Part shown: one piece after another, positions 1 to 64,000 of the stretch
Numbering within the stretch: the stretch's first letter is position 1
Layout of the letters: every line of letters starts with the position of its first letter
Assembly (NCBI RefSeq): GCF_003568865.1
Contig: NZ_CP031115.1
Location: 744,001-808,000, forward strand
Source: Rubrobacter indicoceani
Lineage (GTDB): Bacteria; Actinomycetota; Rubrobacteria; Rubrobacterales; Rubrobacteraceae
Reading direction: 5' to 3'
DNA: 64,000 bases
Notes under the pieces: generated by a model
Told to the model about the DNA's origin: nothing
The model's database searches: none
The model's input: only the letters and a program-made list of their open reading frames with translations
Translations under genes and position numbers: made by a program

Positions 1-552
1 GAGAAGGCCCAGGATAAGGACAAGGCTCTGCATCAGATACAGTCGCTGCGACCGGAATATAACGGTCGTGATAAGTGCGAGACCGGTGACCACAAGAACA
101 TAGGAGTAGACCCAGAATATCCAGAAAGCCGGGCCGTGCTCCAGGTCCAGAAACAGGTTCCCCGGCCCCTCGGAGACGGAGCTCCAGATCAGCCCGTGGC
201 GTTCGTTGGTGAAGACCAGCCCGAGTGTGAAGAGCGGCAGCACCGCGAGCAGCGACCCCCACACGCCGCCGAGCCGGCGCCCGCTGTAGGCGACCCCGAA
301 CGCCGCCACGCTGTACGGCAGGGCGCAGATGCCCAGGTACTGAATCTTCGCCCAGAAAATCTTCTGCGCGAACCCCAAAGAGCCGATCTCAAGCGCGTAC
401 CCCACGCTCCAGAGGCCCGCCGAGAACATCATCAGCGCCATCGCCCCGGCCCCCGGCGTCCGACGGTGCCCGACGGAGTAGACCGCAACCGCCAGCGAGA
501 CCACCGCGGCCAGAAAGAGCGCCGGTGAGTACGGATTTTCCTGAAACGTCAG
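1..552 (-). CDS. Sensor histidine kinase, N-terminal 7TM region (partial)
   Basis: Only the N-terminal part is inside the window; the gene continues past position 1. The translation from about 552 leftwards is almost entirely hydrophobic helices with short polar turns, for example FLAAVVSLAVAVYSVGHRR, then SAGLWSVGYALEIG, then AKIQYLG. The LW..GYALE and K.QYLG signatures and the spacing match the histidine kinase N-terminal 7TM sensor domain. The kinase domains are not visible, so a 7TM diguanylate cyclase is also possible. The start is uncertain: no ATG fits, a CTG at 552 follows an AGAGGTGAG Shine-Dalgarno-like run, and a GTG at 618 lacks one. Confidence 0.7.
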   Translation of the reverse strand, partial: MTFQENPYSPALFLAAVVSLAVAVYSVGHRRTPGAGAMALMMFSAGLWSVGYALEIGSLGFAQKIFWAKIQYLGICALPYSVAAFGVAYSGRRLGGVWGSLLAVLPLFTLGLVFTNERHGLIWSSVSEGPGNLFLDLEHGPAFWIFWVYSYVLVVTGLALITTVIFRSQRLYLMQSLVLILGLL

Positions 553-668
553 AGGCTCACCTCTAGTGAGATCGCATGTGATACAGGCTCCATTCTGCCC
601 CTGTCCGAGACATCGCACAAGACCCGGTTCCTCCCGGAGGACGGGCGGGGGCCGAAGACCCCGCCGCG

Positions 669-674
669 TATAAT
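669..674 (+). promoter_or_regulatory. -10 element TATAAT upstream of thioesterase
   Basis: A perfect TATAAT lies 59 bases before the ATG at 734. No good -35 hexamer is visible 16-18 bases upstream. The implied 5' UTR is about 50 nt. Confidence 0.5.
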
Positions 675-733
675 GCAACCGGACTTCCCGGCTACGAAAC
701 CAAACGCAGAGGCAAAAGAAAGGCGGCTGGCAG

Positions 734-1189
734 ATGTCTGAGACTTCAAGCGGAAAACCGGGCCTCACCCGCGAGCAACTGGCCGACCTCTCCCGGCACT
801 TCGACGAGGACATAACCTTCTCCCGGCACATAAGGGCGAAGGTGAAAGAGGCCGTCCCCGGCGAGGCGACGCTCTACATAGACGTGCAGGACTTCCACCT
901 CAACGGTGCAGGGACGCTTCACGGCGGGGTCTACGCCTCGCTTATAGACAACACGATGGGGCTTGCCCTGATCTCCGAGGTCGGGGTGCGTACCGCAACG
1001 ATAGACCTGAACGTCCGGTTTCTCGGCGCGGTGAGGGAGGGCCGCGTAACCTGCCGCGCCGAAGTCGTACACCGGACCCGCCGCCTCGCCACCCTTGAAG
1101 CCCGGGTTCACGACGACCTCGAAAACCTCGTCGCGCTCGGCTCCGGCACCTTTCGCATCTTTGAAAAGCAGGGCCGACCGCTCGTGTAA
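734..1189 (+). CDS. PaaI-family hotdog thioesterase
   Basis: A 151-residue protein of the hotdog-fold PaaI/YbgC type, expected to hydrolyse acyl-CoA or aryl-CoA thioesters in the cytoplasm. The family motif is clear around residues 60-80: LHGGVYASLIDNTMGLA, where the HGG and following Asp are the usual active-site region. A second conserved stretch, TIDLNVRFLGAVREG, forms the dimer strand. Length is normal for the family. It stands alone and ends convergently against the solute-binding protein gene, with a palindromic terminator between. The natural substrate cannot be read from sequence. The ATG is chosen because it follows AAAGGCGGCTGGC-type purine-rich sequence and fits the family N-terminus. 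Confidence 0.85.
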   Translation: MSETSSGKPGLTREQLADLSRHFDEDITFSRHIRAKVKEAVPGEATLYIDVQDFHLNGAGTLHGGVYASLIDNTMGLALISEVGVRTATIDLNVRFLGAVREGRVTCRAEVVHRTRRLATLEARVHDDLENLVALGSGTFRIFEKQGRPLV

Positions 1190-1225
1190 CCCCCCGACCG
1201 GAACCGCAGGCGAAGAACGTCCAAA

Positions 1226-1249
1226 GGGCGTACCTCGCGAGGTACGCCC
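1226..1249. terminator. Bidirectional palindrome between convergent genes
   Basis: A perfect 24-base palindrome (two 12-base arms, GGGCGTACCTCG and its complement) lies between the stops of the thioesterase and the solute-binding protein. Flanking T-runs are short (TTT on the minus strand), so it is a plausible but weak two-way terminator. Confidence 0.6.
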
Positions 1250-1272
1250 CGAGCCGTCTTTCAGGGTTCGGG

Positions 1273-2628
1273 TTAGCCCTGATCCACGATGGTCTGTATC
1301 GCCTCCTGAAGGTTGCTCGCGGCTCTGTCTGCGGAGATGTTCCCGGCTAGGCTGTCATTGAACTGATCCGCCATATCTATGGACATATCCGAGTAGTACG
1401 GCGAGACCGGACGCGGGACGGTGTTTTCAAGGGCCTCCCCGGCGAGCGAGATCACGGGTACGCTATCGAGGATCTCCCGGTCTTCGTAGAGCGCCGAGCG
1501 GGTCGGGAGCAGCGATGATTCAAGGGCGAAACGCTTCTGCTGCGCCTCCTGCGTCATGAAGCTGACGAACTCCCACGCGGCGTTCTGCGTCTCCTCGTCG
1601 GAGAGGCCGTTTATGTAGTAGTTGGCCCCGCCGAGGCCGCTCGCGCTCTGGCCGCCCTCACCCGCCGGGAGCGGTGCGACACCGATCTGATCCTGCGTGA
1701 TGTTCGACGATGCCTCGTCCGCCCCGAGCGCGTACATGTACGGCCAGTTGCGGCAGAACGCCGCGTTCCCGTTCAGGAAGCTGGCCTGACTCTCTTCCTC
1801 GGTGTAGGTTGAAACCGCCTGCGGCGTTACGCCCGACTCGACCATCCGGCGCTCCATCTCAAGCCCCGCGACGGCTTCCGGGCTGTCTATCGTAACGCTT
1901 GTCGGGTCATCCGGGTCAAGGGCGGAGCCGCCAAAGCTGTTGATATATTCAAGGCCGTTCACGACGCCGGACTCGCTGTTCGCCCCTTGAAAGATAAACC
2001 CGACCTCCACGCCGGAGTCTTCCTGAACCGTCCGGGCCATCTCTATAAGCCTGTCCCAGGTCTCAGGCGGGCCGTCGAAGCCGCTGTCGTCCAGAAGGTC
2101 GCTCCGGTAGTAGAGCATCCCGGCGTCGGTGAACCACGGGACGCCGTAGACCCCGCCATCGTAGGTTACGGCCTCGACCGGGCCTTCCAGATACTCGCCG
2201 CGCGTACCCTCGTCGAAGCGGTCGGAGAGGTCGGCGAGCCAGCCGTTCGCGGCGAACTGAGCCGCCCAGATAACGTCGCCTCCGATCACGTCTATATCTC
2301 CGCCCCCGGCCTGAAACTGCGTCAACAGCAGGTCAAAGGCGTTGCTCGTGTCCGTCGGGGCCGGTCGAAAGGAGACCTCGATCTCACCTTCGTGATCGGC
2401 GTTGAACTGGTTTATGAGGTCCTCGATAACCGCCTGAGCCGACGGCGAGGTGGAGTAGATGACCTCTATCGCGCCGGACTCCGTCTCGGTCGGGCCGGAG
2501 CCACCGCCGCAGCCCGCGACCCCGAGCGTAGCGGCGGCGGCAAGGCCCGCGCCGCCGAGCCTGAGGAAGTCCCTGCGGGCGATGCCCGGCCCCGCTGGCT
2601 CGCCGCCGGAAAGCCTGTTCTCTGGCAT
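1273..2628 (-). CDS. ABC transporter sugar-binding lipoprotein (family 1), Tat-type signal
   Basis: A 451-residue extracellular solute-binding protein of family 1 (carbohydrate uptake). The N-terminus carries a twin-arginine motif (ARRDFL, residues 17-22), a hydrophobic stretch and a lipobox ending at Cys40 (GVAGC), so it should be exported folded by Tat and lipid-anchored. The fold is supported by IEVIYSTSPSAQAVIEDL, GDVIWAAQFA and YGVPWFTDAG. No ABC permease or ATPase lies nearby, so its partners are elsewhere or it uses a shared ATPase. It is divergent from a GH13 glucosidase, which suggests an alpha-glucoside such as trehalose, maltose or isomaltose as ligand; this is inference. The ATG follows AGAAAGAAGG. 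A sigma70-like promoter lies at 2910-2938 and a small leader ORF at 2716-2862. Confidence 0.9.
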   Translation of the reverse strand: MPENRLSGGEPAGPGIARRDFLRLGGAGLAAAATLGVAGCGGGSGPTETESGAIEVIYSTSPSAQAVIEDLINQFNADHEGEIEVSFRPAPTDTSNAFDLLLTQFQAGGGDIDVIGGDVIWAAQFAANGWLADLSDRFDEGTRGEYLEGPVEAVTYDGGVYGVPWFTDAGMLYYRSDLLDDSGFDGPPETWDRLIEMARTVQEDSGVEVGFIFQGANSESGVVNGLEYINSFGGSALDPDDPTSVTIDSPEAVAGLEMERRMVESGVTPQAVSTYTEEESQASFLNGNAAFCRNWPYMYALGADEASSNITQDQIGVAPLPAGEGGQSASGLGGANYYINGLSDEETQNAAWEFVSFMTQEAQQKRFALESSLLPTRSALYEDREILDSVPVISLAGEALENTVPRPVSPYYSDMSIDMADQFNDSLAGNISADRAASNLQEAIQTIVDQG

Positions 2629-2715
2629 GAGTAGCCTTCTTTCTGAAGATGTAGCAGGTTCTTGTACGGGTAGATGGCCGGATCTCGCCCGACAGAATGG
2701 GGAAATCCGGGGAGG

Positions 2716-2862
2716 CTACGGTCTACAGACGAGGCCGCCGCAGCCCGCGCAGACGGACCGCTCGCGGAGCTGGTCCGCGCTCAGGCGGAGCCTGCGCTGG
2801 TGGATCGAGAAAGCCTCCGAGAGCCGGGTGATGACGCCGCAGACAACTGTATGGGACCTCAA
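2716..2862 (-). CDS. Possible 48-residue Cys-containing leader ORF
   Basis: Unrecognised. Downstream of the promoter at 2910-2938 a GGAGGAG Shine-Dalgarno sits 5 nt before a TTG at 2862, opening a 48-codon frame that ends at a TAG 87 bases before the solute-binding protein. Almost every third codon position is G or C in its second half, as in real genes here. The peptide ends in CAGCGGLVC, a knuckle-like Cys cluster. It may be a true small protein, a regulatory leader peptide or the relic of a larger gene. Confidence 0.35.
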   Translation of the reverse strand: MRSHTVVCGVITRLSEAFSIHQRRLRLSADQLRERSVCAGCGGLVCRP

Positions 2863-2909
2863 CTTCTCCTCCGCCCGGTTCTCTTTCCCCAGAATAAAGC
2901 GTGCCGCAC

Positions 2910-2938
2910 AAGATACAGCCTGCACTATCCCCGGTCAA
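2910..2938 (-). promoter_or_regulatory. Sigma70-type promoter, TTGACC-17-TATCTT
   Basis: Read on the minus strand, a TTGACC -35 (2933-2938) and a TATCTT -10 (2910-2915) are separated by exactly 17 bases. Transcription would start near 2903, giving about 275 nt of leader before the solute-binding protein. Confidence 0.6.
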
Positions 2939-3026
2939 CAGCTGCGTGCGATACCACCGTTGAACGTCCCGTCTCCTTGCGTTACCTTTTCGCCCGGACA
3001 CCGGCGGCAGAGAGCAGGGGAGCGGG

Positions 3027-4631
3027 TTGGAGAATAGCGTGTGGTGGAAAAACGGGGTTGTCTATCAGGTCTACCCGCGCAGCTTCGCGGACACAGACGG
3101 TGACGGCGTCGGCGACATACCCGGCATAGTCAGAAAGCTTGACTACCTCGCGGAGATCGGTGTTGACGCGCTCTGGCTCTCGCCGTTCTTCCCCTCGCCG
3201 ATGAAGGACTTCGGCTACGACATCTCCGACTACCGGGGCGTGGACCGGATCTTCGGCACGTCTAGAGACTTCGACGATCTGCTCCGGGAAGCCCACGCCC
3301 GCTCCGTCAGGATCATCATAGACCTGGTCCCGAACCACACCTCCGACGAACACGAATGGTTTGTCGAGAGCCGCTCCTCCCGCGACAACCCGAAGCGCGA
3401 CTGGTACGTCTGGCGCGATGGGAAGCCGGACGGCTCACCGCCCAACAACTGGGAGAGCATCCACGGTGGCGGGAGCGCGTGGGAGTTCGACGCGGCTACG
3501 GAGCAGTACTATCTCCACACCTTCCAGGTCGAGCAGCCCGACCTTGACTGGCGAAACCCCGAGGTTCGCGCGGCGATCTACGACGTGATGCGGTTCTGGC
3601 TCGGGCGGGGCGTTGACGGCTTTCGGATAGATGCGCTGCCGTGCGTGGCCAAGGACGATCTGCTCCGGGACAACCCGCACAACCCCGGCTGGCGCGAGGG
3701 GATGCCGCTCGGGATGCGCCAGAGCCGGCTAAACTCCGAAGACGCCCCCGCAATCCTGGAGATAATCCATCAGTTGCGCTCCGTAACCGACGAGTTCGAC
3801 GGAGAGCGCGTCCTTATCGGCGAGGCGTACCTCCCGCTCGAACGCCTGATGCGGTACTACGGCGACTCCCTTGACGGCCTCCACCTGCCGTACAACTTCG
3901 GGCTGCTCGAGGTCCCGGAGTGGACCCCGAAGACCGTCGGAGGGCTCGTCGAACGCTACGAAGCCGCGCTACCGGAGGACGCCGCGCCCAACTGGGTACT
4001 CGGCAACCACGACAACCCGCGCGTCGCAAGCCGGGTCGGGTCGGGGCAGGCTCGCGTCGCGCAGATGCTCCTGCTCACATTGCGCGGAACCCCGACCGTC
4101 TACTATGGGGATGAGATCGGGATGACGGACGCCGAGATCACACCCGGGCAGACCCGGGACCCGCAGGGCATCAAAGACCCGGCCCATAACCGCGACCCCG
4201 CGCGCACCCCGATGCAGTGGAACGCAACCGAAAACGCGGGCTTCTCGACCGCCGAACCCTGGCTTCCCATCCCGGACGCAAAGGAAACGAACGTCGAGTC
4301 CCAAGCAAAAGACCCGCGCTCGATGCTCGCCCTCTTCCGCCAACTCACCCGGCTCAGGCGCGAGACGCTCGCGCTCAACGTCGGCTCCTACGTCCCGCTA
4401 GAAACCGGAAGCCGGAACGTCTACGCCTACCTGCGGGAACACGGAGGAGATCGCATCCTCATCACGCTCAACTTCGGCGACGAACCGGAGGAAATAAACC
4501 TCCCCGGGGACCATAAAGCCGACCTCCTCTCCACCACCGAAATGAATCCCGAAGCGGCAACCTTCACGGAGACCCTGAGCCTCCGCCCGAACGAGGGAAT
4601 AGTCTGCCGCCTTCGAAAAACTTCAGGCTGA
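3027..4631 (+). CDS. GH13 alpha-glucosidase (oligo-1,6-glucosidase type)
   Basis: A 534-residue GH13 (alpha-amylase superfamily) enzyme. The calcium-loop-like DTDGDGVGD is at 22-30, VPNH at 101-104, the nucleophile Asp202 in GFRIDA, the acid/base Glu266 in IGEAY, and the transition-state His328-Asp329 in GNHD. The domain order and the MQW segment near residue 390 fit alpha-glucosidase, oligo-1,6-glucosidase or trehalulose hydrolase rather than an endo-amylase. No signal peptide is present, so it acts in the cytoplasm, probably on sugar brought in through the divergent binding protein. The start is TTG, chosen because AGGGGAG lies just upstream and the WWKNGVVYQVYPRSF N-terminus is typical. 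Exact substrate is unknown. Confidence 0.9.
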   Translation: MENSVWWKNGVVYQVYPRSFADTDGDGVGDIPGIVRKLDYLAEIGVDALWLSPFFPSPMKDFGYDISDYRGVDRIFGTSRDFDDLLREAHARSVRIIIDLVPNHTSDEHEWFVESRSSRDNPKRDWYVWRDGKPDGSPPNNWESIHGGGSAWEFDAATEQYYLHTFQVEQPDLDWRNPEVRAAIYDVMRFWLGRGVDGFRIDALPCVAKDDLLRDNPHNPGWREGMPLGMRQSRLNSEDAPAILEIIHQLRSVTDEFDGERVLIGEAYLPLERLMRYYGDSLDGLHLPYNFGLLEVPEWTPKTVGGLVERYEAALPEDAAPNWVLGNHDNPRVASRVGSGQARVAQMLLLTLRGTPTVYYGDEIGMTDAEITPGQTRDPQGIKDPAHNRDPARTPMQWNATENAGFSTAEPWLPIPDAKETNVESQAKDPRSMLALFRQLTRLRRETLALNVGSYVPLETGSRNVYAYLREHGGDRILITLNFGDEPEEINLPGDHKADLLSTTEMNPEAATFTETLSLRPNEGIVCRLRKTSG

Positions 4632-4648
4632 TAAAGACGAAAAAGAAG

Positions 4649-4721
4649 TGCGCCTGGAAGGATTCGAACCTCCGGCACGCGGTTTAGGAAACCACTGCTC
4701 TATCCCCTGAGCTACAGGCGC
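4649..4721 (-). tRNA. tRNA-Arg (anticodon CCT)
   Basis: On the minus strand the acceptor stem GCGCCTG pairs with CAGGCGC. The anticodon loop TTCCTAA gives CCT, and the T-loop GGTTCGAATCC is intact. CCA is not encoded. It is downstream of tRNA-Val in one transcription unit. Confidence 0.95.
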
Positions 4722-4783
4722 ACGTGTACCGGCCCAAAGGTTACCAGACCGCAGGATAAGCGACAAACAGACGAAAAGTTCGG

Positions 4784-4855
4784 TGGGCGATGCTGGGTTC
4801 GAACCAGCGACCTCTGCCGTGTGAAGGCAGCGCTCTCCCGCTGAGCTAATCGCCC
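4784..4855 (-). tRNA. tRNA-Val (anticodon CAC)
   Basis: On the minus strand the acceptor stem GGGCGAT pairs with ATCGCCC. The anticodon stem CTGCC/GGCAG encloses TTCACAC, giving CAC, and the T-arm GGTTCGAACCC is intact. CCA is not encoded. Confidence 0.95.
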
Positions 4856-4880
4856 CGAAGCGTACGCCTTGAGCGTGGTG

Positions 4881-4909
4881 AATATAGCATTTACGGCTCG
4901 GTTTGTTAA
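4881..4909 (-). promoter_or_regulatory. tRNA promoter, TTAACA-17-TATATT
   Basis: On the minus strand a TTAACA -35 (4904-4909) and a TATATT -10 (4881-4886) are spaced by 17 bases, with the predicted start about 20 bases before tRNA-Val. It should drive both tRNA genes. Confidence 0.7.
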
Positions 4910-4984
4910 CCGGCGGCCCGGTTAGGGTCGCCGGTGCGGTTATACTCTTCTCTATATTTAGTGAGCGCGACGGGAGGAGTGTTT

Positions 4985-5398
4985 TTGTCCGAGAGCGGTG
5001 GAGGGCAGGGGGGGCGGAGCCTTGAGGACGTGCTGTCGGGGCTTCGGGCTTTGTCGGGGGATATAGAGTCGCTTGCGGTGCTTTCACCGGGCGGCGAGGT
5101 TCTGTATTCAAGTCAGCCCGCCGGGGTGGAACGCCAGCGGTCGAGCGCGATGCTTTCGGCTCTCGGCGGCCTTGCGGTGAGGGCGGCCCGGGAGAATGGC
5201 AAGGATCACACCGAGCAGGTCCGGGTGAAGACGGAGGCCGGACACCTGCTGATGGTGCGCTCGAACGACGGGGGTATGATCGCGGCCACGACCGGCCCCG
5301 ATGCCCGCGTCGGACTCGCGCTCTACGATATGCGCAACGCCCGTGACGAGGTGTCTCGCGCGGTAGATCTCGACGCGGCAAAGGGGGGTGGCGTATGA
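4985..5398 (+). CDS. Roadblock/LC7-like domain protein
   Basis: A protein of about 137 residues with one roadblock/LC7-like alpha-beta domain. The pattern is DVLSGLRALSGDIESLAVLSPGG at the N-terminus, followed by AMLSALGGLAVRAA, then strands around VKTEAGHLLMVRS and GMIAATTGPDARVGLAL. Roadblock proteins usually partner small GTPases, but no GTPase gene is adjacent. The start is placed at TTG 4985, because GGGAGGAG lies 8 bases upstream; the earlier in-frame GTG at 4934 falls in the promoter region next to TATACT (4941-4946). Its stop overlaps the next start as ATGA, so the two genes are translationally coupled. Confidence 0.65.
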   Translation: MSESGGGQGGRSLEDVLSGLRALSGDIESLAVLSPGGEVLYSSQPAGVERQRSSAMLSALGGLAVRAARENGKDHTEQVRVKTEAGHLLMVRSNDGGMIAATTGPDARVGLALYDMRNARDEVSRAVDLDAAKGGGV

Positions 5399-5604
5399 GC
5401 CGGTTGTTCAAGGGCGTCCTGCTGGTCGGCGCGGCGGCCGGGGCGGTCTACGCGGCAAAGAACTTCCTCGGTGACGGCGGAGCCTCTTCCGGCGAGGCCA
5501 CGCTTACGTTTGCGGACGGCACTTCGGTCAGCTTCTCGCCGTCGGATATCCAGGGGCAGGAGTTTGTGGATATCGCCCGCAAGCTTGTCGAGTCCGGGGT
5601 CTAG
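5395..5604 (+). CDS. Small membrane-anchored protein, unknown function
   Basis: A 69-residue protein not assigned to a family. It has a positively charged start (MSRLFKG), one hydrophobic segment at residues 8-25 (VLLVGAAAGAVYAAK) and a soluble tail with FADGTSVSFSP and FVDIARKLVESG. It overlaps the roadblock gene by ATGA, so the two products are likely made together. It ends 4 bases inside the convergent DUF3037 gene. Confidence 0.6.
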   Translation: MSRLFKGVLLVGAAAGAVYAAKNFLGDGGASSGEATLTFADGTSVSFSPSDIQGQEFVDIARKLVESGV

Positions 5605-5999
5605 AGTCCGGTTTTCTCCCGGTGTACGAGCCTCCCGAACAGGAGGCTCAGTTCTTTCTCTGGGGCGGTTGTGAAACCCGTGTGCACCACCGAAGGCTGG
5701 ATGACGGTGTTCTTCGGGGCGACGACGCGCCCGAACCTCTCGCGCTGGGTAAGCCCCCCGAGCGCCCCCGCCGCCCCGCCGCCCTCGCAGACCTTCACGA
5801 CGGAGTCCAGATGGCAGAGCAGCAGCTCGAAGTCCGGCTCCGGTGCGAGGCCGAGGTACAGGCCCTTGTCCAGATGCACCCGCGCCCCGAGAAATCTCCG
5901 TTCCGGACAGAAAAGCGCGACCCCGGCGTTCAGGCTCTCGGCGCGCTCCGGCCTCGGCACGACGCGCAGAACAGCGTACTGGTAGAGAAGCTTCGTCAT
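5601..5999 (-). CDS. DUF3037 domain protein
   Basis: A 132-residue protein matching the DUF3037 pattern: YQYAVLRVVPRPERAESLNAGVALFCPE near the N-terminus (residues 6-33) and a basic tail. The family has no established biochemical function. It is commonly found directly beside a HipA-like kinase, as here, where its start overlaps the kinase stop as ATGA. This makes it a likely partner or substrate of the kinase; that role is inference. Confidence 0.8.
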   Translation of the reverse strand: MTKLLYQYAVLRVVPRPERAESLNAGVALFCPERRFLGARVHLDKGLYLGLAPEPDFELLLCHLDSVVKVCEGGGAAGALGGLTQRERFGRVVAPKNTVIQPSVVHTGFTTAPEKELSLLFGRLVHREKTGL

Positions 6000-6796
6000 C
6001 CCCGACCAGATTCCCGGACCGTCTGCCGCAGGGCGGACCCCCAGGTCTCGCGACCTTCCAGCCTGAGACGGAAGTACTCTAGGTATGCCGCCCGCACTCC
6101 CTCTGCGCCGTCGAAGCCCGCCTCACCGGCGAGCCACTCGTCCGGCACGAGTGAGACGGCTCTCCAGAGCGTTTTATCGTCGAGCTCTCCCCGGAGGTGG
6201 CGTCCGGCCTCTTCAAGGCCGTCGGGGGTGACGAAGGGGAGGAGGACATGGGTCTTTGCGGCGGGGAAGGGGTTTTTCGCTTTCTCACGCCAGCCCGCCC
6301 ACGAGTGGTGGAAGTAAAGGGATGCGCCGTGGTCTATACACCACACTTCTCCGTGCCAGAGCAGGAGGTTTGCGTTGTGCGGCGTACGGTCCACGTTGGT
6401 CGTTAGGGCATCAAACCAGAGTATCCGCGCCGCGAGGCTCTCCGTTATCGGGGAGGCGAGCGGGTCGAAGCCGAACGAACCGGGCAGGTAGTCCATCCCG
6501 AGGTTCAGGCCCGCGCTGGCGCGGATGAGATCCTGTATCTCCGGGTCCGGCTCGCTTCTTGCAAGTACCGGGTCCAGCTCCGCAACCACCAGCTCCGGCA
6601 CCGGAAGACCGGCGCTTCTTGCAAGCTCCCCCGTTATCACCTCCGCGACCAGCGCCTTCCTGCCCTGGCCCGCCCCGCGAAACTTCAGGACATACATCCC
6701 ATCGTCGTCGGCCTCGACGAGCGCGGGGAGCGAACCCCCCTCCCGAAACGGCGTAACGTAGCGCGTTACCTCGACCCGGCGTAGTGAAACCCTCAA
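5996..6796 (-). CDS. HipA-like Ser/Thr kinase family protein
   Basis: A 266-residue HipA-family protein, shorter than E. coli HipA (about 440 residues) and lacking its N-terminal subdomain. YVLKFRGAGQGRKALVAEVITGELARSAGLPVP (about 35-67) resembles the nucleotide-binding part, with Lys in VLKF. ILWFDALTTNVDRTPHNANLL (about 124-144) holds the catalytic D..R..N..L pattern (NVDRTPHNANLL), and WCIDHGASL the metal-binding Asp. The start is TTG, overlapping the marR stop as TTGA, and the stop overlaps DUF3037. The gene is sandwiched in a marR-hipA-DUF3037 operon with no HipB-type antitoxin. Confidence 0.8.
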   Translation of the reverse strand: MRVSLRRVEVTRYVTPFREGGSLPALVEADDDGMYVLKFRGAGQGRKALVAEVITGELARSAGLPVPELVVAELDPVLARSEPDPEIQDLIRASAGLNLGMDYLPGSFGFDPLASPITESLAARILWFDALTTNVDRTPHNANLLLWHGEVWCIDHGASLYFHHSWAGWREKAKNPFPAAKTHVLLPFVTPDGLEEAGRHLRGELDDKTLWRAVSLVPDEWLAGEAGFDGAEGVRAAYLEYFRLRLEGRETWGSALRQTVRESGRG

Positions 6797-7236
6797 CCCG
6801 TCCCCCGGTCGAGCTTTCTGAGAAGCCTGTACAGCGTGGTCTGCTCCTCTTCCGTCAGCGCGTCGAAACGACGCTGCACAAAGGCCTCGTGCGCCGGAAC
6901 GACCGCCGCGAAGAGTTCCCGCCCCGCGCCGGTCAGGTACAGCCGCTTCATCCGACCCTCGGACTCCCGACGAATTATCCCGCGACCCTCCATCTTGCGC
7001 ATAAGCTGCGCGATGTTCCCCTTTGTAACCAGAAGCGACGCCGCAAGCTCGCCCTGGCTGATCCCCTCCGCCGCCCCGACCCGCGCCAGCACGTCAAACT
7101 GCCCCATGTTCAACCCAAACGCCCGCAACTGCTCGTCACCCGCCCGCTCCGTCCGGCTGTGAAACCGCATCATCCGAAGCCACGACAGAAGACCGGGGGT
7201 CCGGATCCCCCCTCCTGTCTTTCCGCCGCTACCCAC
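6793..7236 (-). CDS. MarR-family transcriptional regulator
   Basis: A protein of up to 147 residues with the MarR winged helix: FDVLARVGAAEGISQGELAASLLVTKGNIAQLMRKMEGRGIIRRE is helix-turn-helix plus wing, and the flanking helices form the dimer. The start is uncertain: GTG 7236 lacks a good ribosome site. Two near-palindromic sites GTTTA-N4-TAAAC in the gap to the divergent dioxygenase gene are its likely operators. The divergent dioxygenase and quinone reductase suggest a quinone- or catechol-sensing role like MhqR. That ligand is inferred from neighbours, not from this protein. Confidence 0.85.
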   Translation of the reverse strand: MGSGGKTGGGIRTPGLLSWLRMMRFHSRTERAGDEQLRAFGLNMGQFDVLARVGAAEGISQGELAASLLVTKGNIAQLMRKMEGRGIIRRESEGRMKRLYLTGAGRELFAAVVPAHEAFVQRRFDALTEEEQTTLYRLLRKLDRGTG

Positions 7237-7299
7237 GCAAAAACCTCGATATCACCCGGTCTCCATTGCCTTCCAGAATAAACCGCCAACCTGACCGCC

Positions 7300-7327
7300 T
7301 TGACTATAAACAGTTTAACGCTAAACT
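7300..7327 (+). promoter_or_regulatory. Promoter TTGACT-16-TAAACT for dioxygenase gene
   Basis: A TTGACT -35 (7300-7305) and a TAAACT -10 (7322-7327) flank and overlap the first palindromic operator, so a repressor bound there would block RNA polymerase. Confidence 0.5.
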
Positions 7328-7353
7328 ACAGAAGATAAAGTTTAGCGGTAAAC
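7313..7353. promoter_or_regulatory. Two MarR-type operator palindromes
   Basis: GTTTAACGCTAAAC (7313-7326) and GTTTAGCGGTAAAC (7340-7353) are two near-perfect copies of a GTTTA-N4-TAAAC inverted repeat, 27 bases centre to centre. They lie between divergent marR and the VOC dioxygenase gene. Confidence 0.75.
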
Positions 7354-7378
7354 AGTTATAGTGGAGATCGGAGAATTC

Positions 7379-8332
7379 ATGGAAGTACGGGGTTTCCATC
7401 ATACATCGTCGGTGAGCGCGGAGATCGGGGAGAACGTCCGGTTTTACACGCGGGTTCTCGGGATGCGCTTTGTCTACAGGTCCGTAAACCAGGACGACGT
7501 TTCGATGTACCACCTTGCGTACGGGGATGGGGCGGCGAAGTCCGGGGCGGTCGTGACCTTTTTCGACATTCCGAACGCCGCGCCGAACCGGGCGGGAAGG
7601 GGCGAGGTCGCTAACATCGCGCTGCGCGTACCGGACCGCGAGGCGCTCGGCTGGTGGGTCGGGCGTTTCGGGGAGCTTGGCGTTTCGTCCGGCGAGGTCG
7701 AGGATCGCTACGACGGACGGGCGAAGCTTGACTTCCGGGATAGCGAGGGACACCGGATGAGCCTTGTTGCGGACGGGGGCGAGGGGATGGAGCCGGGCGA
7801 GCCGTGGACGGGAGAGGGGGTCCCCGAGGAGTACGCGGTGCGCGGCATAGAGAGCTCGGTCATGGTCGTCGGGAACGTCGGGGCGTCGGAGGTGGTGCTG
7901 GTCGATGTGCTGGGTTTCCGGCGGTCGGAGGAGTACAGGGCCGACGGAAATCGCATCGTTGTCTTTGAAAGCGGGGTCGGCGGTCCGGGTACGGAGGTTC
8001 ACGTCGCAGAGCGTCCCGAACTGCAGCGGGCGCGTCCGGGCGCGGGAGGCGTGCATCACATCGCGTTCCGGGTAAAAGACGAAGAAGAGATAACCCGCTG
8101 GGCCGAGCGCGTGAGCAAGGTCGGGCTGCCGAACAGCGGGGTCGTTGACCGCGACTTCTTCAAGAGCGTATACTTCCGCGAGCCGGGTGGCGTTCTGTTC
8201 GAGATCGCAACGGACGAACCCGGCTGGGCCAAGGACGGTCTTGAAACCCTGGGCGAAAGGCTTGTGCTTCCACACTTCATGGAGGCCAACCGCAAGGAGA
8301 TAGAGGCGAACCTTAAGCCGATCCCGGCCTGA
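7379..8332 (+). CDS. Ring-cleaving dioxygenase, VOC superfamily (MhqO-like)
   Basis: A 317-residue protein with two vicinal-oxygen-chelate modules. The first starts GFHHTSSVSAEIGENVRFYT and the second GVHHIAFRVKDEEEITRWAE, with a metal-ligand Glu in VLFEIATDEPG near the C-terminus. The arrangement fits Fe/Mn ring-cleaving dioxygenases of the MhqO/MhqA type that open hydroquinones or catechols. ATG 7379 is chosen because GGAG precedes it; an upstream in-frame GTG at 7361 has none. It is divergent from marR with two palindromes between, and followed by a WrbA-type quinone reductase, which together suggest quinone-stress defence. The actual substrate is unproven. Confidence 0.8.
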   Translation: MEVRGFHHTSSVSAEIGENVRFYTRVLGMRFVYRSVNQDDVSMYHLAYGDGAAKSGAVVTFFDIPNAAPNRAGRGEVANIALRVPDREALGWWVGRFGELGVSSGEVEDRYDGRAKLDFRDSEGHRMSLVADGGEGMEPGEPWTGEGVPEEYAVRGIESSVMVVGNVGASEVVLVDVLGFRRSEEYRADGNRIVVFESGVGGPGTEVHVAERPELQRARPGAGGVHHIAFRVKDEEEITRWAERVSKVGLPNSGVVDRDFFKSVYFREPGGVLFEIATDEPGWAKDGLETLGERLVLPHFMEANRKEIEANLKPIPA

Positions 8333-8435
8333 AAATTCCCGGTTTTGTGAAAAGTTACTCATAATAACGGGGTAACCGTGGGTAAAGAGACAGTTGAAGT
8401 ACAACGGACAACGTGAAAACAGGAGAGATAGAAAA

Positions 8436-9038
8436 ATGGCGAACGTAGCAGTGGTTTATTACAGCAGCACGGGCAACGTCTACGAGTTGGCGCGGGCCGT
8501 CGTGGACGGGGCGGAGTCCGCCGGTGCGGAAGTGCGGTTCAGGAGGGCTCGGGAGCTGGCCCCGGAAGAGGCGATACAGAGCAACGAGGCTTGGGCGAAG
8601 CACGTCGAAGAGACAAAGGACGTTCCGGTTGCTCAGTCGGAGGATCTTGAGTGGGCGGACGCGTTTGCGTTCGGGACGCCGACGCGGTACGGGAACGTTT
8701 CGGCGCAGCTCAAGCAGTTCATAGACGCGCAGGGTGGTCTATGGGCGCAGGGGCTTCTGGCGGACAAGGCGGCGAGCGTCTTCACGAGCGCCTCGACGCC
8801 TCACGGCGGTCAGGAGGGAACGCTGCTCTCGATGTACGCCATCTTCGCTCACTGGGGTTCGATCATCGTCCCGACCGGCTACACCTCCGATGAGATCAAC
8901 GCCATCGGAAACCCCTACGGCGTCAGCTCCACCGACGGCGGTGTAACCGGAAACGGCGGTCCGAGCAAAGAAGAACTGGCCGCGGCCCGTTACCTCGGCC
9001 AGCGCCTCGCTCAGAAGGCCGCGCTTCTCGCTGCATAA
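8436..9038 (+). CDS. wrbA: NAD(P)H:quinone oxidoreductase, WrbA type
   Basis: A 200-residue flavodoxin-like protein of the WrbA family, which reduces quinones by two electrons to hydroquinones with FMN and NAD(P)H. FMN-binding YYSSTGN is at residues 9-15, TPTRYGNVSAQLKQFID around 78-94, GGLW near 98 and the family hallmark TPHGGQE around 118-124. ATG 8436 follows AGGAGAG. It is downstream of the ring-cleaving dioxygenase and ends in a strong terminator, so the pair likely forms one response unit in which WrbA feeds hydroquinones to the dioxygenase. Confidence 0.9.
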   Translation: MANVAVVYYSSTGNVYELARAVVDGAESAGAEVRFRRARELAPEEAIQSNEAWAKHVEETKDVPVAQSEDLEWADAFAFGTPTRYGNVSAQLKQFIDAQGGLWAQGLLADKAASVFTSASTPHGGQEGTLLSMYAIFAHWGSIIVPTGYTSDEINAIGNPYGVSSTDGGVTGNGGPSKEELAAARYLGQRLAQKAALLAA

Positions 9039-9060
9039 AGGAGCTTTGCAGCAGAACAGA

Positions 9061-9095
9061 AGCCCCGCTCCGTAACCCGGAGGCGGGGCTTTTTC
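9061..9095 (+). terminator. Rho-independent terminator after wrbA
   Basis: AGCCCCGCTCCG and CGGAGGCGGGGCT pair as a GC-rich stem (9061-9090) with a short loop, followed by TTTTTCG. It closes the dioxygenase-wrbA unit, and its complement lies near the 3' end of convergent ispH. Confidence 0.9.
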
Positions 9096-9113
9096 GTGTT
9101 TCGGGCTGCGGGT

Positions 9114-10352
9114 CTAGGTCGTCGGCAGCTGGAGGACTTCGTCTATAGAGATATCGCGGGCTTCGAGGATGTTCTTTATGGCGAGGCCGATCTGGGAGTT
9201 CGGTGTCGAGGCCCCGGCGGTAAGGCCGACGCGCACCGGGCCGTCGGGGAGCCAGCCGGGTTCTTCGATCTCCTCGCGAGCGTCGAGCGGGGTGCCGGGT
9301 GGCTTGTGGTCAATAACGTCGCCCCGGATGCACTCGCCGTTTGTGATGTGGTAACTCCTCGGGACGCGCTCCTTGGCGATGATGGCGAGGTTGTTTGTGT
9401 TGGAGGAGTTGTAGCCCCCGATTATCACCATCACGTCGAGGTCGTGTTCCAGCAGCCCGAACAGCGCATCCTGCCGGTCCTGGGTTGCCGAGCAGATGGT
9501 GTCGAAGAGATCGAAGTGGTCCGCGATCTCATCTTCGCCGTAGCGGTCGACCATCGCCTTGCGAAGCTCCTCCCCGACCGCCATCGTCTCCTTCATCAGC
9601 ATCGTCGTCTGGTTTGCGACCCCGACGCGCCTGAGGTCCGTGTCCGGGTCGAAGTCCGGTCCCATACCGTGTGAGAGCCTCTCGCGCAGTTCGGTCGCGT
9701 CTATCTTCTGCCGGATAAAGTCCGTAACGAAAGCCGTCTCCGTCAGGTTGCGCACGACAAGCCACTTCCCGTTGCCGCCGTCTATGTTCGTCTGGGAGGC
9801 GGTTGCCTTCGTCTCCTCGTGGTAGTACTTGCCATGGATTATCGAGGTGAAGTCGCGCCGGGCGTAGTCCTTTACGCGCTTCCAGACCGAGAGAACCGAG
9901 CCGCAGGTTGTATCCACGACGATGCAGCCCTTGTTGCGGAGTTCCGTCACCCACTCGATAGGCGCGCCGAAGGCGGGGAGGATGATCACGTCTTCCGGGC
10001 CGAGGTCGGAGAACTTCTCGTCCGGACGACCGTCGAAGCCTTCCGAGAGGAACTTGATGCCCATCTCGCGCAGTCGGTCGTTCATGGAGAGGTTGTGGAT
10101 CATATCCCCGGTTATGTAGATGTCACGGTCGGGGAAACGCTCGCGGGTCTGGAAAGCGTAGTCAACGGCCCGGTCCACACCGTAGCAGAAGCCGAACTCG
10201 TCGGCGATGCGGATGGAGACCTCGCCAAACTCGCCGTAGTTGCCGTTTTCGCGGAAGCGGTCCACTATCTCCGAGCGGTAATCCCGGTCCAGCAAGTGCT
10301 GAATGTCGCCCCGCATCTTGAACCCGCGCCTGTAATAGTTCTCCTGCTTCAC
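9114..10352 (-). CDS. ispH: 4-hydroxy-3-methylbut-2-enyl diphosphate reductase, long form
   Basis: A 412-residue IspH (LytB) of the long type, compared with about 310 in E. coli; long forms are known from cyanobacteria and plants. It makes IPP and DMAPP, the last step of the MEP pathway. The three [4Fe-4S] cysteines are Cys56 (GFCYGVD), Cys150 (DTTCGSV) and Cys287 (DTICSATQDRQ). The HEE segment (178-180) and SSNTNN match substrate-binding motifs. The roughly 50-residue N-terminal extension and the insert around 200-240 account for the extra length. ispD and ispF lie later in the same window. It is monocistronic and convergent with the quinone genes. Confidence 0.93.
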   Translation of the reverse strand: MKQENYYRRGFKMRGDIQHLLDRDYRSEIVDRFRENGNYGEFGEVSIRIADEFGFCYGVDRAVDYAFQTRERFPDRDIYITGDMIHNLSMNDRLREMGIKFLSEGFDGRPDEKFSDLGPEDVIILPAFGAPIEWVTELRNKGCIVVDTTCGSVLSVWKRVKDYARRDFTSIIHGKYYHEETKATASQTNIDGGNGKWLVVRNLTETAFVTDFIRQKIDATELRERLSHGMGPDFDPDTDLRRVGVANQTTMLMKETMAVGEELRKAMVDRYGEDEIADHFDLFDTICSATQDRQDALFGLLEHDLDVMVIIGGYNSSNTNNLAIIAKERVPRSYHITNGECIRGDVIDHKPPGTPLDAREEIEEPGWLPDGPVRVGLTAGASTPNSQIGLAIKNILEARDISIDEVLQLPTT

Positions 10353-10465
10353 GCCTCACCTCTCGCGCCCTCGACCTGTTGGAAGATTTGCTTCATGCTC
10401 CCGGAGTTTAACTTATCGGGCGGCTTTGGTAGGGGAGAGGAGTAACAGCCGGACCGGAAAGTGAA

Positions 10466-10488
10466 GATTCGTTAAGCGTGAACGAATC
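10466..10488. promoter_or_regulatory. Inverted repeat GATTCGTT-N7-AACGAATC
   Basis: Perfect 8-base arms with a 7-base spacer lie between divergent ispH and the response-regulator gene. There is no T-run, so it is more likely a protein-binding site than a terminator. The binding protein is unknown. Confidence 0.45.
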
Positions 10489-10536
10489 CCCCCGAAATGG
10501 TAGCGCGCGGGAAACACGGGTGTAAAATACCCGCTT

Positions 10537-10932
10537 GTGGAAAGAGGCAGGCGCACAATCATGGTTGCCGACGATGACCCGGCGTTCCTCGACACCGCAA
10601 CAGGTGTGCTGGAGAGAGCGGGTTACCGTGTCGTGCGGGCGCAGGACGGGCAGCACGCCCTCCAGGAAGCTCTCAGCCGCAAGGTAGACCTGATCGTTCT
10701 CGATGTCTCGATGCCGCAGCTCGGCGGAGTGCAGGCTTGTCACTGCCTGAAGGCGATGCCGAAGACGGCGAAGATACCGGTTATCCTCACGACCTCCAAA
10801 AAGGACCCGCAGGCCCGAACGCTCGCCGAGCATATGCAGGGTTCGGTAAAGGTGCTGCGCAAGCCGTTTGAAGAAGACGAACTCCTCTCGACCGTGAGCG
10901 GCTGTCTTGCCCGCCCGAAGTCCCTGATCTGA
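10537..10932 (+). CDS. Stand-alone response regulator receiver protein
   Basis: A 131-residue CheY-like receiver domain without an output domain. Acidic residues DDD follow the first strand (IMVADDDPAF), the phospho-acceptor Asp is in LIVLDVSMP, the conserved Thr in ILTTS and the Lys in LRKPF. No kinase gene is next to it. Start GTG 10537 lies 8 bases after a TAAAAT -10 (10523-10528), so the mRNA would be leaderless or nearly so. An ATG at 10561 is an alternative but would remove part of the first strand's lead-in. Confidence 0.85.
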   Translation: MERGRRTIMVADDDPAFLDTATGVLERAGYRVVRAQDGQHALQEALSRKVDLIVLDVSMPQLGGVQACHCLKAMPKTAKIPVILTTSKKDPQARTLAEHMQGSVKVLRKPFEEDELLSTVSGCLARPKSLI

Positions 10933-10983
10933 CCCCGGCCCCCGGGGAGCCGGAACCTTTGGTGTGAATTCCTCTCCGAATCC

Positions 10984-12138
10984 CTACGCGGGATACGTTC
11001 CCGAAAGCGTCCGGTCGAGAACCTCGAAGAGACGCGCTACGTCGCGCTCGTCGTTGTATATGTGAGGCGAGACGCGGATGCTCCCGCCGCGCACGCTCAC
11101 AAAGACCCCTTCAGCGGCGAGGCGGGCGGCGAGGTCCTCCGGGGCGTCGGGGCCGAGCCCGAGGCCGATCACATGCCGACACCGCCGCTCTTTCGGGACG
11201 GTTTCTATGCCTCGTTTCCCCGCTTCTTCCTCGATAAGGTCGGTGAGCTTCCCGGCGGTCTCCGAGATGTTTTCGACGCCCCAGTCAAGGATGTGGCGCA
11301 GCGCCTCCGTCGCCATCGGCAGAAGGATGAAGTTGCTCCGCTCGCCGACGTCGTAGCGTCGGGCGCCGGGCTGAAAGTCGCTCGTGTACTCGGAGAGGTC
11401 GGAGAACTTCTCGCTGCCCGCGCGGTTGATCCAGTTGTGTTCGATGGGCCTTCCGTTCCGATGGTCGCCCCGGACGTGCATGAACCCGACCCCGTACGGC
11501 CCGAGCAGCCACTTGTACGCCGCCGCCACAAGAAAGTCCGGCCTCGCCCCCGTCACGTCGAACGGATGCGCCCCGAGCGACTGAATGGCGTCCACCACAA
11601 AGGCCGCCCCGACCTCGCGCGCTCGCTCTCCGATGGCGACGAGGTCCAGAAGCGAGCCGTCCGTCCAGTGGCAGTTCGGGACCGCCACGACGGCCACGCC
11701 CGTGTCGAGCGCCGCAAGCACGGCGCCCGTCCAGTCGTGGTCGGGCGGGCGCGGGACGGTTACGAGCTTCGCTCCGCGTTCTCCGGCCAGCTCGCGCCAC
11801 GGATAGACGTTCGAGGGAAATTGCCCTTCAAGAACTACGATGCTGCTCCCTTTCTCGACGGGGACGTTCGCTGCAGCGACGGCGATGCCGTAGCTTACGG
11901 AAGGAATAAGGGCCACGCCGTCCGCCTCGCCGCCGACCAGCCGGGCAAAGAGGTCGCGGCTCTTCTCCACCTCCTCGAAAAAGGCCGCGGGTGGAATCTC
12001 CCACGGCCTCGAGCACTGCGCCAGCGCCCGCTCGCCGGCCTCGCGCACCGGACGTAGCTGCGGCGACATGTACGAACAGTTAAGGTACGCGATATCGTCG
12101 GGGACCTCGAAAAGCCTTCGAGCGTTGTCCGGGATCAC
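10984..12138 (-). CDS. Class V-fold PLP-dependent aminotransferase
   Basis: A 384-residue PLP enzyme of the cysteine desulfurase/aminotransferase class V fold. Features are IAYLNCSYMSPQ at the N-terminus, VVDAIQSLGAHPFD holding the PLP-ring Asp (about 190), and the Schiff-base Lys in AAYKWLLGPYG (about 212). It is not a canonical IscS/SufS, because the catalytic Cys loop is absent near the C-terminus; an isopenicillin-N-epimerase-like or kynureninase-like role is possible. Its start overlaps the stop of the preceding carotenoid desaturase by ATGA-type overlap, so it sits at the end of the carotenoid operon, which may or may not be functional linkage. Confidence 0.8.
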   Translation of the reverse strand: MIPDNARRLFEVPDDIAYLNCSYMSPQLRPVREAGERALAQCSRPWEIPPAAFFEEVEKSRDLFARLVGGEADGVALIPSVSYGIAVAAANVPVEKGSSIVVLEGQFPSNVYPWRELAGERGAKLVTVPRPPDHDWTGAVLAALDTGVAVVAVPNCHWTDGSLLDLVAIGERAREVGAAFVVDAIQSLGAHPFDVTGARPDFLVAAAYKWLLGPYGVGFMHVRGDHRNGRPIEHNWINRAGSEKFSDLSEYTSDFQPGARRYDVGERSNFILLPMATEALRHILDWGVENISETAGKLTDLIEEEAGKRGIETVPKERRCRHVIGLGLGPDAPEDLAARLAAEGVFVSVRGGSIRVSPHIYNDERDVARLFEVLDRTLSGTYPA

Positions 12139-13544
12139 GTCCGTCCTCCTCCGTGTTTAAGCTTTTTCAGCAGCCTGTCGGTTGAGATCATGGCCCCGCC
12201 GAGCACCGCCGGGATGCCGCCGCCCGGATGCACCGCCGCCCCGACCCGCCAGAGCCAGGGCCGCCTCCGGTCGTTGTAGCGCGGGGTGTGAAACGGCCCG
12301 CTCCTCCAGAACGCCCGGCTTCTCCCGTAGAGCGCACCCCCCGAGCCGCCCCGCTCCGAGAAGTACCGGGGATGCAGCGTGGTCTCGCCCGTGAAGTAGT
12401 CCGTCGCCGGGCGCGAAAGACCGACCGATCTGGAGATGCGCTCTATCTCCCGCTCCACGAAACCCTCCGAAAGACTGTAAGCCCGTCCGTCCGGCGGGGC
12501 GGTGAGCAGCAGCGCGAGCGTTGGTTTTCTGTTCGGGTAGATCTCGCCGGGGGCGTAGTAGTTCACGAAGGCCATCGTCTGGGGCGGTAGGGTGTTTTCG
12601 TCGAGGCTCCGGTGCAGGTCCCCCGGCCTATCCGGTAGAACGACCGAGTGGGGCGGCAGGTCCAGCTCCCGGTCCAGCGCGGCGTATACGGCGATGCCGG
12701 AGCAGGTGAGGCTTCCGCGCCGCTCCCTTCCCGGCAGGAGAAGGGATTCAAGGCCGTCTTCGTCTATCGCCCCGACAACGACGTCGGCCCGGTATTCGCC
12801 GGAGACCGTCGTTACCCTGCCCTCCGAGAGGCCGACGACCGGTTCTGAGAGTCGGATCTCTGCGCCCGAGTCGCTCGCCAGATTCCGAAGCGCAAGGACC
12901 GTCTCGTAGACGCCGCCCTCCGGCACGTAGACCCCGTCGCGAGACATAACAGCGGGCATCGAGGCGTAGAGTGCGGGCGTCTCCGTCGGTCCGACCCCGG
13001 CGTTGAGGGTGTGGATCGCGATGATCTCCCTTAAACCCTCCGGCATCCAGTCAAGCGAACCGAGGTAGCTTTTGGTGGTGAGTCGTCGCCCGTAGGTTTT
13101 CAGCAGCGAGACGAGGGCGGGGAGCGTCCGGCGGTCGAGCGGGTCTGCGGTGAGGAGGTTGGTGATCTCCGGCCCCAGCACCCCGTGTTCGCGCTCGAAC
13201 CTGCGCCACGCATCGTGCCACCTGTGGCCCTCCCCGACGGGGAGCGAGACCGACTCCCTCCTGAAGTGATACCGACCGACCTCCGGCATCCGCAGCAGGT
13301 TCAGGCGGGCGGCGTCCGGGATGGGGCCGTTTTCTGCACAGCGCGACAGGAACCCGTGCCAGACGCCGGGGAAGGTGAAGAGCGACGGCCCGGTATCTAT
13401 TCTCTGTCCGGCCACCTGGATGCGCCGGCTCTTTCCCCCGACGTAGTCAGCCGCCTCGACAACGGTTACCCTGTGTCCGGCTCGGGCGAGAAGCGCGGCC
13501 GCCGCAAGACCGCCGATCCCGGCCCCGATCACGACGACCCTCAC
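12135..13544 (-). CDS. crtD: Carotenoid desaturase, CrtI/CrtD family
   Basis: A 469-residue FAD-dependent desaturase. The dinucleotide motif VVIGAGIGGLAAAALLARAGHRV is at residues 4-26 and GGKS follows at about 37-40. The C-terminal flavin motif is seen in GAAVHPGGGIPAVLGGAMIS. The family covers phytoene desaturase (CrtI) and 3,4-desaturase (CrtD). Overlap with a UbiA-type prenyltransferase, with a CruF-like hydratase gene divergent next to it, points to the 3,4-desaturase of C50 bacterioruberin synthesis; this assignment rests on context. Overlapping starts and stops show one polycistronic unit. Confidence 0.75.
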   Translation of the reverse strand: MRVVVIGAGIGGLAAAALLARAGHRVTVVEAADYVGGKSRRIQVAGQRIDTGPSLFTFPGVWHGFLSRCAENGPIPDAARLNLLRMPEVGRYHFRRESVSLPVGEGHRWHDAWRRFEREHGVLGPEITNLLTADPLDRRTLPALVSLLKTYGRRLTTKSYLGSLDWMPEGLREIIAIHTLNAGVGPTETPALYASMPAVMSRDGVYVPEGGVYETVLALRNLASDSGAEIRLSEPVVGLSEGRVTTVSGEYRADVVVGAIDEDGLESLLLPGRERRGSLTCSGIAVYAALDRELDLPPHSVVLPDRPGDLHRSLDENTLPPQTMAFVNYYAPGEIYPNRKPTLALLLTAPPDGRAYSLSEGFVEREIERISRSVGLSRPATDYFTGETTLHPRYFSERGGSGGALYGRSRAFWRSGPFHTPRYNDRRRPWLWRVGAAVHPGGGIPAVLGGAMISTDRLLKKLKHGGGRT

Positions 13545-14383
13545 GGATACGCCCCGAGCGTCAGGGCCGCGACGAGCAACACCCCGGCGAACGTCCCGGC
13601 GACGTAGGGAAAGGCGATGGAGTAGCGGTAGAGCCTGTGCCCCGTCTCCGGCAGGGGCGAGCGGTACATACCGAGCAGCAGAAACCCCGCGATGGCGGCG
13701 TTCACGAGCGCGACGGGCAGGCTTACAAAGGCGAAAAGCGCCGTCGCGGCAAGCCAGAACGCCCCGCTCCAGAGGACGACGCCCCGGGCGTTCAGGGCCA
13801 CGGCGGTCGTGCGTATCCCGGCGGCGCGGTCCTCGCAGATGTCCTGCACGGCGTCGAAGGTGTGCTTGGCGCAGCTCCAGGACATCAGGCCGAGCGCGGC
13901 GGCCCAGACCGGGGAAGCCCCGAGCGCGAGAGGCGTGAAGACCAGCGGGAAGGCGTAGGCGGCGTTGCTCAGCGAGTCGAGGTAGGGCCGGGCCTTGAAC
14001 CGCAGGGGCGGCACCGAATAGAAAACAAACACCAGCACGTACAGGAGCATCCAGACCAGAGCCGACGCCGGAAGAAAAAAGACGAAGTACAGAAGAAACG
14101 GCAGGTTCGTCGCGACCACCCCGAAAAGGATGAGCCGCACCTCGGAGGACGTTATCCGCGCCCCTTCGAGCGAGCCCTTGCGGGGGTTCTGCGCGTCCGT
14201 CTCCTGATCGAAAACATCGTTTGTACCGTAGATCAGGAGGTTGAACGGCAGCGTTACCCAGAGCAGTACCGGCACCACGCGCCAGTCGAAGAGTTCACCG
14301 GCGAGCCACATCCCGACGATGGTCGTGCCGATGGTGTTGACCCAGAGGACGGGCCGGGAGATGTGGATTAGTCGGGAGAGCAC
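13541..14383 (-). CDS. UbiA-family prenyltransferase (lycopene elongase-like)
   Basis: A 280-residue, about nine-helix UbiA prenyltransferase. The first Asp motif NDVFDQETD is at residues 55-63 and the second DAVQDICED at 177-185, both needed for Mg-diphosphate binding. Next to a desaturase and a CruF-like gene, the best reading is a lycopene elongase (LyeJ/CrtEb type) adding C5 units from DMAPP to lycopene ends. The start is GTG at 14383, 6 bases after a minus-strand TAATAT, so the mRNA is probably leaderless. The stop overlaps crtD as ATGA. Confidence 0.8.
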   Translation of the reverse strand: MLSRLIHISRPVLWVNTIGTTIVGMWLAGELFDWRVVPVLLWVTLPFNLLIYGTNDVFDQETDAQNPRKGSLEGARITSSEVRLILFGVVATNLPFLLYFVFFLPASALVWMLLYVLVFVFYSVPPLRFKARPYLDSLSNAAYAFPLVFTPLALGASPVWAAALGLMSWSCAKHTFDAVQDICEDRAAGIRTTAVALNARGVVLWSGAFWLAATALFAFVSLPVALVNAAIAGFLLLGMYRSPLPETGHRLYRYSIAFPYVAGTFAGVLLVAALTLGAYP

Positions 14384-14400
14384 GTTGGTATATTAGCAGC
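14384..14400. promoter_or_regulatory. Overlapping divergent -10 boxes in 17-bp gap
   Basis: Plus-strand TATATT (14389-14394), with an extended TGG before it, is followed by 6 bases and GTG 14401. Minus-strand TAATAT (14395-14390) is followed by 6 bases and GTG 14383. The two boxes share five bases, and both transcripts would begin at the start codon. Confidence 0.65.
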
Positions 14401-15192
14401 GTGGATTACGCTTCAAGGCAACGGCTCTCACTGGCCCGGACGCTCTCGAAGACCCCGAAACCGCTGCTCGCGGCGGCTTTCGCGTTCTTTGTGGCCGCGC
14501 TTTTCGCCTCGGCTTTCCCGGACGCTCCGGGGCGCGCCTGGACCTCGCTTCTGGCCACGCTGGCGATGGCGCTGCCGGCCTTTGTCGCCCTTGTCGGGTA
14601 TCTCGGGGCTCGTTCGGGGCTTATCGCCCTCTTTACGCTCGGTCTTTTCGGCTATGCGATAGAGGCGGTCGGGGTCGTAACGGGCTTTCCTTACGGCGGA
14701 TTTGAATACTCCGATGCGCTCGGCGGTAAGTTCTTCGGCCTCGTGCCGTACCTGCTCCCGGTCTCCTACGTCCCGCTCGTCATCGGGGCGGTCGGGGCGG
14801 CCTGGCGGTTCGGTTCGTCGCGGCTCGCGTGGGTTTTCAGGTCCGCGCTGCTGCTTATACTTCTCGACGGCGTCCTTGACCCCGGCGCGGTGCAGCTCGG
14901 TTTCTGGAGCTGGTCTGAGGATGGCCTGTACTACGGAGTCCCGCTCTCCAACTACTTCGGCTGGCTTCTCTCCGGAGTGATCGCCTCCTACCTGCTGACG
15001 CTGTTCACCCGCTTCGGACGCTCGGATGTCCTGCCCCGGGCCGGGATGCTCGACGGGGCCATACTCGGCCTTGCATTCTGGATCGGGGTGGCGGTCTTCG
15101 GGGGGCTTGTGATCCCGGTCGTTCTGGGTATCTCTCTGTTCGTCTACCTCATCCACGCCCGCTCGCGGCTCCCGAGAGGCGCAAGGGTTTAA
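14401..15192 (+). CDS. cruF: CruF-like carotenoid hydratase (DUF422 family)
   Basis: A 263-residue membrane protein with about seven helices. The family signature runs YAIEAVGVVTGFPYGGFEYSD (about 80-100), with GLVPYLLPVSYVP and LLDGVLDPGAVQLGFWSW following. These match the carotenoid biosynthesis family (DUF422) that includes the bisanhydrobacterioruberin hydratase CruF. It is divergent from the elongase-desaturase pair across 17 bases, and the three together are the known set for turning lycopene into bacterioruberin. GTG start is leaderless. Enzyme activity itself is inferred. Confidence 0.8.
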   Translation: MDYASRQRLSLARTLSKTPKPLLAAAFAFFVAALFASAFPDAPGRAWTSLLATLAMALPAFVALVGYLGARSGLIALFTLGLFGYAIEAVGVVTGFPYGGFEYSDALGGKFFGLVPYLLPVSYVPLVIGAVGAAWRFGSSRLAWVFRSALLLILLDGVLDPGAVQLGFWSWSEDGLYYGVPLSNYFGWLLSGVIASYLLTLFTRFGRSDVLPRAGMLDGAILGLAFWIGVAVFGGLVIPVVLGISLFVYLIHARSRLPRGARV

Positions 15193-15252
15193 ACTCAGAG
15201 CGGTCAGAGCCGGAACACACGGCCCGAAAAAGTGGAAAGCGAGGAAACCGGG

Positions 15253-16458
15253 ATGAAGTGGGCCTCCGCCATATCTCACAGGACCGCCTTCAAAGAGGCC
15301 GTTCGGGAATGCGTCGAAGGGGTGAGGTCCGGTCTCGGCGGCGAGAGGCCGTCGGTTCTCTTCGCCTTCGCCACGCCGCACTTCGCGGCCAGCTTCGGCG
15401 GCCTCTACGATGACCTCTCGGACGCGTTCGACCCGGAGTGCTTTATCGGGTGTTCAGGCGGCGGCGTGCTCGGGGCCGGGCGTGAGATCGAGGGCTCGCC
15501 CGCCCTCTCCCTTGTCGGGGCGTACCTCCCCGACGTCGAGCTGACCCCCTTTCGCATCGAAGACGGAGAGATGCTCCCGGACCTCGACGGCCCGCCGGAT
15601 GCCTGGGAGAGGCTTCTCGGGGTGGACGCTTCCCGGTCGCCGTCCATCGTCCTGCTCGCCGACCCGTTCTCTTCGCGCACGGAGGCTCTGATCTCCGGCC
15701 TGGACTACGCCTACCCGGACGCCCCGAAGGTCGGCGGCCTCGTGAGCGGCGGTCCATCGCCCGGCACAAACAGCCTGTTCCTCAACGGAGATGTGTTCTC
15801 CGGTGGTTCGGTCGGCCTCACGCTCACGGGCGACGTGCGGGTCGATACGGTCGTCGCGCAGGGCTGTCGCCCCGTAGGAGACCTGATGACCGTTACGGCC
15901 TGCGAGGGGAACTACCTCTACGGCCTCGACGACGCACCGGCCCTTGAAGCGGTGCGCGGAATGTTCGCCGGACTCGAACCGGACGACCTCGAACTCGCCC
16001 GGGGCGCGCTCTTTATCGGCGTGCTGATGGACGAGTTCACCGAGAAGCCCGGCCCCGGTGATTTCCTGATCCGGAACGTCCTCGGCTTCGATCCCGGACG
16101 CGGAACCCTCGCCGTCGGAGAGCAGCTCCAGAACGGCATGCGGCTTCAATTCCACGTCCGTGACGCCCGCACTTCCGCAGAGGACCTGCGCATCCTTCTC
16201 GACGCTTACTCCGAGGTCTCCGGCGACACCCCACCCGACGGCGCGCTTCTCTTCTCCTGTCTCGGACGCGGTCGAAACCTCTACGGCGAACCGGACTTCG
16301 ACTCCTCGCTTCTTGCAGAAAGGTTCGGATCCGTCCCCGTCGGCGGGTTTTTCTGCAACGGTGAGATCGGACCCGTCGGAGGCTCGACCTTTCTGCACGG
16401 CTACACCTCGTCCTTTGCGTTCTTCCGACCAGACTCCACACCGACCGCCGAAAACTAG
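15253..16458 (+). CDS. FIST-domain sensory protein
   Basis: A protein of about 401 residues with a FIST N domain (about 30-225) and FIST C domain (about 240-385). Typical features are VLFAFATPHF, ECFIGCSGGGVLG, APKVGGLVSGG, ALLFSCLGRG and a final VGGFFCNGEIGPVGG with FLHGYTSSFAFF. FIST proteins bind small ligands, probably amino acids, and normally feed a kinase or cyclase, but no effector is fused or adjacent. ATG 15253 is chosen because GAGGAAA precedes it; GTG 15232 has no ribosome site. It is probably transcribed from its own promoter downstream of cruF. Confidence 0.85.
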   Translation: MKWASAISHRTAFKEAVRECVEGVRSGLGGERPSVLFAFATPHFAASFGGLYDDLSDAFDPECFIGCSGGGVLGAGREIEGSPALSLVGAYLPDVELTPFRIEDGEMLPDLDGPPDAWERLLGVDASRSPSIVLLADPFSSRTEALISGLDYAYPDAPKVGGLVSGGPSPGTNSLFLNGDVFSGGSVGLTLTGDVRVDTVVAQGCRPVGDLMTVTACEGNYLYGLDDAPALEAVRGMFAGLEPDDLELARGALFIGVLMDEFTEKPGPGDFLIRNVLGFDPGRGTLAVGEQLQNGMRLQFHVRDARTSAEDLRILLDAYSEVSGDTPPDGALLFSCLGRGRNLYGEPDFDSSLLAERFGSVPVGGFFCNGEIGPVGGSTFLHGYTSSFAFFRPDSTPTAEN

Positions 16459-16534
16459 CCGGCGGGTATCGCCCGGGAAAATATGCTTTCATACGGCTCG
16501 TCGAACGTTACACCGATGTTCAACAGGAGCTTCG

Positions 16535-16759
16535 ATGCCACAGACAAAGACCGCCTCCGAAAAGATCACCTCCGCAAGCTGCCACGCCTACGAACTCGGC
16601 TGGCGCGACGGACGCTTCGGTACCGACCTTTTCTCGGGGGACCCCGAAACGACCTTCGACCGCATCGCCTACCACGAGGGACACGCCGACGGCCGCCGCA
16701 TCCGCAAGATGCTCGCAGCCGACGAAACCGAGAAAATCGACAAAACCCCGAAACCTTAG
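16535..16759 (+). CDS. Small hypothetical protein, 74 residues
   Basis: Not recognised. ATG 16535 has AGGAG 7 bases upstream, and codon use is GC-rich in third positions like neighbouring genes. The protein is hydrophilic with a central YELGWRDGRFG and a second GHADGRRIRKML segment, giving a repeated helix-like (E/H)xG(W/H)xDGR pattern. There are no membrane segments. It could be a small nucleic-acid- or protein-binding factor; function unknown. Confidence 0.6.
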   Translation: MPQTKTASEKITSASCHAYELGWRDGRFGTDLFSGDPETTFDRIAYHEGHADGRRIRKMLAADETEKIDKTPKP

Positions 16760-17105
16760 CCCGGAACACCCGTAACAATAAGAGAACACAGCGGGTCGGA
16801 CCAGTTACCTCCCCCTCCTAATACCAGCCACCGGCCCGCTGGTTCACCCCCAACGAATACCGCCGGAACCACCGCACCCCGAAAGATCAAAAGAATACGG
16901 TGCCCGTATGGGGTAATGTGGGGAAAGGGAAAGGAGGAGATACGGACACCGTAGCTATATTTATATAGCATATAGCTGTGCAGTCAAGTTATATTCCGTT
17001 CCTCACCTCTACGGGTCTGTGTTTACCTTTCGTTTTCCTTGCGTCCGGCGGGGCGGTTCGAGGGTTCCCCGCCGAACGTACTTTTCGGGCCGTCCGGGGG
17101 GCAGT
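16760..17105. other. 346-bp intergenic region with AT-rich nested palindrome
   Basis: The region lies between two convergent genes. AGCTATAT (16953-16960) and ATATAGCT (16970-16977) form a perfect inverted repeat, nested with GCTATA-TTTA-TATAGC. This is sharply more AT-rich than its surroundings. No T-run follows, and no coding frame looks real. Confidence 0.5.
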
Positions 17106-17597
17106 TCAGCCGCCCGTCTGCGCAGCAGCGGCTGTTATCCGGCCCTGTTTCACCCTTGAGTCGCTTTCCGTATCGAAGAAGTGGCGGGTATCTCCGCGGT
17201 CTTCGTAGACGGCGGAGGCCGACCAGCGGTCGGCGGTTATCTGTTCGTCCGTGATCCCGACCCCTTCGGAGGAGTCGAAGTCGTAGCTTTCTCTCAGGGT
17301 TTCGATATTGCAGGTTGTGTCGCCGTTCCGGTAGAGGCCGTTGTTGGCGGCTGAGCAGGCGGTGGCGGCGGTGGCGGCGTTTCGGAGGTCGGTCTGAACG
17401 GCGGCCGAGTAGGCCTGTTCGCGCTGACCGACGTAGGTCGGGATGGCTACTGCGGCGAGGATTCCGATGATGATCACGACCACCAGCAGCTCCACGAGGC
17501 TGAATCCCCTCTCTTCTTCCGGTCGCCCGGGGTATGAGCGGTCTTGCATTCCGACACGAGCGGGGATCGCGGCCGAGGGGACATCGCGGTGTGACAT
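17106..17597 (-). CDS. Type IV pilin (PilA-like)
   Basis: A 163-residue prepilin. The class III signal is clear: GFSLVELLVVVIIIGILAAVAIP with Glu5 of the mature protein, cleaved before Phe by a prepilin peptidase. The leader is unusually long (about 30 residues) with this start, ATG 17597, which is supported by GGAAAGGAG; the upstream in-frame start at 17645 lacks one. The globular part has two Cys (CSAANNG and TTCNIET) likely forming a disulfide. It follows pilB on the same strand, with a putative promoter between, so it may be the major pilin. Confidence 0.85.
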   Translation of the reverse strand: MSHRDVPSAAIPARVGMQDRSYPGRPEEERGFSLVELLVVVIIIGILAAVAIPTYVGQREQAYSAAVQTDLRNAATAATACSAANNGLYRNGDTTCNIETLRESYDFDSSEGVGITDEQITADRWSASAVYEDRGDTRHFFDTESDSRVKQGRITAAAAQTGG

Positions 17598-17653
17598 ATA
17601 CAGGCTCCTTTCCCTTTTTACCCGACGAGCTCGACGGGCCTTCACCGCAGAAC

Positions 17654-17697
17654 ATTATTGCAGCGCATACAAGCGCGCGTATCACTCAAATGAGTGA
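17654..17697 (-). promoter_or_regulatory. Extended -10 (TGCAATAAT) and inverted repeat before pilA
   Basis: On the minus strand TGCAATAAT (17654-17662) forms an extended -10. Just upstream, TCACTCA-AA-TGAGTGA (17682-17697) is a perfect inverted repeat between pilB and pilA, either an operator or a processing or attenuation hairpin. Confidence 0.45.
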
Positions 17698-17725
17698 TTT
17701 TTCCTGTTTCGGGACGGGGCGGGGG

Positions 17726-19393
17726 TCAGACCGTGGTCCGAAGGACTTCCTCGATGGAGGTCAGGCCGTGAGCGGCCTTGAGGAGGCCGTCCGCACGGAG
17801 GCTTCGCATGCCGGAGGACTCGGCGACGCGGCGGATCTCCCGGGCCGGGGTACGGGCGGCCACAAGGTTCGATAACTCCTCGGTGACCGGCATCACTTCG
17901 TAGACCCCGAGACGGCCCCGGTAGCCCGTACCGCCGCAGGAGCCGCAGCCCGTCGGGGCGAAGAAGGTCGCCGTCTTCGGGTAGAGGTCTTCCGGGAGGT
18001 CCGGGAGGGTGGAGGGGGGGATGCTGGCCAGCAGCCGGCACTTTCTGCAGAGGCGGCGAGCCAGCCTCTGGGCTATAACGAAGTCTACCGAGGAGGCTAC
18101 AAGGTACGGCTCGACGCTCATCTCCGTGAGGCGGGTCAGGGCGGAAGGGGCGTCGTTGGTGTGCAGGGTCGCAAAGACCAGGTGTCCGGTCAGGGCGGCC
18201 TCCACAGCGATGCGGGCGGTGTCGCGGTCGCGGATCTCACCGACCATCAGGATGTCCGGGTCGGCGCGAAGGATGCTCCGAAGCCCGGTTGCGAAGGTCA
18301 GCCCGGCCTTCGGGTTCACCTGCACCTGAGTCAGGCCTTCGACAAGGTATTCGACCGGGTCTTCTATCGTGACTATCTTTCGCTCGGGGGAGTTCAGCTC
18401 CGCAAGCGTGGCGTAGAGCGTGGTGGACTTGCCGCTCCCCGTCGGGCCGGTTACAAGGACCGTGCCGTGCGGCTTTTCGAGAACCTCCCGGTAGGAGGCG
18501 AGGTCGCGACGCGAGAAACCGAGCTTCGTGAGGTCAAGCTCCACGCTCCTTCGGTCAAGGAGGCGCAGAACCGCTCCCTCGCCGTTCGTGGTGGGGAGCG
18601 TGGCGACGCGGAGATCCACCCCGCCCGAACCGTCGGGGTCGAAGGTAAAGCGTCCGTCCTGCGGGACGCGCCTCTCGGCGATGTCGAGGCCGGTCAGAAC
18701 CTTTATGCGGGTCACGAGCGAGCCGGCGAGCGCCGCGACGACCGGGGGACGCTCTTCCAGAACGCCGTCTATCCTGAAGCGGACGCTCAGGGCGTTTCGG
18801 GTCGGCTCCAGATGCACGTCCGAGGCCGAACGTGAGACGGCATCCTGCAGGATGTCGTCCAGAAGGTCCGTCGCCGTCTTCTCGGCGGCGGGTTGCGGCC
18901 GGCCCTCCTCAGGTGTTGCAAAAAGACGGTCGAGGGCCGCAAGGATGTCCGCCTCGCAGGCGACGGCGAAGGCAACGTCTCGACCCGAGATGATCCTCAG
19001 ATCCTCCATCGCGTAAAGGGCCGACGGGTCCGAAACCGCCACGATGAGGCGACCGTCCCGCTCCGAGACGGGGACCGCTCCGTAGCGTCGGAGCTTCTTC
19101 TCCGGGATCAAAGCCGCCAGCCGCTCCCGCTCGGGGGCGTCCGGTTCCGGAAGCTCCTTTACGTAGCGCAGACCGAAGACCCCGGCCCTCGCCCGGGCCA
19201 CGTCGTGGCCCGAGACCCGACCCTCCGCCACGAGCCGGGCCGCAGCATCCGGGATGCTCCGGTAACGGGCGGCGGTGTCCGAGTCGAGGCTTCCGTTTTC
19301 GGTCAGCGCATCGAGGATGCGCCCCGGTGTGCCGCCGCGCGGGGTGCGGGGTCCCCTCCGACCTACCTCGTTGTCGCTTGCTTCCGGCGACAT
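17726..19393 (-). CDS. pilB: Type IV pilus assembly ATPase PilB
   Basis: A 555-residue GspE/PilB ATPase. The N-terminal MshEN/T2SSE_N-like domain covers about 25-150. Walker A GPTGSGKS is at 316-323, the Asp box LRADPDILMVGEIRD follows, the His box is GHLVFATLHTND, and a zinc-binding CRKC...CGSCG pair lies near the C-terminus. It powers pilus extension from the cytoplasmic face. It is the upstream gene of a pilB-pilA pair; PilC, PilD and PilT are not in the window. Confidence 0.93.
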   Translation of the reverse strand: MSPEASDNEVGRRGPRTPRGGTPGRILDALTENGSLDSDTAARYRSIPDAAARLVAEGRVSGHDVARARAGVFGLRYVKELPEPDAPERERLAALIPEKKLRRYGAVPVSERDGRLIVAVSDPSALYAMEDLRIISGRDVAFAVACEADILAALDRLFATPEEGRPQPAAEKTATDLLDDILQDAVSRSASDVHLEPTRNALSVRFRIDGVLEERPPVVAALAGSLVTRIKVLTGLDIAERRVPQDGRFTFDPDGSGGVDLRVATLPTTNGEGAVLRLLDRRSVELDLTKLGFSRRDLASYREVLEKPHGTVLVTGPTGSGKSTTLYATLAELNSPERKIVTIEDPVEYLVEGLTQVQVNPKAGLTFATGLRSILRADPDILMVGEIRDRDTARIAVEAALTGHLVFATLHTNDAPSALTRLTEMSVEPYLVASSVDFVIAQRLARRLCRKCRLLASIPPSTLPDLPEDLYPKTATFFAPTGCGSCGGTGYRGRLGVYEVMPVTEELSNLVAARTPAREIRRVAESSGMRSLRADGLLKAAHGLTSIEEVLRTTV

Positions 19394-19414
19394 CTCTTCC
19401 CCGGCGCGGGCCGC

Positions 19415-19897
19415 TCAGCCGCCGTAGTCCATCTGGGTGTCGAGGTCGGTGAGGATGTCCGCGGGGCGCTTGAGGTTCGAGGCGACGACTTCCCCAAGGA
19501 AAACGTCGTGGTCCCCGGCCTCCAGCTTTCCGGCGACCCGGCATTCAAGGTGGGCGAAGGCGTCGTCAAAGAGCGGCACGCCCGTCTCTCCGGTGACAAA
19601 AGACGCCCCGTTTACCGTGCCCTCGCCGTCGTGTTCGACCGGCTCGGTGAAACGGCGGGCAAGGTCTTCCTGTTCGGCGTCGAGGTAGTTCAGGGAGAAG
19701 ACCCCGGAGGATTCGAGCAACTCTGTGGTGTGCTGCCCGCGCCTCGCGGCGACTATCACCTGCCGGGGGTCGAAAGATACCTGAGACACCCAGCACGTTG
19801 TAAAGCCGTTCGCCTCACCGTCCGGGCCTATAACCCCGGTTATGTAGAAACCGTAGGGGATGGTTTTCAGGATCTCGCTTCGGGTCTGCTCGTCCAT
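19415..19897 (-). CDS. Flavin reductase-like FMN-binding protein
   Basis: A 160-residue protein of the flavin reductase-like domain (FMN-binding split barrel). IPYGFYITGVIGPDGEANGFTTCWVSQVSFDPRQVIVAARRGQHT is the core signature, with GVFSLNYL and DHDVFLGEV following. It probably passes electrons from NAD(P)H to flavin or acts as an oxidoreductase in two-component systems. ATG 19897 is preferred because GGAGAT precedes it. It sits between pilB and the UbiB-like gene without obvious functional linkage. Confidence 0.8.
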   Translation of the reverse strand: MDEQTRSEILKTIPYGFYITGVIGPDGEANGFTTCWVSQVSFDPRQVIVAARRGQHTTELLESSGVFSLNYLDAEQEDLARRFTEPVEHDGEGTVNGASFVTGETGVPLFDDAFAHLECRVAGKLEAGDHDVFLGEVVASNLKRPADILTDLDTQMDYGG

Positions 19898-19971
19898 TAC
19901 GCGATATCTCCGTTCTTGAAAGATAGGTTGTCTTATCTGCATACCCCTGCAAAGCGGTCGTTCAAACGGGT

Positions 19972-21693
19972 TCAGAGCCTGCCGGAGCGGATGATCCCGA
20001 CGAGCAGCAGCACCCCCATCACGGCGGCAAGGGTGAAGCCGACGAAACCGAAGATGCTCACCCCGAGAACCTGAACGCCGGTGTCCACGAACGTTCCGAG
20101 CATCGAGGAGCCGATGATGAGGGCCGCTATCAGGGCCGCAAAGACAAGCCGGTTGGCGAGGATGTCCACCTTCGAGACAAGCTGGTCGAGGCCGCCGTGC
20201 CGGAACCGGACCTCCACCTCGCCGTCCTGAAGCTCCGTAAGAAGGTCGTGGATCTGCCTCGGATACTCGGAGTAGAGGTCGGGCCGGGCTATTTTCTGTG
20301 CCGTTCTGGTCGCGATCTTTACCGGGTCGCGACTCTCCTGCACGAGCTCTCCGGCGGCTCTGACGGTCGCGACGGTGAGCGGCTGATCCACCTCCAGGTT
20401 AGAGGTTCTCCGGGGATCGTCTCCCTCGAAGCAGAGCTTCTCGGCGGCGACAAGCGAATCGAGGAGCAGGGCGACCTCCGGCTGAAGCCTTACCCCGCCG
20501 CGCCGGAGCGCCTCCGTTACGGTTCGCCTCATGGCGGCGAGGGTGTGCTCGCCCCAGAGCGGCCCCCCGAGCAGCCCGAGCGCCTCGCGCAGCTCGCGCC
20601 TGAGGGCGAGGTCGTCCCTCGGAACGGAGCTTCCGGCGAGGCTCAGCGCGCGAGAGACGCCGTCCACGTCCTCCCGGCGGGCGGCAGCGAAAACCTCCGC
20701 AAGACCCCGCATCCTCTCCGGGTCGAGCGAGAACACCTCCGTCGGGTCCGTCAGCCAGATGCGCCCCGAGCCGTCCACCGAGAGACGCTCCCGCACGAGG
20801 TCTGCAAAGAAAATCCCCTCCGTGAGTGCAAGCTCCACCGAGAGCTTCGCCGCCCGCAGGGCGTTCTCTGCGGTGAGCTCGGAAATCGCATCCGACGGAA
20901 ACTCAAAGGTGATGCAGCGGCTCGCCGAGTGGCTCCGGTAGACCTTCGGGACGTAGAGCCGTTCCCGAAGAGGCCCGCCGCGGAGCTCGTCTGCAACCTC
21001 CGAAGCGTCCGGCTCACCGGCATCCCGGACCCTGCGCGATGTCTGGGCCGCGAAGTACATGTCCCGCCGGTGGTTGACCTGCGCGGTGAAGTCCGCGACC
21101 GTCTCCGAGGGGTCCAGCGTCAGACGGCTCTCGAGTCGCCGCCGGACCAGCTCCGCAACCGGGCGCATGGCGAGAAGGTCGCGCCTGAGCCCGCCGCGCC
21201 TCACCACCACGAGCGCGGGACGACCACCGGGCAGGACGGCCCGGTGCGACTGGGTCAGAGGCCCCGAACGGTGCGGCGCATCCTCGACGCTTACAAAAAG
21301 CCGGAAGAGGTCCGAGTGAAGCTCGCGCTCCAGCAGCTCCCTGACCTCCGAAAACGGCATCGGACGCACCGGCAGCCGCTCGCGCCCGAGCTCGTCCGCT
21401 ATGTCCGGCGAGATGATGTCCCCCCGGGCCGCAAGGTAGCGTCCAAGCTCCACGTAGGTCGGGCCGAGGTCCTCGAAAGACCGGCGGAGCCTCACCCCGA
21501 CCCGCCCGAGGTCCGCCCCGCGGGAGGGCGTCAGCCGGCTCCTGAACACGAACCCGAACCCGTACCTCGCCCCGACCCGCGCTATTCGTCGGACCACCCC
21601 GGCGGGTCCGACCTCCCGCACCTCGGACTCCGTAGAAACTTCCGGCTCCGGAAAGGACCCCGTGATGTCGGGTTCTGCGTCTTTTCTCTCCAC
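19972..21693 (-). CDS. UbiB/ABC1-family protein, apparently a pseudokinase
   Basis: A 573-residue ABC1/UbiB homologue starting at GTG 21693. The ABC1 frame is recognisable: LGPTYVELGRYLAARGDIISPD (family LGxxFIKLGQxLSxRxDLLP), then a C-terminal double transmembrane hairpin (about 510-570). Key residues are lost: the Ala-rich loop reads RSGPLTQSH, the ATP-binding Lys motif reads ALVVVRRGG without Lys, the HADPHPGN loop reads FFADLVRERL with the metal-binding Asn gone, and DFG reads DPT. It should sit at the membrane and may scaffold isoprenoid-quinone synthesis rather than phosphorylate. Confidence 0.75.
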   Translation of the reverse strand: MERKDAEPDITGSFPEPEVSTESEVREVGPAGVVRRIARVGARYGFGFVFRSRLTPSRGADLGRVGVRLRRSFEDLGPTYVELGRYLAARGDIISPDIADELGRERLPVRPMPFSEVRELLERELHSDLFRLFVSVEDAPHRSGPLTQSHRAVLPGGRPALVVVRRGGLRRDLLAMRPVAELVRRRLESRLTLDPSETVADFTAQVNHRRDMYFAAQTSRRVRDAGEPDASEVADELRGGPLRERLYVPKVYRSHSASRCITFEFPSDAISELTAENALRAAKLSVELALTEGIFFADLVRERLSVDGSGRIWLTDPTEVFSLDPERMRGLAEVFAAARREDVDGVSRALSLAGSSVPRDDLALRRELREALGLLGGPLWGEHTLAAMRRTVTEALRRGGVRLQPEVALLLDSLVAAEKLCFEGDDPRRTSNLEVDQPLTVATVRAAGELVQESRDPVKIATRTAQKIARPDLYSEYPRQIHDLLTELQDGEVEVRFRHGGLDQLVSKVDILANRLVFAALIAALIIGSSMLGTFVDTGVQVLGVSIFGFVGFTLAAVMGVLLLVGIIRSGRL

Positions 21694-21788
21694 ACCGCCA
21701 AGCTTACCAGCATTGCCGTCGCCCGAACCCCCGCTCCGCGCCTTCCGGTAGAATCCGGACCGCAGGAAAAGCCAGCGAAAGGAGAACC

Positions 21789-22172
21789 ATGCAGTACATC
21801 CACACCTGCTACCGGATACTCGACCTCGACCGGAGCATAGACTTCTACCAGAACAAGCTCGGCCTCGAACTCGCCCGGAAGTCCCCCATAGGAGACAGCG
21901 CGACAAACGCCTTCTTCCGAATCCCCGGCGAAGAGGAACCGCGCCTCGAACTCACCCTTAACCACGATCAGGAAACACCCTACGCCCTCGGCGACGGCTA
22001 CAGCCACGTCGCCTTCGCCGTCGAAGACCTCGATGCCCTCGCAACCCGCCTCGAAGAGGCCGGCGGCGTTGAATTCGAGAGCAAGCCCCACGCAATGGGC
22101 AGCGGAACCCGCATCTTCTTTGTCAGGGACCCGGACGGATACCGCATAGAATTCATCGAGCGCAAAAGCTAA
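21789..22172 (+). CDS. VOC-family lactoylglutathione lyase-like protein
   Basis: A 127-residue single-copy glyoxalase I-type protein. The module begins YIHTCYRILDLDRSIDFYQNKLGLELAR and continues with RLELTLNHD, YSHVAFAVEDLDAL and a metal-ligand Glu in GYRIEFIE. Glyoxalase I isomerises the hemithioacetal of methylglyoxal and glutathione. The metal ligands (His6, the Glu in LELT, His in YSHVAF, Glu near the C-terminus) are all present. ATG follows GAAAGGAGAACC, and a TAGAAT -10 lies at 21749-21754. It ends in a strong terminator and appears monocistronic. Confidence 0.8.
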   Translation: MQYIHTCYRILDLDRSIDFYQNKLGLELARKSPIGDSATNAFFRIPGEEEPRLELTLNHDQETPYALGDGYSHVAFAVEDLDALATRLEEAGGVEFESKPHAMGSGTRIFFVRDPDGYRIEFIERKS

Positions 22173-22196
22173 ACCCCCGAAAACACCCCTGAGCCA

Positions 22197-22238
22197 CCGG
22201 GGAGCGGCGAAAACCTCCGTCGCTCCCCGCCGTTTTTT
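22197..22238 (+). terminator. Rho-independent terminator after VOC gene
   Basis: GGGGAGCGGCG (22199-22209) pairs with CGTCGCTCCCC (22218-22228), with an 8-base loop, then a TTTTTT run. Confidence 0.9.
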
Positions 22239-22290
22239 ATCCCCGAAGCGTGTTGCACCGGGTTTCGGGCTGCGACATAATAATGCTTGC

Positions 22291-22310
22291 CGGAGAACGT
22301 GGGTTCTCCG
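22291..22310 (+). promoter_or_regulatory. Hairpin in leader of minor-pilin operon
   Basis: CGGAGAA (22291-22297) and TTCTCCG (22304-22310) form a 7-base-pair stem with a 6-base loop, between a CATAAT element (22275-22280) and a GATAAT element (22326-22331), ahead of the first pseudopilin. Confidence 0.4.
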
Positions 22311-22345
22311 CGGCGGGCTGTTCGGGATAATCTGGGAAGAATAGT

Positions 22346-23002
22346 ATGCGGAAAAAGACGTTCGGGGCCGGTCCGAGGCATGAGGCGGGCGAGGGCGGGT
22401 ATTCGCTGGCAGAGGTTCTTGCCACCATCGTCATACTCGGGGTGCTGGCAACCATCGCGGTCGTGATCCTCCTCGGCATCCTCGAGCAGCGTCGGGTAAA
22501 CGCCGCCACCGGACAGTTCGCCTCGGACCTTCGCCTGGCGCATACGCGGGCGACGAGCGAGCTTACCGACTGGCGGGTCGTTGTTGTTCTGGAGCGGGCG
22601 GATAAGGATGAGGGACCGGACTACTACCTGATGCGTCTCGCCCGCCCCTACGGCGGAGAAGGTACCGAAGGTCAGGTTCCACAGATCGGGGAGGTAGTCG
22701 CCCGCGACTTCGACGGCAACGTGCTCGGCAGGAACGTGAAGACCGCCGGAGGCTACCTCGCGGACGACCGCGCAAAAAGCTACTGGGCCTCGCCGGGCGC
22801 GGGAGAGGTGCCACAGGACGCGCGGACCCGGACCATCGAGTTCAACTCCGACGGGACCATGACCTTCTACCAGAGCCCGAGCGGGTCCGTCTGCATAACC
22901 GCCGACGGACGGCCCCGGAACCGTGTCGTCTCGCTCTCGGCGACCTCGCGGGTGCGGGTCGAGGCCGATTCGTCGTGCGACACCTCCGGGGCGGGGGGGT
23001 AG
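22346..23002 (+). CDS. Minor pseudopilin, GspH-like
   Basis: A 218-residue prepilin-like protein. GYSLAEVLATIVILGVLATIAVV near residue 18 is a class III signal with Glu5, cut before Tyr. The mature part begins with the GspH-type helix and beta domain. It is first of four overlapping genes, all with prepilin or PilX-like features. The operon most likely supplies minor pilins that prime type IV pilus assembly. The last few codons reach the next start closely (stop TAG 23000-23002, next GTG 23004). Confidence 0.8.
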   Translation: MRKKTFGAGPRHEAGEGGYSLAEVLATIVILGVLATIAVVILLGILEQRRVNAATGQFASDLRLAHTRATSELTDWRVVVVLERADKDEGPDYYLMRLARPYGGEGTEGQVPQIGEVVARDFDGNVLGRNVKTAGGYLADDRAKSYWASPGAGEVPQDARTRTIEFNSDGTMTFYQSPSGSVCITADGRPRNRVVSLSATSRVRVEADSSCDTSGAGG

Positions 23003-23003
23003 G

Positions 23004-23417
23004 GTGCGGGGCGGCGGGTGCGAGGCCGGGTATTCGCTTCTCGAGGTGATGGTCGCGGTCGTTATCCTTACCGTCTGCATCATCCCGATGGCCGGGATGT
23101 TCGATGCGGCGGTCGGGGCGGGTGGAGGCGACCTCGACCGCGCCCGGTCTCAGGCGAACCGGACCGTCGAGACGGTGCGTGCCCTTGACTACCGGACGGC
23201 GGTCCTGCGTTACGGCTCGGGGGGCGCGGTCGCCTGCCCCGGCGGAGAAGAGCCGGGTTACGAGGGGTCCTCCTGCACGCTTCGGGCCGGGTTTGTAGAC
23301 GAGGAGCTCCGTCTGACAGACGTCCGCTACGGTACAAGGCTGCTGCTGGAGGTCAGGGTAGAGTGGGACGGCAAGACCCACCGACAGACCGCGCTCGTTG
23401 CGGCGGTGGAGCCGTGA
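23004..23417 (+). CDS. Minor pseudopilin, PilV/GspI-like
   Basis: A 137-residue prepilin. GYSLLEVMVAVVILTVCIIPMAG has the Glu5 class III signal and the LEVMVAVVIL core typical of PilV/GspI. Start GTG 23004 lies 2 bases after the previous stop; longer in-frame starts would overlap heavily. Two Cys (VACPGG and SSCTLR) may pair. The stop overlaps the next start as GTGA, so all members are translated together. Confidence 0.8.
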   Translation: MRGGGCEAGYSLLEVMVAVVILTVCIIPMAGMFDAAVGAGGGDLDRARSQANRTVETVRALDYRTAVLRYGSGGAVACPGGEEPGYEGSSCTLRAGFVDEELRLTDVRYGTRLLLEVRVEWDGKTHRQTALVAAVEP

Positions 23418-24055
23418 GACCGGTGCGGGATGGGTTGCGTCGGGAGCTCCGTCGGGAAGATGGGTTTACGCTCGTGGAGGCCCTTGTAACCCTGGTTATG
23501 ATGCTGGTGGTCTTTTTTGCGCTGCACACCGTCTTTGAGGCCGGGGTGCGGGCGGTCGCGGTCGGCGAGGAGGAGGTGCGGGCGACGGAGCAGGCAAGGC
23601 TCGGTCTGGAGCGCATGGAGCGGGAGATTCGGGCCGCCGCGCCGTATTTCCCGCCGGATAAAGACAAGCGGCATCTCTTCTTCCGCTACGAAGACCCCGG
23701 AACCCCGACGGCTCCGAGGGGCGCAGGGCCGCTCGCCTTCGGCAACGACCTCGACGGGCGATGCGGGCTCAGAAAAACGCTCTCCGGCGGGCGGTGCGGC
23801 TCCGGGGTGGAGTCGCGGGAGCTGGTCTCCTACTACGTCAACGGGGGCGGGGTTTTGATCCGCCGCTCGAACAACCTTCGCACGCCGCTCGCAGGCGAAG
23901 TCGAGGGGCTCGACCTCCGATACCTGGACCCGCAGGGGAACCCGGCCTCCCTTGAGGGCGAGATCGGTTTGGTCGAGATCACGCTGACCGTGAAGACCGG
24001 GCGGGCGGAGCAGAGGCTGCGGAGCAACGTGGCCCTCAGGAGCCGGGCCGGATGA
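23414..24055 (+). CDS. Minor pseudopilin, PilW/GspJ-like
   Basis: A 213-residue prepilin. DGFTLVEALVTLVMMLVVFFALHTVFEAG carries the class III signal, and the following helix ARLGLERMEREIRAAA is typical of GspJ/PilW. Start is GTG 23414 overlapping the preceding stop. A pair of Cys (GRCGLRK, GGRCGSG) lies mid-protein. The last codons overlap the next ATG. Confidence 0.8.
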   Translation: MRPVRDGLRRELRREDGFTLVEALVTLVMMLVVFFALHTVFEAGVRAVAVGEEEVRATEQARLGLERMEREIRAAAPYFPPDKDKRHLFFRYEDPGTPTAPRGAGPLAFGNDLDGRCGLRKTLSGGRCGSGVESRELVSYYVNGGGVLIRRSNNLRTPLAGEVEGLDLRYLDPQGNPASLEGEIGLVEITLTVKTGRAEQRLRSNVALRSRAG

Positions 24056-25269
24056 AGCGGGGGCGTTCCGGACGCGCCTTCGGGGACGAGTCCGGGGTCG
24101 CGCTTGCGCTGGCGATCATCGTCATGGTCGTTGCGGGGGTCATGGGCGCGGGTCTGCTTCTTCTTGTCAGGAACGAACTCGAGGCCGGTATCTCATCCTC
24201 GAACGCCCGCCGCGCCCTCTACGCCGCCGACGCCGGAACGCAACTTGCCGCCCGACACATCCTTTCCGACCCCCGAACGACAAGCTACGACGACGCCCCC
24301 GGGCCCGGAAGCTGCCGCCCGCCGGACGCCGCAGAGGACCCGGAAGATTCCTTGTGGAGCCACGCAGAAGGGGGTGTCGCCCGCGACGTCCCGGACGGCG
24401 GCGACTTCACCGCGGGCGTCCTTGCGCTCGGGGACGGCTGCGATGCGCCGGAGGCGAGGCCCGGCGAGCGGTACTTCCGGGTCTTCTCCGAGGGTCGGTT
24501 CGGTGAAACCCGGCGGCTTATCGAGGCGACGTATGCAACGCGGGACATCGGCGCGCCGCTCGCCGTCTACGCCGCCGGGGACGTTCGGCTCGGGCCCGAG
24601 TCCTCCGTCTCGGGCGGGAGCGTCTTTGCCGGAGGGAACGTCGCGCTTGCCCCGGGGGCGACCGTCTCCGGCAAGGACCCCACATACTCCGACTGGTCTT
24701 CGGGGGAGAATGGCCCCATCAGGGAAGAGACCTTTGCCGCGATCGGAGCGGCGGGTGAGGTCTCCGGCGCAAGCGTCCTGCACTACGACGCCACGACCAG
24801 GCCGGCTTTCGTCTCGGACGATCCAGCCGCCGGGGAGCTGACTTTCCCGTTTGATCCGGCGTTCTGGAACGACGAGCAGCACCGGGCTTTTATGGAGGAA
24901 GTGGCACGGGAGCAGGACAACTACTCGTCAAACCCCGGGCTTGTCTGGCCGGAAGGCTCTTCAGAGAACACCGTCGTCTACGCCGGGGAGGCTCTGACGG
25001 TCGACGGGGCGACGTGCCCGAACGGTTGCCGGGGGACGCTAGTAGCGGCGGGCGGGGCGGTTATCGGGGCGGGCGTGGATTTCTCCGGGGCCGTGATCTC
25101 ACCCGACGGCTCCGTTGTCGTGGAGGAGGGGGCGAGCGTCCGGGGCTTCGTCGTCTCCGGCGGCGACCTTGAACTGCGGGGCGCCGTGGACGTTCCCGGC
25201 CCCGAAGCCCGGCTTACACCGGGGCATTTCGGCCTCGAAGTCTACGGCTGGCGGGAACCTTCGGGCTAG
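24052..25269 (+). CDS. PilX-like membrane protein with Gly-rich beta-repeat tail
   Basis: A 405-residue protein with one N-terminal transmembrane helix (GVALALAIIVMVVAGVMGAGLLLLV, about 15-40) after a basic start, then ARRALYAADAGTQLAARH typical of PilX_N. It has no processed prepilin site (GDESGVALAL is PilX-like). The C-terminal half is Gly/Val-rich and beta-helical: GSVFAGGNVALAPGATVSG, then GAVISPDGSVVVEEGASVRGFVVSGGDLELRG, resembling bactofilin-type repeats. It is the last gene of the minor-pilin operon and may be a tip or adhesin subunit; this is inference. Confidence 0.7.
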   Translation: MKRGRSGRAFGDESGVALALAIIVMVVAGVMGAGLLLLVRNELEAGISSSNARRALYAADAGTQLAARHILSDPRTTSYDDAPGPGSCRPPDAAEDPEDSLWSHAEGGVARDVPDGGDFTAGVLALGDGCDAPEARPGERYFRVFSEGRFGETRRLIEATYATRDIGAPLAVYAAGDVRLGPESSVSGGSVFAGGNVALAPGATVSGKDPTYSDWSSGENGPIREETFAAIGAAGEVSGASVLHYDATTRPAFVSDDPAAGELTFPFDPAFWNDEQHRAFMEEVAREQDNYSSNPGLVWPEGSSENTVVYAGEALTVDGATCPNGCRGTLVAAGGAVIGAGVDFSGAVISPDGSVVVEEGASVRGFVVSGGDLELRGAVDVPGPEARLTPGHFGLEVYGWREPSG

Positions 25270-25307
25270 CCCGGGGCCGGTCGTCGGTGCGCACCCGACC
25301 GAGGCGT

Positions 25308-25313
25308 TAGAAT
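25308..25313 (+). promoter_or_regulatory. TAGAAT -10, 7 nt before GTG start
   Basis: TAGAAT followed by CTTCGGC and then GTG 25321. Transcription would begin at or within a base of the start codon, giving a leaderless mRNA. Confidence 0.55.
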
Positions 25314-25320
25314 CTTCGGC

Positions 25321-25800
25321 GTGGACCGACGGAACGACAACAACGGAGAAGAGCGCAGCGGCCTTACCCGCGTCGGGATGGTCTGGGGCGCGGTCGGCGG
25401 GGTGGTGGGGTTTATCGTCTCGCTCTTCGGGGCCTTCGCCGGGATAGTCGCCGCCGGGTTTATCGGCTTCTCGTGCGGCAAACGCGCCGCGCGGGCCGGG
25501 AAGGAAGGCTCGGGAGCGTCCTCGGGGCTGGTCGGGGGGGCGCTGGCCGCGCCGCTCTATGTCATGGGGGCCGCCGCCGGAGCGATAGTCGCGGCCCAGA
25601 CCATCGGGGGGGATCAGATCGCAACCTCCCTCTCCGAAGTCCTCGATGTAGAGCTCTCCGGCGACGAAGCCTGGAACCTCTACCTCCTCGGGACGGCCTT
25701 CGCCGCCGTGGTTCAGGCCGGGGTCCTTATCGGCGTCGCAACCGCCTCAGCCGCCTGGACCGCCCGCCGGGAACAGCCCGAATCCGACCGGAACCACTAG
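25321..25800 (+). CDS. Small multi-helix membrane protein, unknown function
   Basis: A 159-residue protein with an acidic, hydrophilic N-terminus and four predicted helices (about 20-45, 65-90 and 110-145 with Gly/Ala packing motifs). SCGKRAARAGKEG separates helices 2 and 3. There is no recognised domain. GTG start at 25321 with a TAGAAT box 7 bases upstream and no Shine-Dalgarno. It stands between the pilin operon and ychF, on the same strand. Confidence 0.6.
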   Translation: MDRRNDNNGEERSGLTRVGMVWGAVGGVVGFIVSLFGAFAGIVAAGFIGFSCGKRAARAGKEGSGASSGLVGGALAAPLYVMGAAAGAIVAAQTIGGDQIATSLSEVLDVELSGDEAWNLYLLGTAFAAVVQAGVLIGVATASAAWTARREQPESDRNH

Positions 25801-25844
25801 CCCGACCCCGCAATCCACCTTGAACGATTGGACAGGATAACCCC

Positions 25845-26927
25845 ATGAAAGTAGGCATAGTAGGACTGCCGAACGTCGGCAAGTCAACGGTATTTAACAG
25901 CCTGACGAAGGCTGGCGCGGAGGCCCAGAACTACCCGTTCACGACGATAGACCCGAACGTCGGGGTCTCTGTGGTGCCGGACGGACGGCTGGACGCGCTG
26001 GCGGAGGTCTCGGCGAGCAGGAACGTTGTTCGGGCGACGGTGGACTTCGTGGATATCGCGGGCCTCGTGAAGGGGGCGAGCGCGGGCGAGGGGCTAGGCA
26101 ACCAGTTTCTCGGGAACATCCGCGAGTGCGACGCGATAGCCCACGTTGTGCGGTGCTTTGACGACGAGAACGTTATCCACGTCAACGGCGGCGTGGACCC
26201 GTCAGGCGACGCGGAGACGATAAACACCGAGTTGCTCCTCGCCGACCTCGCGACGGTGGAGCGGCGGCTGGAGCGCACGATAAAAGCCGCCAAGAGCGGT
26301 GACGCAAAGCTCAAGTCCGAGGCGACGGAGCTCGAGAAGCTCCGCGACCACCTCTCCGACGGAAGCCCCGCCCGTTCGTTTGAGGCGACCGAGGTGCTCG
26401 ACGAGGCGATGGCGACGCTTATCACCGCCAAGCCGACGCTCTACGTGGCGAACGTCGGGGAAGAGGACGTGGCCGAAGGCAACGAGCACAGCCGCAGGGT
26501 CGAAAAGCTGGCCGAAGAAGAAGGCGCCGAGGTCGTGCGGCTCTCGGCGCGCCTCGAAGCCGAGGTCGCGGACCTGCCGGAGGACGAAGCAAAGGAATAT
26601 CTCGAGATGCTCGGCGTCGAGCGCACCGGCTTCGACGAGTTCGTGCGCTCGGCGTACAGGCTGCTCGGCCTTATAACCTTTTTCACGACGGGTGAGAAAG
26701 AGAGCCGGGCGTGGACCGTCCGGGAGGGTTCGACGGCGCGGAAATCCGCCGGGGCCATACACTCGGATATGGAGCGCGGCTTTATCTCGGCGGACGTCGG
26801 GAACTGGGACGATATCGTCGAGGCCGGGGCGTGGAACCGTGCCAAAGAGCGGGCGAAAGTCCGCATGGAAGGCCGGGACTACATCGTCAAGGACGGGGAT
26901 ACCATGATCGTCCGCTTCAACGTCTAG
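25845..26927 (+). CDS. ychF: Redox-regulated ribosome-associated ATPase YchF
   Basis: A 360-residue Obg-family P-loop protein. G1 GLPNVGKSTVFN is at residues 6-17, G3 DIAGLVKGAS near 71-80 and a G4-like segment around 200 (YVANVGEED), where the family's NxxE replaces NKxD and gives ATP preference. The TGS-like C-terminal domain ends IVKDGDTMIVRFNV. Length is normal. ATG follows AGGATAACCCC. It stands 7 bases before the next gene, so the two are probably cotranscribed. Confidence 0.95.
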   Translation: MKVGIVGLPNVGKSTVFNSLTKAGAEAQNYPFTTIDPNVGVSVVPDGRLDALAEVSASRNVVRATVDFVDIAGLVKGASAGEGLGNQFLGNIRECDAIAHVVRCFDDENVIHVNGGVDPSGDAETINTELLLADLATVERRLERTIKAAKSGDAKLKSEATELEKLRDHLSDGSPARSFEATEVLDEAMATLITAKPTLYVANVGEEDVAEGNEHSRRVEKLAEEEGAEVVRLSARLEAEVADLPEDEAKEYLEMLGVERTGFDEFVRSAYRLLGLITFFTTGEKESRAWTVREGSTARKSAGAIHSDMERGFISADVGNWDDIVEAGAWNRAKERAKVRMEGRDYIVKDGDTMIVRFNV

Positions 26928-26934
26928 CCTGAAA

Positions 26935-27588
26935 GTGCCGCCCTTCGCAACGCCGAGAACCCCGCTGCCGGAGTCCAGGGTCGCCCTTGTGACGACGGGC
27001 GGCGTCCACCTGAAAAACCAGCCGCCCTTCGACATAGACGACCCGATCGGGGACTGCTCCTGCCGGGAGGTTCCCTCCGAAACCCGGCCCGAAGACCTGA
27101 CCTGGACGCACTTTTACCACGCCCCCGAGAGGGCCGAGTCCGGCGACCTCGACGGTCTGTTCCCGCTCCGGACGCTGCGGGAGATCGCCACCGACGGGGT
27201 GATCGGCTCGATAAACGACCGGCATTTCTCGTTTATGGGGGCCATCCACGACGCGGGTCCGCTGATAGACGAAACCGCCCCCGAGGTCGCCGGCAAGCTC
27301 CTCCGGGACGGGGTGGATGCAGTCCTCGTCACGCCGTCCTGCCCGCTGTGTCACAGAAACGCCGCGCTTGTGGCGCAGGAGATAGAGCGGAGCGGCATCC
27401 CGACCGTTACCCTCTCGATGGAAGGCGGGATGGACGCCCCGAGGGTCGGGCGCGTCGGGTTCGCCTACAACGAGCCGTGCGGCCCGCCGGGTGAGGCCGG
27501 GCTGCACCGCGCGGTCGTGCTGGCCGCGCTCGACCTCGTGTGGGAGGCGGACCTGAAGGGAGAAGTACGACTTCCGTTCGGGTGGTGA
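26935..27588 (+). CDS. Glycine/betaine/proline reductase B-like protein (non-selenium)
   Basis: A 217-residue protein resembling the glycine/sarcosine/betaine reductase selenoprotein B / D-proline reductase family. VALVTTGGVHLKNQPPFD and THFYHAPERAESGDLDGLFPL fit that family, and VLVTPSCPLCHRNAALVAQEIERSGIPTV holds the active-site region, where a CxxC (CPLC) takes the place of selenocysteine. The A and C reductase subunits are not nearby, so a complete amino-acid reductase is unlikely; it may be an orphan thiol oxidoreductase. GTG start, 7 bases after ychF. Confidence 0.65.
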   Translation: MPPFATPRTPLPESRVALVTTGGVHLKNQPPFDIDDPIGDCSCREVPSETRPEDLTWTHFYHAPERAESGDLDGLFPLRTLREIATDGVIGSINDRHFSFMGAIHDAGPLIDETAPEVAGKLLRDGVDAVLVTPSCPLCHRNAALVAQEIERSGIPTVTLSMEGGMDAPRVGRVGFAYNEPCGPPGEAGLHRAVVLAALDLVWEADLKGEVRLPFGW

Positions 27589-27627
27589 AAAGCGGGAGGC
27601 TTCGCAACGACCGGAAGGCCCGGATCG

Positions 27628-27633
27628 TATAAT
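27628..27633 (+). promoter_or_regulatory. -10 element TATAAT
   Basis: A perfect TATAAT lies 44 bases before GTG 27672 (the DUF6391 gene), with no strong -35. The implied leader is about 35 nt. Confidence 0.5.
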
Positions 27634-27671
27634 CCAAAGATCGGAACCTCAGCGGTAAAAGACGGACGAAG

Positions 27672-28373
27672 GTGGTAGGCGTGGCGATCCTTTTAGCACT
27701 CCTGGTGGCGGTTTTCCTTGTCTTCTTTGTATTTCTACTGCCGATCCTTTTCTCCCTTCGGGCGGTCGGAAGCCTCTTTGTCTATCCGGGACAGCTCAGG
27801 TCCATCTTCGGAAAGAAGATACTTCGTCGCAACCACGCTCTTGAACACGCGACCATCGCGGTGATGCTGGAGAAGGAACCGGGCCGTCCCCTGAGCGGCT
27901 TCTCCACCGACGACGGCTTCTTTGTGCAGGGCGTCCGGTCTCTGGAGGAGGTGGAGACGGCCTCGCGCGTCGCCCTATCGCGCCTGAAAGACGGCCAGAG
28001 AAAGCTCGCCGTACACAGGAACTGCGGTACGACGATAGTCGCTGCGAACCTTTTGGCAGCGGTCTTTTTCCTTGCCGCCGTAGGCCTCGGAATATACCTC
28101 GGCGGGCAGTGGCTGTACCTTCTTATCGTCGCCGGGGTCGTGCTGGCGTTCGCTCTGCGGGTGCCGTTCAGCCTGCTACTGCAGCGGTTCGTAACCACCG
28201 ACGCAGACCTTGCGAACGCCGAGGTCGGCTGGGTCGAGCCTGCAAACCCGAACGACCTCCGGGCGGGCTTTCTCGGGATGCTCCTCGCCGCCTCGACGGC
28301 GCGGGTCAGGGTCTTTCACACCGACCCGGACGCGGTCGAGGTGATCCGGGATGGTCAGCCCATCGCCCGATGA
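27672..28373 (+). CDS. DUF6391 membrane protein
   Basis: A 233-residue membrane protein. One N-terminal helix (about 4-30) precedes the family motif RRNHALEHATIAVML (about 54-68), which has two conserved His and resembles an active-site helix. Two more helices lie around 120-165. The DUF6391 assignment comes from the NHALEHA motif and layout; biochemical function is unknown. Starts at GTG 27672 or GTG 27681; the latter has AAGGTGG as a possible ribosome site. Confidence 0.7.
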   Translation: MVGVAILLALLVAVFLVFFVFLLPILFSLRAVGSLFVYPGQLRSIFGKKILRRNHALEHATIAVMLEKEPGRPLSGFSTDDGFFVQGVRSLEEVETASRVALSRLKDGQRKLAVHRNCGTTIVAANLLAAVFFLAAVGLGIYLGGQWLYLLIVAGVVLAFALRVPFSLLLQRFVTTDADLANAEVGWVEPANPNDLRAGFLGMLLAASTARVRVFHTDPDAVEVIRDGQPIAR

Positions 28374-28481
28374 AGCGGGGCCTGAGCCCTGCCGGTCCTG
28401 TTTGAGATGCTCGCCCGTGTGCAACAATAGAAGCATCTACATGTTCGCTTTCCGGGTAGGGCCGGGCGAAAGGACGTATCT

Positions 28482-30089
28482 TTGGAGCGTGAGGCGCAGG
28501 GTGGTGTCGGAGCGGTATTCTACGTCTCGGTCGCTATCTCCGTAGTATTCGTGCTGTGGGGGGTTCTCTTTACGGAGAACCTCTCCGGCGTAACGGCGTT
28601 TATTCTTGAATACGTGCTGGGAAACTTCGCGTGGCTTTATCTTCTCTCGACTACTATCTTTCTGGGTTTTGTGCTGTTTCTGGCTTTTTCGCGGTTCGGG
28701 CGGATCAGGCTGGGCAAGGACGACGACCGGCCGGAGTTCGGAAGGCTTTCCTGGTTTGCTATGCTCTTCGCCGCGGGGATGGGGATAGGGCTGGTCTTCT
28801 GGGGCGTAGCGGAGCCTGTCTCACACCTCGGGACGCCGCCGTACGCGATGGCCGAGGCCGGCACCGCGCAGGCGGCTGAGCTCGGGATGCGGTACTCGTT
28901 TTTTCACTGGGGGCTCCATCCCTGGGCGGTCTACGCGACCGTCGCGCTCGCGCTTGCGTATTTCAACTTCAGGAAGGGCAAAGGCGGGCTTATATCGTCC
29001 ATCTTCTACCCGATTCTGGGCGACCGGGTAGACGGGCCGCTCGGCAAGGCAATAGATGTTTTCGCCATCATCGCGACGCTTTTTGGGGTGGCGGTCTCGC
29101 TCGGTCTGGGGGCGCTTCAGATCAACGGCGGCCTCAGCTTTCTTTTCGACGTCCCGTCCGGCGCGCTCGTGCAGATCGCGATAATCGCCTTTATCACGGT
29201 GCTGTTCCTCGCCTCGGCGGCGACCGGGGTGAACAAAGGCATCAAGTACCTGAGCAACCTGAACATGGGGCTTGCGGGGCTGTTGCTCGCGTTTGTGTTT
29301 CTGCTGGGGCCGACGGTCTTTCTGCTGGACACCTTTACGCAGATGATCGGTGACTACGCCGGCGCGCTTATCCCGATGAGCTTCGACCGCAACGCGTTCG
29401 CCGACAGTTCGTGGGCCGGTGACTGGACCATCTTCTACTGGGCGACGTGGATCGCCTGGGCGCCGTTCGTGGGGGCGTTTATCGCCCGGATCTCCAGAGG
29501 ACGAACGATCCGGGAGTTTGTCTTTGCGGTTCTTGTAGTGCCGAGCTTCGTGAGCTTTTTCTGGTTCTCGACGATGGGCGGGACGGCTATCAACCTCGAC
29601 CGGGCGGGGGGCGGTATCTCGGATGCGGTGGCGCAGGACGTGAACACCGCGCTTTTCGTGATGCTGGAGCAGTTGCCGCTCTCGTTTATCACCTCGATCG
29701 TCGCGATGGTCCTGATCGCGGTCTTCTTTATCACGAGCGCCGACTCGGCCTCGTTTGTTCTCGGGAGCATGTCTTCGGAAGGCTCGCTGAACCCGAAGAC
29801 CCCGGTGAAGTTCGTCTGGGGGCTTGTTATAGCCTCGTTTGCCTCGGTGCTTTTGCTGGCGGGTGGCCTGACGGCCCTGCAGAACGTGGCCATCATCGCG
29901 GCGGTGCCGTTTGCGGTCATCATGCTCGGTATGTGCGTTTCGCTGTACAGGGCCCTTTCGGAAGAACCCGCCGTAAGCCGGGAGGAGGCCCGAACCGGGC
30001 TCGGTGAGTTGAAGGAGCGCGTCGCAGAGCGGGCGCGCGGCGGGGGAGGCCCGGCGGTTCCGCGCCCCGGAAGCTCTCGAAAGGACTAG
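28482..30089 (+). CDS. BCCT-family betaine/choline transporter
   Basis: A 535-residue secondary transporter with about 12 helices. BCCT signatures are GMGIGLVFWGVAEPVSHL (about 105-122), the choline/betaine box WTIFYWATWIAWAPFVGAF (about 309-327) and FFITSADSASFVLG. It imports glycine betaine or choline with Na+ or H+. Start is TTG 28482, with AAAGGA 6 bases upstream. It runs almost directly into a betaine-binding lipoprotein gene (3 bases between). It is probably an osmoprotectant-uptake gene. Confidence 0.92.
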   Translation: MEREAQGGVGAVFYVSVAISVVFVLWGVLFTENLSGVTAFILEYVLGNFAWLYLLSTTIFLGFVLFLAFSRFGRIRLGKDDDRPEFGRLSWFAMLFAAGMGIGLVFWGVAEPVSHLGTPPYAMAEAGTAQAAELGMRYSFFHWGLHPWAVYATVALALAYFNFRKGKGGLISSIFYPILGDRVDGPLGKAIDVFAIIATLFGVAVSLGLGALQINGGLSFLFDVPSGALVQIAIIAFITVLFLASAATGVNKGIKYLSNLNMGLAGLLLAFVFLLGPTVFLLDTFTQMIGDYAGALIPMSFDRNAFADSSWAGDWTIFYWATWIAWAPFVGAFIARISRGRTIREFVFAVLVVPSFVSFFWFSTMGGTAINLDRAGGGISDAVAQDVNTALFVMLEQLPLSFITSIVAMVLIAVFFITSADSASFVLGSMSSEGSLNPKTPVKFVWGLVIASFASVLLLAGGLTALQNVAIIAAVPFAVIMLGMCVSLYRALSEEPAVSREEARTGLGELKERVAERARGGGGPAVPRPGSSRKD

Positions 30090-30092
30090 GGC

Positions 30093-31055
30093 ATGAGCGT
30101 CGGAAAGGCCGTTCGCGCCGGGCTGATCGCATCGGTTGCGGCTCTTTTCGGCGTTCTTGTCGCGGGGTGTGGCGGGCAGGACCGGGGCAGCATCGCCGAG
30201 GAGTACAGGATCGGCGGCACGCAGCAGACGGTGCGGCTGGCGGTTGGCTCCAAGGACTTCACCGAGCAGGAGATTCTGGGGGAGATCACGCTCCAGGCCC
30301 TCAGGGCCGCCGGGGCGGAGACGATAGACCGGACCGGGACGGGCGATACGGAGGCGGTGCGCCGCGCTCTCGTGAGCGGGGAGATAGACATGTACTGGGA
30401 GTACACCGGGACCGGCTGGCTTGTACACCTCGCCCGGCCCGACCCCATCGCCGACCCCGAGGAGCAGTACGTCGCCGTCCGGGACGCCGACCTGGAGGGG
30501 AACGGCATCGTCTGGCTGCCGCAGGCCCCGGCAAACAACACCTACGCCCTCGCCACCCGGGCGGATGAGTTCGGAGACGTGCAGAACATCTCCGACCTCG
30601 AAGGTCTTTTTACGCAAGGCGACACCACGCTCTGCGTCGGTCCGGAGTTCGGCCAGCGGGCCGATGGTCTGCCGGGAATGGAGGACCACTACGGCTTCGA
30701 CTTCCCCGAAGAGAGCGTCTCCGTGCTCTCGGACAGCACGGTCTACGGTGCGCTCGAAGAGGGGAGCCGCTGCGACTTCGGCTCCGTCTTCGCCACCGAC
30801 GGGCGCGTGGACGCGAGCGGGCTGCGCCTCCTTGAAGACGACGGGGGTTTCTTTGCCGCCTACAACCCGTCGCTGAACATGACCTCCGAGACGCTTGAAC
30901 TCTACCCGGAGCTGGAGAACCTGTTTGCGGACATCGCGGTCGGCCTCGACACGGCCACGCTGCGGGAGCTCAGCGCGGCGGTGGACGTTGACGGTCAAAC
31001 GCCGGAGCAGGTCGCCGGGGACTGGCTTGCCGGGGAAGGCTATACGGCCGAGTAG
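30093..31055 (+). CDS. Glycine-betaine/choline-binding lipoprotein (OpuAC/OsmF-like)
   Basis: A 320-residue substrate-binding protein. The lipobox LVAGC ends at Cys26, so it is membrane-anchored outside the cell. The OpuAC fold is indicated by VRLAVGSKDFTEQEILGEI (about 47-65) and MYWEYTGTGW (about 95-105), motifs of the quaternary-amine binding family. No ABC ATPase or permease is adjacent. Its gene is 3 bases downstream of a BCCT transporter, so the two are cotranscribed. That pairing with a secondary carrier is unusual. Confidence 0.85.
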   Translation: MSVGKAVRAGLIASVAALFGVLVAGCGGQDRGSIAEEYRIGGTQQTVRLAVGSKDFTEQEILGEITLQALRAAGAETIDRTGTGDTEAVRRALVSGEIDMYWEYTGTGWLVHLARPDPIADPEEQYVAVRDADLEGNGIVWLPQAPANNTYALATRADEFGDVQNISDLEGLFTQGDTTLCVGPEFGQRADGLPGMEDHYGFDFPEESVSVLSDSTVYGALEEGSRCDFGSVFATDGRVDASGLRLLEDDGGFFAAYNPSLNMTSETLELYPELENLFADIAVGLDTATLRELSAAVDVDGQTPEQVAGDWLAGEGYTAE

Positions 31056-31117
31056 ATCGGATGCGCCGCGGGTACGAAACCCGTGTAAACCAACCTTACT
31101 TTCACGGGGGATCCGAC

Positions 31118-32488
31118 TTGTCCGACAACGCTCAGCACTTCGACGTACTTGTAATAGGCGGCGGTCAGGCGGGGATTCCGCTTGCCTACACCCTCGCCGC
31201 CGAGGGCCGGTCCGTCGCCCTCGCCGAGCGCGAGCATCTCGGTGGATCTTGCGTGAACTTCGGCTGCACCCCGACAAAGGCCGCCATCGCGAGCGCGAAG
31301 GTCGCCCATACCGCTCGTCGAGCCGAAGAATTCGGGATAAACGTGCCGACGGTGGAGGTGGACTTCGCGGCCGTGATCTCCCGCGCCCGAAACATCGCAA
31401 CGACGAGCCGGAACGGGATAGAGTCCGGCTTTGCCGAGACGGAGAACCCGAAGTACCTCGAAGGCGAGGCGCGTTTTACCGGGAAGGCCGAAGGCGGCTT
31501 CACGCTCGACTTAGCCGGGCAGACCGTAACCGCAACAGAGGTCGTTATAGATACCGGCTCGAAGACCACGATCCCCCCGGTTGACGGGCTTGACGGTGTT
31601 GAGTACCTGAGCGCCGAAAACTGGCTGGACCGGGAGGATCTGCCGGAGAAGCTCGTTGTCGTCGGGGGCGGTTACATCGGCGCGGAGATGGCCCAGTTCT
31701 ACCGCCGGATGGGAAGCGAGGTCACCGTTGTCGGCGGTTCCTCCGGGCGTATCCTGCCGAACGAGGACGAAGACGTGTCCGGGGCCATGCAGGAGATCCT
31801 CTCCGAAGAAGGCATCGAGTTCGTGCTCGGCGCGCGGGCGGAGAAGGTCGAGAAGTCCGCATCCGGCCTGACGCTGACGCTCTCGGGGGGCGGGACGGTC
31901 AGTTGTACGGATATCTTTGTTGCCTCGGGGCGCGCCCCGAACCTGGAGGCTCTGAACCTCGATGTGATCGGGTTGAACCCGGAGGACTCCGGTTTCGTCG
32001 GGGTGGACGAGCATCTCAGGACAAGCGTGGAGGGCGTCTGGGCTGCGGGGGACGTGCGCGGCGGGCCGATGTTCACGCACACCGCCTACGACGACTTCAA
32101 GGTGATCCTCTCCGCTATGACGGGCGATGGTTCGCACACCACGGAGCGGGTGATCCCCTACGCGGTCTTTACCGACCCGGAGCTGGGCCGCGCCGGGATG
32201 ACGGAGGCTCAGGCGCGGGAGGCCGGGCGAGATATCGAGGTCATGCGCTACGACATGGCGAACGACGGGAAATCAGCGGAGATCGGGGAAACGAAAGGTT
32301 TTATCAAGGTCGTCGGGGACGCCGGGACAAAGGAGATCCTCGGCGCGAGCGTCCTTGCCTCGGAGGGCTCGGAACTCGTTCACATCTACATCGACCTCAT
32401 GAACGCGGGTGCGCCGCACACCGTTATCCGCGACGCCGTGCACATCCACCCGACCCGCTCCGAGTCCATCCAGAGCGTGGTCGCCTGA
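31118..32488 (+). CDS. Pyridine nucleotide-disulfide oxidoreductase (Lpd/MerA-like)
   Basis: A 456-residue class I flavin disulfide reductase. FAD motif VLVIGGGQAGIPLAYTLA, redox pair GGSCVNFGCTPTKA (CxxxxC), NAD(P)H motif VVVGGGYIGAEMAQ, FAD motif VWAAGDV and the dimer-interface base HIHPTRSE are all intact. Mercuric reductase, lipoamide dehydrogenase and trypanothione-type reductases share this layout, so the substrate is not set. No E2/E3 partner genes lie nearby. The TTG at 31118 follows GGGGGA; an upstream start at 31061 lacks a ribosome site. Confidence 0.88.
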   Translation: MSDNAQHFDVLVIGGGQAGIPLAYTLAAEGRSVALAEREHLGGSCVNFGCTPTKAAIASAKVAHTARRAEEFGINVPTVEVDFAAVISRARNIATTSRNGIESGFAETENPKYLEGEARFTGKAEGGFTLDLAGQTVTATEVVIDTGSKTTIPPVDGLDGVEYLSAENWLDREDLPEKLVVVGGGYIGAEMAQFYRRMGSEVTVVGGSSGRILPNEDEDVSGAMQEILSEEGIEFVLGARAEKVEKSASGLTLTLSGGGTVSCTDIFVASGRAPNLEALNLDVIGLNPEDSGFVGVDEHLRTSVEGVWAAGDVRGGPMFTHTAYDDFKVILSAMTGDGSHTTERVIPYAVFTDPELGRAGMTEAQAREAGRDIEVMRYDMANDGKSAEIGETKGFIKVVGDAGTKEILGASVLASEGSELVHIYIDLMNAGAPHTVIRDAVHIHPTRSESIQSVVA

Positions 32489-32518
32489 GCTGCTCGCCTC
32501 CGCACAACCGATCAACGT

Positions 32519-33124
32519 TCAGCGTGGAAGGTAAGGCTCACGCGCGAGATCGTGAAGCGCACCGACTACAAGGTCCAGCTCCTCGATGACGGGGGAGGTC
32601 CGCCTGTCCCTTCCCCCGTCGGCCCGCCTGAAGGTTCCGACGAGGATGCGGTAGTACCAGAGCGTGCCGTCGCGGCCGCCCTTGAAGCGGCTCCACACCT
32701 CTTCCCCGACGACCCGGCAATCTGCGAGGATTGACCTTGCGTTGTGAAGCTTGTCGGCGGAGGAGACAAGCCGGGCGGAGGCCGGAGCCGTACCGACACG
32801 GGTGATGTACGCTTCCTTGCGCTCCCGCCACGGGGGCTTCTCCTCGCCGGGCGTCACGTCCGCGTCGGAGCAGGCGGCGACTATCCCTGCGACACCGTTC
32901 CCGAAGCGAACGGCGAGGGATTCCTGCGTCTCGGGCGTGTCTTCGATTGCGTCGTGGAGAAGGGCGGCGATGACCTCGGCCTCGGTACCGTCGTTCTCAC
33001 CGACGATGGCCGCAACGGCGAGCAGGTGGGTAATGTACGGGACCCCGGAACCCTTGCGTCTCTGTTCGCGGTGTATTTCGGAGGCGAACATCAGGGCCCG
33101 GTCGAAGCTCTTCGTGTATGACAT
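32519..33124 (-). CDS. HD-domain (p)ppGpp hydrolase-like protein
   Basis: A 201-residue HD phosphohydrolase resembling the SpoT/MESH1 hydrolase domain. YITHLLAVAAIVGENDGTEAEVIAALLHDAIEDTPET holds the HD pair (LLHDAIED) with an upstream His (ITH). The SADKLHNARSIL segment supplies the second Asp. There is no synthetase, TGS or ACT domain, so it looks like a small alarmone hydrolase; other nucleotide pyrophosphohydrolase activities are possible. ATG 33124 is preceded by GAGAAGG. It ends just short of the convergent oxidoreductase gene. Confidence 0.85.
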   Translation of the reverse strand: MSYTKSFDRALMFASEIHREQRRKGSGVPYITHLLAVAAIVGENDGTEAEVIAALLHDAIEDTPETQESLAVRFGNGVAGIVAACSDADVTPGEEKPPWRERKEAYITRVGTAPASARLVSSADKLHNARSILADCRVVGEEVWSRFKGGRDGTLWYYRILVGTFRRADGGRDRRTSPVIEELDLVVGALHDLAREPYLPR

Positions 33125-33650
33125 CCTTCTCTACCTTTCCCTGTAGCCAGGCCGTGGACGGGGCGGGGACGCAACCCTCGTCAACATCGTATTCCTACGG
33201 GTTTCCCCGGACGGTCTCCCGGTCTGTATATGACCACACAGCCCGGACGAAACGCAAAAGCGAGCTCGTCCGGAGCTTAGCGGCGCAGAGCACCCACCGG
33301 GAAACCAGACAGACCGGGCGGGTGGTGGATCGCTGGGGTCGACCCCCCCCCCGCCCCTCGAAGGCGGGGACCGGCGTTTCGCATCACCCGAGGCACATAC
33401 GAAACGCCGTGTAAAAAAAGACACATACTTAGACACATTCCATTCAGCAACCGGCGTGTAACCCTTACAGTCAAGGCCTTGAAAGTGGAAGGAGAACCAC
33501 CGGCAACGGATTTTGGAGCACAAGAATCTCAGGCTCGGAACAAGGTTCCGGGTCGAACAGCACGGAAGAAAACATCAAGCAGCACGCTGAAGGAAACGGC
33601 TCAGACAAAAAGAGCACCTTCGGGCGGTGTAAAGCAAGTGGAGGTAACGA
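33125..33650. other. 526-bp intergenic region: hairpin and C-tract
   Basis: It lies between the divergent HD gene and the stress cluster. It holds the palindrome GGGGTCGACCCC (33335-33346) merging into a 10-base C-run (33343-33352) and an inverted repeat GGCGTTTCG/CGAAACGCC (33373-33381 and 33400-33408). The last 250 bases before 33651 are less GC-biased in third positions, and no open frame looks coding. Confidence 0.55.
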
Positions 33651-33941
33651 ATGGCGCAGCAGAGTGCAAGCAACGTAGGCAGGGAGCGGGACGACCGGGA
33701 CAGAGGGTACGTCCAGAGATTTGCGGAGACCAAGCCGTCCACCAAGACGACCGAGCTTATCGTCTGGGCCCTGACGGTAATCGGTATCCTGATCGCCGCC
33801 GCGCTCGTCGGCGCCGACGCTCAAGGCGAAGGCGGCTTCGGAGCGACCGACGCGTGGAGGTACATCGCTTTTGTTTCGATCGGTTACATGGTGAGCCGGG
33901 GTCTTGCGAAGGCCGGTTCCCAGCAGCCGCAGGACTCGTAA
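33651..33941 (+). CDS. Small two-helix membrane protein of a stress cluster
   Basis: A 96-residue protein. Acidic/basic N-terminus (RERDDRDRGYV), then KPSTKTTELIVWALTVIGILIAAALVG (helix 1, about 30-54) and a second helix AWRYIAFVSIGYMVSRGLAKAGS (about 66-88). The KPSTKTTE and GYMVSRGLAK segments recur in unnamed actinobacterial proteins. ATG follows GGAGGTAACGA. It is first in a run of envelope/stress-type genes, separated from the next by a strong hairpin. Confidence 0.7.
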   Translation: MAQQSASNVGRERDDRDRGYVQRFAETKPSTKTTELIVWALTVIGILIAAALVGADAQGEGGFGATDAWRYIAFVSIGYMVSRGLAKAGSQQPQDS

Positions 33942-33976
33942 GAAGCGCAGCGCGAGCAGGTCGATCGAACAGGACG

Positions 33977-34009
33977 CACGGGCCGGGGCTGCAAAAGCCC
34001 CGGTCCGTG
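33977..34009 (+). terminator. Strong hairpin between stress genes
   Basis: CACGG-CCGGGGCT and AGCCCCGG-CCGTG form a 13-base-pair stem with one G-T mismatch and a GCAAA loop, followed only by CTTTGC. It is a weak terminator or an mRNA-processing or attenuation hairpin ahead of the next gene. Confidence 0.6.
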
Positions 34010-34109
34010 CTTTGCAACACCGGTGAGGGCCGGGACGCGGCGGGGGAGATCATCGCGCCCGGTAAGGCCGGCACACGATACGAGCATACGATGCAGAGGG
34101 AGAACAGCC

Positions 34110-34721
34110 GTGGAGCGAGACTCCAGCAGCAACGCGCAGAACACCGCGAGTGGTAGCGCGACCGAGCAGACAAAGCAGCAGACCCGGCAGGTCGCCCACC
34201 AGGCCCGGCGGAAAGCGGATGAACTGACAAGTCAGGGGAGCGAGCAGATCAAATCCCAGCTTGCCGCCCAGAAGCACCAGGTCGCCCAGAGGATGATGCC
34301 CGTGCAGACGGCGCTCCGGGAGACCGCTCAGCAACTTCGGAAGCAGGATCAGAGATCGGTCGGCCAGTACGCGGATCAGGCGGCAAACCAGGTCGAGCGG
34401 TTCTCCGGATACCTCCGCGAGACGGATGTAGATCAGATGCTGGAGGAGACGCGGAGCCTCGCCCGACGCAGGCCGGCTCTTTTCCTCGGTGGCGCGACCA
34501 TACTGGGTTTTCTCGGCGCCCGGTTTCTCAAGAGCTCTTCCCAGAGTGGAAGCTCCGCAGGAAACGGCTCCGCCGCGACCGGCGGGCCGACGGGGTCTCA
34601 CAGGACCCGCGAGCCCGCTCTCGGCGTCGGTGAGCGGGAACCGGCCGCACCCGCAGGAGGCCAGCCCCTGAGCGACCGGTACGAACAGATGGGGCGGACA
34701 GAGCCCCCACGAAGCCTTTAG
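34110..34721 (+). CDS. Gln/Ala-rich amphipathic helical protein with one TM
   Basis: A 203-residue protein. Residues 1-110 are strongly Gln/Ala/Arg/Lys-rich helices (TEQTKQQTRQVAHQARRKADEL, then QTALRETAQQLRKQDQRS), followed by ETRSLARRRPALFLGGATILGFLGARFLK, a short glycine-zipper transmembrane segment, and a Gly/Ser/Pro-rich tail. It resembles envelope-stress and nutrient-deprivation proteins found beside holin-like genes. GTG 34110 has GGGAG upstream; further upstream starts are inside the hairpin region. Confidence 0.65.
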   Translation: MERDSSSNAQNTASGSATEQTKQQTRQVAHQARRKADELTSQGSEQIKSQLAAQKHQVAQRMMPVQTALRETAQQLRKQDQRSVGQYADQAANQVERFSGYLRETDVDQMLEETRSLARRRPALFLGGATILGFLGARFLKSSSQSGSSAGNGSAATGGPTGSHRTREPALGVGEREPAAPAGGQPLSDRYEQMGRTEPPRSL

Positions 34722-34730
34722 GAGGGGTGG

Positions 34731-35126
34731 ATGCAGGGTAAAGAAGACCGCTCCCTCGGAGAGCTCTTCGCGCAGATGGCGCAGGAGACCTCCACGCTCG
34801 TGCGTCAGGAGGTGGCGCTGGCGAAAGCCGAGATAGGCCAGAAGGCCTCCCGGGCGGGCAGGCACGCAGGAATTCTGGCCGTCGGCGGTGCGGTCGCGTA
34901 CGCGGGGTTTCTGGCGATCATCGCCGGGGTGATCTATTTGCTGGCCGACCTCGATTTCGTGCCCCTGTGGCTTGCGGCTTTCGTGGTCGGGCTCGTAGTG
35001 GCCGCCGTAGGTTACTTCCTTATACGCAAGGGGCTCGACGCCCTCAAGCAAGAGGATCTGGCCCCCCGACAGACCATGGAGATACTAAAGGAGGATCAGC
35101 AATGGATAAAAGATCAGAAGAGGTAA
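34731..35126 (+). CDS. Phage holin family protein (Holin-X type)
   Basis: A 131-residue protein. The N-terminal amphipathic helix LGELFAQMAQETSTLVRQEVALAKAEIGQKAS (about 9-39) and two transmembrane helices (about 47-70, 75-97) match the actinobacterial putative holin family (DUF1469). Despite the name, this family is chromosomal and no phage genes are nearby. It overlaps the next gene by 25 bases, so the two are coexpressed. Confidence 0.8.
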   Translation: MQGKEDRSLGELFAQMAQETSTLVRQEVALAKAEIGQKASRAGRHAGILAVGGAVAYAGFLAIIAGVIYLLADLDFVPLWLAAFVVGLVVAAVGYFLIRKGLDALKQEDLAPRQTMEILKEDQQWIKDQKR

Positions 35127-36067
35127 GGCGCGACCCGCTTGACGGAGGGGCGAGAAACCCGGACCCCCTTGCCGGAGACCCGGGCTTCGATGCCGCTACG
35201 GAGTCTTTCAGGCCGGAGGCGATAAACCACGAGGCTCTCAACGAGGAGACCGAGGTTGATGAGATCAAAGTAACCCGGATGGAGATCGAACGCACCCGCG
35301 CTCAGATGAGCGAGACGACCGACGCTATCCAGAACAGGCTCAGCGCCGAGAATATGAAAGAACAGGCGAAGGACAGGGTCCGGGAGGCTACCGTGGGAAA
35401 GGCCGAGGGGGCGTGGTCCACGATGATGGACACTATCAGGCAGAACCCGATGCCTGCGGCGTTGACCGGGATAGGGCTGACCTGGCTGTTCATGAGCGGC
35501 AAAAAGCAGGATGCGCCTCGCGTGCGCTACCGCAAGAGGCCATACGACACCTACGGCTACCGCGCCCCTTACGACGAGCCGTCCCCTTACGATGATCCCC
35601 GTTACGAAGAACGTAAAATGGGCGGGTCCTCGGCGGGCGAGGCGCTGAGCCGGGCGCAGGACAGAGCCGGAGAGACCGCCGGACGCGCCCGGGACAAGGT
35701 CGGGGAGACCGCCGATCATGCCCAGGACAAGGCGGGGGAGATCGTCCACCGGACGCAGGATCAGGCAAGCCGACTCGGGGATCAGGCCCAGCATCAGGCT
35801 CGACGGGCCCGGGACGGCTTTGAGCGGATGTCGCGGGAGAACCCCCTTGCCATAGGCGCCCTCGCCGTCGGGATCGGAGCGGCCGTCGGGCTTGCAATCC
35901 CCGCGACCGGCAAGGAGAACAGGGTAATGGGCGAGACCCGGGACAACTTCGTGGAGAAAACCCAGGAGAAAGCCCAGGAAGCCCAGCAGAAGGTCCAGCA
36001 GGTCGCCCACGAAGCACAGAGTGCGGCCCAGCAGGAGGCCGACAATCAGGGTCTCACCAATCAGTAG
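35102..36067 (+). CDS. DUF3618 protein with LEA-like 11-mer repeats
   Basis: A 321-residue protein starting at ATG 35102 (GGAGGATC upstream). DUF3618 is at about 55-95 (EIERTRAQMSETTDAIQNRLS). A Gly/Pro zipper (NPMPAALTGIGLTWLFMSG) is next, then a Tyr/Pro/Asp-rich linker. From about residue 185 come tandem 11-residue units: AQDRAGETAGR, ARDKVGETADH, AQDKAGEIVHR, TQDQASRLGDQ and AQHQARRARDG. A second Gly-rich helix (AIGALAVGIGAAVGLAIP) and a Gln/Glu helix close it. The 11-mers match group 3 LEA proteins, which protect membranes and proteins during drying; that role is inferred. Confidence 0.75.
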   Translation: MDKRSEEVRRDPLDGGARNPDPLAGDPGFDAATESFRPEAINHEALNEETEVDEIKVTRMEIERTRAQMSETTDAIQNRLSAENMKEQAKDRVREATVGKAEGAWSTMMDTIRQNPMPAALTGIGLTWLFMSGKKQDAPRVRYRKRPYDTYGYRAPYDEPSPYDDPRYEERKMGGSSAGEALSRAQDRAGETAGRARDKVGETADHAQDKAGEIVHRTQDQASRLGDQAQHQARRARDGFERMSRENPLAIGALAVGIGAAVGLAIPATGKENRVMGETRDNFVEKTQEKAQEAQQKVQQVAHEAQSAAQQEADNQGLTNQ

Positions 36068-36196
36068 AGGCGGCGTAGAGCTTTATCGAGGGGTCGGGGG
36101 CCGTTCCGGCTTCGGACCCCGGCCTCCCGCCCCTGTTCGTTCTCTGCGCCGGGCGCGGTCAGGGAATACTCGAAGAGCGGAGGCAGGGATTGCGGT

Positions 36197-36400
36197 ATGA
36201 ACGGTAGGGACGAACACGAAGGACGGGTGAGTCGTCAGGCTACCGAAGGGGAGCGCAGACCCGGCGAGGCGGGGTTTATCTTTGTCGGCGGTGGCGGCAA
36301 CGGATGCGCTGGCAGGGGATGCCTGTTCTGGATCGTCCTGAGCATAGTAGCGAGCGTTCTTCTGACGGTCGGGGTCAACCTCGTGCTGGCCGTGTTCTAG
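36197..36400 (+). CDS. Small Gly/Cys membrane protein
   Basis: A 67-residue protein. A hydrophilic N-terminus (GRDEHEGRVSRQATEGERR) leads to FVGGGGNGCAGRGCLFWIVLSIVASVLLTVGVNLVLAVF, a single helix with GC.GRGC ahead of it. It is unassigned. It sits just before a second, even smaller gene with the same GC-plus-helix design, so the two look like a related pair. Confidence 0.6.
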   Translation: MNGRDEHEGRVSRQATEGERRPGEAGFIFVGGGGNGCAGRGCLFWIVLSIVASVLLTVGVNLVLAVF

Positions 36401-36426
36401 GATCTAGCGACCGGAAAGGGAAGCCG

Positions 36427-36546
36427 ATGTTTCGCAGGGGACCGGATGGAAGTCGTGGCTGTTGCGTGGTCGTGCCGATTGGATGCCTCCTTATGGTACT
36501 GACGGTGTTGTTGCTCTCCGGGGCGGCCTTCGCGGCGTTGCTCTAG
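36427..36546 (+). CDS. 39-residue single-helix membrane peptide
   Basis: ATG 36427 has AAGGGAAG upstream and a 40-codon frame. The peptide starts MFRRGPDGSRGCC, then IGCLLMVLTVLLLSGAAFAALL as one transmembrane helix, with Cys residues flanking it. It shares the SRGCC/GCL pattern with the upstream gene. Too short for family assignment, but codon choice, ribosome site and helix support expression. Confidence 0.5.
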   Translation: MFRRGPDGSRGCCVVVPIGCLLMVLTVLLLSGAAFAALL

Positions 36547-36552
36547 GCGGCG

Positions 36553-37146
36553 TCAGAGGCGGGCGTCGAACTTCGAGATCAGGGTCTTCCTGTTCTTGTG
36601 CCCGGCTTCGTAGTTGCGGAGGGTCTCTATATCGTCCCTGGAGAGACCCTGCATCTTTTTCTCGACCTCTCTGACCGTCAGGCTTTCGTAGCCGTTGAGC
36701 GGGAGCGGGTCGTCCTTCCGGGCCTCCCGGCCTTTTCTCTTTGCCGCCGGAGCGTTGCCGACGTACTGCTCGCCCTGCTTTGAAGCCTGGCGTTTCTTCT
36801 GGTCGGTCTCCTTTTTCTCCCGCTCGCTGAGGTTCTCCCAGGCCTCTTTCGGGAGATACCGTTCGGTCTCGGAGTTCTCCGAGTCGCCCTTCCGGGCGTC
36901 TGCCGAGCCTTCCTTTGTCTGCCACTCCTCGTCCGTCCACTTTTCGAGGTTCTTCTGGTCGTCGTCCTTTTCGCCCCTGTAGCCGCCCCCCTGCTTCTCG
37001 TACTCCTGCGAGAGCATCTGGGACTTCCGGGCCGACCACTGACCGGGCTTGCCCCCCTTGCCGCCCTTTTTTATCTTCTCCTTTAGCCTCTCGCGGAGTT
37101 CTGGCTCGGTGTACTTCTCTTCATAGTCTTTCTTTCCCTTTGCCAT
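36553..37146 (-). CDS. DUF5872-type small basic protein
   Basis: A 197-residue hydrophilic, Lys/Glu-rich protein. Core pattern YTEPELRERLKEKIKKGGKGGKPGQWSARKSQMLSQEYEKQGGGY with the following W-rich EKWTDEEWQTKEG and RYLPKEAWENLSEREKKETD matches DUF5872. The C-terminal 45 residues (YESLTVREVEKKMQGLSRDDIETLRNYEAGHKNRKTLI) form a separate helical module seen in other actinobacterial proteins. It is likely nucleic-acid-binding or stress-related; function unproven. The gene faces the two membrane peptides convergently. Confidence 0.7.
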   Translation of the reverse strand: MAKGKKDYEEKYTEPELRERLKEKIKKGGKGGKPGQWSARKSQMLSQEYEKQGGGYRGEKDDDQKNLEKWTDEEWQTKEGSADARKGDSENSETERYLPKEAWENLSEREKKETDQKKRQASKQGEQYVGNAPAAKRKGREARKDDPLPLNGYESLTVREVEKKMQGLSRDDIETLRNYEAGHKNRKTLISKFDARL

Positions 37147-37800
37147 TCAGAGACCTCTTTCTTCCGGTTTCTCGGACGGTCGCGCAGAGCGGCCAACGAC
37201 CGCATAGAGCGGGTCGGAGAACATCCGGCGCGGGCTGCGGTCGAGGCTCTCCACGCCTGTAAAGCCCGCCGCCGCAAGGTAATCGCTCACGAGCCGCACA
37301 TGTCCCGCGTCGTCGAGCGTGTGCCAGACCGCGACGGCCTTTGTAGGGAAACAGCGGTTCGAGAACGTAACCACGAGCGGCGCGCCCGGCTTCAGTACCC
37401 GGCTGACCTCCCGCAGAACCCCGACCGGGCGGGTCAGATAATCTATCGAGACGCAGATGCCGCACCCGTCGAACTCATCGTCCCCGAACGGGAGCGTCGG
37501 GTCTCTGTTGAGGTTCCGGACGGCGTAATCCGAGAGTCGCGGGTTTCTGGATAGCTCGGCCTCGTTCATCCCGAGACCGACGACGCGCCCGTACTCGACC
37601 TCTTCCGGGAGGTGAGAAACCCAACTGCTCATCAGGTCCAGAACCGAGCCGCCGGGCGGGAAGTACTCCCGGTAGAGCTGCGTGACGGCTGCTATAGCAC
37701 GGTCGTCTATGTGCGTCACGAAGCGCGGCTGGCCGTAGAAGCTCTCGTCGGGGGATTCGTCCTGTCGTCGAAAAGCCTCGGGTGGAAAGTTCTCTTTCAC
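37147..37800 (-). CDS. Class I SAM-dependent methyltransferase
   Basis: A 217-residue methyltransferase-fold protein. SAM motif I is atypical but present: GGSVLDLMSSWVSHLP (about 49-64), then RVVGLGMNEAELSRNP as motif II and LNRDPTLPFGDDEFDGCGICVSIDYLTRPVGVLREVSRVLKPGAPLVVTFSN as motifs III-IV. The DLMSSW variant is typical of a small family of Rossmann methyltransferases with unknown substrate. GTG start at 37800 has only a weak upstream purine tract. Confidence 0.75.
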   Translation of the reverse strand: MKENFPPEAFRRQDESPDESFYGQPRFVTHIDDRAIAAVTQLYREYFPPGGSVLDLMSSWVSHLPEEVEYGRVVGLGMNEAELSRNPRLSDYAVRNLNRDPTLPFGDDEFDGCGICVSIDYLTRPVGVLREVSRVLKPGAPLVVTFSNRCFPTKAVAVWHTLDDAGHVRLVSDYLAAAGFTGVESLDRSPRRMFSDPLYAVVGRSARPSEKPEERGL

Positions 37801-37869
37801 AGGGTGAAGTTACTTCCCCGAGCTGAACTTCGCTGTAATGCTTGATACCAGATCCTGTACCCTTGAAGT

Positions 37870-38343
37870 ATGGACTTTACGAATTACTCTGACGTGCCGA
37901 TGTCCGACCGGACGGGCCGCCACTTCACCGTCGCGGTTTTCGTTGTTCACGAAGGCAAAGTCCTGCTTCACCACCACCGCAAGCTCGGCATGTGGCTGCC
38001 GCCGGGTGGACACATCGAGGAGAACGAGCTGCCGGACGATGCCGCGCTCCGCGAAGTCTACGAGGAAGCCGGAGTCGAGGTCAGGCTGGTCGGGGAGAGG
38101 CGCGACGATATAGAAGAACCGCGTCAACTCTACCGGCCCGCCGGGGTGCAGCTCGAATACATCGCGGAGGGGCACTATCACATAGACCTCATCTACTTCG
38201 CAAAGCCGAAGGGTGAACCCGTGATCCACGAAGAAAACGATGGAGATCAGACCGGGTTCTACGGCCCTGAAGAGTGGGACGCGCTCGGGGTGAACGACGA
38301 GGTTCGCGGGTGGTGCGAGCGCGCCCTGAAGGAAGTTTTCTAG
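37870..38343 (+). CDS. NUDIX hydrolase
   Basis: A 157-residue NUDIX protein. The full Nudix box G47-x5-E53-x7-R61-E62-V63-x-E65-E66-x-G68-V69 is present (GHIEENE...REVYEEAGV), so metal-dependent pyrophosphohydrolysis is expected. The HHHRKLGMWLPPGGH lead-in fits the DIPP/ADP-ribose-like subgroups, but the substrate is open. The start ATG is near a TACCCT element with no Shine-Dalgarno, and may be leaderless. Confidence 0.88.
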   Translation: MDFTNYSDVPMSDRTGRHFTVAVFVVHEGKVLLHHHRKLGMWLPPGGHIEENELPDDAALREVYEEAGVEVRLVGERRDDIEEPRQLYRPAGVQLEYIAEGHYHIDLIYFAKPKGEPVIHEENDGDQTGFYGPEEWDALGVNDEVRGWCERALKEVF

Positions 38344-39198
38344 CTACCCGACGAGCGTTTTTGCGTGGTGCGTTATGTGATCCCCCATAAACGTCGAGAT
38401 AAAGTAGTAGCTGTGGTCGTAGCCGGGCTGGCGGCGCAGCGTCAACTCCTGCCCGGACTCTTTACACGCAGCCTCGAACGCCTCCGGCGATAGCTGTTCG
38501 CCCAAGAACTCGTCGCTCTCGCCCTGGTCTATAAGGATGTGGTTCTCAAGCGGCTTGGCGCGGACTATCTCGGTCGCATCGTGGTCGCGCCACTCGGACC
38601 CGTCGGCGAGGTAGCCGGAGAAGGCTTTCTCTCCCCACGGAACTTCGGTCGGGTTGCAGATCGGGGCAAACGCCGAGACGCTCTTGTACCTCTCCGGATT
38701 CTTCAGGGCGATCGTGAGCGCACCATGCCCGCCCATCGAATGCCCGAAGATGCCCTGACGGTCAAGGTCGGCGGCGAAGTTCGCGGAGATCACCTCCGGC
38801 AGTTCGCGGCTTACGTACGAGTACATGTTGTAGTTCGTGCTCCACGGCTCGCGGGTCGCGTCTATATAGAAGCCCGCGCCCGTTCCGAAGTCGTAGTCGT
38901 CGTCTTCGCCGGGGTTGCCGACGCCGCGCGGCGAAGTATCCGGTGCGACGAGCATGATGCCGTGCTCTGCGGCGTAGCGTTGCGCTCCGCCCTTGATCTG
39001 GAACGTCTCCTCCGTACACGTCAGCCCCGCAAGGTAGTACAGCACCGGGACGTTGCCTCTCTCGGCCTGCGGCGGCACATACACGGAGAAGTTCATGGTC
39101 GTCCCGGTCGCCTCCGAAGCATGGCTGTGGAAGCTCACCGCCCCGCCAAAGCACGCCTGTCTGCTCTTCGTCTCGATAGAGGTGTACCCGGCCGCCAT
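38344..39198 (-). CDS. fghA: S-formylglutathione hydrolase
   Basis: A 284-residue alpha/beta-hydrolase of the esterase D family. Nucleophile Ser in GHSMGG (about 150), an acid in the ILIDQGESDEF segment and His in GYDHSYYF complete the triad. It cleaves S-formylglutathione to formate. Its start is 1 base after the frmA stop, so the pair forms one formaldehyde-detoxification operon with the dehydrogenase first. Confidence 0.92.
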   Translation of the reverse strand: MAAGYTSIETKSRQACFGGAVSFHSHASEATGTTMNFSVYVPPQAERGNVPVLYYLAGLTCTEETFQIKGGAQRYAAEHGIMLVAPDTSPRGVGNPGEDDDYDFGTGAGFYIDATREPWSTNYNMYSYVSRELPEVISANFAADLDRQGIFGHSMGGHGALTIALKNPERYKSVSAFAPICNPTEVPWGEKAFSGYLADGSEWRDHDATEIVRAKPLENHILIDQGESDEFLGEQLSPEAFEAACKESGQELTLRRQPGYDHSYYFISTFMGDHITHHAKTLVG

Positions 39199-40347
<1,149 letters not shown>

Positions 40348-40404
40348 TTACCCGACTCGCAAGAAAACCATCTTGCAAGCCGTATTGTAGGGGAGAACGG
40401 GGGC

Positions 40405-40572
40405 TTACGGGTCGGAGCAGTCGCGCTTGTAGCCGCAGTTCGGGCAGATGATCTTGCAGTGGAGCCCGTACATCACCGTCTGGCAGACTTCGCAGACATG
40501 CGGCGGGTAGCGGGTTTCGGCGGGCGACGGCTCCCGGTCTTCGACCGGCCGGTTGCCCTGCGCCTCGCTTAT
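40405..40572 (-). CDS. 55-residue zinc-ribbon protein with apparent AUA start
   Basis: A short protein with two CxxC knuckles, HVCEVCQTVMYGLHC and IICPNCGYKRDC, forming a likely zinc ribbon. The only in-frame canonical starts (GTG, ATG) are inside the knuckle. The frame is open upstream through codons without ATG/GTG/TTG/CTG until a stop. An ATA at 40572 has AAGGA (40580-40584) 7 bases upstream and gives a natural N-terminus (M)SEAQGN. The start is thus read as AUA. The ORF overlaps no other gene in sense, following the DUF948-like gene by 10 bases. Confidence 0.6.
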   Translation of the reverse strand: MSEAQGNRPVEDREPSPAETRYPPHVCEVCQTVMYGLHCKIICPNCGYKRDCSDP

Positions 40573-40582
40573 CGTCCGTTCC

Positions 40583-40975
40583 TTATCTTGTGTTCCGGTC
40601 GAAGACTTGTCCGACGGCCTTGCCGAGCTTCGTTGCGGAGAGCGTCTTCAGGCTGGAGAAGTTCAGGACGCGGGTCGTCTGGCGCAGCGTAACCGCGAGC
40701 GAGCCGGTGAGGGTCTGGAGGACGGCGATGCTCTGCTGCAGTTCCGCGAGCCGGAACGGAAGCTCCGAAGCCCGGACGCTCAGGTTGTTCACGCCCCGCT
40801 CCAGCTCGGTCGTGCGAACGCTCAGGCGGGAAACCTCTTCCACGACCTCGCTCTGAAAGGCCGCACGCACCCGACGGTAGGAGAGCCACGCCCGGAAAGC
40901 CACGACGAGGCCGACCGCGGACAGCACGGCGCACAGAGTGATCGCTACGGCGAGCAGAGTAAAAACATCCAGCAC
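40583..40975 (-). CDS. DUF948-like membrane coiled-coil protein
   Basis: A 130-residue protein with one N-terminal transmembrane helix (about 5-27, FTLLAVAITLCAVLSAVGLVV), then a coiled-coil-like region (VVEEVSRLSVRTTELERGVNNLSVRASELPFRLAELQQSIAVLQTLTGS, about 45-95) and a TLRQTTRVLNFSSLKT tail. This matches the general DUF948 layout. It lies upstream of the zinc-ribbon ORF and shares its strand. Function is unknown. Confidence 0.7.
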   Translation of the reverse strand: MLDVFTLLAVAITLCAVLSAVGLVVAFRAWLSYRRVRAAFQSEVVEEVSRLSVRTTELERGVNNLSVRASELPFRLAELQQSIAVLQTLTGSLAVTLRQTTRVLNFSSLKTLSATKLGKAVGQVFDRNTR

Positions 40976-41087
40976 AGGCTAACCGTAGCACGCGTACCGG
41001 CGGCTCTCAAACCCGAACCGCAAACACCTTTAATCTCGCCTTTACAAACCCGACTGCGGTGATATATTCCCTCTCGCACCACAGCGA

Positions 41088-41161
<74 letters not shown>

Positions 41162-41166
41162 CTACA

Positions 41167-41201
41167 GCCCCTTCGGCCTCCGGGCCGGAGGGGTTTTTCT
41201 C
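41167..41201 (+). terminator. Terminator after tRNA-fMet
   Basis: CCCCTTCGGC (41168-41177) pairs with GCCGGAGGGG (41184-41193) around a CTCCGG loop, followed by TTTTTCTC. Confidence 0.85.
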
Positions 41202-41303
41202 TGGCAGAAGGACGTCTGGGTCTTCGGGGTGATCCCGTCCGCCACGACGGGCGTATAAAGGTTATACTCAGGACGTAATAAACAGAGTTGAGGAGTACAC
41301 CTT

Positions 41304-41567
41304 ATGGGATTGACTTCACCCACGCACCTGATCATCCTGCTCGTCATCCTGCTTCTGCTTTTCGGGGCGAAGAAGATCCCGGAACTGGCCAAGGGGCTCG
41401 GCCAGGGCATGAAGGAGTTCAAGCGGGGTCAGAACGACAGCGACGAAGTAGAGGGTTCGGACAACCGTTCCCGCAGCGTCGAGGGCGAGCGCGCCGAAGC
41501 TCCGCGCGCCGAGGTTCGCACCGAGGAGCGCAGCACCGACTCCAGCCGGGACGCCGACCGGGTCTAG
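41304..41567 (+). CDS. tatA: Sec-independent translocase component TatA/E
   Basis: An 87-residue TatA-type protein. A short N-terminal helix (THLIILLVILLLLF, about 7-20), then the conserved FGAKKIPELAKGLGQGMKEFK amphipathic helix and a charged tail. It forms the protein-conducting pore of Tat, which would export folded proteins such as the Tat-type lipoprotein at 1273-2628. TatB/TatC are not in the window. ATG follows GAGTTGAGG. A strong 19-base-pair terminator follows. Confidence 0.92.
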   Translation: MGLTSPTHLIILLVILLLLFGAKKIPELAKGLGQGMKEFKRGQNDSDEVEGSDNRSRSVEGERAEAPRAEVRTEERSTDSSRDADRV

Positions 41568-41602
41568 GCTTTCCCCCGGCAAGCCGGCCCTCAGACTTCC
41601 AA

Positions 41603-41643
41603 AGAGCCCCGTCTCACCGGAAAGTCCGGTGAGACGGGGCTCT
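41603..41643 (+). terminator. Strong terminator after tatA
   Basis: A 19-base-pair perfect stem (41603-41621 with 41625-41643) around an AAG loop, followed by CTTCTGTCTTT. It is the strongest hairpin in the window. Confidence 0.9.
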
Positions 41644-41650
41644 TCTGTCT

Positions 41651-42047
41651 TTAAAGTGGGCTGAGATCGAAGGCGGATATGTCATCGGTCCGAAGAAGCG
41701 TTCGTCCGGGAGGTAGTCCGGCTTGAGAGATCCCGGGGTCGGGACCGTAAGGCCGGTGAACCTGTGGCTGCTGGTGCAGACTCGCTACGGAGGCCATGAA
41801 CGTCCGGGTGCTCTGGCGAGTGGGGCGTACAACACCGTGCGCCGGGGTGACACCGGGCCGCCGAACGGGCGACTTCGCTGCTCGAGTATCCTCACGACCT
41901 TGGCTCAGCATCCTTGTCGGGCAGGCCGGTAGCGCGGCGGTGGACACTCCGAGAAGCGGCGGTGTGTGGATCAGGAACCCTCCCTGAACGCTCTGGAAAA
42001 GAGCGTGGGCCGTGCTTCAGACGTGTAGAGAGAGGCGGGTTTGCCCG
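41651..42047. other. About 400-bp noncoding block with many stems
   Basis: It lies between the tatA terminator and the subtilase stop. Several compact inverted repeats occur (CCCGG-GGT-CGGG near 41734, GGTGACACC near 41846, ACGCTCT-GGAAA-AGAGCGT at 41988-42006). Frames on both strands are short, broken and unlike local codon use. It does not match tmRNA, RNase P RNA, 6S or the riboswitches I can recall; it could be a structured RNA or a decayed element. Confidence 0.5.
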
Positions 42048-43652
42048 CTACCTCGGTACGACAAAGGACCACTGAGAAGTCTTCGAGAGTCCCTGAGCGT
42101 CGCGGGCCACCACCCTTACCTTGTGCCTGCCGGGCTTGAGCTTCATCTTCTTTGTCAGGCGGTCGGTGGAGGTTGCGTAGTTGAAGTTCTGGTTTCTGCC
42201 GTCCACCTGCAGGGTGATGTTCGATTTCGTGAGGTCGGTCTCGCCGTCCCGGACGGTGGCCGCGATCGTTACGTTCTGGCCCCTCGTCCGGGAGCCGGGC
42301 TTCGGGCTCTGGCGGGAGATGGTCGGGGCGGTGTTGGTCGTACCCTGGGATACCGAGCCGGGGGCCAGCGCGGCCGCGGCGTTTACCCGACCGTGACCGA
42401 AGACCGGGTCCTTGCCGGAACGTCCGAGGTCCACGGCGGTCGAGGCGAGGCGGTTCTCTATCTGCGTCCGTCCGAGGCCTTCTCCGGCGAGGAGACCGGC
42501 GACCCCGGCGACCACCGGGGAGGACATGCTCGTGCCGCTCTTCGTTCCGTAGCTTCCGAGGATGGTGCTGCTGTACACCCCGGTACCCGGAGCCGCCAGG
42601 TCTATCCACTCGCCGAAGTTGGAGAACGAAGCCTTCGCGTCCTGCTGCGTGGTCGCGGAGACGGCGAGCACGCCCTCGTAGGCCGCCGGATAGCTTCTCT
42701 CGTTTGTGTTCTCGTTGCCCGCTGCGGCCACGACCGTTACCCCGGCCTGCGTCGCGCGGGCTACGGCCTCGGCCTCGCCGGTTACCGTACCCTTGCCGCC
42801 GAGGGAGATGTTTATAACGTCCGCGCCGTTGGAGACCGACCAGTTGATCCCCTGTATAAGCGAGCTCGCGCTGATGGCGCCGGTGTTGTCGGAGACGCGA
42901 GCGATGAGCAACGAGCACTCTGGGCAGGTTCCGGCTACGCCGACCCCGTTGTCCGTCGCAGCGGCGGCGATGCCCGCGACGTGCGTTCCGTGTCCGTCTA
43001 CATCATCGGCGCTCTGGAGCGGGTTTGTGGTGTTTGTCGAGGCGACGATGCGGTCTGCAAGGTCGGGGTGATCGAGGTCCGCGCCCGTGTCCACGACGGC
43101 GAGACGGGGGCCGTCGGTCGCGTTGTTGGGCGCCCGGGTGCTGTCCCAGGCTGCGGGGGCTCCGATCTTGGGCAGGTGCCACTGCCGGGAGTAGAAGGGG
43201 TCGTTCGGCTGGGCAAGCGGTTCCCTCAGGTAGTTGTAGTCCGCTGCGACGACCGCCGGGTCCGACTCCAGCTCGACGCGAGCTTTCTCGAGGGTTTCCT
43301 CGCGCTCTGCGGCGTCCGGGTTCTCCGTGACCTCCGGGATGGAGATAAGCTGCGTGTCGACCGCCGGCAGCGTCTCCTCGACCACGCCCGACACGCCGGA
43401 GACGAGATCCCCGACCGGGGCTTCGCTCACCTCCGAGGCGTACGTTACCAGCAGCTCGCCGGAGACGTACTCGACGCCGTTTTCATCCCGGTCCACTGCG
43501 GTTTCTCCACCATCTGCGGGCTCTTCCTGGCCGGAGGCGCCGCCCGCGACGTACAGAGACAGGGAACCGGCGAGCAGCAGACCCCCGAGAAGGGCGATGA
43601 CCAGCAGTACCTTGCCCGAAAACCAGCCCGTATCCTGCACCGTGGTGTACAA
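42048..43652 (-). CDS. S8-family subtilisin-like serine protease
   Basis: About 534 residues from TTG 43652 (GGGGGAGA upstream). A transmembrane signal anchor (VLLVIALLGGLLLAGSLSLYVAGG) is followed by a propeptide-like region with VSGELLVTYA. The catalytic triad is Asp in VVDTGADLDHPD, His in HGTHVAGI and Ser in GTSMSSPVVAG, with Asn in the AAGNEN oxyanion loop. The C-terminal 90 residues form an Ig-like domain (TISRQSPKPGSRTRG through WSFVVP). It acts outside the membrane. It is divergent from tilS. Confidence 0.93.
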   Translation of the reverse strand: MYTTVQDTGWFSGKVLLVIALLGGLLLAGSLSLYVAGGASGQEEPADGGETAVDRDENGVEYVSGELLVTYASEVSEAPVGDLVSGVSGVVEETLPAVDTQLISIPEVTENPDAAEREETLEKARVELESDPAVVAADYNYLREPLAQPNDPFYSRQWHLPKIGAPAAWDSTRAPNNATDGPRLAVVDTGADLDHPDLADRIVASTNTTNPLQSADDVDGHGTHVAGIAAAATDNGVGVAGTCPECSLLIARVSDNTGAISASSLIQGINWSVSNGADVINISLGGKGTVTGEAEAVARATQAGVTVVAAAGNENTNERSYPAAYEGVLAVSATTQQDAKASFSNFGEWIDLAAPGTGVYSSTILGSYGTKSGTSMSSPVVAGVAGLLAGEGLGRTQIENRLASTAVDLGRSGKDPVFGHGRVNAAAALAPGSVSQGTTNTAPTISRQSPKPGSRTRGQNVTIAATVRDGETDLTKSNITLQVDGRNQNFNYATSTDRLTKKMKLKPGRHKVRVVARDAQGLSKTSQWSFVVPR

Positions 43653-43734
43653 CGTATCTCCCCCCAGAGAAATATTCCGTTCGCAGAGCCATTTCGTTAA
43701 GACTGAATCTAACATTATTTATCGGACAGGGGGT

Positions 43735-43740
43735 TAGAAT
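43735..43740 (+). promoter_or_regulatory. TAGAAT -10, 6 nt before tilS ATG
   Basis: TAGAAT followed by CCTTTA and then ATG 43747. No Shine-Dalgarno can fit. Transcription would start at the ATG, so the tilS mRNA should be leaderless. Confidence 0.6.
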
Positions 43741-43746
43741 CCTTTA

Positions 43747-45099
43747 ATGGGTGAGGGTAGAAGTGCTTTGATCCGGTCCGTGCGGGGTGTGATCCGCCGC
43801 TTCGGGATGGACGTTCGGCGGCCGCTGGTCCTGGTCTCGGGGGGGGCGGACTCCGTCGCACTGCTGCGGTTGCTCCTCGAGACGGGGTCGAGCCCGACGG
43901 TGCTTCACGTGGATCACGGCCTGCGGGGGGCGGAGTCCGATGCTGACGCCGAGTTCGTCGCCGCGCTCTGCAAGACGCTCGGCGTACCGTGCGTTACGGA
44001 GAGGCTGGACCTCAGCGGCGCAAAGGGGCTACAGGAGGCGGCTCGCAGGGAGCGTTACCGGCTGGCCGGGGAACATCGCCTCGCTCGCGGCCTCACCTCC
44101 GTTGCAACCGGTCACAACGCCGACGATGTCGCCGAAACGCTGCTGATGAACGCGGCTCGCGGGGCCGGTACGAGCGGTGCGGCCTCGATACCGCCGGTCT
44201 CGCCGGACGGGAGCATCGTCCGGCCGCTTATCACCGCGCCGCGCACCGGCATCCTTGCCTATCTGGATCTGGTCGGTCAGGCCTACCGCATGGACTCCAG
44301 CAACCTCGAAGGCAAATACGCCCGCAACCGGGTGCGCCTCACGGTCCTCCCGGTTCTGGAGGAGTTGTATCCCGGCGCCTCCCGCAACCTTGCCCGGACG
44401 GCGGAGCTTCTTCGCAAAGACCTTCGGGTTCTCGAAGAACTCGCTTCCCGGGCGGTCGAGTCCGGGGCGGGCGAAACGCGGGTGGCCGTCGCAGATCTCC
44501 CTCACCCGGGGCTGCTCGGCCATGCTCTCAGGGTCGCCTACAAGCGCATCGCGCCGGGTGAGCCACCGCCCGGCTCCGCCGTCATCCGTCTGCTGGAAAG
44601 CCTGGTCGGGCGACCGGACGGTACGCGCACGCTCGACCTTCCCGGAGATATCGTAGCGACCGTGAGGTTCGGAGAGAAGGTCGTTCTGCGACGCCGGGAG
44701 AGCCGGGGGGAGCCGGAGGAAGTCCCGCTGACAGACACCGGGGACGCAGCGTTCGAGGGATGGACGATACGGGTCGACGGACCTCGGAGGCTGGATCCCG
44801 CCGACGCCGCAAGGCCGGAGGTCTGTTACCTGGACCGGGCGGGCGGACCGTACCGGGTGCGAAGGGTCCGGGAAGGGGATAGTATTCGACCACTCGGGCT
44901 GGGGGGGACGAAAAAAGTCTTTCGGGCGATGATGGACAGAAAAGTCCCGGGCGACGTGCGTTCCAGAACGCCGGTCGTGGTTGGGGCTTCCGGTGAGGTG
45001 GCGTGGGTGTTTCTCGGTGAGACGGGTGAGAAATTCGCCGTCCGGGAAAAGACGGAGGCTGTGATCAGGCTAGAAATATCTGGAGGTCGAGCGTTTTGA
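43747..45099 (+). CDS. tilS: tRNA(Ile)-lysidine synthase
   Basis: A 450-residue TilS. The PP-loop SGGADS is at residues 31-36, ATGHNADDVAETLLMN about 118-133, and MDSSNLEGKYARNRVR matches the family. The C-terminal substrate-binding domain is FLGETGEKFAVREKTEAVIRL. It converts C34 of the minor tRNA-Ile(CAT) to lysidine with ATP. A leaderless promoter precedes it. Its last codons overlap the start of hpt, the classical tilS-hpt-ftsH order. Confidence 0.93.
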   Translation: MGEGRSALIRSVRGVIRRFGMDVRRPLVLVSGGADSVALLRLLLETGSSPTVLHVDHGLRGAESDADAEFVAALCKTLGVPCVTERLDLSGAKGLQEAARRERYRLAGEHRLARGLTSVATGHNADDVAETLLMNAARGAGTSGAASIPPVSPDGSIVRPLITAPRTGILAYLDLVGQAYRMDSSNLEGKYARNRVRLTVLPVLEELYPGASRNLARTAELLRKDLRVLEELASRAVESGAGETRVAVADLPHPGLLGHALRVAYKRIAPGEPPPGSAVIRLLESLVGRPDGTRTLDLPGDIVATVRFGEKVVLRRRESRGEPEEVPLTDTGDAAFEGWTIRVDGPRRLDPADAARPEVCYLDRAGGPYRVRRVREGDSIRPLGLGGTKKVFRAMMDRKVPGDVRSRTPVVVGASGEVAWVFLGETGEKFAVREKTEAVIRLEISGGRAF

Positions 45100-45665
45100 C
45101 GGAGTTGTCGAGCATGACACCGGATCTGGAGAAAGTCCTGATCCCATCCGAAGATATCCAGCTGAAGGTCCGGGAACTCGGGGCCGAGGTCACCCGCGAC
45201 TACGCCGGGGAGCGTCCGCTGCTCGTCTGCATCCTGCGCGGTGGCGTCGTCTTTCTCGGCGACCTGATGCGCGCCGTCGACCTTCCCTGCGAGATAGATT
45301 TCATGGACATAAGCTCCTATGGCGCTGGTACTTCGTCGAGCGGGGTCGTCCGCATACTGAAAGACCTTGAAGAGGATATAACCGGCAGGCACGTTCTTAT
45401 AGTCGAGGACATCGTGGACACCGGCCTGACGCTCTCCTACCTGACGCGCGCGCTGCTCGCAAGAAAGCCGGCCTCGCTCGAAGTGTGTTCGCTGTTGACC
45501 AAGCCGTCGCGCCGGAAGGTCGAGATAAACGTAAAGTATCTCGGCTTCGAGGTGCCGGACGAGTTCGTGGTAGGGTACGGCCTCGACTACGCCGGGGCTT
45601 ACCGGAACCTGCCGGACATCGGGGTGCTGAAGCCGGAGGTTATCGGCGGAGGCGCGCAGGCTTAG
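45096..45665 (+). CDS. hpt: Hypoxanthine phosphoribosyltransferase
   Basis: A 189-residue purine phosphoribosyltransferase. PRPP loop VLIVEDIVDTGLTL (about 98-111), SLEVCSLLTKPSRRK and FVVGYGLDYAGAYRNLPDIGVL are intact. It salvages hypoxanthine and guanine to IMP and GMP. Start TTG 45096 (GGAGG upstream) or ATG 45114; TTG overlaps the tilS stop. It is the middle gene of tilS-hpt-ftsH. Confidence 0.93.
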   Translation: MTELSSMTPDLEKVLIPSEDIQLKVRELGAEVTRDYAGERPLLVCILRGGVVFLGDLMRAVDLPCEIDFMDISSYGAGTSSSGVVRILKDLEEDITGRHVLIVEDIVDTGLTLSYLTRALLARKPASLEVCSLLTKPSRRKVEINVKYLGFEVPDEFVVGYGLDYAGAYRNLPDIGVLKPEVIGGGAQA

Positions 45666-45740
45666 GATCCGTCCGGAGAAACCGGGGCCGCCGGTCTGCG
45701 TATGAGTGTGAGCGCACGTTTCCGGCGGGCGTGAGGGATG

Positions 45741-45746
45741 TATAAT
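45741..45746 (+). promoter_or_regulatory. -10 element TATAAT before ftsH
   Basis: TATAAT lies 42 bases before TTG 45788, preceded by TG directly. The -35 is weak. It gives ftsH an independent promoter within the tilS-hpt-ftsH order. Confidence 0.55.
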
Positions 45747-45787
45747 CGGGAAGTTTTCTAGCGTATCTTCATGAGAGGTAAATACCG

Positions 45788-47746
45788 TTGGGCAGAGTCT
45801 TAAGAAACGGCGGGTTGCTGTACTTCATCCTACTTATGGTCTTCGCCGTGATCCTCGTGAGGGTTCTCTCCTCGGGGAACACGGACGTCGAGACCCTCAA
45901 CTCGCAGCAGTTTCAGGAAGCAGTACAGCAGGACAACATCCGCACGAACATAGCCGAGGGCGAGGAAGGCGCGCTTCAGGTTCTGGATCAGGACCAGACG
46001 GTCGAGGGTACTCTTCAGAACGGTAACCTTTTCGAGTACTCGTACCCGACCGAGTACGATATCGCAGCGACCTTCGACGAGGCGGGCATCCCCTTCACCA
46101 CCGACCCGCAGAACACGGGGTTCTGGCTGACGCTGCTCGGGACGCTCGGGCCGATACTCCTCATAGTCCTTTTCCTGCTGCTCTTCCTCTCCACGATGCA
46201 GGGCGGCGGTAACCGGGTGATGAGCTTCGGCAAGAGCAAGGCCAAGCGCATGTCCAAGGACTCTCCGAAGGTAACGTTCGGGGACGTTGCCGGGGCCGAT
46301 GAGGCCGTCCAGGAGCTTACCGAGATCAAGGAGTTCCTTGAAGCCCCGCAGAAGTTCCAGAAGCTCGGGGCGCGCATCCCTAAGGGCGCGTTGCTCGTCG
46401 GGCCTCCGGGGACGGGCAAGACGCTGCTCGCAAGAGCCGTTGCGGGCGAGGCCGGGGTGCCGTTCTTCAGCATCAGCGGTTCGGACTTCGTAGAGATGTT
46501 CGTCGGCGTCGGCGCGAGCCGCGTCAGGGACCTTTTCGAACAGGCGAAGCAGAACTCGCCGTGCATTATCTTTATGGACGAGATAGACGCGGTCGGTCGG
46601 CAGCGTGGCGCGGGGATGGGCGGCGGTCACGACGAGCGCGAGCAGACCCTCAACCAGCTTCTTGTCGAGATGGACGGCTTTGACGGCAAGAGCGGCATCA
46701 TCATGATCGCCGCGACAAACCGGGCGGACATCCTTGACCCGGCGCTTCTCAGGCCGGGGCGTTTCGACCGTCAGATTGTGGTTGACCGGCCGGACTACCC
46801 AGGACGGGAGAAGATCCTCAAGGTTCACTCACGAGGCAAGCCGCTCGGCGACGACATAGATATCACGACGGTTGCGAAGGGGACCCCGGGCTTCACGGGC
46901 GCGGACCTCGCAAACCTTATAAACGAGGCCGCCATCCTCGCCGCCCGCCACGACAAGGAAGTTATCGAGATGGAGGAGATGGAGGAGGCGGTCGACCGGG
47001 TCATAGCCGGGCCGGAGCGCAAGACACGCCTTATCTCCGAGAAGGAGAAGGAGATCACGGCTTTCCACGAGGCCGGACACGCCATCGTCGGCGCGCTCCT
47101 CGAACACGCCGATCCGGTGCACAAGATCTCCATAATCCCGCGCGGTCAGGCGCTCGGCGTAACGATGAGCCTGCCGACGGAAGACCGGTTCATGATGAGC
47201 AAGTCTCAGATGATGGATCAGCTCGCCATGATGCTCGGCGGTCGGGCGGCGGAGATGGTGATCTTCGATGAGATCACGACCGGGGCCTCAAACGACATCG
47301 AGCGGGTTACGAAGATGGCCCGGGCGATGGTTACGCGCTACGGGATGAGCGACAAGCTCGGTCTTATAGCCTTCGGGAACTCCGACGGACAGGTCTTCAT
47401 GGGCCGCGACTTCAACTCCTCGCCGGACTACTCGGACGAGATAGCGTTCCAGATAGACCGGGAGATCCGGCGCATCGTGGACGAGTCCTACGACAGCGCC
47501 GAGGATATGCTCATAAGGAACCGGGTCCTGCTCGACAAGCTCTCGGCGGACCTGATCGAACACGAAACGGTGGACGCAAAGCACCTGAGGCGGCTGATCG
47601 AGGAATACGCCGTAGACAAGCCACACTTCGACTCGAACAGCCACGCCCAGACGGGCGGCCCGAACGCGAGCGGCCCGTCGGCGAACGGCTCGGCCAACGG
47701 CTTTGTCGAAGGCGTGAGCAACTCAGACGGCACCGGGGAAGCCTAG
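45788..47746 (+). CDS. ftsH: ATP-dependent zinc metalloprotease FtsH
   Basis: A 652-residue FtsH. Two N-terminal transmembrane helices (about 8-27 and 110-135) flank a periplasmic-side loop. The AAA domain has Walker A GPPGTGKT at 206-213 and [13 protein letters not shown]; zinc site HEAGH is at 427-431, with a downstream Asp/Glu ligand. It degrades membrane and short-lived cytoplasmic proteins. Start TTG follows GAGAGGTAAATACCG. The last 40 residues are Asn/Ser/Gly-rich. The gene ends 5 bases before folP. Confidence 0.95.
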
Positions 47747-47751
47747 GCGGT

Positions 47752-48609
47752 TTGCCGCTCACCGTACTCACCGCCTCGCAGGACGGGGTCGGAGGTCGCT
47801 TTATCGGCCCCGACCCCGTCCTCATGGGGATCCTGAACGTAACCCCGGACTCCTTCTCGGACGGCGGCTGGTACGTTGACCGGGGGAAGGCCGTCGCCCG
47901 CGCCGTGGAGATGCTCGACGAGGGCGCGAAGATCATAGACATCGGTGGCGAGTCCACGCGCCCCGGCTCCGCTCCGGTCAGACCGGATGAGGAGATGCGG
48001 CGGGTCGTTCCGGTGATCCGGGGGTTACTGGAGGAACGCCCGGGTACGGTTATCTCCATTGACACCTACCGCTCCGCAACCGCCGAGGCCGCGCTGGAGG
48101 CCGGGGCTTCGGTCGTGAACGACGTGAGCGGCGGGACGATGGACGAGCGGATGCTCCCGCTTGTGGCCCGGGCCGGATGCCCGGTTGTCCTGATGCACAT
48201 GAAGGGCGAGCCGAAGATTATGCAGCACGACCCGTACTACAGGGACGTGGTGAGGGAGGTGCGTGACCACCTCGCCGAACGGGCGGAGACGGCGATGGAC
48301 CTCGGGGTCTCGCGCGAAAACATCGTGCTCGACCCCGGCATCGGGTTTGGAAAGACGCTTCTGCACAACCTTGCGCTTCTGAAGAACCTTGAAGAAATCT
48401 CCGGCCTCGGGTTTCCGGTTTTGATCGGCACCTCGCGCAAGACTTTTATCGGGACGCTCTCGGGGGTGGAAGAAGCTTCAGAGCGCGTCGCCGGAACGGT
48501 CGCCACGAGCGTTCTTGCTTACGAGCGCGGCGCCCGTCTTTTCCGCGTTCACGATGTGCGCGAAAACCGCGAAGCCCTGCAGGTCGCGGTCGCCTTCGAG
48601 CGTGCCTGA
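47752..48609 (+). CDS. folP: Dihydropteroate synthase
   Basis: A 285-residue DHPS TIM barrel. MGILNVTPDSFSDGG (about 24-38) and IDIGGESTRPGS (about 62-73) bind pterin diphosphate and pABA; ILDPGIGFGKT and GTSRKTF(I) complete the active site. It forms dihydropteroate in folate synthesis. Start TTG 47752 near the ftsH stop; overlap with folK by 8 bases shows coupling. No folB lies between folP and folK. Confidence 0.93.
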   Translation: MPLTVLTASQDGVGGRFIGPDPVLMGILNVTPDSFSDGGWYVDRGKAVARAVEMLDEGAKIIDIGGESTRPGSAPVRPDEEMRRVVPVIRGLLEERPGTVISIDTYRSATAEAALEAGASVVNDVSGGTMDERMLPLVARAGCPVVLMHMKGEPKIMQHDPYYRDVVREVRDHLAERAETAMDLGVSRENIVLDPGIGFGKTLLHNLALLKNLEEISGLGFPVLIGTSRKTFIGTLSGVEEASERVAGTVATSVLAYERGARLFRVHDVRENREALQVAVAFERA

Positions 48610-49105
48610 TCCAGCCTACCTCAGCTTCGGAAGCAACCTCGGAGACCGCCCGGCAAACCTCCGCGCCGCCCTCTGCGCCCTCGGGGTCAACGAGCATGTC
48701 AGGGTAACCCGGACCTCGAAGGTCTACGAAACCGACCCGGTGGAGGTCGGAGAAGAACACCCGACCTACCTCAACTGCGTTGTCGAGGTGATGTGCTCGA
48801 TGCCGCCGCTGGAGCTTCTGCGGTACTGCCAGGGTATAGAGGCCGCGCTCGGGCGCGACCGGAAAGGCCGGATGGCCCCGAGAACGATAGACATAGATAT
48901 CCTGCTCTATGGAGAGAAAACCGTAGCCGGGCCGGACCTCGTGGTACCTCACCGGGGCATCATCCGCGACTTCAACCTCAAGTGCCTGACCGACCTCGGC
49001 GACGGGATCCCCGTTCCGGGGCGTGGGACCGTCGGGAATATCTTTGCCGAAGCGGAGTCTTCAGGGGTCCGGGAGTACGCAACCGACCCTTTCGACTTAC
49101 GGTGA
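48602..49105 (+). CDS. folK: 2-amino-4-hydroxy-6-hydroxymethyldihydropteridine diphosphokinase
   Basis: A 167-residue HPPK. YLSFGSNLGDRPANL (about 5-19), TSKVYETDPV and the signature DRKGRMAPRTIDIDILLYGE (PRTIDIDIL binds ATP and Mg) are present. It pyrophosphorylates the pterin for FolP. GTG 48602 overlaps the folP stop, giving tight coupling. It ends 49 bases before greA's own start. Confidence 0.93.
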   Translation: MPDPAYLSFGSNLGDRPANLRAALCALGVNEHVRVTRTSKVYETDPVEVGEEHPTYLNCVVEVMCSMPPLELLRYCQGIEAALGRDRKGRMAPRTIDIDILLYGEKTVAGPDLVVPHRGIIRDFNLKCLTDLGDGIPVPGRGTVGNIFAEAESSGVREYATDPFDLR

Positions 49106-49114
49106 AAGCGTCCA

Positions 49115-49144
49115 TTGACAATCGGCGTTTCGTGCCCGTATAAT
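49115..49144 (+). promoter_or_regulatory. Consensus promoter TTGACA-18-TATAAT before greA
   Basis: Both hexamers are perfect consensus (49115-49120 and 49139-49144), spaced 18 bases. ATG 49155 is 10 bases after the -10, so the leader is about 4 nt. It is the best promoter in the window. Confidence 0.85.
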
Positions 49145-49154
49145 CTCGCCGCTT

Positions 49155-49643
49155 ATGACAGACAAGAATCAGGAGCTCGTCACACCCGAAGGTCTGACCA
49201 AGCTCCAAGACGAACTGAAGCACCTGACAGAAGTCCGCCGCAAGGAGGTCGCCGACCGCATACGCACGGCTCGGGAGTTCGGGGACCTCTCCGAGAACTC
49301 CGAATACGACGACGCGAAAAACGAACAGGGTCTTCTGGAGCGCAGGATCATGGAGATCCAGCGCCGCCTGAGGCACGCAAAGGTGGTTGATCCTTCCGAA
49401 GCCTCGTCGGACTCGGTGGACCTCGGGACGCGGGTTACGCTGAGGGTGCTCGGCGGCAAGGGCGGCGAGCGGGTCTTCGAGATCGTCGGCTCCAACGAGT
49501 CAGATCCGGCGAGCGGCAAGCTCTCTCACGCTTCGCCCGTTGGCAAGGCCGTGCTCAGGCGCAAGGTCGGAGAGAAGGTCATGGTCGCTACCCCGCGCGG
49601 CTCGACGGAGTACGAGATAGTCAACGTGGAGGCCGCGAGCTAG
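49155..49643 (+). CDS. greA: Transcript cleavage factor GreA
   Basis: A 162-residue GreA. The coiled-coil N-terminus (TPEGLTKLQDELKHLTEVRRKEVADRIRTAREFGDLSENSEYDDAKNEQ) has the tip acidic pair in DLSEN, which stimulates RNA polymerase to cut backtracked RNA. The C-terminal FKBP-like domain reads DPASGKLSHASPVGKAVLRRKVGEKV. It has its own consensus promoter and a near-leaderless mRNA. Confidence 0.95.
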   Translation: MTDKNQELVTPEGLTKLQDELKHLTEVRRKEVADRIRTAREFGDLSENSEYDDAKNEQGLLERRIMEIQRRLRHAKVVDPSEASSDSVDLGTRVTLRVLGGKGGERVFEIVGSNESDPASGKLSHASPVGKAVLRRKVGEKVMVATPRGSTEYEIVNVEAAS

Positions 49644-49706
49644 AAGCTCCGCCGCCGACCGGAAGCTCCGCTACCCTTTATTTTCATAGAAGAACGCAGG
49701 TAACAG

Positions 49707-51188
49707 ATGCCGCCGAACGCGCCCGAGTGGGCGAAACGCACCGCAGACAAGCTCGGAGACGGGCCCCACACGGTTGTCTCTGGCATCAGCCCCTCCGGCA
49801 ACATCCACGCCGGAAACCTGCTTGAGGTCCTTGTCTCGGAGGCCGTCGCGACGGCGCTCCGGGAGCGCGGGGAGGCGGTGCGGTTTATCTTTCATGCCGA
49901 CACCATAGACCCTCTCAGGAAGATTGCCCCGACCATTCCCGACTCTTTCAGGCGGTATCTCGGGCGCAGCCTCTCGCACATCCCCGATCCGTTTGCAAAG
50001 CCCGGCGACGAGTACCCGTCCTACGCCGAGAGGTTTCTCGGGCCGTTTGAGGACGCGCTTCGCGAGATGGAGATGCAAATAGAGGTCGTCCGGTCGCATG
50101 AGCTCTACGAACGGGGTATCTACGCCGACGCGACCCGCGAATCCATAGAGAAGACCGCCGAGCTGCGCCGGATACTTCAGGAGGTCAGCGGGCGCGAGAT
50201 GCCGGAAGAATGGTCGCCTTTTCTGCCGAGGAACGCATCCGGCGACATGACCGGCAACCGGGTGGTGGAACACCTGCCGGAGCGGAGCGGCGTCGCCTAC
50301 GTCGACCGGGACGGCAGAGAGGGCTTCGCTGACTACTCAAGAGGAGAAGGGAAGCTCGGCTGGCGGGTGGAACTGGCCGCACGGTGGAAGGCGCTCGGGG
50401 TAACGTTCGAGCCTTTCGGCAAGGATCACACAAGCCGGGGCGGTTCCACCGACACCGCCGACCGGATGGCCCGGGAAGTTTTCGGATACCCGGTGCCGGG
50501 TCGGTACGAGTACGAGTGGATCGGGATAAGGGGCGCGGGCGCGATGAGCAGCTCGAAGGGGATAGTGCTGCTGCCCGGCGACCTCCTGCGGATAATGCCC
50601 CCCGACGCGGTGCGGAAGATGCTCATGCCGCGCGAGCCTTCCCGGTCCTTCGACATAGACCTGACAGACGGATTTCCGCGCTTTATGGATGAGTACCGTC
50701 GGGGCCTCGGGGTGGAGAGGCCCGTGCCGTTTGCGCACCTCGTAACGGTCGCGCAGGCCGTCGGTGGGAACGGTCGGCTCGTCGGGGAGATGCTGGAGCG
50801 CGGTGGTTATAAGGTGGTGGAAAACCGCGAACAACTCACCGCCGACCTTCGTTACGCGGAAAACTGGGCTGAGAACTGGGCCCCGGAGGAGATGCGCCAG
50901 CGGTTTCTCACAGAGGAGGAAGCCGCCGAGGCCGCAGATGAACTCGACGAAGAGCAGCGAGCCTACCTGAAAGCGATCGCCGCAAAGCTCGACGGCGCGG
51001 GGGATACGTCGGACGGCGAGGCCGTGCAGGATGTGTTGTACAAGACGGCGGTGGAGATGGGCGTCAAGCCGAAGCGGGCTTTCGGTGCGCTCTACACGGT
51101 CCTGCTCGGTAAAAAAAGCGGGCCGAAGGCCGGGCCGTTTGTAGCCGGGCTCCCGCAGGAACTCGTGCGGGAACGATTCACCGTCTAG
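49707..51188 (+). CDS. lysS: Class I lysyl-tRNA synthetase
   Basis: A 493-residue class I LysRS, unrelated to the usual class II enzyme. The HIGH-type motif is PSGNIHAGN (29-37) and the KMSKS-type motif is MSSSKG (280-285). FGKDHTSRGGSTD and the C-terminal helical domain fit this class. It is known from archaea and scattered bacteria. ATG follows GAACGCAGGTAACAG. It is separate from greA and clpC. Confidence 0.93.
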   Translation: MPPNAPEWAKRTADKLGDGPHTVVSGISPSGNIHAGNLLEVLVSEAVATALRERGEAVRFIFHADTIDPLRKIAPTIPDSFRRYLGRSLSHIPDPFAKPGDEYPSYAERFLGPFEDALREMEMQIEVVRSHELYERGIYADATRESIEKTAELRRILQEVSGREMPEEWSPFLPRNASGDMTGNRVVEHLPERSGVAYVDRDGREGFADYSRGEGKLGWRVELAARWKALGVTFEPFGKDHTSRGGSTDTADRMAREVFGYPVPGRYEYEWIGIRGAGAMSSSKGIVLLPGDLLRIMPPDAVRKMLMPREPSRSFDIDLTDGFPRFMDEYRRGLGVERPVPFAHLVTVAQAVGGNGRLVGEMLERGGYKVVENREQLTADLRYAENWAENWAPEEMRQRFLTEEEAAEAADELDEEQRAYLKAIAAKLDGAGDTSDGEAVQDVLYKTAVEMGVKPKRAFGALYTVLLGKKSGPKAGPFVAGLPQELVRERFTV

Positions 51189-51553
51189 GGTTCATCATAC
51201 GGGGAGATCACCCGGGCAACAGATCCGCCGAACAGACCGGATGACGCTCTCAGCGCACAGGGTGAAGAGGCGACCCCGGAAAGGGGGAATGTCGGGGGGA
51301 GGTTGTATAATCGGGGGCAGGTCACTGACCCCGTCAGAAAGGTAAACCTGTTTTATATGATTCCCGCTCGAGGCCCAGACCCAGCAAGCGCAGCGTCAGA
51401 CCAATATGTTTCACAGAACGCGGTCGGGTGCAATGTATAATTCCAGAGATCTGAGAAACCGGAGAGGCTGCGGAGATCATGCTCCCTCCCGAATTTCCAG
51501 CACAATGTCCCCGAAGCCGTTGTTAGACCTCAACGAAGAGGAGGCTTCCTCCA
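51189..51553. promoter_or_regulatory. 365-bp clpC regulatory region
   Basis: It contains a CGC-TCTCA-GCG element (51245-51255) like the CGC-N5-GCG ClgR core, TATAAT at 51306-51311 and 51436-51441, the odd palindrome GGTCACTGACC (51320-51330), and a GGAGG-CTT-CCTCC hairpin (51540-51552) that pairs the Shine-Dalgarno just before ATG 51554. No CIRCE or HAIR repeats were seen, and no other gene. Confidence 0.6.
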
Positions 51554-54103
51554 ATGTTTGAACGATTTACTGAACGGGCCCGCAAGGTCGTTGTCCTTGC
51601 CCAGGAAGAGGCTCGTACTTTCAACCACAACTACATAGGCACGGAGCACCTCCTGCTCGGCCTCCTGAGGGAGGACGAAGGCGTCGCGGCTCAGTCGCTC
51701 AACCACCTCGGGGTTACGCTCGACGACGTGCGGGATCAGGTAGACAGCATCGTCGGGTACGGTGAGGAAGGGTCCGGCAGCCAGGCCCCCTTCACGCCGC
51801 GCTCGAAGAAGGTGCTGGAGCTTGCGCTGCGCGAGGCGCTGCAGCTCGGTCACAACTACATAGGCACGGAGCACATCCTGCTCGGCCTTGTACGCGAGAG
51901 CGAGGGCGTCGCAGCCCGCGTGATGAGCAACCTCGATGTCGACCCGGACAAGGTTCGGCGCGAGGTCGTGAAAAGGCTCGGCGGCGGCAGGTCGCAGCGC
52001 GGCAGCCGGTCGCAGTCCGGCTCCGGTGCCGAAGGTCAGGGACGTGGTGGCGCGGCGGCGGGCGAGGGCGGTAAGCGCCCCAAGACCCGGCAGCTCGACC
52101 AGTACGGACGGAACCTCACCCAGTACGCCGAGGAAGACAAGCTCGACCCGGTAATCGGCCGGGCGGAAGAGATATCGAGGATCATGCAGATCCTTGTCCG
52201 GCGCACCAAGAACAACCCGGTCATTATCGGGGAGCCGGGCGTCGGCAAGACCGCCATCGTCGAGGGGCTTGCGGAGGAGATAGCCGAAGGGCGCGTCCCC
52301 GAGATCCTTGCCGACAAAGAGGTCTACACGCTCGACCTCGGCGCGCTCGTCGCGGGCAGCAAGTACCGGGGTGAGTTCGAGGAGCGGCTGAAGAAGATCA
52401 TGAAGGAGATCACCGACCACGGCGACATCCTTCTGTTCATCGACGAGATCCACAACCTTGTCGGGGCAGGAGCGGCGGAGGGCGCGATAGACGCGGCCTC
52501 GATCCTGAAGCCCGCGCTCGCCCGTGGTGAGATCCAGGTTATCGGCGCGACGACGACCGACGAGTACCGCAAGTACGTCGAGAAGGACAAGGCGCTCGAA
52601 CGGCGTTTCCAGACCATCCAGGTCGGGGAGCCGTCGGTCGAGGAGACGGAGCTTATCCTCAAGGGGCTCCGGGACAAGTACGAGGCGCACCACAAGATCG
52701 AGATCACGGACGAAGCTCTCAAGGCCGCCTCCGAGCTCGGCGACCGCTACATCTCCGACAGGTTCATGCCGGACAAGGCTATAGACCTCGTGGACGAGGC
52801 TGCGTCGAAGATGAAGATCAAGACCATGAGCCAGCCGCCGTACTACAAGGAGATAGACGACGAGCTCTCCGAGGTCCGTCGCCGGAAGGAAGAGGCGATA
52901 GACGGGCAGGAGTACGAGGAGGCGGCGAAGCTCCGCGACGACGAGAAAAAGCTCACCCTTCAGCGCCGCGAACTCGAGAAGAGCTGGCGCGACGGCGACG
53001 AAGAGGGCGACGAGCCGACCGCCGAGCGCATCTCCATCGGCGAGGACGAGATAGCCGAAATCGTCAGCATGTGGACGGGCATCCCGGTCAAGAAGATGAC
53101 CGAGGCCGAGACGGAGCGGCTCTTGAAGATGGAGGACGCGCTGCACGGTCGGGTCGTCGGGCAGGACGAGGCCATCAAGGCCGTGTCCCGCTCCATCCGC
53201 CGGACGATGGCCGGTATTCAGGATCCGAATCGTCCGAGCGGCTCGTTTGTCTTTCTCGGGCCTACGGGCGTCGGTAAGACCGAGCTTGCCCGGACGCTCT
53301 CGGAGTACCTCTTCGGAAGCCAGGATTCGATGATCCGGCTCGACATGTCCGAGTACATGGAGCGGCACACGGTCAGCCGACTGGTCGGTTCGCCGCCCGG
53401 ATACGTCGGCTACGACGAGGGTGGACAGCTCACCGAGCAGGTCAGACGCAAGCCATACAGCGTGGTGCTCTTCGACGAGATCGAGAAGGCTCACCCGGAC
53501 GTGTTCAACATCTTGCTCCAGATCCTCGAAGACGGGATGCTCACGGACGCGCAGGGTCGGCAGGTCAACTTCAAGAACGTCGTGCTCATAATGACCTCTA
53601 ACGTCGGGGCGCAGCACATCAACAAGACCAACGCTCTCGGCTTCGGCGGCGAGCAGGGCATCTCGTACAAGGAGATGAAGCTCCGGGTCAACAGCGAGCT
53701 GAAGAAGATCTTCCGTCCCGAGCTTCTCAACCGGATAGACGAGACCATCGTCTTCCACAAGCTCGAGCGTGAGGACATGCGCCACATCATCGAGGTGCAG
53801 ATCAAGCGCCTCCGGAAGCAGATGGCCGACCGCGACGTGGTTATCGAGTTCACGACCGAGGCCCTCGACAAGCTCTCGGAGGCGGGTTACGACCCGGCCT
53901 ACGGGGCGCGTCCGCTCCGCCGGGTACTGCAGCGGATGATCGAAGACCCGATGAGCGAGATGATCCTCAAGGGCGAGGTTCCGTCCGGCTCGAAGGTAAC
54001 CATCGTCCCGAACGACATCGCGCACGACGACGTCGCCGAAGACGAATCCATCGTGGACATCGTGGTCAGCGAGCCGCAGGAGATAGTCAAGGCCGAGAAC
54101 TAG
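51554..54103 (+). CDS. clpC: ATP-dependent Clp protease ATP-binding subunit ClpC
   Basis: An 849-residue ClpC. Two Clp-N repeats ([16 protein letters not shown] and [16 protein letters not shown]) cover about 1-145, then a Gly/Ser/Arg linker. AAA-1 Walker A GEPGVGKT is at 226-233, a UVR-like coiled segment ([15 protein letters not shown]) near 455, and AAA-2 Walker A GPTGVGKT at 569-576. It unfolds substrates for ClpP. A short stem pairs its Shine-Dalgarno. A perfect terminator follows at 54135-54164. Confidence 0.96.
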
Positions 54104-54134
54104 CTCTCAGCCAGCAGCTACGCGCACCAGCCCG

Positions 54135-54164
54135 AACCGGGGCCTCCGATGTGGAGGCCCCGGT
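54135..54164 (+). terminator. Terminator after clpC
   Basis: CCGGGGCCTCC and GGAGGCCCCGG form an 11-base-pair stem around GATGT, followed by TTT. Confidence 0.85.
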
Positions 54165-54184
54165 TTCTCGTTGCGTCTGCGGTA

Positions 54185-54190
54185 TAGAAT
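54185..54190 (+). promoter_or_regulatory. TAGAAT -10, 7 nt before DUF2007 gene
   Basis: TAGAAT followed by CCTTTTT and then ATG 54198. Same arrangement as before tilS; the mRNA should be leaderless. Confidence 0.6.
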
Positions 54191-54197
54191 CCTTTTT

Positions 54198-54425
54198 ATG
54201 AAAGAACGCTGGATAAAGGTCGCCTCCGCGCCGAACGAGATGCAGGCTATCCTGATGCAGGGGCTTCTGCGCGAATCGGATATCCCGGTGCTCATACAGC
54301 GGGCGGCGGGCTTTGATGCGCCGGAGTTTCTCGCCGGCGGGCCGCGGACTATACTCGTGCCGGGAGATTTCCTTGAAGCGGCGACCGAGATACTCTCCGA
54401 TACGACGGGGCTTGGCTCCTGGTAA
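54198..54425 (+). CDS. DUF2007-type small protein
   Basis: A 75-residue protein. WIKVASAPNEMQAILMQGLLRESDIPVLIQR (about 4-34) and TILVPGDFLEAATEIL match the DUF2007 putative signal-transducing fold, a PII-like alpha/beta unit. Role unknown. The ATG at 54198 with a TAGAAT box 7 bases upstream is favoured over an earlier in-frame start, which would overlap the promoter. Distinct unit between clpC terminator and radA. Confidence 0.75.
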   Translation: MKERWIKVASAPNEMQAILMQGLLRESDIPVLIQRAAGFDAPEFLAGGPRTILVPGDFLEAATEILSDTTGLGSW

Positions 54426-54455
54426 CCCGTCTGCTTTAGAGAGTTATCTTTCCCG

Positions 54456-54461
54456 TACAAT
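54456..54461 (+). promoter_or_regulatory. TACAAT -10, 6 nt before radA ATG
   Basis: TACAAT followed by CACTTC and ATG 54468. No Shine-Dalgarno fits, so radA is likely read from a leaderless mRNA. Confidence 0.6.
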
Positions 54462-54467
54462 CACTTC

Positions 54468-55877
54468 ATGGCTGTAAAGACTTTATTTGTCTGCTCGAAC
54501 TGCGGACACGAGGAACGCAAGTGGCTCGGGCGCTGCCCCGAGTGCGGTGAGTGGAGTACGTTCGTCGAAGAGGCCCGGGAGGAGAAAAAGACCGTCGGGT
54601 TCGCCGGACGGATATCGAAAGGTTCCCGCGGCACTGCGAAAAAGACCCTCTCGCTCTCCGAGGTAAAAGAAACCGACGCGAAGAGTCGGATGGAGACCGG
54701 AATAGGAGAACTCGACCGGATCCTCGGCGGCGGCATCGTCCCTGGCTCGATGGTCCTTGTCGGCGGGGAGCCGGGCGTCGGGAAGAGTACGCTTCTTCTG
54801 CAGGTGATGGGCAGGCTCGGAGAGTCGTGTCTGATGATCTCGGGTGAGGAATCGCCCCGGCAGGTGGCGATGAGCGCAAAGCGGCTCGGCGTCTCCGAAA
54901 CGGGCTTTCGCGTGCTGTCCGAGACCGACCTCGACATCATCGAAGCGACGATTCTGGACGAACGCCCGGAGGTCGTGGTGGTGGATTCCATCCAGACGCT
55001 CTACTCGCCGGAGCTTACGGGCGCGCCGGGCGGGGTCGGGCAGGTCCGGGAGTGTGCGGCCCGTCTCATGCGGCTGGCGAAATCCGAGGGGATCGCGATC
55101 ATCCTTGTAGGACACGTCACCAAAGACGGCTCCATCGCCGGGCCGCGCGTGCTGGAGCACATGGTGGATACGGTTCTGCAGTTCGAGGGGGACAGGTTTC
55201 AGGCGTTCCGGGTGCTTCGGGCTTTAAAGAACCGCTTCGGCTCGACAAACGAGATCGGGGTCTTCGAGATGACCGGGCGCGGGATGGAGGAGGTCGAAGA
55301 CCCGTCGGCGTTCTTTCTTTCGAGGCGCGAGGGCGCGATGCCGTCCGGGGTCGTCACGGTCTGCCTGCTTGAAGGCACGCGTCCGATGCTGGTCGAGATA
55401 GAGAGCCTCGTTGCGCCGAGCCCGCTCGCCATGCCCCGGCGCGTCGCGAACGGTCTGGACAACGGACGGGTCAACATGCTGTGCGCGGTATTGAGCCGGA
55501 GGGCGGGTTTGAACCTCGCCGACCAGGACGTGTACGTCAACGTAACGGGCGGGGTGAGGGTGGAGGAGCCCGCCGCCGACCTCGGGGTAGCCCTTGCGAT
55601 CGCGTCGGCACTCCGGGACAGGCCGGTCGGAAAAGGAGCGGCGTGCTTCGGGGAGATCGGCCTCACGGGCGACGTGCGGTTCGTGCCGGGGGCGGATCGT
55701 CGGGCGTCAGAGCTTATCAAGATGGGCTTCGCCCGTATAATAAGGCCCGAAAATATCGAGAAGCGCAGGAAAAACGCGAGGTCCGGGGCCGGAAAAGACG
55801 GTTCCGGGGAACGAGGAGAGAACGGTTTGCTGGAAGTGAAGACGCTCGAAGAAGCCGTCGCGGTGGCGTTGCTGTGA
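54468..55877 (+). CDS. radA: DNA repair protein RadA
   Basis: A 469-residue RadA. The N-terminal zinc knuckles are CSNCGHEERKWLGRCPECGEW; Walker A GEPGVGKS is at 100-107; the RadA signature KNRFGSTNEIG follows; the C-terminal Lon-like domain is complete. It drives branch migration in recombination. Overlap with disA as GTGA couples the two, as in many bacteria. Confidence 0.95.
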   Translation: MAVKTLFVCSNCGHEERKWLGRCPECGEWSTFVEEAREEKKTVGFAGRISKGSRGTAKKTLSLSEVKETDAKSRMETGIGELDRILGGGIVPGSMVLVGGEPGVGKSTLLLQVMGRLGESCLMISGEESPRQVAMSAKRLGVSETGFRVLSETDLDIIEATILDERPEVVVVDSIQTLYSPELTGAPGGVGQVRECAARLMRLAKSEGIAIILVGHVTKDGSIAGPRVLEHMVDTVLQFEGDRFQAFRVLRALKNRFGSTNEIGVFEMTGRGMEEVEDPSAFFLSRREGAMPSGVVTVCLLEGTRPMLVEIESLVAPSPLAMPRRVANGLDNGRVNMLCAVLSRRAGLNLADQDVYVNVTGGVRVEEPAADLGVALAIASALRDRPVGKGAACFGEIGLTGDVRFVPGADRRASELIKMGFARIIRPENIEKRRKNARSGAGKDGSGERGENGLLEVKTLEEAVAVALL

Positions 55878-56971
55878 GCCCTTCGAGACGGCTGGTGCCG
55901 GAGGAGATCTCCCGCGCCCTGGATATGGTTTCGCCGGGGAGCGCGCTCCGCACGGCGATAGAGAACATCATCCGCGCCCAGAACGGCGCGCTTATAGTTG
56001 TAGCCCGGCCCGAGAAACTCGAAGACCTCGGCATCGTTTCCGGCGGGATGAAGATAGACCTCGAGTTCACCCCGATGCGGCTCTACGAGCTTGCGAAGAT
56101 GGACGGTGCGATAGTCGTAAGCCCGGACCTCTCGACCATTCACTACGCCAACGTCCACCTGAACCCCGACCCGACGATGCAGTCCAACGAGACCGGCATG
56201 CGACACCTTGCCGCCAACCGCACGGCCAAGCAGACCGGCGAGCTCGTCGTGGCCGTCTCCGAACGCCGCCGGGTGGTGAGCCTCTACCAGGGCGAGTACG
56301 ATTCGCACGTTCTGGAAGATATCGGCGTCGTCCTGAACAAGGCGAACTCCGCCCTCGCGACCCTCGACAAGTTCACCCGCAGGCTGCACGAGGAGGCCCG
56401 TGTTCTGACCATCCACGAGTACGACGGGGCGGTTACGCTCCGGGAGGTTGTCGGGGCGGTCGGGACGTTTGAGTATTCGCGCCGGATCGCCGATGAAATA
56501 GGGGCCTACGTTCGCGAGCTCGGGAGCGAGGGACGGCTGGTGGATATGCAGCTCGGTGAGGCGTTCGGGCGTGTTCCGAAACAGTATGACGCGCTGCTCC
56601 GGGACTACGTTTCGGAAGACACCGACCCGGCTCAGGCCCGGCGCGAGCTCCGGGAACTCTCGTCTTCGGAGCTTTCCGAGTCAACCGAGATAGCCCGGAT
56701 ACTCGGCTACGGCTCGGTCGGACAGATCGAGGACTACTTCGTTACCCCGCGAGGCTACCGGCAGCTCGCGCAGGTGCCGCGACTCCCGAAGAAAGTCTCG
56801 GAGAACCTGATCCGGGTCTTCGGAACCCTTGAATCGCTTCTGGATGCAACCGAACAGGAACTCGACGACGTCGACGGCGTCGGGCAGGCCCGGGCACGGG
56901 CGATACAGCGCGTCCTTGAACGCCAGCGCGTCTCCGAGACAAGCGTGGACGCCGAGGAACTGTCGCGTTGA
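55874..56971 (+). CDS. disA: Diadenylate cyclase DisA with altered RHR motif
   Basis: A 365-residue DisA: DAC domain (1-145), helical linker and C-terminal HhH DNA-binding domain (VPRLPKKVSENLIRVFGTLESLLDATEQELDDVDGVGQARA). DGA is intact at residues 77-79. The usual GTRHR reads GMRHL at 108-112, so Thr becomes Met and the last Arg of RHR becomes Leu. Those contact ATP in studied enzymes, so activity may be reduced or changed. GTG 55874 overlaps the radA stop. The gene order radA-disA is standard. Confidence 0.93.
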   Translation: MSPSRRLVPEEISRALDMVSPGSALRTAIENIIRAQNGALIVVARPEKLEDLGIVSGGMKIDLEFTPMRLYELAKMDGAIVVSPDLSTIHYANVHLNPDPTMQSNETGMRHLAANRTAKQTGELVVAVSERRRVVSLYQGEYDSHVLEDIGVVLNKANSALATLDKFTRRLHEEARVLTIHEYDGAVTLREVVGAVGTFEYSRRIADEIGAYVRELGSEGRLVDMQLGEAFGRVPKQYDALLRDYVSEDTDPAQARRELRELSSSELSESTEIARILGYGSVGQIEDYFVTPRGYRQLAQVPRLPKKVSENLIRVFGTLESLLDATEQELDDVDGVGQARARAIQRVLERQRVSETSVDAEELSR

Positions 56972-57735
56972 CGGGCCGTTTCTCCGGGGTTTCCGACCGT
57001 CCGAAAGTCATCGCCCTTGTTCTTGCCGGGGGTCTCGGCAGCCGGATGGGCCGCCCCAAGCAGTTTATTGACCTGCTCGGTCGTCCGGCCCTGGCCTACA
57101 CCCTCGACGCCTTCGAGCGTTCCCCGGAAGTCGGGAGGATCTACGCCGTCGGGGACGCCCGGCGGGTCTCGGAACTCGCATACGCGGGCGGCATCTCCAA
57201 GTACGCCGGGTGCGCCCTTCCGGGGGAGAGCAGATCCCACTCGACAAAAAACGGCCTTGCTCTTCTGGGTGAAGAGCCGTCCGATTCGGTCGTTCTCGTT
57301 CACGACGGATGCCGCTGTCTGGTCTCCGAGACGCTTATAGGGCGCGTTGCCGGCTCCCTCGACGGGGCGGAGGGTGTGATCCCGGCGGTTCCCGTCTCCG
57401 ATACGATAAAGACCGCCGACGCCAACGGCGACGGGGATGAGTTCGTCGCCCGGACCGTGGACCGCTCGAATCTCCGGGCGGTGCAGACCCCGCAGGGCTT
57501 CAGGCTTGAGGTGCTGCGGGAGATCTTCTCCTCTTCCGAGGAGTTGCTCGACTCCGCCACCGACGACGCCTCGCTTATCGAGCGCACCGGCGGTCGCGTC
57601 AGGATAGTGCGCGGCGAGAAAGACAATATCAAGCTGACCACGCCGGAGGATCTTATCCTCGCTGAGGCTATTCTCCGCTCGCGCAGCCGCCTGCACCGCG
57701 CCAGGGACGCCTTCAAGCGCGAGGCCCGGCGTTGA
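56968..57735 (+). CDS. ispD: 2-C-methyl-D-erythritol 4-phosphate cytidylyltransferase
   Basis: A 255-residue IspD. VLAGGLGSRMGRPKQFIDLLGRP (about 14-36) binds CTP and VQTPQGFR (about 172-179) is typical. In place of the usual VHDAARP it has VHDGCRC, keeping Asp and Arg. Start TTG overlaps the disA stop as TTGA. Its stop overlaps ispF in the same way, so the genes are coupled. Part of the MEP pathway with IspF and IspH. Confidence 0.93.
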   Translation: MTGRFSGVSDRPKVIALVLAGGLGSRMGRPKQFIDLLGRPALAYTLDAFERSPEVGRIYAVGDARRVSELAYAGGISKYAGCALPGESRSHSTKNGLALLGEEPSDSVVLVHDGCRCLVSETLIGRVAGSLDGAEGVIPAVPVSDTIKTADANGDGDEFVARTVDRSNLRAVQTPQGFRLEVLREIFSSSEELLDSATDDASLIERTGGRVRIVRGEKDNIKLTTPEDLILAEAILRSRSRLHRARDAFKREARR

Positions 57736-58238
57736 CGGTAGACGAACCGGGTTTCCGGGTCGGTCTTGGCGTTGACGTACACGCCTTCGCCCCGCCGGAG
57801 GCCGGACGCAGGCTTGTCCTCGGCGGTGTGGAGATCCCGCACGACCGAGGGCTCGCCGGACACTCCGACGCCGATGTCCTTGCCCATGCAGTGACGGACG
57901 CGCTGCTCGGGGCCGCCGGGCTCGAAGACATCGGCCACTATTTCCCGGATACGGACCCGGAGTGGAAGGACGCCGACTCCATCGAACTGCTCAGAGCGGT
58001 GCGCCGCATAGTCGGGGACGGGTGGATCGTCGGGAACGTTGACTCGGTGCTCGTGTGCGAGCGGCCGAAGATCCGCGATCACCGCCGGAAGATGCGGGAG
58101 AACCTTGCGGACGCCCTGGGTGTGGACGTATCGAGGGTCTCCGTGCGCGGCACGACAAGCGAACGCCTCGGCTTCACCGGGCGCGGGGAGGGGATCGCCT
58201 GCGAGGCCGTCTGCCTGGTGCAGAGAGGGGAGCGGTGA
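57732..58238 (+). CDS. ispF: 2-C-methyl-D-erythritol 2,4-cyclodiphosphate synthase
   Basis: A 168-residue IspF. Zinc ligands are Asp and His in GVDVHAF (about 13-19) and His in LAGHSDADVLAHAVTDALLGAAGLEDIGHYFPDTDP. Other substrate contacts are in the VRGTTSERLGFTGRGEGIACEAV C-terminus. Start TTG 57732 overlaps ispD. After its stop a GTG 2-frame shift begins the linker ORF. Confidence 0.93.
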   Translation: MTVDEPGFRVGLGVDVHAFAPPEAGRRLVLGGVEIPHDRGLAGHSDADVLAHAVTDALLGAAGLEDIGHYFPDTDPEWKDADSIELLRAVRRIVGDGWIVGNVDSVLVCERPKIRDHRRKMRENLADALGVDVSRVSVRGTTSERLGFTGRGEGIACEAVCLVQRGER

Positions 58239-58339
58239 ACCGTGCTGCGGGCGGCCTCGTAAAGCGTACCGCCCCGTTTGCACCCGGAGCTGCTCTGAGC
58301 GCGGGAGCGCCCGCCGGCATACAGCAGGAGCGGGGCTAG
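58235..58339 (+). CDS. 34-residue linker ORF between ispF and gltX
   Basis: GTG 58235 overlaps the ispF stop and has GAGGGGAG upstream, a good ribosome site. The frame stays open for 34 codons and stops at TAG 58337-58339, one base before the apparent gltX start. Its peptide is Ala/Gly/Arg-rich with no recognisable motif. It could serve to carry ribosomes from ispF to gltX. Confidence 0.4.
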   Translation: MNRAAGGLVKRTAPFAPGAALSAGAPAGIQQERG

Positions 58340-58340
58340 C

Positions 58341-59642
58341 ATCGAGGGAAGAGTCCGCACCCGCTTTGCACCCTCACCGACCGGGCTCCTGCACCCCGGG
58401 GGCGCGCGCACCGCTCTCTTCAACTACCTTTTCGCCCGGCACGCCGGCGGGGAGGTCCTTCTTCGCATCGAAGACACCGACCGGGTAAGAAGCGAAGCCC
58501 GCTACGAAGAATCTCTTCTGAGGGATCTCGCCTGGCTCGGCCTCGCCTTCGACGGGGAGACGACGCGACAGTCCGGGCGCGGCGATGTCTACGGGCGAGT
58601 CCTGCGCCGCCTCACCGACCTCGGCCTGACCTACGAGGCGGAGGACGGGGCCGGACGCCGGGCCGTGTATTTCAGGCCGCCGAAGAGAAGCGGGAGTTTT
58701 CGGGACGTCCTGCGCGGCGAGGTGGGTTTCTCACGCATAGAGGACTTCGTGCTGATGAAGTCCGACGGAACCCCCTCGTACAACTTCGCCTGCGTCGCAG
58801 ACGATTTCGGGATGGGCATCACGGACGTGATCCGGGGCGAAGAGCACCTCCCGAACACGGGGCGTCAGGCGCTGCTCTACCGCGCGCTCGGCGAACTGGA
58901 GCCGCAGTTTCTGCACTTAGGCGTGATCCTCGGCCCCGACGGCAGGAAGCTCTCCAAGCGGTCCGGCGGGGCGGGCATCGGGGAGTACCGAGCCGCCGGA
59001 TACCTACCCGAAGCCGTCGTCAACCACCTCGCCCTTCTCGGCTGGAACCACCCCGAAGGAAAAGAATACTTCGCCTCGATCGGAGACCTTGAACGTCGGT
59101 GGACCCCGACGAGGCTCGGGGCGAGCCCGGCGACCTCTGACCCCGAGCGGCTGAGATCCCTGAACGCCGAACATCTGCGGGCGATGTCCGGGGTTGAGCT
59201 TCGCTCGCGTCTGGAGCTATTCCTCACCGAACCCCTCCCCGAGGGCCGGGAGGTCGTCGCCGCCGAGATGCTCCGCGAAGATCTACAGACCCTCGCCGAC
59301 GCGCCGGGGCTTCTGCGGGCCGTAACCGGGCCGGTCGACCCTGAGCGGTTTGTCGGGGAGCTGCCCGCCGCGAGCGCGACCGTCTTCGACCGCAGCTGCG
59401 AAATGATGGAAGGCCAGAGCTTCGCCACGCTGGAGGAGGCCCGAAGCTTCGTGAAGAGACTCCGGGCCTGGGGGAAGTCCGAGGGGATAAAGGTGCGCGA
59501 CCTGCTCCACCCGCTCAGGCTCGCCCTGACGGGGCGTGATTCGGGCCCTGAGATAGCGTATCTGCTCGTCGTGCTCGGGACCGGGGAGGCGCGGCGGCGG
59601 GTGCGGGACGCAAGACGGACGATACCGGACGGGCTATATTAA
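58341..59642 (+). CDS. gltX: Glutamyl-tRNA synthetase, apparent AUC start
   Basis: About 433 residues. HIGH region is FAPSPTGLLHPGGARTALFNYLFARHAGG and the KMSKS region GRKLSKRSG, with the class Ic C-terminal helical domain. No ATG, GTG, TTG or CTG lies between an in-frame TGA (58296-58298) and the HIGH motif; the first canonical start is GTG 58665, which would cut off the active site. An ATC at 58341, 10 bases after AGGAG, gives the normal GltX N-terminus (M)EGRVRTRFAPSPTG. The start is therefore read as AUC. Confidence 0.8.
   Translation: MEGRVRTRFAPSPTGLLHPGGARTALFNYLFARHAGGEVLLRIEDTDRVRSEARYEESLLRDLAWLGLAFDGETTRQSGRGDVYGRVLRRLTDLGLTYEAEDGAGRRAVYFRPPKRSGSFRDVLRGEVGFSRIEDFVLMKSDGTPSYNFACVADDFGMGITDVIRGEEHLPNTGRQALLYRALGELEPQFLHLGVILGPDGRKLSKRSGGAGIGEYRAAGYLPEAVVNHLALLGWNHPEGKEYFASIGDLERRWTPTRLGASPATSDPERLRSLNAEHLRAMSGVELRSRLELFLTEPLPEGREVVAAEMLREDLQTLADAPGLLRAVTGPVDPERFVGELPAASATVFDRSCEMMEGQSFATLEEARSFVKRLRAWGKSEGIKVRDLLHPLRLALTGRDSGPEIAYLLVVLGTGEARRRVRDARRTIPDGLY
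59635..59640 (+). promoter_or_regulatory. TATATT -10, 6 nt before cysS ATG
   Basis: TATATT inside the end of gltX is followed by AAGCCC and ATG 59647. GGGCT and AGCCC flank it as a short inverted repeat. A leaderless cysS transcript is likely. Confidence 0.55.
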
Positions 59643-59646
59643 GCCC

Positions 59647-61125
59647 ATGAGCAAACTAGCGGCAGGTCAGGCTTTGTCGGGTGTTACCGTGAGGGATACG
59701 CTCTCCGGCGGTCCGGTTACGGTCGGGAAGGGCGGAAAGGTCGGGCTGTACGTCTGCGGGCCCACCGTCTACAACCACATCCACATCGGAAACTCGCGGG
59801 TGCATCTCTTCTGGGACGTGGTCGCACGGTACCTGAGAAGCCGGGGCTATGATGTGAAGTTCGTGTGGAACATCACGGATATCGAGGACAAGATCATCGC
59901 AAAAGCCGGCGCCGAGGGCGTTACATGGCAGGAGATAGTCAGGCGCTACACCGACTCCTTCCACGAGCGGCTCGCGCTTTTGAACGTCGGGCTGCCGGAC
60001 GTCGAGCCGAAGGCTACCGAGCATATCCCCGAGATGATCCAGACCATAAAAGACCTTGTTCTGAACGGCCTCGCCTACCCGGCGGAGAACGGCGACGTCT
60101 ACTACGCCGTAGGGAGCTACCCGGCCTACGGAGAACTCTCCAACCAGCGACCCTCAGAGATGCGCGACACCGAGAAGGGCGATACGGGTTTCAAGCGCAG
60201 CCACCTCGACTTCACGCTCTGGAAGGCATCCCGGGGCGACCCCGCAGAGCCCTCTTGGGAGAGCCCATGGGGCGCGGGCAGGCCCGGCTGGCACATCGAG
60301 TGCTCGGCGATGGTATCGAAGCACCTCCCTGAAGGCGCGGATATCCACGGCGGCGGCACGGACATCCGCTTCCCGCACCACGAGAACGAGCTCGCCCAGA
60401 GCAAAGGGGCGCACCCGGAGGCCGAGTTTGTCCGGGCGTGGTGCCACCACGGGATGGTTCGGATGGCGAACACCGACAGAGTTTCCGGCGAGGCCACGGA
60501 GAAGATGGCCAAGAGCGTCGGAAACGTCGTCGACATAAAAGCGGCGGTAGAGAAGTTCGGGGCAGACGCTATAAGGATGTGGCTTTTGCAGAGCCACTAC
60601 TCGCAGCCGATAGATTACTCCGAGGCGATCCTCTCGGAGAAGAAGCGGTCGTGGGAGCGGCTGCTGCGGTTCTACGCTCAGGTTCAAGACGCGACTTCAT
60701 CCTCCAGGTTCTCCGACGAGCTTGCGGAGGAACTCACCGTTCGCTTCGACAAGGCGATGCGCGACGATCTGAATACGCCCGAAGCCATAGCCGCGGCGTT
60801 CGATGTGACGGGGCGTGCGGGACGCGCCGTTTCAGACGGAGCGGAACGTACGGAATTCGGTTCTCTTGCGACTGCGCTTGGGGATCTGCTCGGAACTCTG
60901 GGCTTTGATCTATCTGCTGAATCTGGGATGGAGTACGACGGGGTCAGGGTTCAGGGAAGGGATGCACTGGAGGTCGGTGAGGATATATTGAGGCTCGCCG
61001 TCGAGCGCCGAAACGCTCGTGAAGCAAGGGACTTTGCAACATCCGACCGGCTGAGAGACAGACTGGCGGCCTCGGGCTGGGCGGTCGAGGATACTTCGGA
61101 AGGCCCGGTGCTTCGCCGTCGGTAA
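59647..61125 (+). CDS. cysS: Cysteinyl-tRNA synthetase
   Basis: A 492-residue CysRS. The HIGH motif is YVCGPTVYNHIHIGNSR (zinc Cys included), the KMSKS motif EKMAKSVGN, with WHIECSAM and FPHHENE supplying other zinc and active-site residues. Normal length. It follows gltX by 4 bases but also has a TATATT -10 box 6 bases before its ATG. Confidence 0.95.
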   Translation: MSKLAAGQALSGVTVRDTLSGGPVTVGKGGKVGLYVCGPTVYNHIHIGNSRVHLFWDVVARYLRSRGYDVKFVWNITDIEDKIIAKAGAEGVTWQEIVRRYTDSFHERLALLNVGLPDVEPKATEHIPEMIQTIKDLVLNGLAYPAENGDVYYAVGSYPAYGELSNQRPSEMRDTEKGDTGFKRSHLDFTLWKASRGDPAEPSWESPWGAGRPGWHIECSAMVSKHLPEGADIHGGGTDIRFPHHENELAQSKGAHPEAEFVRAWCHHGMVRMANTDRVSGEATEKMAKSVGNVVDIKAAVEKFGADAIRMWLLQSHYSQPIDYSEAILSEKKRSWERLLRFYAQVQDATSSSRFSDELAEELTVRFDKAMRDDLNTPEAIAAAFDVTGRAGRAVSDGAERTEFGSLATALGDLLGTLGFDLSAESGMEYDGVRVQGRDALEVGEDILRLAVERRNAREARDFATSDRLRDRLAASGWAVEDTSEGPVLRRR

Positions 61126-61378
61126 GCGCGGCGGAAACCGGGGAAGACGGGGCAAGCCGGGTCGCTCGAATGATGAGCGATCGTCGGGTGGACGCGACCC
61201 GGAGCGTGGTTCCAGAGGCAGACCCGGCGGTGACCGTCAGGGACGTAGCGGCGCCGCGGAGAGGCGGTCGGCGGAGTGGCGCAGGACGGGGAAGCTGCCG
61301 GAGGACGATCCTCGCAAGCCTGCGCAGCGCGATAAAACGCCTGAGAGGAAGTCATCTGCGAACCGTTCCGGAGACTAC

Positions 61379-62089
61379 GTGTATGGGGTGCGACCCGTTG
61401 TAGAGGTCTTGCGCTCCGGTCGGCGGGAGGTTTATGAGATCCTCGATGCCTCGGAGAACCGGGAGGCTGCGGAACTGGCGAACAGCCTGGATATCCGGGT
61501 GCAGCAGACAGGCCGGGACGACCTCGACGAGCTGACGGGTGGCGGGGTACATCAGGGGCTGGCCGCAAGGGTCGGGGGATATCCCTACTCTTCGCTGGAT
61601 GAAATACTCGCAAAGCCGGATGCGCTCGTCGTTGTGCTGGATGAGGTTACGGACCCGCAGAACCTCGGGGCGATACTGCGGGTGGCGGAGGGGGCCGGGG
61701 CTTCAGGGGTCGTTATCCCGAAGGACCGCTCGGCGGAGGTGAACGCAACGGTCGCGAAGGCGAGCGCGGGGGCAAGCGAACACGTTCTTGTTGCAAAGGT
61801 GACGAATCTGCGTCGAGCTCTCGACGAGATGAAAGGTCGCGGAGTGTGGGCGTTCGCCGCCGAGGGTTCGGAGAGCGGGAAGCCGGACTCGACGCCGTAC
61901 ACCGGGCTGGACCTCGCGGGGCCGGTCGCCCTGGTGCTGGGGAGCGAGGGCAGGGGCGTCAGGCGTCTCGTGCGGGACGGGTGCGACGGCGGGACGTACA
62001 TACCGATGTTCGGGGAGGTATCATCGCTCAACGTTTCGGCGGCGGCGGCGGTTCTCCTTTACGAGGCGCGGCGGCAGCGGGGGGGATAG
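61379..62089 (+). CDS. rlmB: 23S rRNA 2'-O-methyltransferase RlmB/TrmH family
   Basis: A 236-residue SpoU-type methyltransferase: YGVRPVVEVL at the start, then VLDEVTDPQNLGAILRVAEGAGASGVVIPKD (motif 1), LVLGSEGRGVRRLV (motif 2) and MFGEVSSLNVSAAAAVLLYEARRQ (motif 3), the trefoil-knot SAM site. The GTG 61379 start has GGAG 5 bases upstream. However, the same frame is open back to 61055 and encodes an Arg/Gly/Asp-rich disordered segment of the kind that precedes RlmB in actinobacteria; it lacks ATG/GTG/TTG, and ATA 61091 is one possible start. Confidence 0.88.
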   Translation: MYGVRPVVEVLRSGRREVYEILDASENREAAELANSLDIRVQQTGRDDLDELTGGGVHQGLAARVGGYPYSSLDEILAKPDALVVVLDEVTDPQNLGAILRVAEGAGASGVVIPKDRSAEVNATVAKASAGASEHVLVAKVTNLRRALDEMKGRGVWAFAAEGSESGKPDSTPYTGLDLAGPVALVLGSEGRGVRRLVRDGCDGGTYIPMFGEVSSLNVSAAAAVLLYEARRQRGG

Positions 62090-62095
62090 CCGGAG

Positions 62096-62608
62096 GTGGC
62101 CGAACGCTCGTATATGATCTTCGACGGCTACAACGTTATCGGCGGGACGGAGCGTTACCGGACGAACTCCACCGGGAGCCTCGACGATTCGCGGGAGCTT
62201 TTTATCTCGGACTGCCTCAAGGCCGCTGGGTGGACCGGGGCCGAGATCTTTATCGTTTTTGATGCGCGGGGTCCGTCGGAGAACCACGAGATACGGGCCG
62301 GGGGGGCTGCGAGGATCATATACAGCCCATCCGGCCAGTCGGCCGACGACGTGATTGAACGCCTTCTCGCCCACTTGACGGGCAACAAAACCGTCTACTC
62401 CGCCGACTTCGCCCTTCAGCGCACCGCCCTTGCAAGGGGGGCGAAGCGCGCCACGCCGGGCGAGTTTCAGGCGCTGCTGAACGAACTCCCCGCCGTAACA
62501 AGGAACCCGAACAAACGAGCGAGAAGCCGGATAGTGGACCGGCTCTCCCGCGAGACCCTTGAGAGCCTGGAGGATGTCCGGCGCCGGGCCGGGGAGCGCG
62601 AGGAGTAG
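62096..62608 (+). CDS. NYN-domain ribonuclease, YacP/Rae1-like
   Basis: A 170-residue NYN (PIN-like) protein. Acidic site residues are in MIFDGYNVIGG, SLDDSRELFISD and VFDARGPSENHE, with SGQSADDVIERLLAHL completing the nuclease pocket. B. subtilis Rae1 of this family cuts mRNA in the ribosomal A site. GTG 62096 is 7 bases after rlmB, the standard cysS-rlmB-yacP order, so the three are cotranscribed. Confidence 0.88.
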   Translation: MAERSYMIFDGYNVIGGTERYRTNSTGSLDDSRELFISDCLKAAGWTGAEIFIVFDARGPSENHEIRAGGAARIIYSPSGQSADDVIERLLAHLTGNKTVYSADFALQRTALARGAKRATPGEFQALLNELPAVTRNPNKRARSRIVDRLSRETLESLEDVRRRAGEREE

Positions 62609-62684
62609 AGAAGGTACCGGCTCTTCTCTGTGCCTTGCAGGGCCGGCAGGAGACGGACGAGGGTCAGAGCGCAGGAGGCTGAGA

Positions 62685-62690
62685 TATAAT
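62685..62690 (+). promoter_or_regulatory. -10 element TATAAT for the tRNA cluster
   Basis: TATAAT lies 14 bases before tRNA-Thr(TGT). The -35 region is weak. It should drive Thr-Tyr-Thr and perhaps Met and tuf. Confidence 0.6.
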
Positions 62691-62703
62691 CGCCGCGAGT
62701 CGT

Positions 62704-62775
62704 GCCCGGGTAGCTCAGTGGTAGAGCAGCCGCCTTGTAAGCGGCCGGTCGGGGGTTCAAATCCCTTCCCGGGCT
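62704..62775 (+). tRNA. tRNA-Thr (anticodon TGT)
   Basis: Acceptor GCCCGGG pairs with CCCGGGC. The anticodon stem GCCGC/GCGGC encloses CTTGTAA, giving TGT. T-arm GGGTTCAAATCCC is intact. CCA is not encoded. Confidence 0.95.
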
Positions 62776-62868
62776 CTTTTACGCCCGGAGTACGGGCGCG
62801 TTGAAAACCGTCCGGTGTTTGTTAACATATCCGGCGCGCTCCGTAGCGGGTTACGGGTCGTGAGGTCC

Positions 62869-62950
62869 GGGGGTGTGCCCGAGCGGCCAAAGGGAGCAGA
62901 CTGTAAATCTGCCGGCTTCGCCTACGGAGGTTCGAATCCTCCCGCCCCCA
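62869..62950 (+). tRNA. tRNA-Tyr (anticodon GTA)
   Basis: A class II tRNA of 82 bases with a long variable arm. Acceptor GGGGGTG pairs with CGCCCCC. The anticodon arm CAGACTGTAAATCTG gives GTA. Confidence 0.95.
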
Positions 62951-62962
62951 TACAACCTGTTT

Positions 62963-63034
62963 GCCCCTGTAGCTCAGTGGTAGAGCACCTCCATGGTAAG
63001 GAGGGGGTCAGCGGTTCAAGTCCGCTCGGGGGCT
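62963..63034 (+). tRNA. tRNA-Thr (anticodon GGT)
   Basis: Acceptor GCCCCTG pairs with CGGGGGC. The anticodon stem CCTCC/GGAGG encloses ATGGTAA, giving GGT. The T-arm GCGGTTCAAGTCCGC is intact. Confidence 0.95.
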
Positions 63035-63036
63035 CT

Positions 63037-63055
63037 GGGACGGTACAATCGTCCC
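63037..63055 (+). promoter_or_regulatory. TACAAT flanked by GGGACG/CGTCCC inverted repeat
   Basis: TACAAT (63044-63049) between tRNA-Thr and tRNA-Met is enclosed by GGGACG (63037-63042) and CGTCCC (63050-63055). It could be an internal promoter, a processing hairpin or a regulator site. Confidence 0.45.
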
Positions 63056-63071
63056 GTGCGGTAACATGCGT

Positions 63072-63145
63072 GGCGGTGTAGCTCAGTTGGTTAGAGCAGC
63101 GGAATCATAATCCGCGTGTCACAGGTTCGAGTCCTGTCACCGCTA
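63072..63145 (+). tRNA. tRNA-Met, elongator (anticodon CAT)
   Basis: Acceptor GGCGGTG pairs with CACCGCT (G-T at the first pair). The anticodon stem GCGGA/TCCGC encloses ATCATAA, giving CAT. It lacks the three-GC initiator stem. An Ile2 (lysidine) tRNA is a less likely alternative. Confidence 0.85.
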
Positions 63146-63190
63146 CTTACCCTTGTCGGTGATGCCGAAGGTAATAACGAGAAAGGAACG

Positions 63191-63199
63191 ATGAACTAA
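63191..63199 (+). other. Two-codon mini-ORF ATG-AAC-TAA before tuf
   Basis: Downstream of a purine-rich AAAGGA, ATG AAC TAA ends 2 bases before the tuf ATG. The Shine-Dalgarno is about 3 bases from the mini-ORF start and 14 bases from tuf, an awkward fit for each. Confidence 0.45.
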
Positions 63200-63201
63200 C
63201 T

Positions 63202-64000
63202 ATGTCGCGCGGAGTATACGAGAGGAACAAGCCACACCTGAACGTGGGGACGATCGGGCACGTGGACCACGGCAAGACGACGCTTACGGCAGCCATAACG
63301 AAGGTTCTTGCAAAGACCTACCCGAACGACCCGGCAAACCGGGAGATTGCCTTCGATCAGATAGACAACGCCCCCGAGGAGCGTCAGAGGGGCATCACGA
63401 TTGCAACGTCTCACCAGGAGTACGCAACGGAGAACCGCCACTACGCACACGTTGACTGCCCGGGTCACGCCGACTACGTGAAGAACATGATCACCGGAGC
63501 GGCGCAGATGGACGGGGCGATCCTCGTTGTAAGCGCGGCGGACGGCCCGATGCCGCAGACCCGCGAGCACATCCTGCTTGCGCGTCAGGTAGGGGTGCCC
63601 TACATCGTGGTCTACCTCAACAAGGCGGACATGGTGGATGACGAGGAGCTTCTTGAGCTTGTAGAGATGGAAGTGCGCGAGCTGCTCACCGAGTACGAGT
63701 TCCCCGGCGACGACATCCCGGTAATAACCGGCTCTGCTCTAAAGGCGCTAGACGGCGACGAGTCGGAGATCGGCGAGGCGTCGATAGTGGCGCTTATGGA
63801 AGCGGTAGACGAGTATGTACCGGAGCCCGAGCGGGAGACCGACAAGGACTTCCTGCTTGCAGTAGAGGACGTCTTCACGATCCAGGGCCGTGGCACGGTT
63901 GCAACGGGTCGGATAGAGACCGGGAAGCTCAAGGTCGGCGACGAAGTAGAGATGGTCGGCATCAGGAACACCACGAAGACCACGGTCACGGGTGTAGAGA
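63202..64000 (+). CDS. tuf: Elongation factor Tu (partial, runs off window)
   Basis: The first 266 residues of EF-Tu. G1 GHVDHGKT is at 18-25, G2 RGITI about 61-65, G3 DCPGHAD 84-90 and G4 NKAD (NKADM) about 139-143. It carries aminoacyl-tRNA to the ribosome. It follows four tRNA genes in the order seen upstream of tufB in E. coli (Thr, Tyr, [Gly], Thr). The translation is intact to the window end; the C-terminus and probable rpmG, secE and nusG lie beyond. Confidence 0.97.

What the first reader, a model, noticed from the sequence alone, without database searches (positions are those of the whole stretch)
14384..14400. Overlapping opposite -10 boxes drive two leaderless carotenoid genes
In a 17-base gap, TATATT on plus and TAATAT on minus share five bases, and each is exactly 6 bases from a GTG start of cruF or the elongase gene. 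Only one polymerase can bind at a time, which could balance the two sides of the pathway.
Basis: seen in the sequence. Interest (0 to 1): 0.6.

Follow-up and report, generated by a model that had tools for sequence, protein, structure and literature searches.

The report
Shared two-way promoter between carotenoid genes
Two pigment genes that point away from each other appear to share a single 17-base symmetric promoter, with both messages starting directly at their start codons; this is a very compact example of a two-way promoter type already known in bacteria.

Summary
In the 17-base gap between lyeJ (lycopene elongase, GTG at 14383, minus) and cruF (GTG at 14401, plus), +TATATT (14389-14394) and -TAATAT (14395-14390) share five bases, each 6 nt from its GTG. 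(1) Both hexamers carry a TGn extended -10, giving a palindromic TGNTANNNTANCA with no consensus -35. (2) The predicted starts lie 18 bp apart with -11A/-7T reciprocally paired, the standard geometry of published bidirectional promoters. (3) Both genes look leaderless across the Rubrobacteraceae: a -10 sits 6-8 nt from the cruF start in 27 of 27 loci and 6-7 nt from lyeJ in 26 of 30. Only the window's genus (2 of 2 species) has the fused version; the gap is 16/17 identical there, beside a cruF N-terminus only 50% identical. Other genera have two separate -10s and gaps of 46-85 bases, mostly 46-52. Leaderless, shared-promoter expression is well supported by sequence. The 'one polymerase at a time balances the pathway' reading is not: published work finds no competition at basal activity, the genes act in series, and exclusion is also expected in relatives. 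New member of a known kind.

The parts
14384..14400 (.). whole intergenic gap = predicted bidirectional core promoter, GTTGG TATATTA GCAGC, near-palindrome TGNTANNNTANCA
14386..14394 (+). extended -10 for cruF: TG(G)TATATT; TG at -15/-14, hexamer -12 to -7 relative to G of GTG 14401
   Evidence: conserved letter for letter in G001
14390..14398 (-). extended -10 for lyeJ: TG(C)TAATAT; TG = + strand CA at 14397-14398
   Evidence: the -10 keeps this position in front of lyeJ in relatives as (TGG)TATATT
14401..14401 (+). predicted transcription start = first base of the cruF GTG (leaderless)
   Evidence: inferred from 6-nt spacing; 27 of 27 family loci have TANNNT 6-8 nt before an in-frame cruF start
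14383..14383 (-). predicted transcription start = first base of the lyeJ GTG (leaderless), 18 bp from the cruF start
   Evidence: inferred; 26 of 30 family loci have TANNNT 6-7 nt before the lyeJ start
14401..15192 (+). cruF-like hydratase gene (bisanhydrobacterioruberin hydratase family), 263 aa
   Evidence: Pfam Caroten_synth 7.2e-45; NCBIfam TIGR03460 8e-40, 137.3 bits against a cutoff of 154.7
13541..14383 (-). lyeJ-type UbiA-family prenyltransferase (lycopene elongase), 280 aa
   Evidence: NCBIfam NF010119 430 bits, above cutoff; Pfam UbiA 2e-23
12135..13544 (-). CrtI/CrtD-family desaturase gene, overlaps lyeJ by 4 bases (same transcript likely)
   Evidence: TIGR02734 1.3e-38, below cutoff; synteny kept in relatives
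10984..12138 (-). class V aminotransferase gene, overlaps the crtD-like gene by 4 bases
   Evidence: Pfam PF00266 3.7e-28; synteny
15232..16458 (+). FIST-domain protein gene downstream of cruF
   Evidence: Pfam FIST 9e-35 and FIST_C 1.2e-24; next to cruF in relatives as well

Best explanation
The 17-base gap is one symmetric, -35-independent bidirectional promoter. RNA polymerase with the main sigma factor recognises TGNTANNNT on either strand of the same 13-bp near-palindrome and melts it. It then starts transcription 7 nt downstream of the -10, on the first base of the GTG of cruF (rightward) or lyeJ (leftward), 18 bp apart. Both mRNAs are leaderless and are translated without a Shine-Dalgarno site; lyeJ is likely co-transcribed with the overlapping crtD-like and aminotransferase genes. 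The main consequence is probably coupled, low-level co-expression of successive steps of C50 carotenoid synthesis from one element, with mutual exclusion mattering only if one direction were strongly activated. Shown: sequence, geometry, uniqueness, conservation. Inferred: start sites, sigma factor use, lack of leaders, co-expression.
For: Exact geometry: 18 bp between predicted starts, -7T and -11A reciprocally paired, -12T on both strands, as described for bidirectional promoters. TG at -15/-14 on both strands, and no sigma-70 -35/-10 pair found here. No Shine-Dalgarno-like purine run in the gap (sequence). TANNNT before candidate starts peaks at spacers 6 (22) and 7 (14) against 1-9 at nearly all other spacers in 464 kb of this genome (one outlier, 15 at spacer 29). 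TGNTANNNT-N6-RTG: 43 matches in the genome against 16 for the reversed control. In relatives cruF has TANNNT 6-8 nt before an in-frame start in 27 of 27 loci, and lyeJ has it at 6-7 nt in 26 of 30. The sister species G001 keeps 16/17 bases, while lyeJ third codon positions are 58% identical and the first 30 nt of cruF 50%. The double-TG pattern occurs in 3 of 396 phylum genomes; two are this locus in the two congeners, and the third lies inside another gene.
Against: No 5'-end or reporter data. Only two species carry the fused form. The lyeJ -10 (TAATAT) matches TATAAT at only 4 of 6, and neither strand has T at -18 because both starts are GTG. CruF in this genus is about 9 codons longer at its N-terminus than in relatives, so its start rests on being the only conserved ATG/GTG/TTG candidate.
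Confidence: 0.78

Rival explanations
1. Competition switch: the shared -10 makes lyeJ and cruF expression mutually exclusive, so that polymerase orientation balances the early and late pathway steps.
For: Two polymerases cannot occupy the shared -10 together; steric exclusion at such promoters is stated in PMC12825309, and strong activation in one direction represses the other there.
Against: In the same work all five promoters at basal activity showed no competition. The enzymes act in series. In other genera separate -10s with most starts about 47-53 bp apart would also exclude each other. No activator site is known here.
Confidence: 0.15
2. Only one direction, most likely lyeJ, truly uses this -10; cruF is expressed mainly from a promoter inside lyeJ or by another route, and the symmetry is partly coincidental.
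For: The -10 in this position is conserved for lyeJ across the family, while cruF uses its own -10 in other genera. TANNNTA symmetry at the lyeJ -10 also occurs in 7 relatives without a cruF start behind it.
Against: Both congeners have TG, a TATATT hexamer and a GTG at exactly the right spacing for cruF, kept through strong flank divergence; no other -10 plus start is seen in front of cruF in this genus.
Confidence: 0.12
3. The near-palindrome is the operator of a dimeric regulator controlling both genes, not (only) a promoter.
For: 17-base near-palindrome between divergent genes, conserved in two species.
Against: The symmetry is exactly that expected from two opposed extended -10s. In other genera the lyeJ half is kept without its mirror half. 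The pattern with both starts occurs nowhere else in the genome, so no regulon is seen.
Confidence: 0.06

Closest known systems
Bidirectional promoters with a shared symmetric -10 (Warman, Grainger and colleagues; PMC12825309, PMC10268837)
   Same: One -10 read on both strands, starts 18 bp apart, -7T/-11A reciprocal, weak or no -35
   Different: Here both strands also carry the TG extended -10, both products are predicted leaderless mRNAs so the promoter fills the whole gap, and the -18T is absent because the starts are GTG
Leaderless TANNNT promoters of Actinobacteria (Mycobacterium tuberculosis, PMC3898074)
   Same: TANNNT just upstream of a start codon, GTG allowed, no -35 motif, TGNTANNNT as stronger variant; divergent prpD / Rv1129c are both leaderless
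   Different: In the passages read, divergent leaderless genes are not described as sharing one -10
lyeJ / cruF intergenic region of other Rubrobacteraceae genera
   Same: Same divergent genes, both with -10 boxes 6-8 nt before the start in most loci
   Different: Gap 46-85 bases with two separate, non-overlapping -10 boxes

Membership tests
18-bp bidirectional promoter (Warman/Grainger type) | -10 hexamers overlapping on opposite strands so that -11A of one pairs with -7T of the other | tested here: met
   14390 A/T and 14394 T/A serve both strands
18-bp bidirectional promoter (Warman/Grainger type) | two transcription starts on opposite strands about 18 bp apart, mapped experimentally | not testable with these tools
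   positions 14383 and 14401 are predictions
18-bp bidirectional promoter (Warman/Grainger type) | T at -18 of each start (common, not obligatory) | tested here: not met
   14383 is C on + and 14401 is C on -; the TG extended -10 may compensate (inference)
Extended -10 promoter | TG at -15/-14 upstream of TANNNT, no need of -35 | tested here: met
   TGG TATATT (+), TGC TAATAT (-); no -35/-10 pair
Leaderless gene | -10 to start codon spacing of 6-7 nt, no Shine-Dalgarno, conserved across relatives | tested here: met
Leaderless gene | mRNA 5' end at the start codon | not testable with these tools
   no RNA data held
CruF (bisanhydrobacterioruberin hydratase) | score above curated cutoff of TIGR03460 | tested here: not met
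   137.3 against 154.7 bits; Pfam Caroten_synth well above cutoff, so family level only

The most novel reading that the evidence does not exclude
Promoter sharing arose by start-codon capture: the lyeJ -10 in part of the family is already symmetric (TANNNTA), i.e. a latent reverse promoter. In this genus the cruF reading frame took a GTG exactly 6 nt behind it, lost its own -10, and gained the second TG, turning two promoters into one double-extended bidirectional promoter that is the entire intergenic region.
Probability: 0.3. Interest if true: 0.5.

Novelty: new member of a known kind. Interest (0 to 1): 0.38.

Why it matters
It is close to the smallest possible two-gene control region: 17 bases hold two extended -10s and both leaderless starts. 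Its relatives show the same gene pair with two separate promoters, so the effect of fusing promoters on co-expression and noise can be tested with natural variants. It also extends bidirectional promoters to leaderless gene pairs outside the well-studied bacteria.

Tried and rejected
A general architecture of the genome or family was rejected: the loose palindromic pattern has 46 matches against 37 for the reversed control in 39 genomes, and most checked lack long ORFs on both sides. A simple 30-bp deletion producing the short gap was considered but is not favoured: in several relatives the conserved part of CruF lies only 4-8 bases further from lyeJ, so the extra cruF codons occupy what is intergenic DNA in relatives. 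Polarity (fused form derived or ancestral) could not be settled: the genus is poorly placed in the LyeJ tree (support 58/90). The 2021 paper that first described these promoters is not held. A search for papers on overlapping divergent promoters with leaderless genes found none.

Full report
What is there. The gap between the two divergent genes is exactly 17 bases, GTTGGTATATTAGCAGC, at 14384-14400. TATATT lies at 14389-14394 on the plus strand and TAATAT at 14395-14390 on the minus strand. They share 14390-14394, and each ends 6 bases before a GTG. The genes are a UbiA-family lycopene elongase (280 aa, minus, NCBIfam NF010119 at 430 bits) and a CruF-like hydratase (263 aa, plus, Pfam Caroten_synth 7e-45; just under the TIGR03460 cutoff). 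No in-frame start lies upstream of either GTG before a stop. The in-frame stop before lyeJ is the TAA inside its own -10.

Both hexamers are preceded by TG at -15/-14: TG-G-TATATT on plus and TG-C-TAATAT on minus. The gap is therefore a near-palindrome, TGNTANNNTANCA, i.e. two opposed extended -10 elements. This fits the absence of a sigma-70 -35/-10 pair at this site. Most bases of the gap do double duty: the TG of one strand lies in the spacer between -10 and start of the other.

Chance. CAY-N5-TANNNTA-N5-RTG is found once in the window (2 of 100 shuffles had a match) and once in the 3.08 Mb genome. With TG on both sides it is found once in the window and in 0 of 100 shuffles. In 396 genomes of the phylum the stricter pattern hits three: this locus in the two species of the window's genus, and one site inside an unrelated gene. 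The loose pattern is not clearly enriched in the family (46 against 37 for the reversed control), so this is an individual case, not a common layout.

Leaderless starts. In 464 kb of this genome (363 called genes), TANNNT before candidate starts peaks at spacers of 6 (22 cases) and 7 (14), against 1-9 at nearly all other spacers, with one outlier of 15 at spacer 29. TGNTANNNT-N6-RTG gives 43 genome matches against 16 for the reversed control. In the family, cruF has TANNNT 6-8 nt before an in-frame start in all 27 loci examined, and lyeJ has it at 6-7 nt in 26 of 30. Leaderless initiation of both genes is thus a likely family trait, although no RNA data were available. Leaderless TANNNT genes with GTG starts are well documented in M. 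tuberculosis (PMC3898074).

Comparison across relatives. The block FIST - cruF <> lyeJ - crtD-like, often followed by the aminotransferase, is kept in the family. Outside the window's genus the lyeJ-cruF gap is 46-85 bases (mostly 46-52) with two separate -10 boxes. In both species of the genus the gap is 17 bases and 16/17 identical. By contrast, the first 30 bases of cruF are 50% identical and lyeJ third codon positions 58% identical; by my arithmetic, 16 or more of 17 at 58% has a probability of about 0.001. In 7 loci of other genera the lyeJ -10 is already a TANNNTA heptamer. That suggests a latent reverse promoter which cruF could have captured. The LyeJ tree does not resolve whether the fused form is derived.

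How it most likely works. The geometry is that of published bidirectional promoters: starts 18 bp apart, with -7T and -11A reciprocally paired (PMC10268837, PMC12825309). RNA polymerase would bind in either orientation and start on the first base of either GTG. In E. coli, five such promoters showed none at basal activity, and competition appeared only when one direction was strengthened. Moreover, separate promoters as close as those of the relatives should also exclude each other. The simplest function is coupled expression of successive steps in C50 carotenoid synthesis. The pathway order (LyeJ and CrtD before CruF) is taken from established knowledge of bacterioruberin synthesis, not tested here.

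Limits. Start sites, sigma factor, absence of leaders and co-expression are inferred. Only two species carry the fused form. The species was not identified; the relatives' records are named Rubrobacter or Rubrobacteraceae.

Noticed in passing
window 15232-16458 and relatives L091, L114, L131, L139, L161, L190: A FIST-domain (sensory) gene sits directly downstream of cruF across the family; why a FIST protein travels with carotenoid genes is unexplained.
   Followed up: partly
window 10984-12138: A class V aminotransferase overlaps the crtD-like gene by 4 bases and keeps that place in relatives; its link to carotenoids is unclear.
   Followed up: no
L042 (G018) 1501-1523 and L034 (G002) 1501-1523: Two other 17-base CAY-N5-TANNNTA-N5-RTG sites with long ORFs on both sides; possible further leaderless bidirectional promoters.
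   Followed up: partly
L048-L050 (three species of one other genus): Palindromic CAY/RTG sites kept between species with a clear ORF on one side only; may be bidirectional promoters making a non-coding RNA on the other side.
   Followed up: no
L020, L022, L026, L028 upstream of lyeJ: Four relatives lack TANNNT at leaderless spacing before lyeJ and have longer gaps; two of them lack an RTG or TTG at the usual start. lyeJ initiation seems to differ there.
   Followed up: no
G028:C1:1036193-1037031: lyeJ is split in two pieces with a TGA inside in this genome; broken gene or assembly error.
   Followed up: no

What the first reader, a model, noticed from the sequence alone, without database searches (positions are those of the whole stretch)
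33651..36546. Envelope/desiccation module with LEA-like 11-mers in a DUF3618 protein
Five consecutive 11-residue units (AQDRAGETAGR, ARDKVGETADH and so on) follow the DUF3618 region. Neighbours are a holin-family protein, a Gln/Ala helical protein and tiny TM peptides. Coupled overlap with the holin-like gene supports coexpression. The set fits drying or radiation tolerance.
Basis: partly seen in the sequence, partly recalled or inferred. Interest (0 to 1): 0.55.

Follow-up and report, generated by a model that had tools for sequence, protein, structure and literature searches.

The report
Membrane-tethered LEA-like helix in stress-type operon
A bacterial operon of small membrane proteins carries an 11-residue repeat that does resemble plant drought-protection proteins, but it sits in front of a membrane anchor, looks most like the stress proteins YqjD and ElaB of E. 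coli, and has no demonstrated link to drying or radiation.

Summary
Residues 185-239 of the DUF3618 protein (35102-36067) form five 11-residue units (lag-11 z 8.1; 0 of 5000 shuffles). The best three units fit the group-3 LEA consensus at 23 of 27 positions; the next best of 222 window ORFs scores 18. The holin-family gene, Gln/Ala protein, tiny membrane peptides and a 25-nt overlap are all there, and the block recurs in Rubrobacteraceae relatives. The 11-residue period persists in relatives up to Chloroflexota and Gemmatimonadales although the letters change.

The drying/radiation reading is not supported. LEA_4 scores 14.7 bits against a cut-off of 51.1. The module is in 12 of 39 family genomes and missing from the one same-genus genome. 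No stress promoter was found. Repeat plus following hydrophobic segment align with most of E. coli YqjD (hhalign 91%), and the neighbour is in YqjE's Pfam family. Best reading: a stress-type membrane operon of the DUF3618/holin-X and YqjD-YqjE kind, in which a LEA-like amphipathic helix is tethered to the inner membrane to protect it, perhaps also to dock ribosomes. Published regulation of related operons fits; function here is inferred. New variant of a known kind.

The parts
33651..33941 (+). g1: 96-aa protein with one strong hydrophobic segment; first gene of the block
   Evidence: ORF; tblastn match in 6 of the 15 related loci searched; hydropathy 2.66 at residues 36-54; no Pfam or NCBIfam match over cut-off
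34110..34721 (+). g2: Gln/Ala-rich helical protein (GTG start) with one anchor-like segment RRPALFLGGATILGFLGARFLKSS; family without a Pfam or NCBIfam model
   Evidence: AlphaFold2 all-helical, mean pLDDT 70
34731..35126 (+). g3: Phage_holin_3_6 (holin-X) family membrane protein, two hydrophobic segments; same Pfam family as E. coli YqjE
   Evidence: PF07332 E 1.7e-29; YqjE in PF07332; hydropathy
35102..36067 (+). g4: 321-aa DUF3618 protein with the 11-mers
   Evidence: PF12277 E 1.1e-8
35102..35126 (+). 25-nt overlap of the holin gene end and the DUF3618 gene start
   Evidence: coordinates; the same 25 nt follows from the gene ends for 10 of 11 family relatives (L028's start unresolved)
35282..35389 (+). 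DUF3618 match, residues 61-96
35444..35500 (+). first, weak hydrophobic segment, residues 115-133 (NPMPAALTGIGLTWLFMSG)
   Evidence: below 1.0 in the window, 1.0-1.4 in the 12 of 15 rows where it was detected
35654..35818 (+). five 11-residue LEA-like units, residues 185-239
35657..35741 (+). 33-bp tandem DNA repeat encoding the units
   Evidence: Tandem Repeats Finder
35654..35899 (+). YqjD-like stretch, residues 185-266 (11-mers plus anchor)
   Evidence: hhalign of A4 with E. coli YqjD residues 16-98, probability 90.9
35846..35902 (+). second, strong hydrophobic (glycine-zipper-like) segment, residues 249-267
   Evidence: hydropathy 2.15; invariant N/P/G positions in A1 and A4
36197..36400 (+). 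g5: 67-aa peptide with one hydrophobic segment
   Evidence: relatives; a 31-33-aa relative also lies between g1 and g2 in several family genomes, not in the window
36427..36546 (+). g6: 39-aa peptide with one hydrophobic segment and conserved RGCC...GC

Best explanation
The region is an operon-like set of small inner-membrane proteins of the DUF3618/holin-X and YqjD-YqjE kind. The DUF3618 protein combines a DUF3618 segment and weak hydrophobic segment with a C-terminal half built like YqjD/ElaB: a long 11-residue-repeat amphipathic helix directly in front of a glycine-rich membrane anchor, then a charged helical tail. Proposed working (inferred): the anchor holds the helix on the cytoplasmic face; under osmotic, oxidative or stationary-phase stress the helix lies along the inner leaflet, LEA-like, and supports the membrane; g2 is a second anchored helix and holin-X a small membrane partner made by coupled translation. 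Whether it also docks ribosomes, as YqjD does, is open. Shown: repeat, family assignments, gene order, periodicity in relatives, YqjD-like profile match. Inferred: topology, induction, membrane protection.
For: Profile match of repeat plus anchor to E. coli YqjD residues 16-98 (probability 90.9, E 1.2e-6); in a control with the YqjD helix shuffled and its anchor kept, scores averaged 30.1, maximum 33.4 of 60, against 44.1 for real YqjD. ElaB 62%. Negative controls YqjK and YqjE: probability 0.1 and 0.2. The holin and E. coli YqjE are both in PF07332; yqjD-yqjE-yqjK are adjacent in E. coli. Lag 11 is best in 12 of 15 aligned DUF3618 proteins and second best in 3; helical moment peaks at 97-100 degrees in 12 of 12, as for a 3-11 helix. 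The order g2-holin-DUF3618 is kept in 16 of 19 named loci (2 cut by contig end, 1 rearranged) including Chloroflexota, Herpetosiphonaceae and Gemmatimonadales. The L058 protein joins a DUF3618-like segment to the g2 anchor. Own genome: 2 of 2 DUF3618 genes lie next to a holin-X gene. Literature: two DUF3618+holin-X pairs strongly up under Actinoplanes sigma-H (PMC11205660); PA3040-3042 (YqjD/YqjE-like) induced by envelope stress, AlgU and stationary phase (PMC11302039); yqjC, yqjD and yqjE up under RpoS (PMC10746276); loss of ElaB damages membranes under H2O2 (PMC6389858). More K/R before than after the anchor in 11 of 15 rows, equal in 2, fewer in 2.
Against: Pfam DUF883 is below cut-off (15.2 of 25.4 bits) and DUF883_C was not reported for the window protein. 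g2 has no profile match to YqjD or ElaB (6% and 1%), and the hhalign test found none between the holin alignment and YqjE although Pfam joins them. The g4 model is poor (mean pLDDT 53). If the first hydrophobic segment spans the membrane, the repeat would lie outside the cell. No stress promoter upstream of g1 in the window; 5 of 6 relatives have a sigma-70-like one instead. No expression data for this organism.
Confidence: 0.5

Rival explanations
1. One reading: a dedicated LEA-type desiccation/radiation protection module.
For: 23 of 27 consensus positions, unique among 222 window ORFs; the only PF02987 match in the whole genome at E up to 1 is this repeat. Single LEA 11-mers can raise E. coli drying survival (PMC8670023, passages seen), and the Deinococcus protein DosH is a group-3 LEA with eight 11-mers (PMC10295645).
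Against: LEA_4 14.7 bits and 19.0 bits against a cut-off of 51.1; only five units, tethered to a membrane anchor; found in 12 of 39 family genomes and not in the same-genus genome G001; trio widespread in groups not chosen for dryness; a marine-named Rubrobacter (R. marinus) has it.
Confidence: 0.15
2. A ribosome-docking/hibernation factor, the YqjD counterpart of this lineage.
For: Profile match to YqjD; YqjD binds ribosomes and locates them at the membrane in stationary phase (PMC10746276).
Against: The matched part is helix plus anchor; nothing identifies a ribosome-binding surface; the repeat changes its letters freely among relatives, which suits a lipid or bulk-surface contact better than a specific one.
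Confidence: 0.15
3. The 11-mers are only a helical spacer or coiled coil that sets distance from the membrane; period kept by slippage of a 33-bp DNA repeat.
For: TRF array; one unit fewer, exactly 11 residues, in L030 and L033; poor letter conservation; PDB profile hits are helical bundles and ATP synthase b.
Against: The period persists in proteins with unrelated letters (L028, L053) and the amphipathic moment is significant in 12 of 12 (P 0.019 or less).
Confidence: 0.15
4. Phage or lysis remnant: the holin gene makes a true holin.
For: Family name only.
Against: PF07332 proteins above cut-off occur in 36 of 39 family genomes and in E. coli as YqjE; neighbours are an HD protein, a methyltransferase and DUF5872, no lysin.
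Confidence: 0.05

Closest known systems
E. coli yqjCDEK operon (YqjD DUF883, YqjE PF07332, YqjK), with ElaB as YqjD paralog
   Same: Anchored helical protein next to a PF07332 protein; C-terminal half of g4 aligns with YqjD 16-98; yqjE overlaps the next gene as here.
   Different: Here the YqjD-like part is fused behind DUF3618, follows the holin gene instead of preceding it, and continues into a tail beyond the anchor; g2, which holds YqjD's place, has no profile match to it; YqjK has no counterpart by profile.
Actinobacterial DUF3618 + holin-X pairs (e.g. Actinoplanes ACSP50_3381/3382 and 4921/4922; PMC11205660, passages and table seen)
   Same: Same two Pfam families, adjacent; second pair of the window's own genome is of this short kind.
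   Different: The long form with 11-mers, second anchor, g2, g1 and tiny peptides is accessory: g2 in 12 of 39 family genomes.
Pseudomonas aeruginosa PA3040-3042 (PMC11302039, passages seen)
   Same: YqjD-like plus YqjE-like genes in an envelope-stress and stationary-phase operon.
   Different: Third gene unrelated by description; no DUF3618 named in the passages seen.
Group-3 LEA proteins (LEA_4, PF02987), incl. Deinococcus DosH
   Same: 11-residue units with the same residue classes.
   Different: Few units, membrane anchor, DUF3618 fusion, score below cut-off.

Membership tests
DUF3618 (PF12277) | Profile score over the curated cut-off | tested here: met
   35.5 bits, cut-off 24.9, residues 61-96
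Phage_holin_3_6 / holin-X (PF07332) | Profile score over the curated cut-off | tested here: met
   102.7 bits, cut-off 28.4
Phage_holin_3_6 / holin-X (PF07332) | Holin (membrane-hole/lysis) activity | not testable with these tools
   Needs expression; family name is not evidence
Group-3 LEA (LEA_4, PF02987) | Profile score over the curated cut-off | tested here: not met
   14.7 bits and 19.0 bits in the genome search; cut-off 51.1
Group-3 LEA (LEA_4, PF02987) | Tandem 11-residue units fitting the residue-class consensus | tested here: met
   Lag 11 z 8.1; 23 of 27 positions for three units; consensus taken from PMC10295645, with A and T counted as hydrophobic by my choice
Group-3 LEA (LEA_4, PF02987) | Hydrophilic, free soluble protein | tested here: not met
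   Strong hydrophobic segment 249-267, mean 2.15
Group-3 LEA (LEA_4, PF02987) | Dehydration-linked expression or protection | not testable with these tools
   No expression data
DUF883 / YqjD-ElaB (PF05957, PF19029) | Pfam score over cut-off | tested here: not met
   DUF883 15.2 bits, cut-off 25.4; DUF883_C not reported for the window, 23.8 of 27 in relative L059
DUF883 / YqjD-ElaB (PF05957, PF19029) | Helix followed by a glycine-rich C-terminal anchor, alignable to YqjD | tested here: met
   hhalign 90.9% and helix-shuffle control
DUF883 / YqjD-ElaB (PF05957, PF19029) | Anchor is the C-terminus of the protein | tested here: not met
   A tail of about 54 residues follows
DUF883 / YqjD-ElaB (PF05957, PF19029) | Ribosome binding | not testable with these tools
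   Needs co-sedimentation

The most novel reading that the evidence does not exclude
The long DUF3618 proteins are a cross-phylum class of membrane-tethered LEA proteins: LEA-type 11-mer helices are not only free cytosolic protectants but are built into inner-membrane anchors as a standing coat, and the helices of YqjD and ElaB are worn-down members of the same design (ElaB 20 of 27 and YqjD 17 of 27 consensus positions, lag 11 the best lag in ElaB). This would join ribosome-hibernation tethers and desiccation proteins.
Probability: 0.2. Interest if true: 0.65.

Novelty: new variant of a known kind. Interest (0 to 1): 0.42.

Why it matters
DUF3618 and holin-X genes are common in Actinomycetota (DUF3618 in 51 of 149 genomes sampled from the phylum) and essentially unstudied: the library held 1 paper with the word DUF3618. 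A link of the long form to YqjD/ElaB, and a conserved amphipathic 11-mer helix, would give them a testable role: a tethered helix that guards the membrane under stress. The g2 family, with no Pfam or NCBIfam model, travels with them.

Tried and rejected
Radiation/drying as shown function: rejected as unsupported (distribution; no promoter). True LEA_4 member: rejected by score. Phage origin: rejected. Stress promoter GTTT-N13-17-GGGTA: one match in the whole window, at 19942, at chance level; a looser scan of 17 upstream regions found a GTTT-17-GGGTA only before g2 of L028 and a one-mismatch form before the window genome's short pair. g2 as a YqjD homologue: no profile match, so only the general build is alike. 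11-residue period in the C-terminal tail: not significant (P 0.13 or more in 12 of 12 rows). 11-residue period in g2: suggestive only; lag 11 best in 7 of 17 rows and the best lag significant at 0.05 in few. AlphaFold2 of g4 had mean pLDDT 53, so no fold search was run; g2's model is plain helix, so a fold search would say little. PDB profile search gave only helical look-alikes.

Rows dropped: L045 and L052 (runs of X) were left out of A4; L054 and L057 lack the DUF3618 gene (contig end); L058 (rearranged) was left out of A4. A1 and A4 overlap: nine family proteins of A4 come from the same genomes as A1 rows, so the two counts are not independent. Shuffle controls keep composition but not general helix periodicity.
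Full report
What is there. The block 33651-36546 holds six genes on the + strand: g1 (96 aa), g2 (Gln/Ala-rich, GTG start at 34110), g3 (holin-X, PF07332), g4 (DUF3618, 35102-36067), g5 (67 aa) and g6 (39 aa, start 36427). g3 and g4 overlap by 25 nt. A convergent gene (36556-37146) closes it.

The repeat. Residues 185-239 of g4 are five 11-residue units; lag 11 has z 8.1 and no shuffle of 5000 reached it. The DNA has a 33-bp tandem repeat there. Using the residue-class consensus of group-3 LEA given in PMC10295645 (passages seen), with A and T counted as hydrophobic, the best three units fit 23 of 27 constrained positions (shuffles 12.7 +- 1.3); of 222 window ORFs the next best has 18. In the whole genome the only match to the LEA_4 profile at E up to 1 is this repeat, at 19.0 bits with a cut-off of 51.1. 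So the resemblance is real and specific, but it is not membership.

Conservation. In the family alignment (A1, 12 rows) lag 11 is best in 11 of 12, and the hydrophobic moment peaks at 97-100 degrees in all 12, which is the 3-11 helix geometry described for synuclein, apolipoprotein and perilipin repeats (PMC6164224, passages seen). In the wider alignment (A4, 15 rows, reaching Chloroflexota, Herpetosiphonaceae and Gemmatimonadales by record title) lag 11 is best in 12 and second in 3, and the consensus fit is 17 to 24 of 27. The letters differ greatly (for example L028 AQQKAQETQQQ repeats, L053 SVSDTASNVAS repeats), and two family rows lack exactly one unit. The invariant residues lie mostly outside the repeat, in the second hydrophobic segment and the motif IPxTxKExxxMGExRD behind it.

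What the protein is built like. Hydropathy gives one strong segment, 249-267, and one weak one, 115-133. The 11-mers and the strong segment align with residues 16-98 of E. coli YqjD: hhalign probability 90.9, E 1.2e-6 for one comparison. With the YqjD helix shuffled and its anchor kept, 60 trials averaged 30.1 and reached 33.4, against 44.1 for the real one; the anchor alone gives 59.6%, so both parts contribute. ElaB gives 62%; YqjK and YqjE give 0.1% and 0.2%. A Gemmatimonadales relative, L059, also touches DUF883_C (23.8 bits, cut-off 27) and the ElaB model (19.1 of 139). The DUF883 Pfam cut-offs are not met by the window protein, and a tail follows the anchor, so I call it YqjD-like in its C-terminal half, not a DUF883 member.

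Operon context. g3 is in PF07332, the family of YqjE, which in E. coli follows yqjD and overlaps yqjK. In tblastn over 15 related loci the order g1, g2, g3, g4, g6 recurs in family genomes, with g5-like peptides before g2 and/or after g4. The trio g2-holin-DUF3618 in this order is complete in 16 of 19 named loci; L054 and L057 end too early, and L058 has holin first and then one protein joining a DUF3618-like segment to the g2 anchor, again overlapping by 25 nt. Of 29 loci (from a DUF3618 search of 149 genomes of the phylum in which 51 had a match), 21 have a holin-X hit within the fetched flank and 15 have both holin and g2; models were built from 12 family proteins, so these are lower bounds. 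The window's own genome has a second, short holin+DUF3618 pair with a 4-nt overlap.

Distribution. g2 occurs in 12 of 39 genomes of the family, 8 of 22 good-quality ones and 4 of 13 genera; the one other genome of the same genus lacks it and lacks the long DUF3618 protein. PF07332 genes are in 36 of 39. So the short pair is the standing equipment and the long LEA-like module an accessory. Nothing here ties it to dryness or radiation; a marine-named species, Rubrobacter marinus, carries it.

Regulation. No sigma-70-like or GTTT-GGGTA promoter was found in 300 nt upstream of g1 in the window; 5 of 6 relatives have TTGA(C/T)T-16-TA(n)3T at -82 to -88, a housekeeping rather than stress type. In print, two DUF3618+holin-X pairs are among the most raised genes when Actinoplanes sigma-H is expressed (PMC11205660, passages and table); PA3040-3042 of P. 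aeruginosa is induced by envelope stress and in stationary phase (PMC11302039, passages); yqjC, yqjD and yqjE are raised by RpoS, and YqjD and ElaB bring ribosomes to the membrane (PMC10746276, passages); loss of ElaB weakens membranes under H2O2 (PMC6389858, abstract and one section).

Mechanism. Best supported: the 11-mer helix, held next to the membrane by the glycine-rich anchor, lies on the inner leaflet under stress and supports it. Charge bias puts the helix side inside in 11 of 15 rows, which fits YqjD's reported layout. This is inference from build and analogy; the model of g4 is too poor to use.

Novelty. I searched the library for DUF3618 (1 paper), for YqjD with YqjE and actinobacteria (0), for Rubrobacter with late embryogenesis abundant (2, listing only) and for actinobacterial holin-X with stress (3, listing only). 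In these listings I saw no account of LEA-like repeats in DUF3618 proteins; subscription journals are mostly not held. I rate it a new variant of a known kind.

Noticed in passing
36556-37146 (-): 197-aa very hydrophilic protein (GRAVY -1.74, 9.1% Gly, 44.7% charged), near DUF5872 (27.0 of 27.5 bits) and weakly like the lipid-droplet protein Rv1109c model (31.5 of 110 bits). By composition it is as much a hydrophilin candidate as g4.
   Followed up: partly
L058:4450-5471: Holin-X followed, with a 25-nt overlap, by one 217-aa protein that joins a DUF3618-like segment to the g2 helix and anchor: a fusion that links the two families.
   Followed up: partly
window genome G000:C1:2805272-2805777 (L002, L035): Second, short holin-X + DUF3618 pair with a 4-nt ATGA overlap; the short DUF3618 protein ends in a single anchor.
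   Followed up: yes
L025, L026, L027, L030, L031 upstream of g1: Shared AT-rich block with TTGACT-ATACC at -82 to -88 upstream of g1 in relatives, not found in the window.
   Followed up: partly
36197-36400 and 36427-36546; relatives: Two families of tiny one-segment membrane peptides with conserved Cys (GCLFW...; RGCC...GC); g5-like copies sit at two places of the block in several relatives.
   Followed up: partly
G016:C117:22154-22693; L052:360-1000: g2 reading frame interrupted or split in two pieces in these draft genomes, perhaps assembly errors.
   Followed up: no
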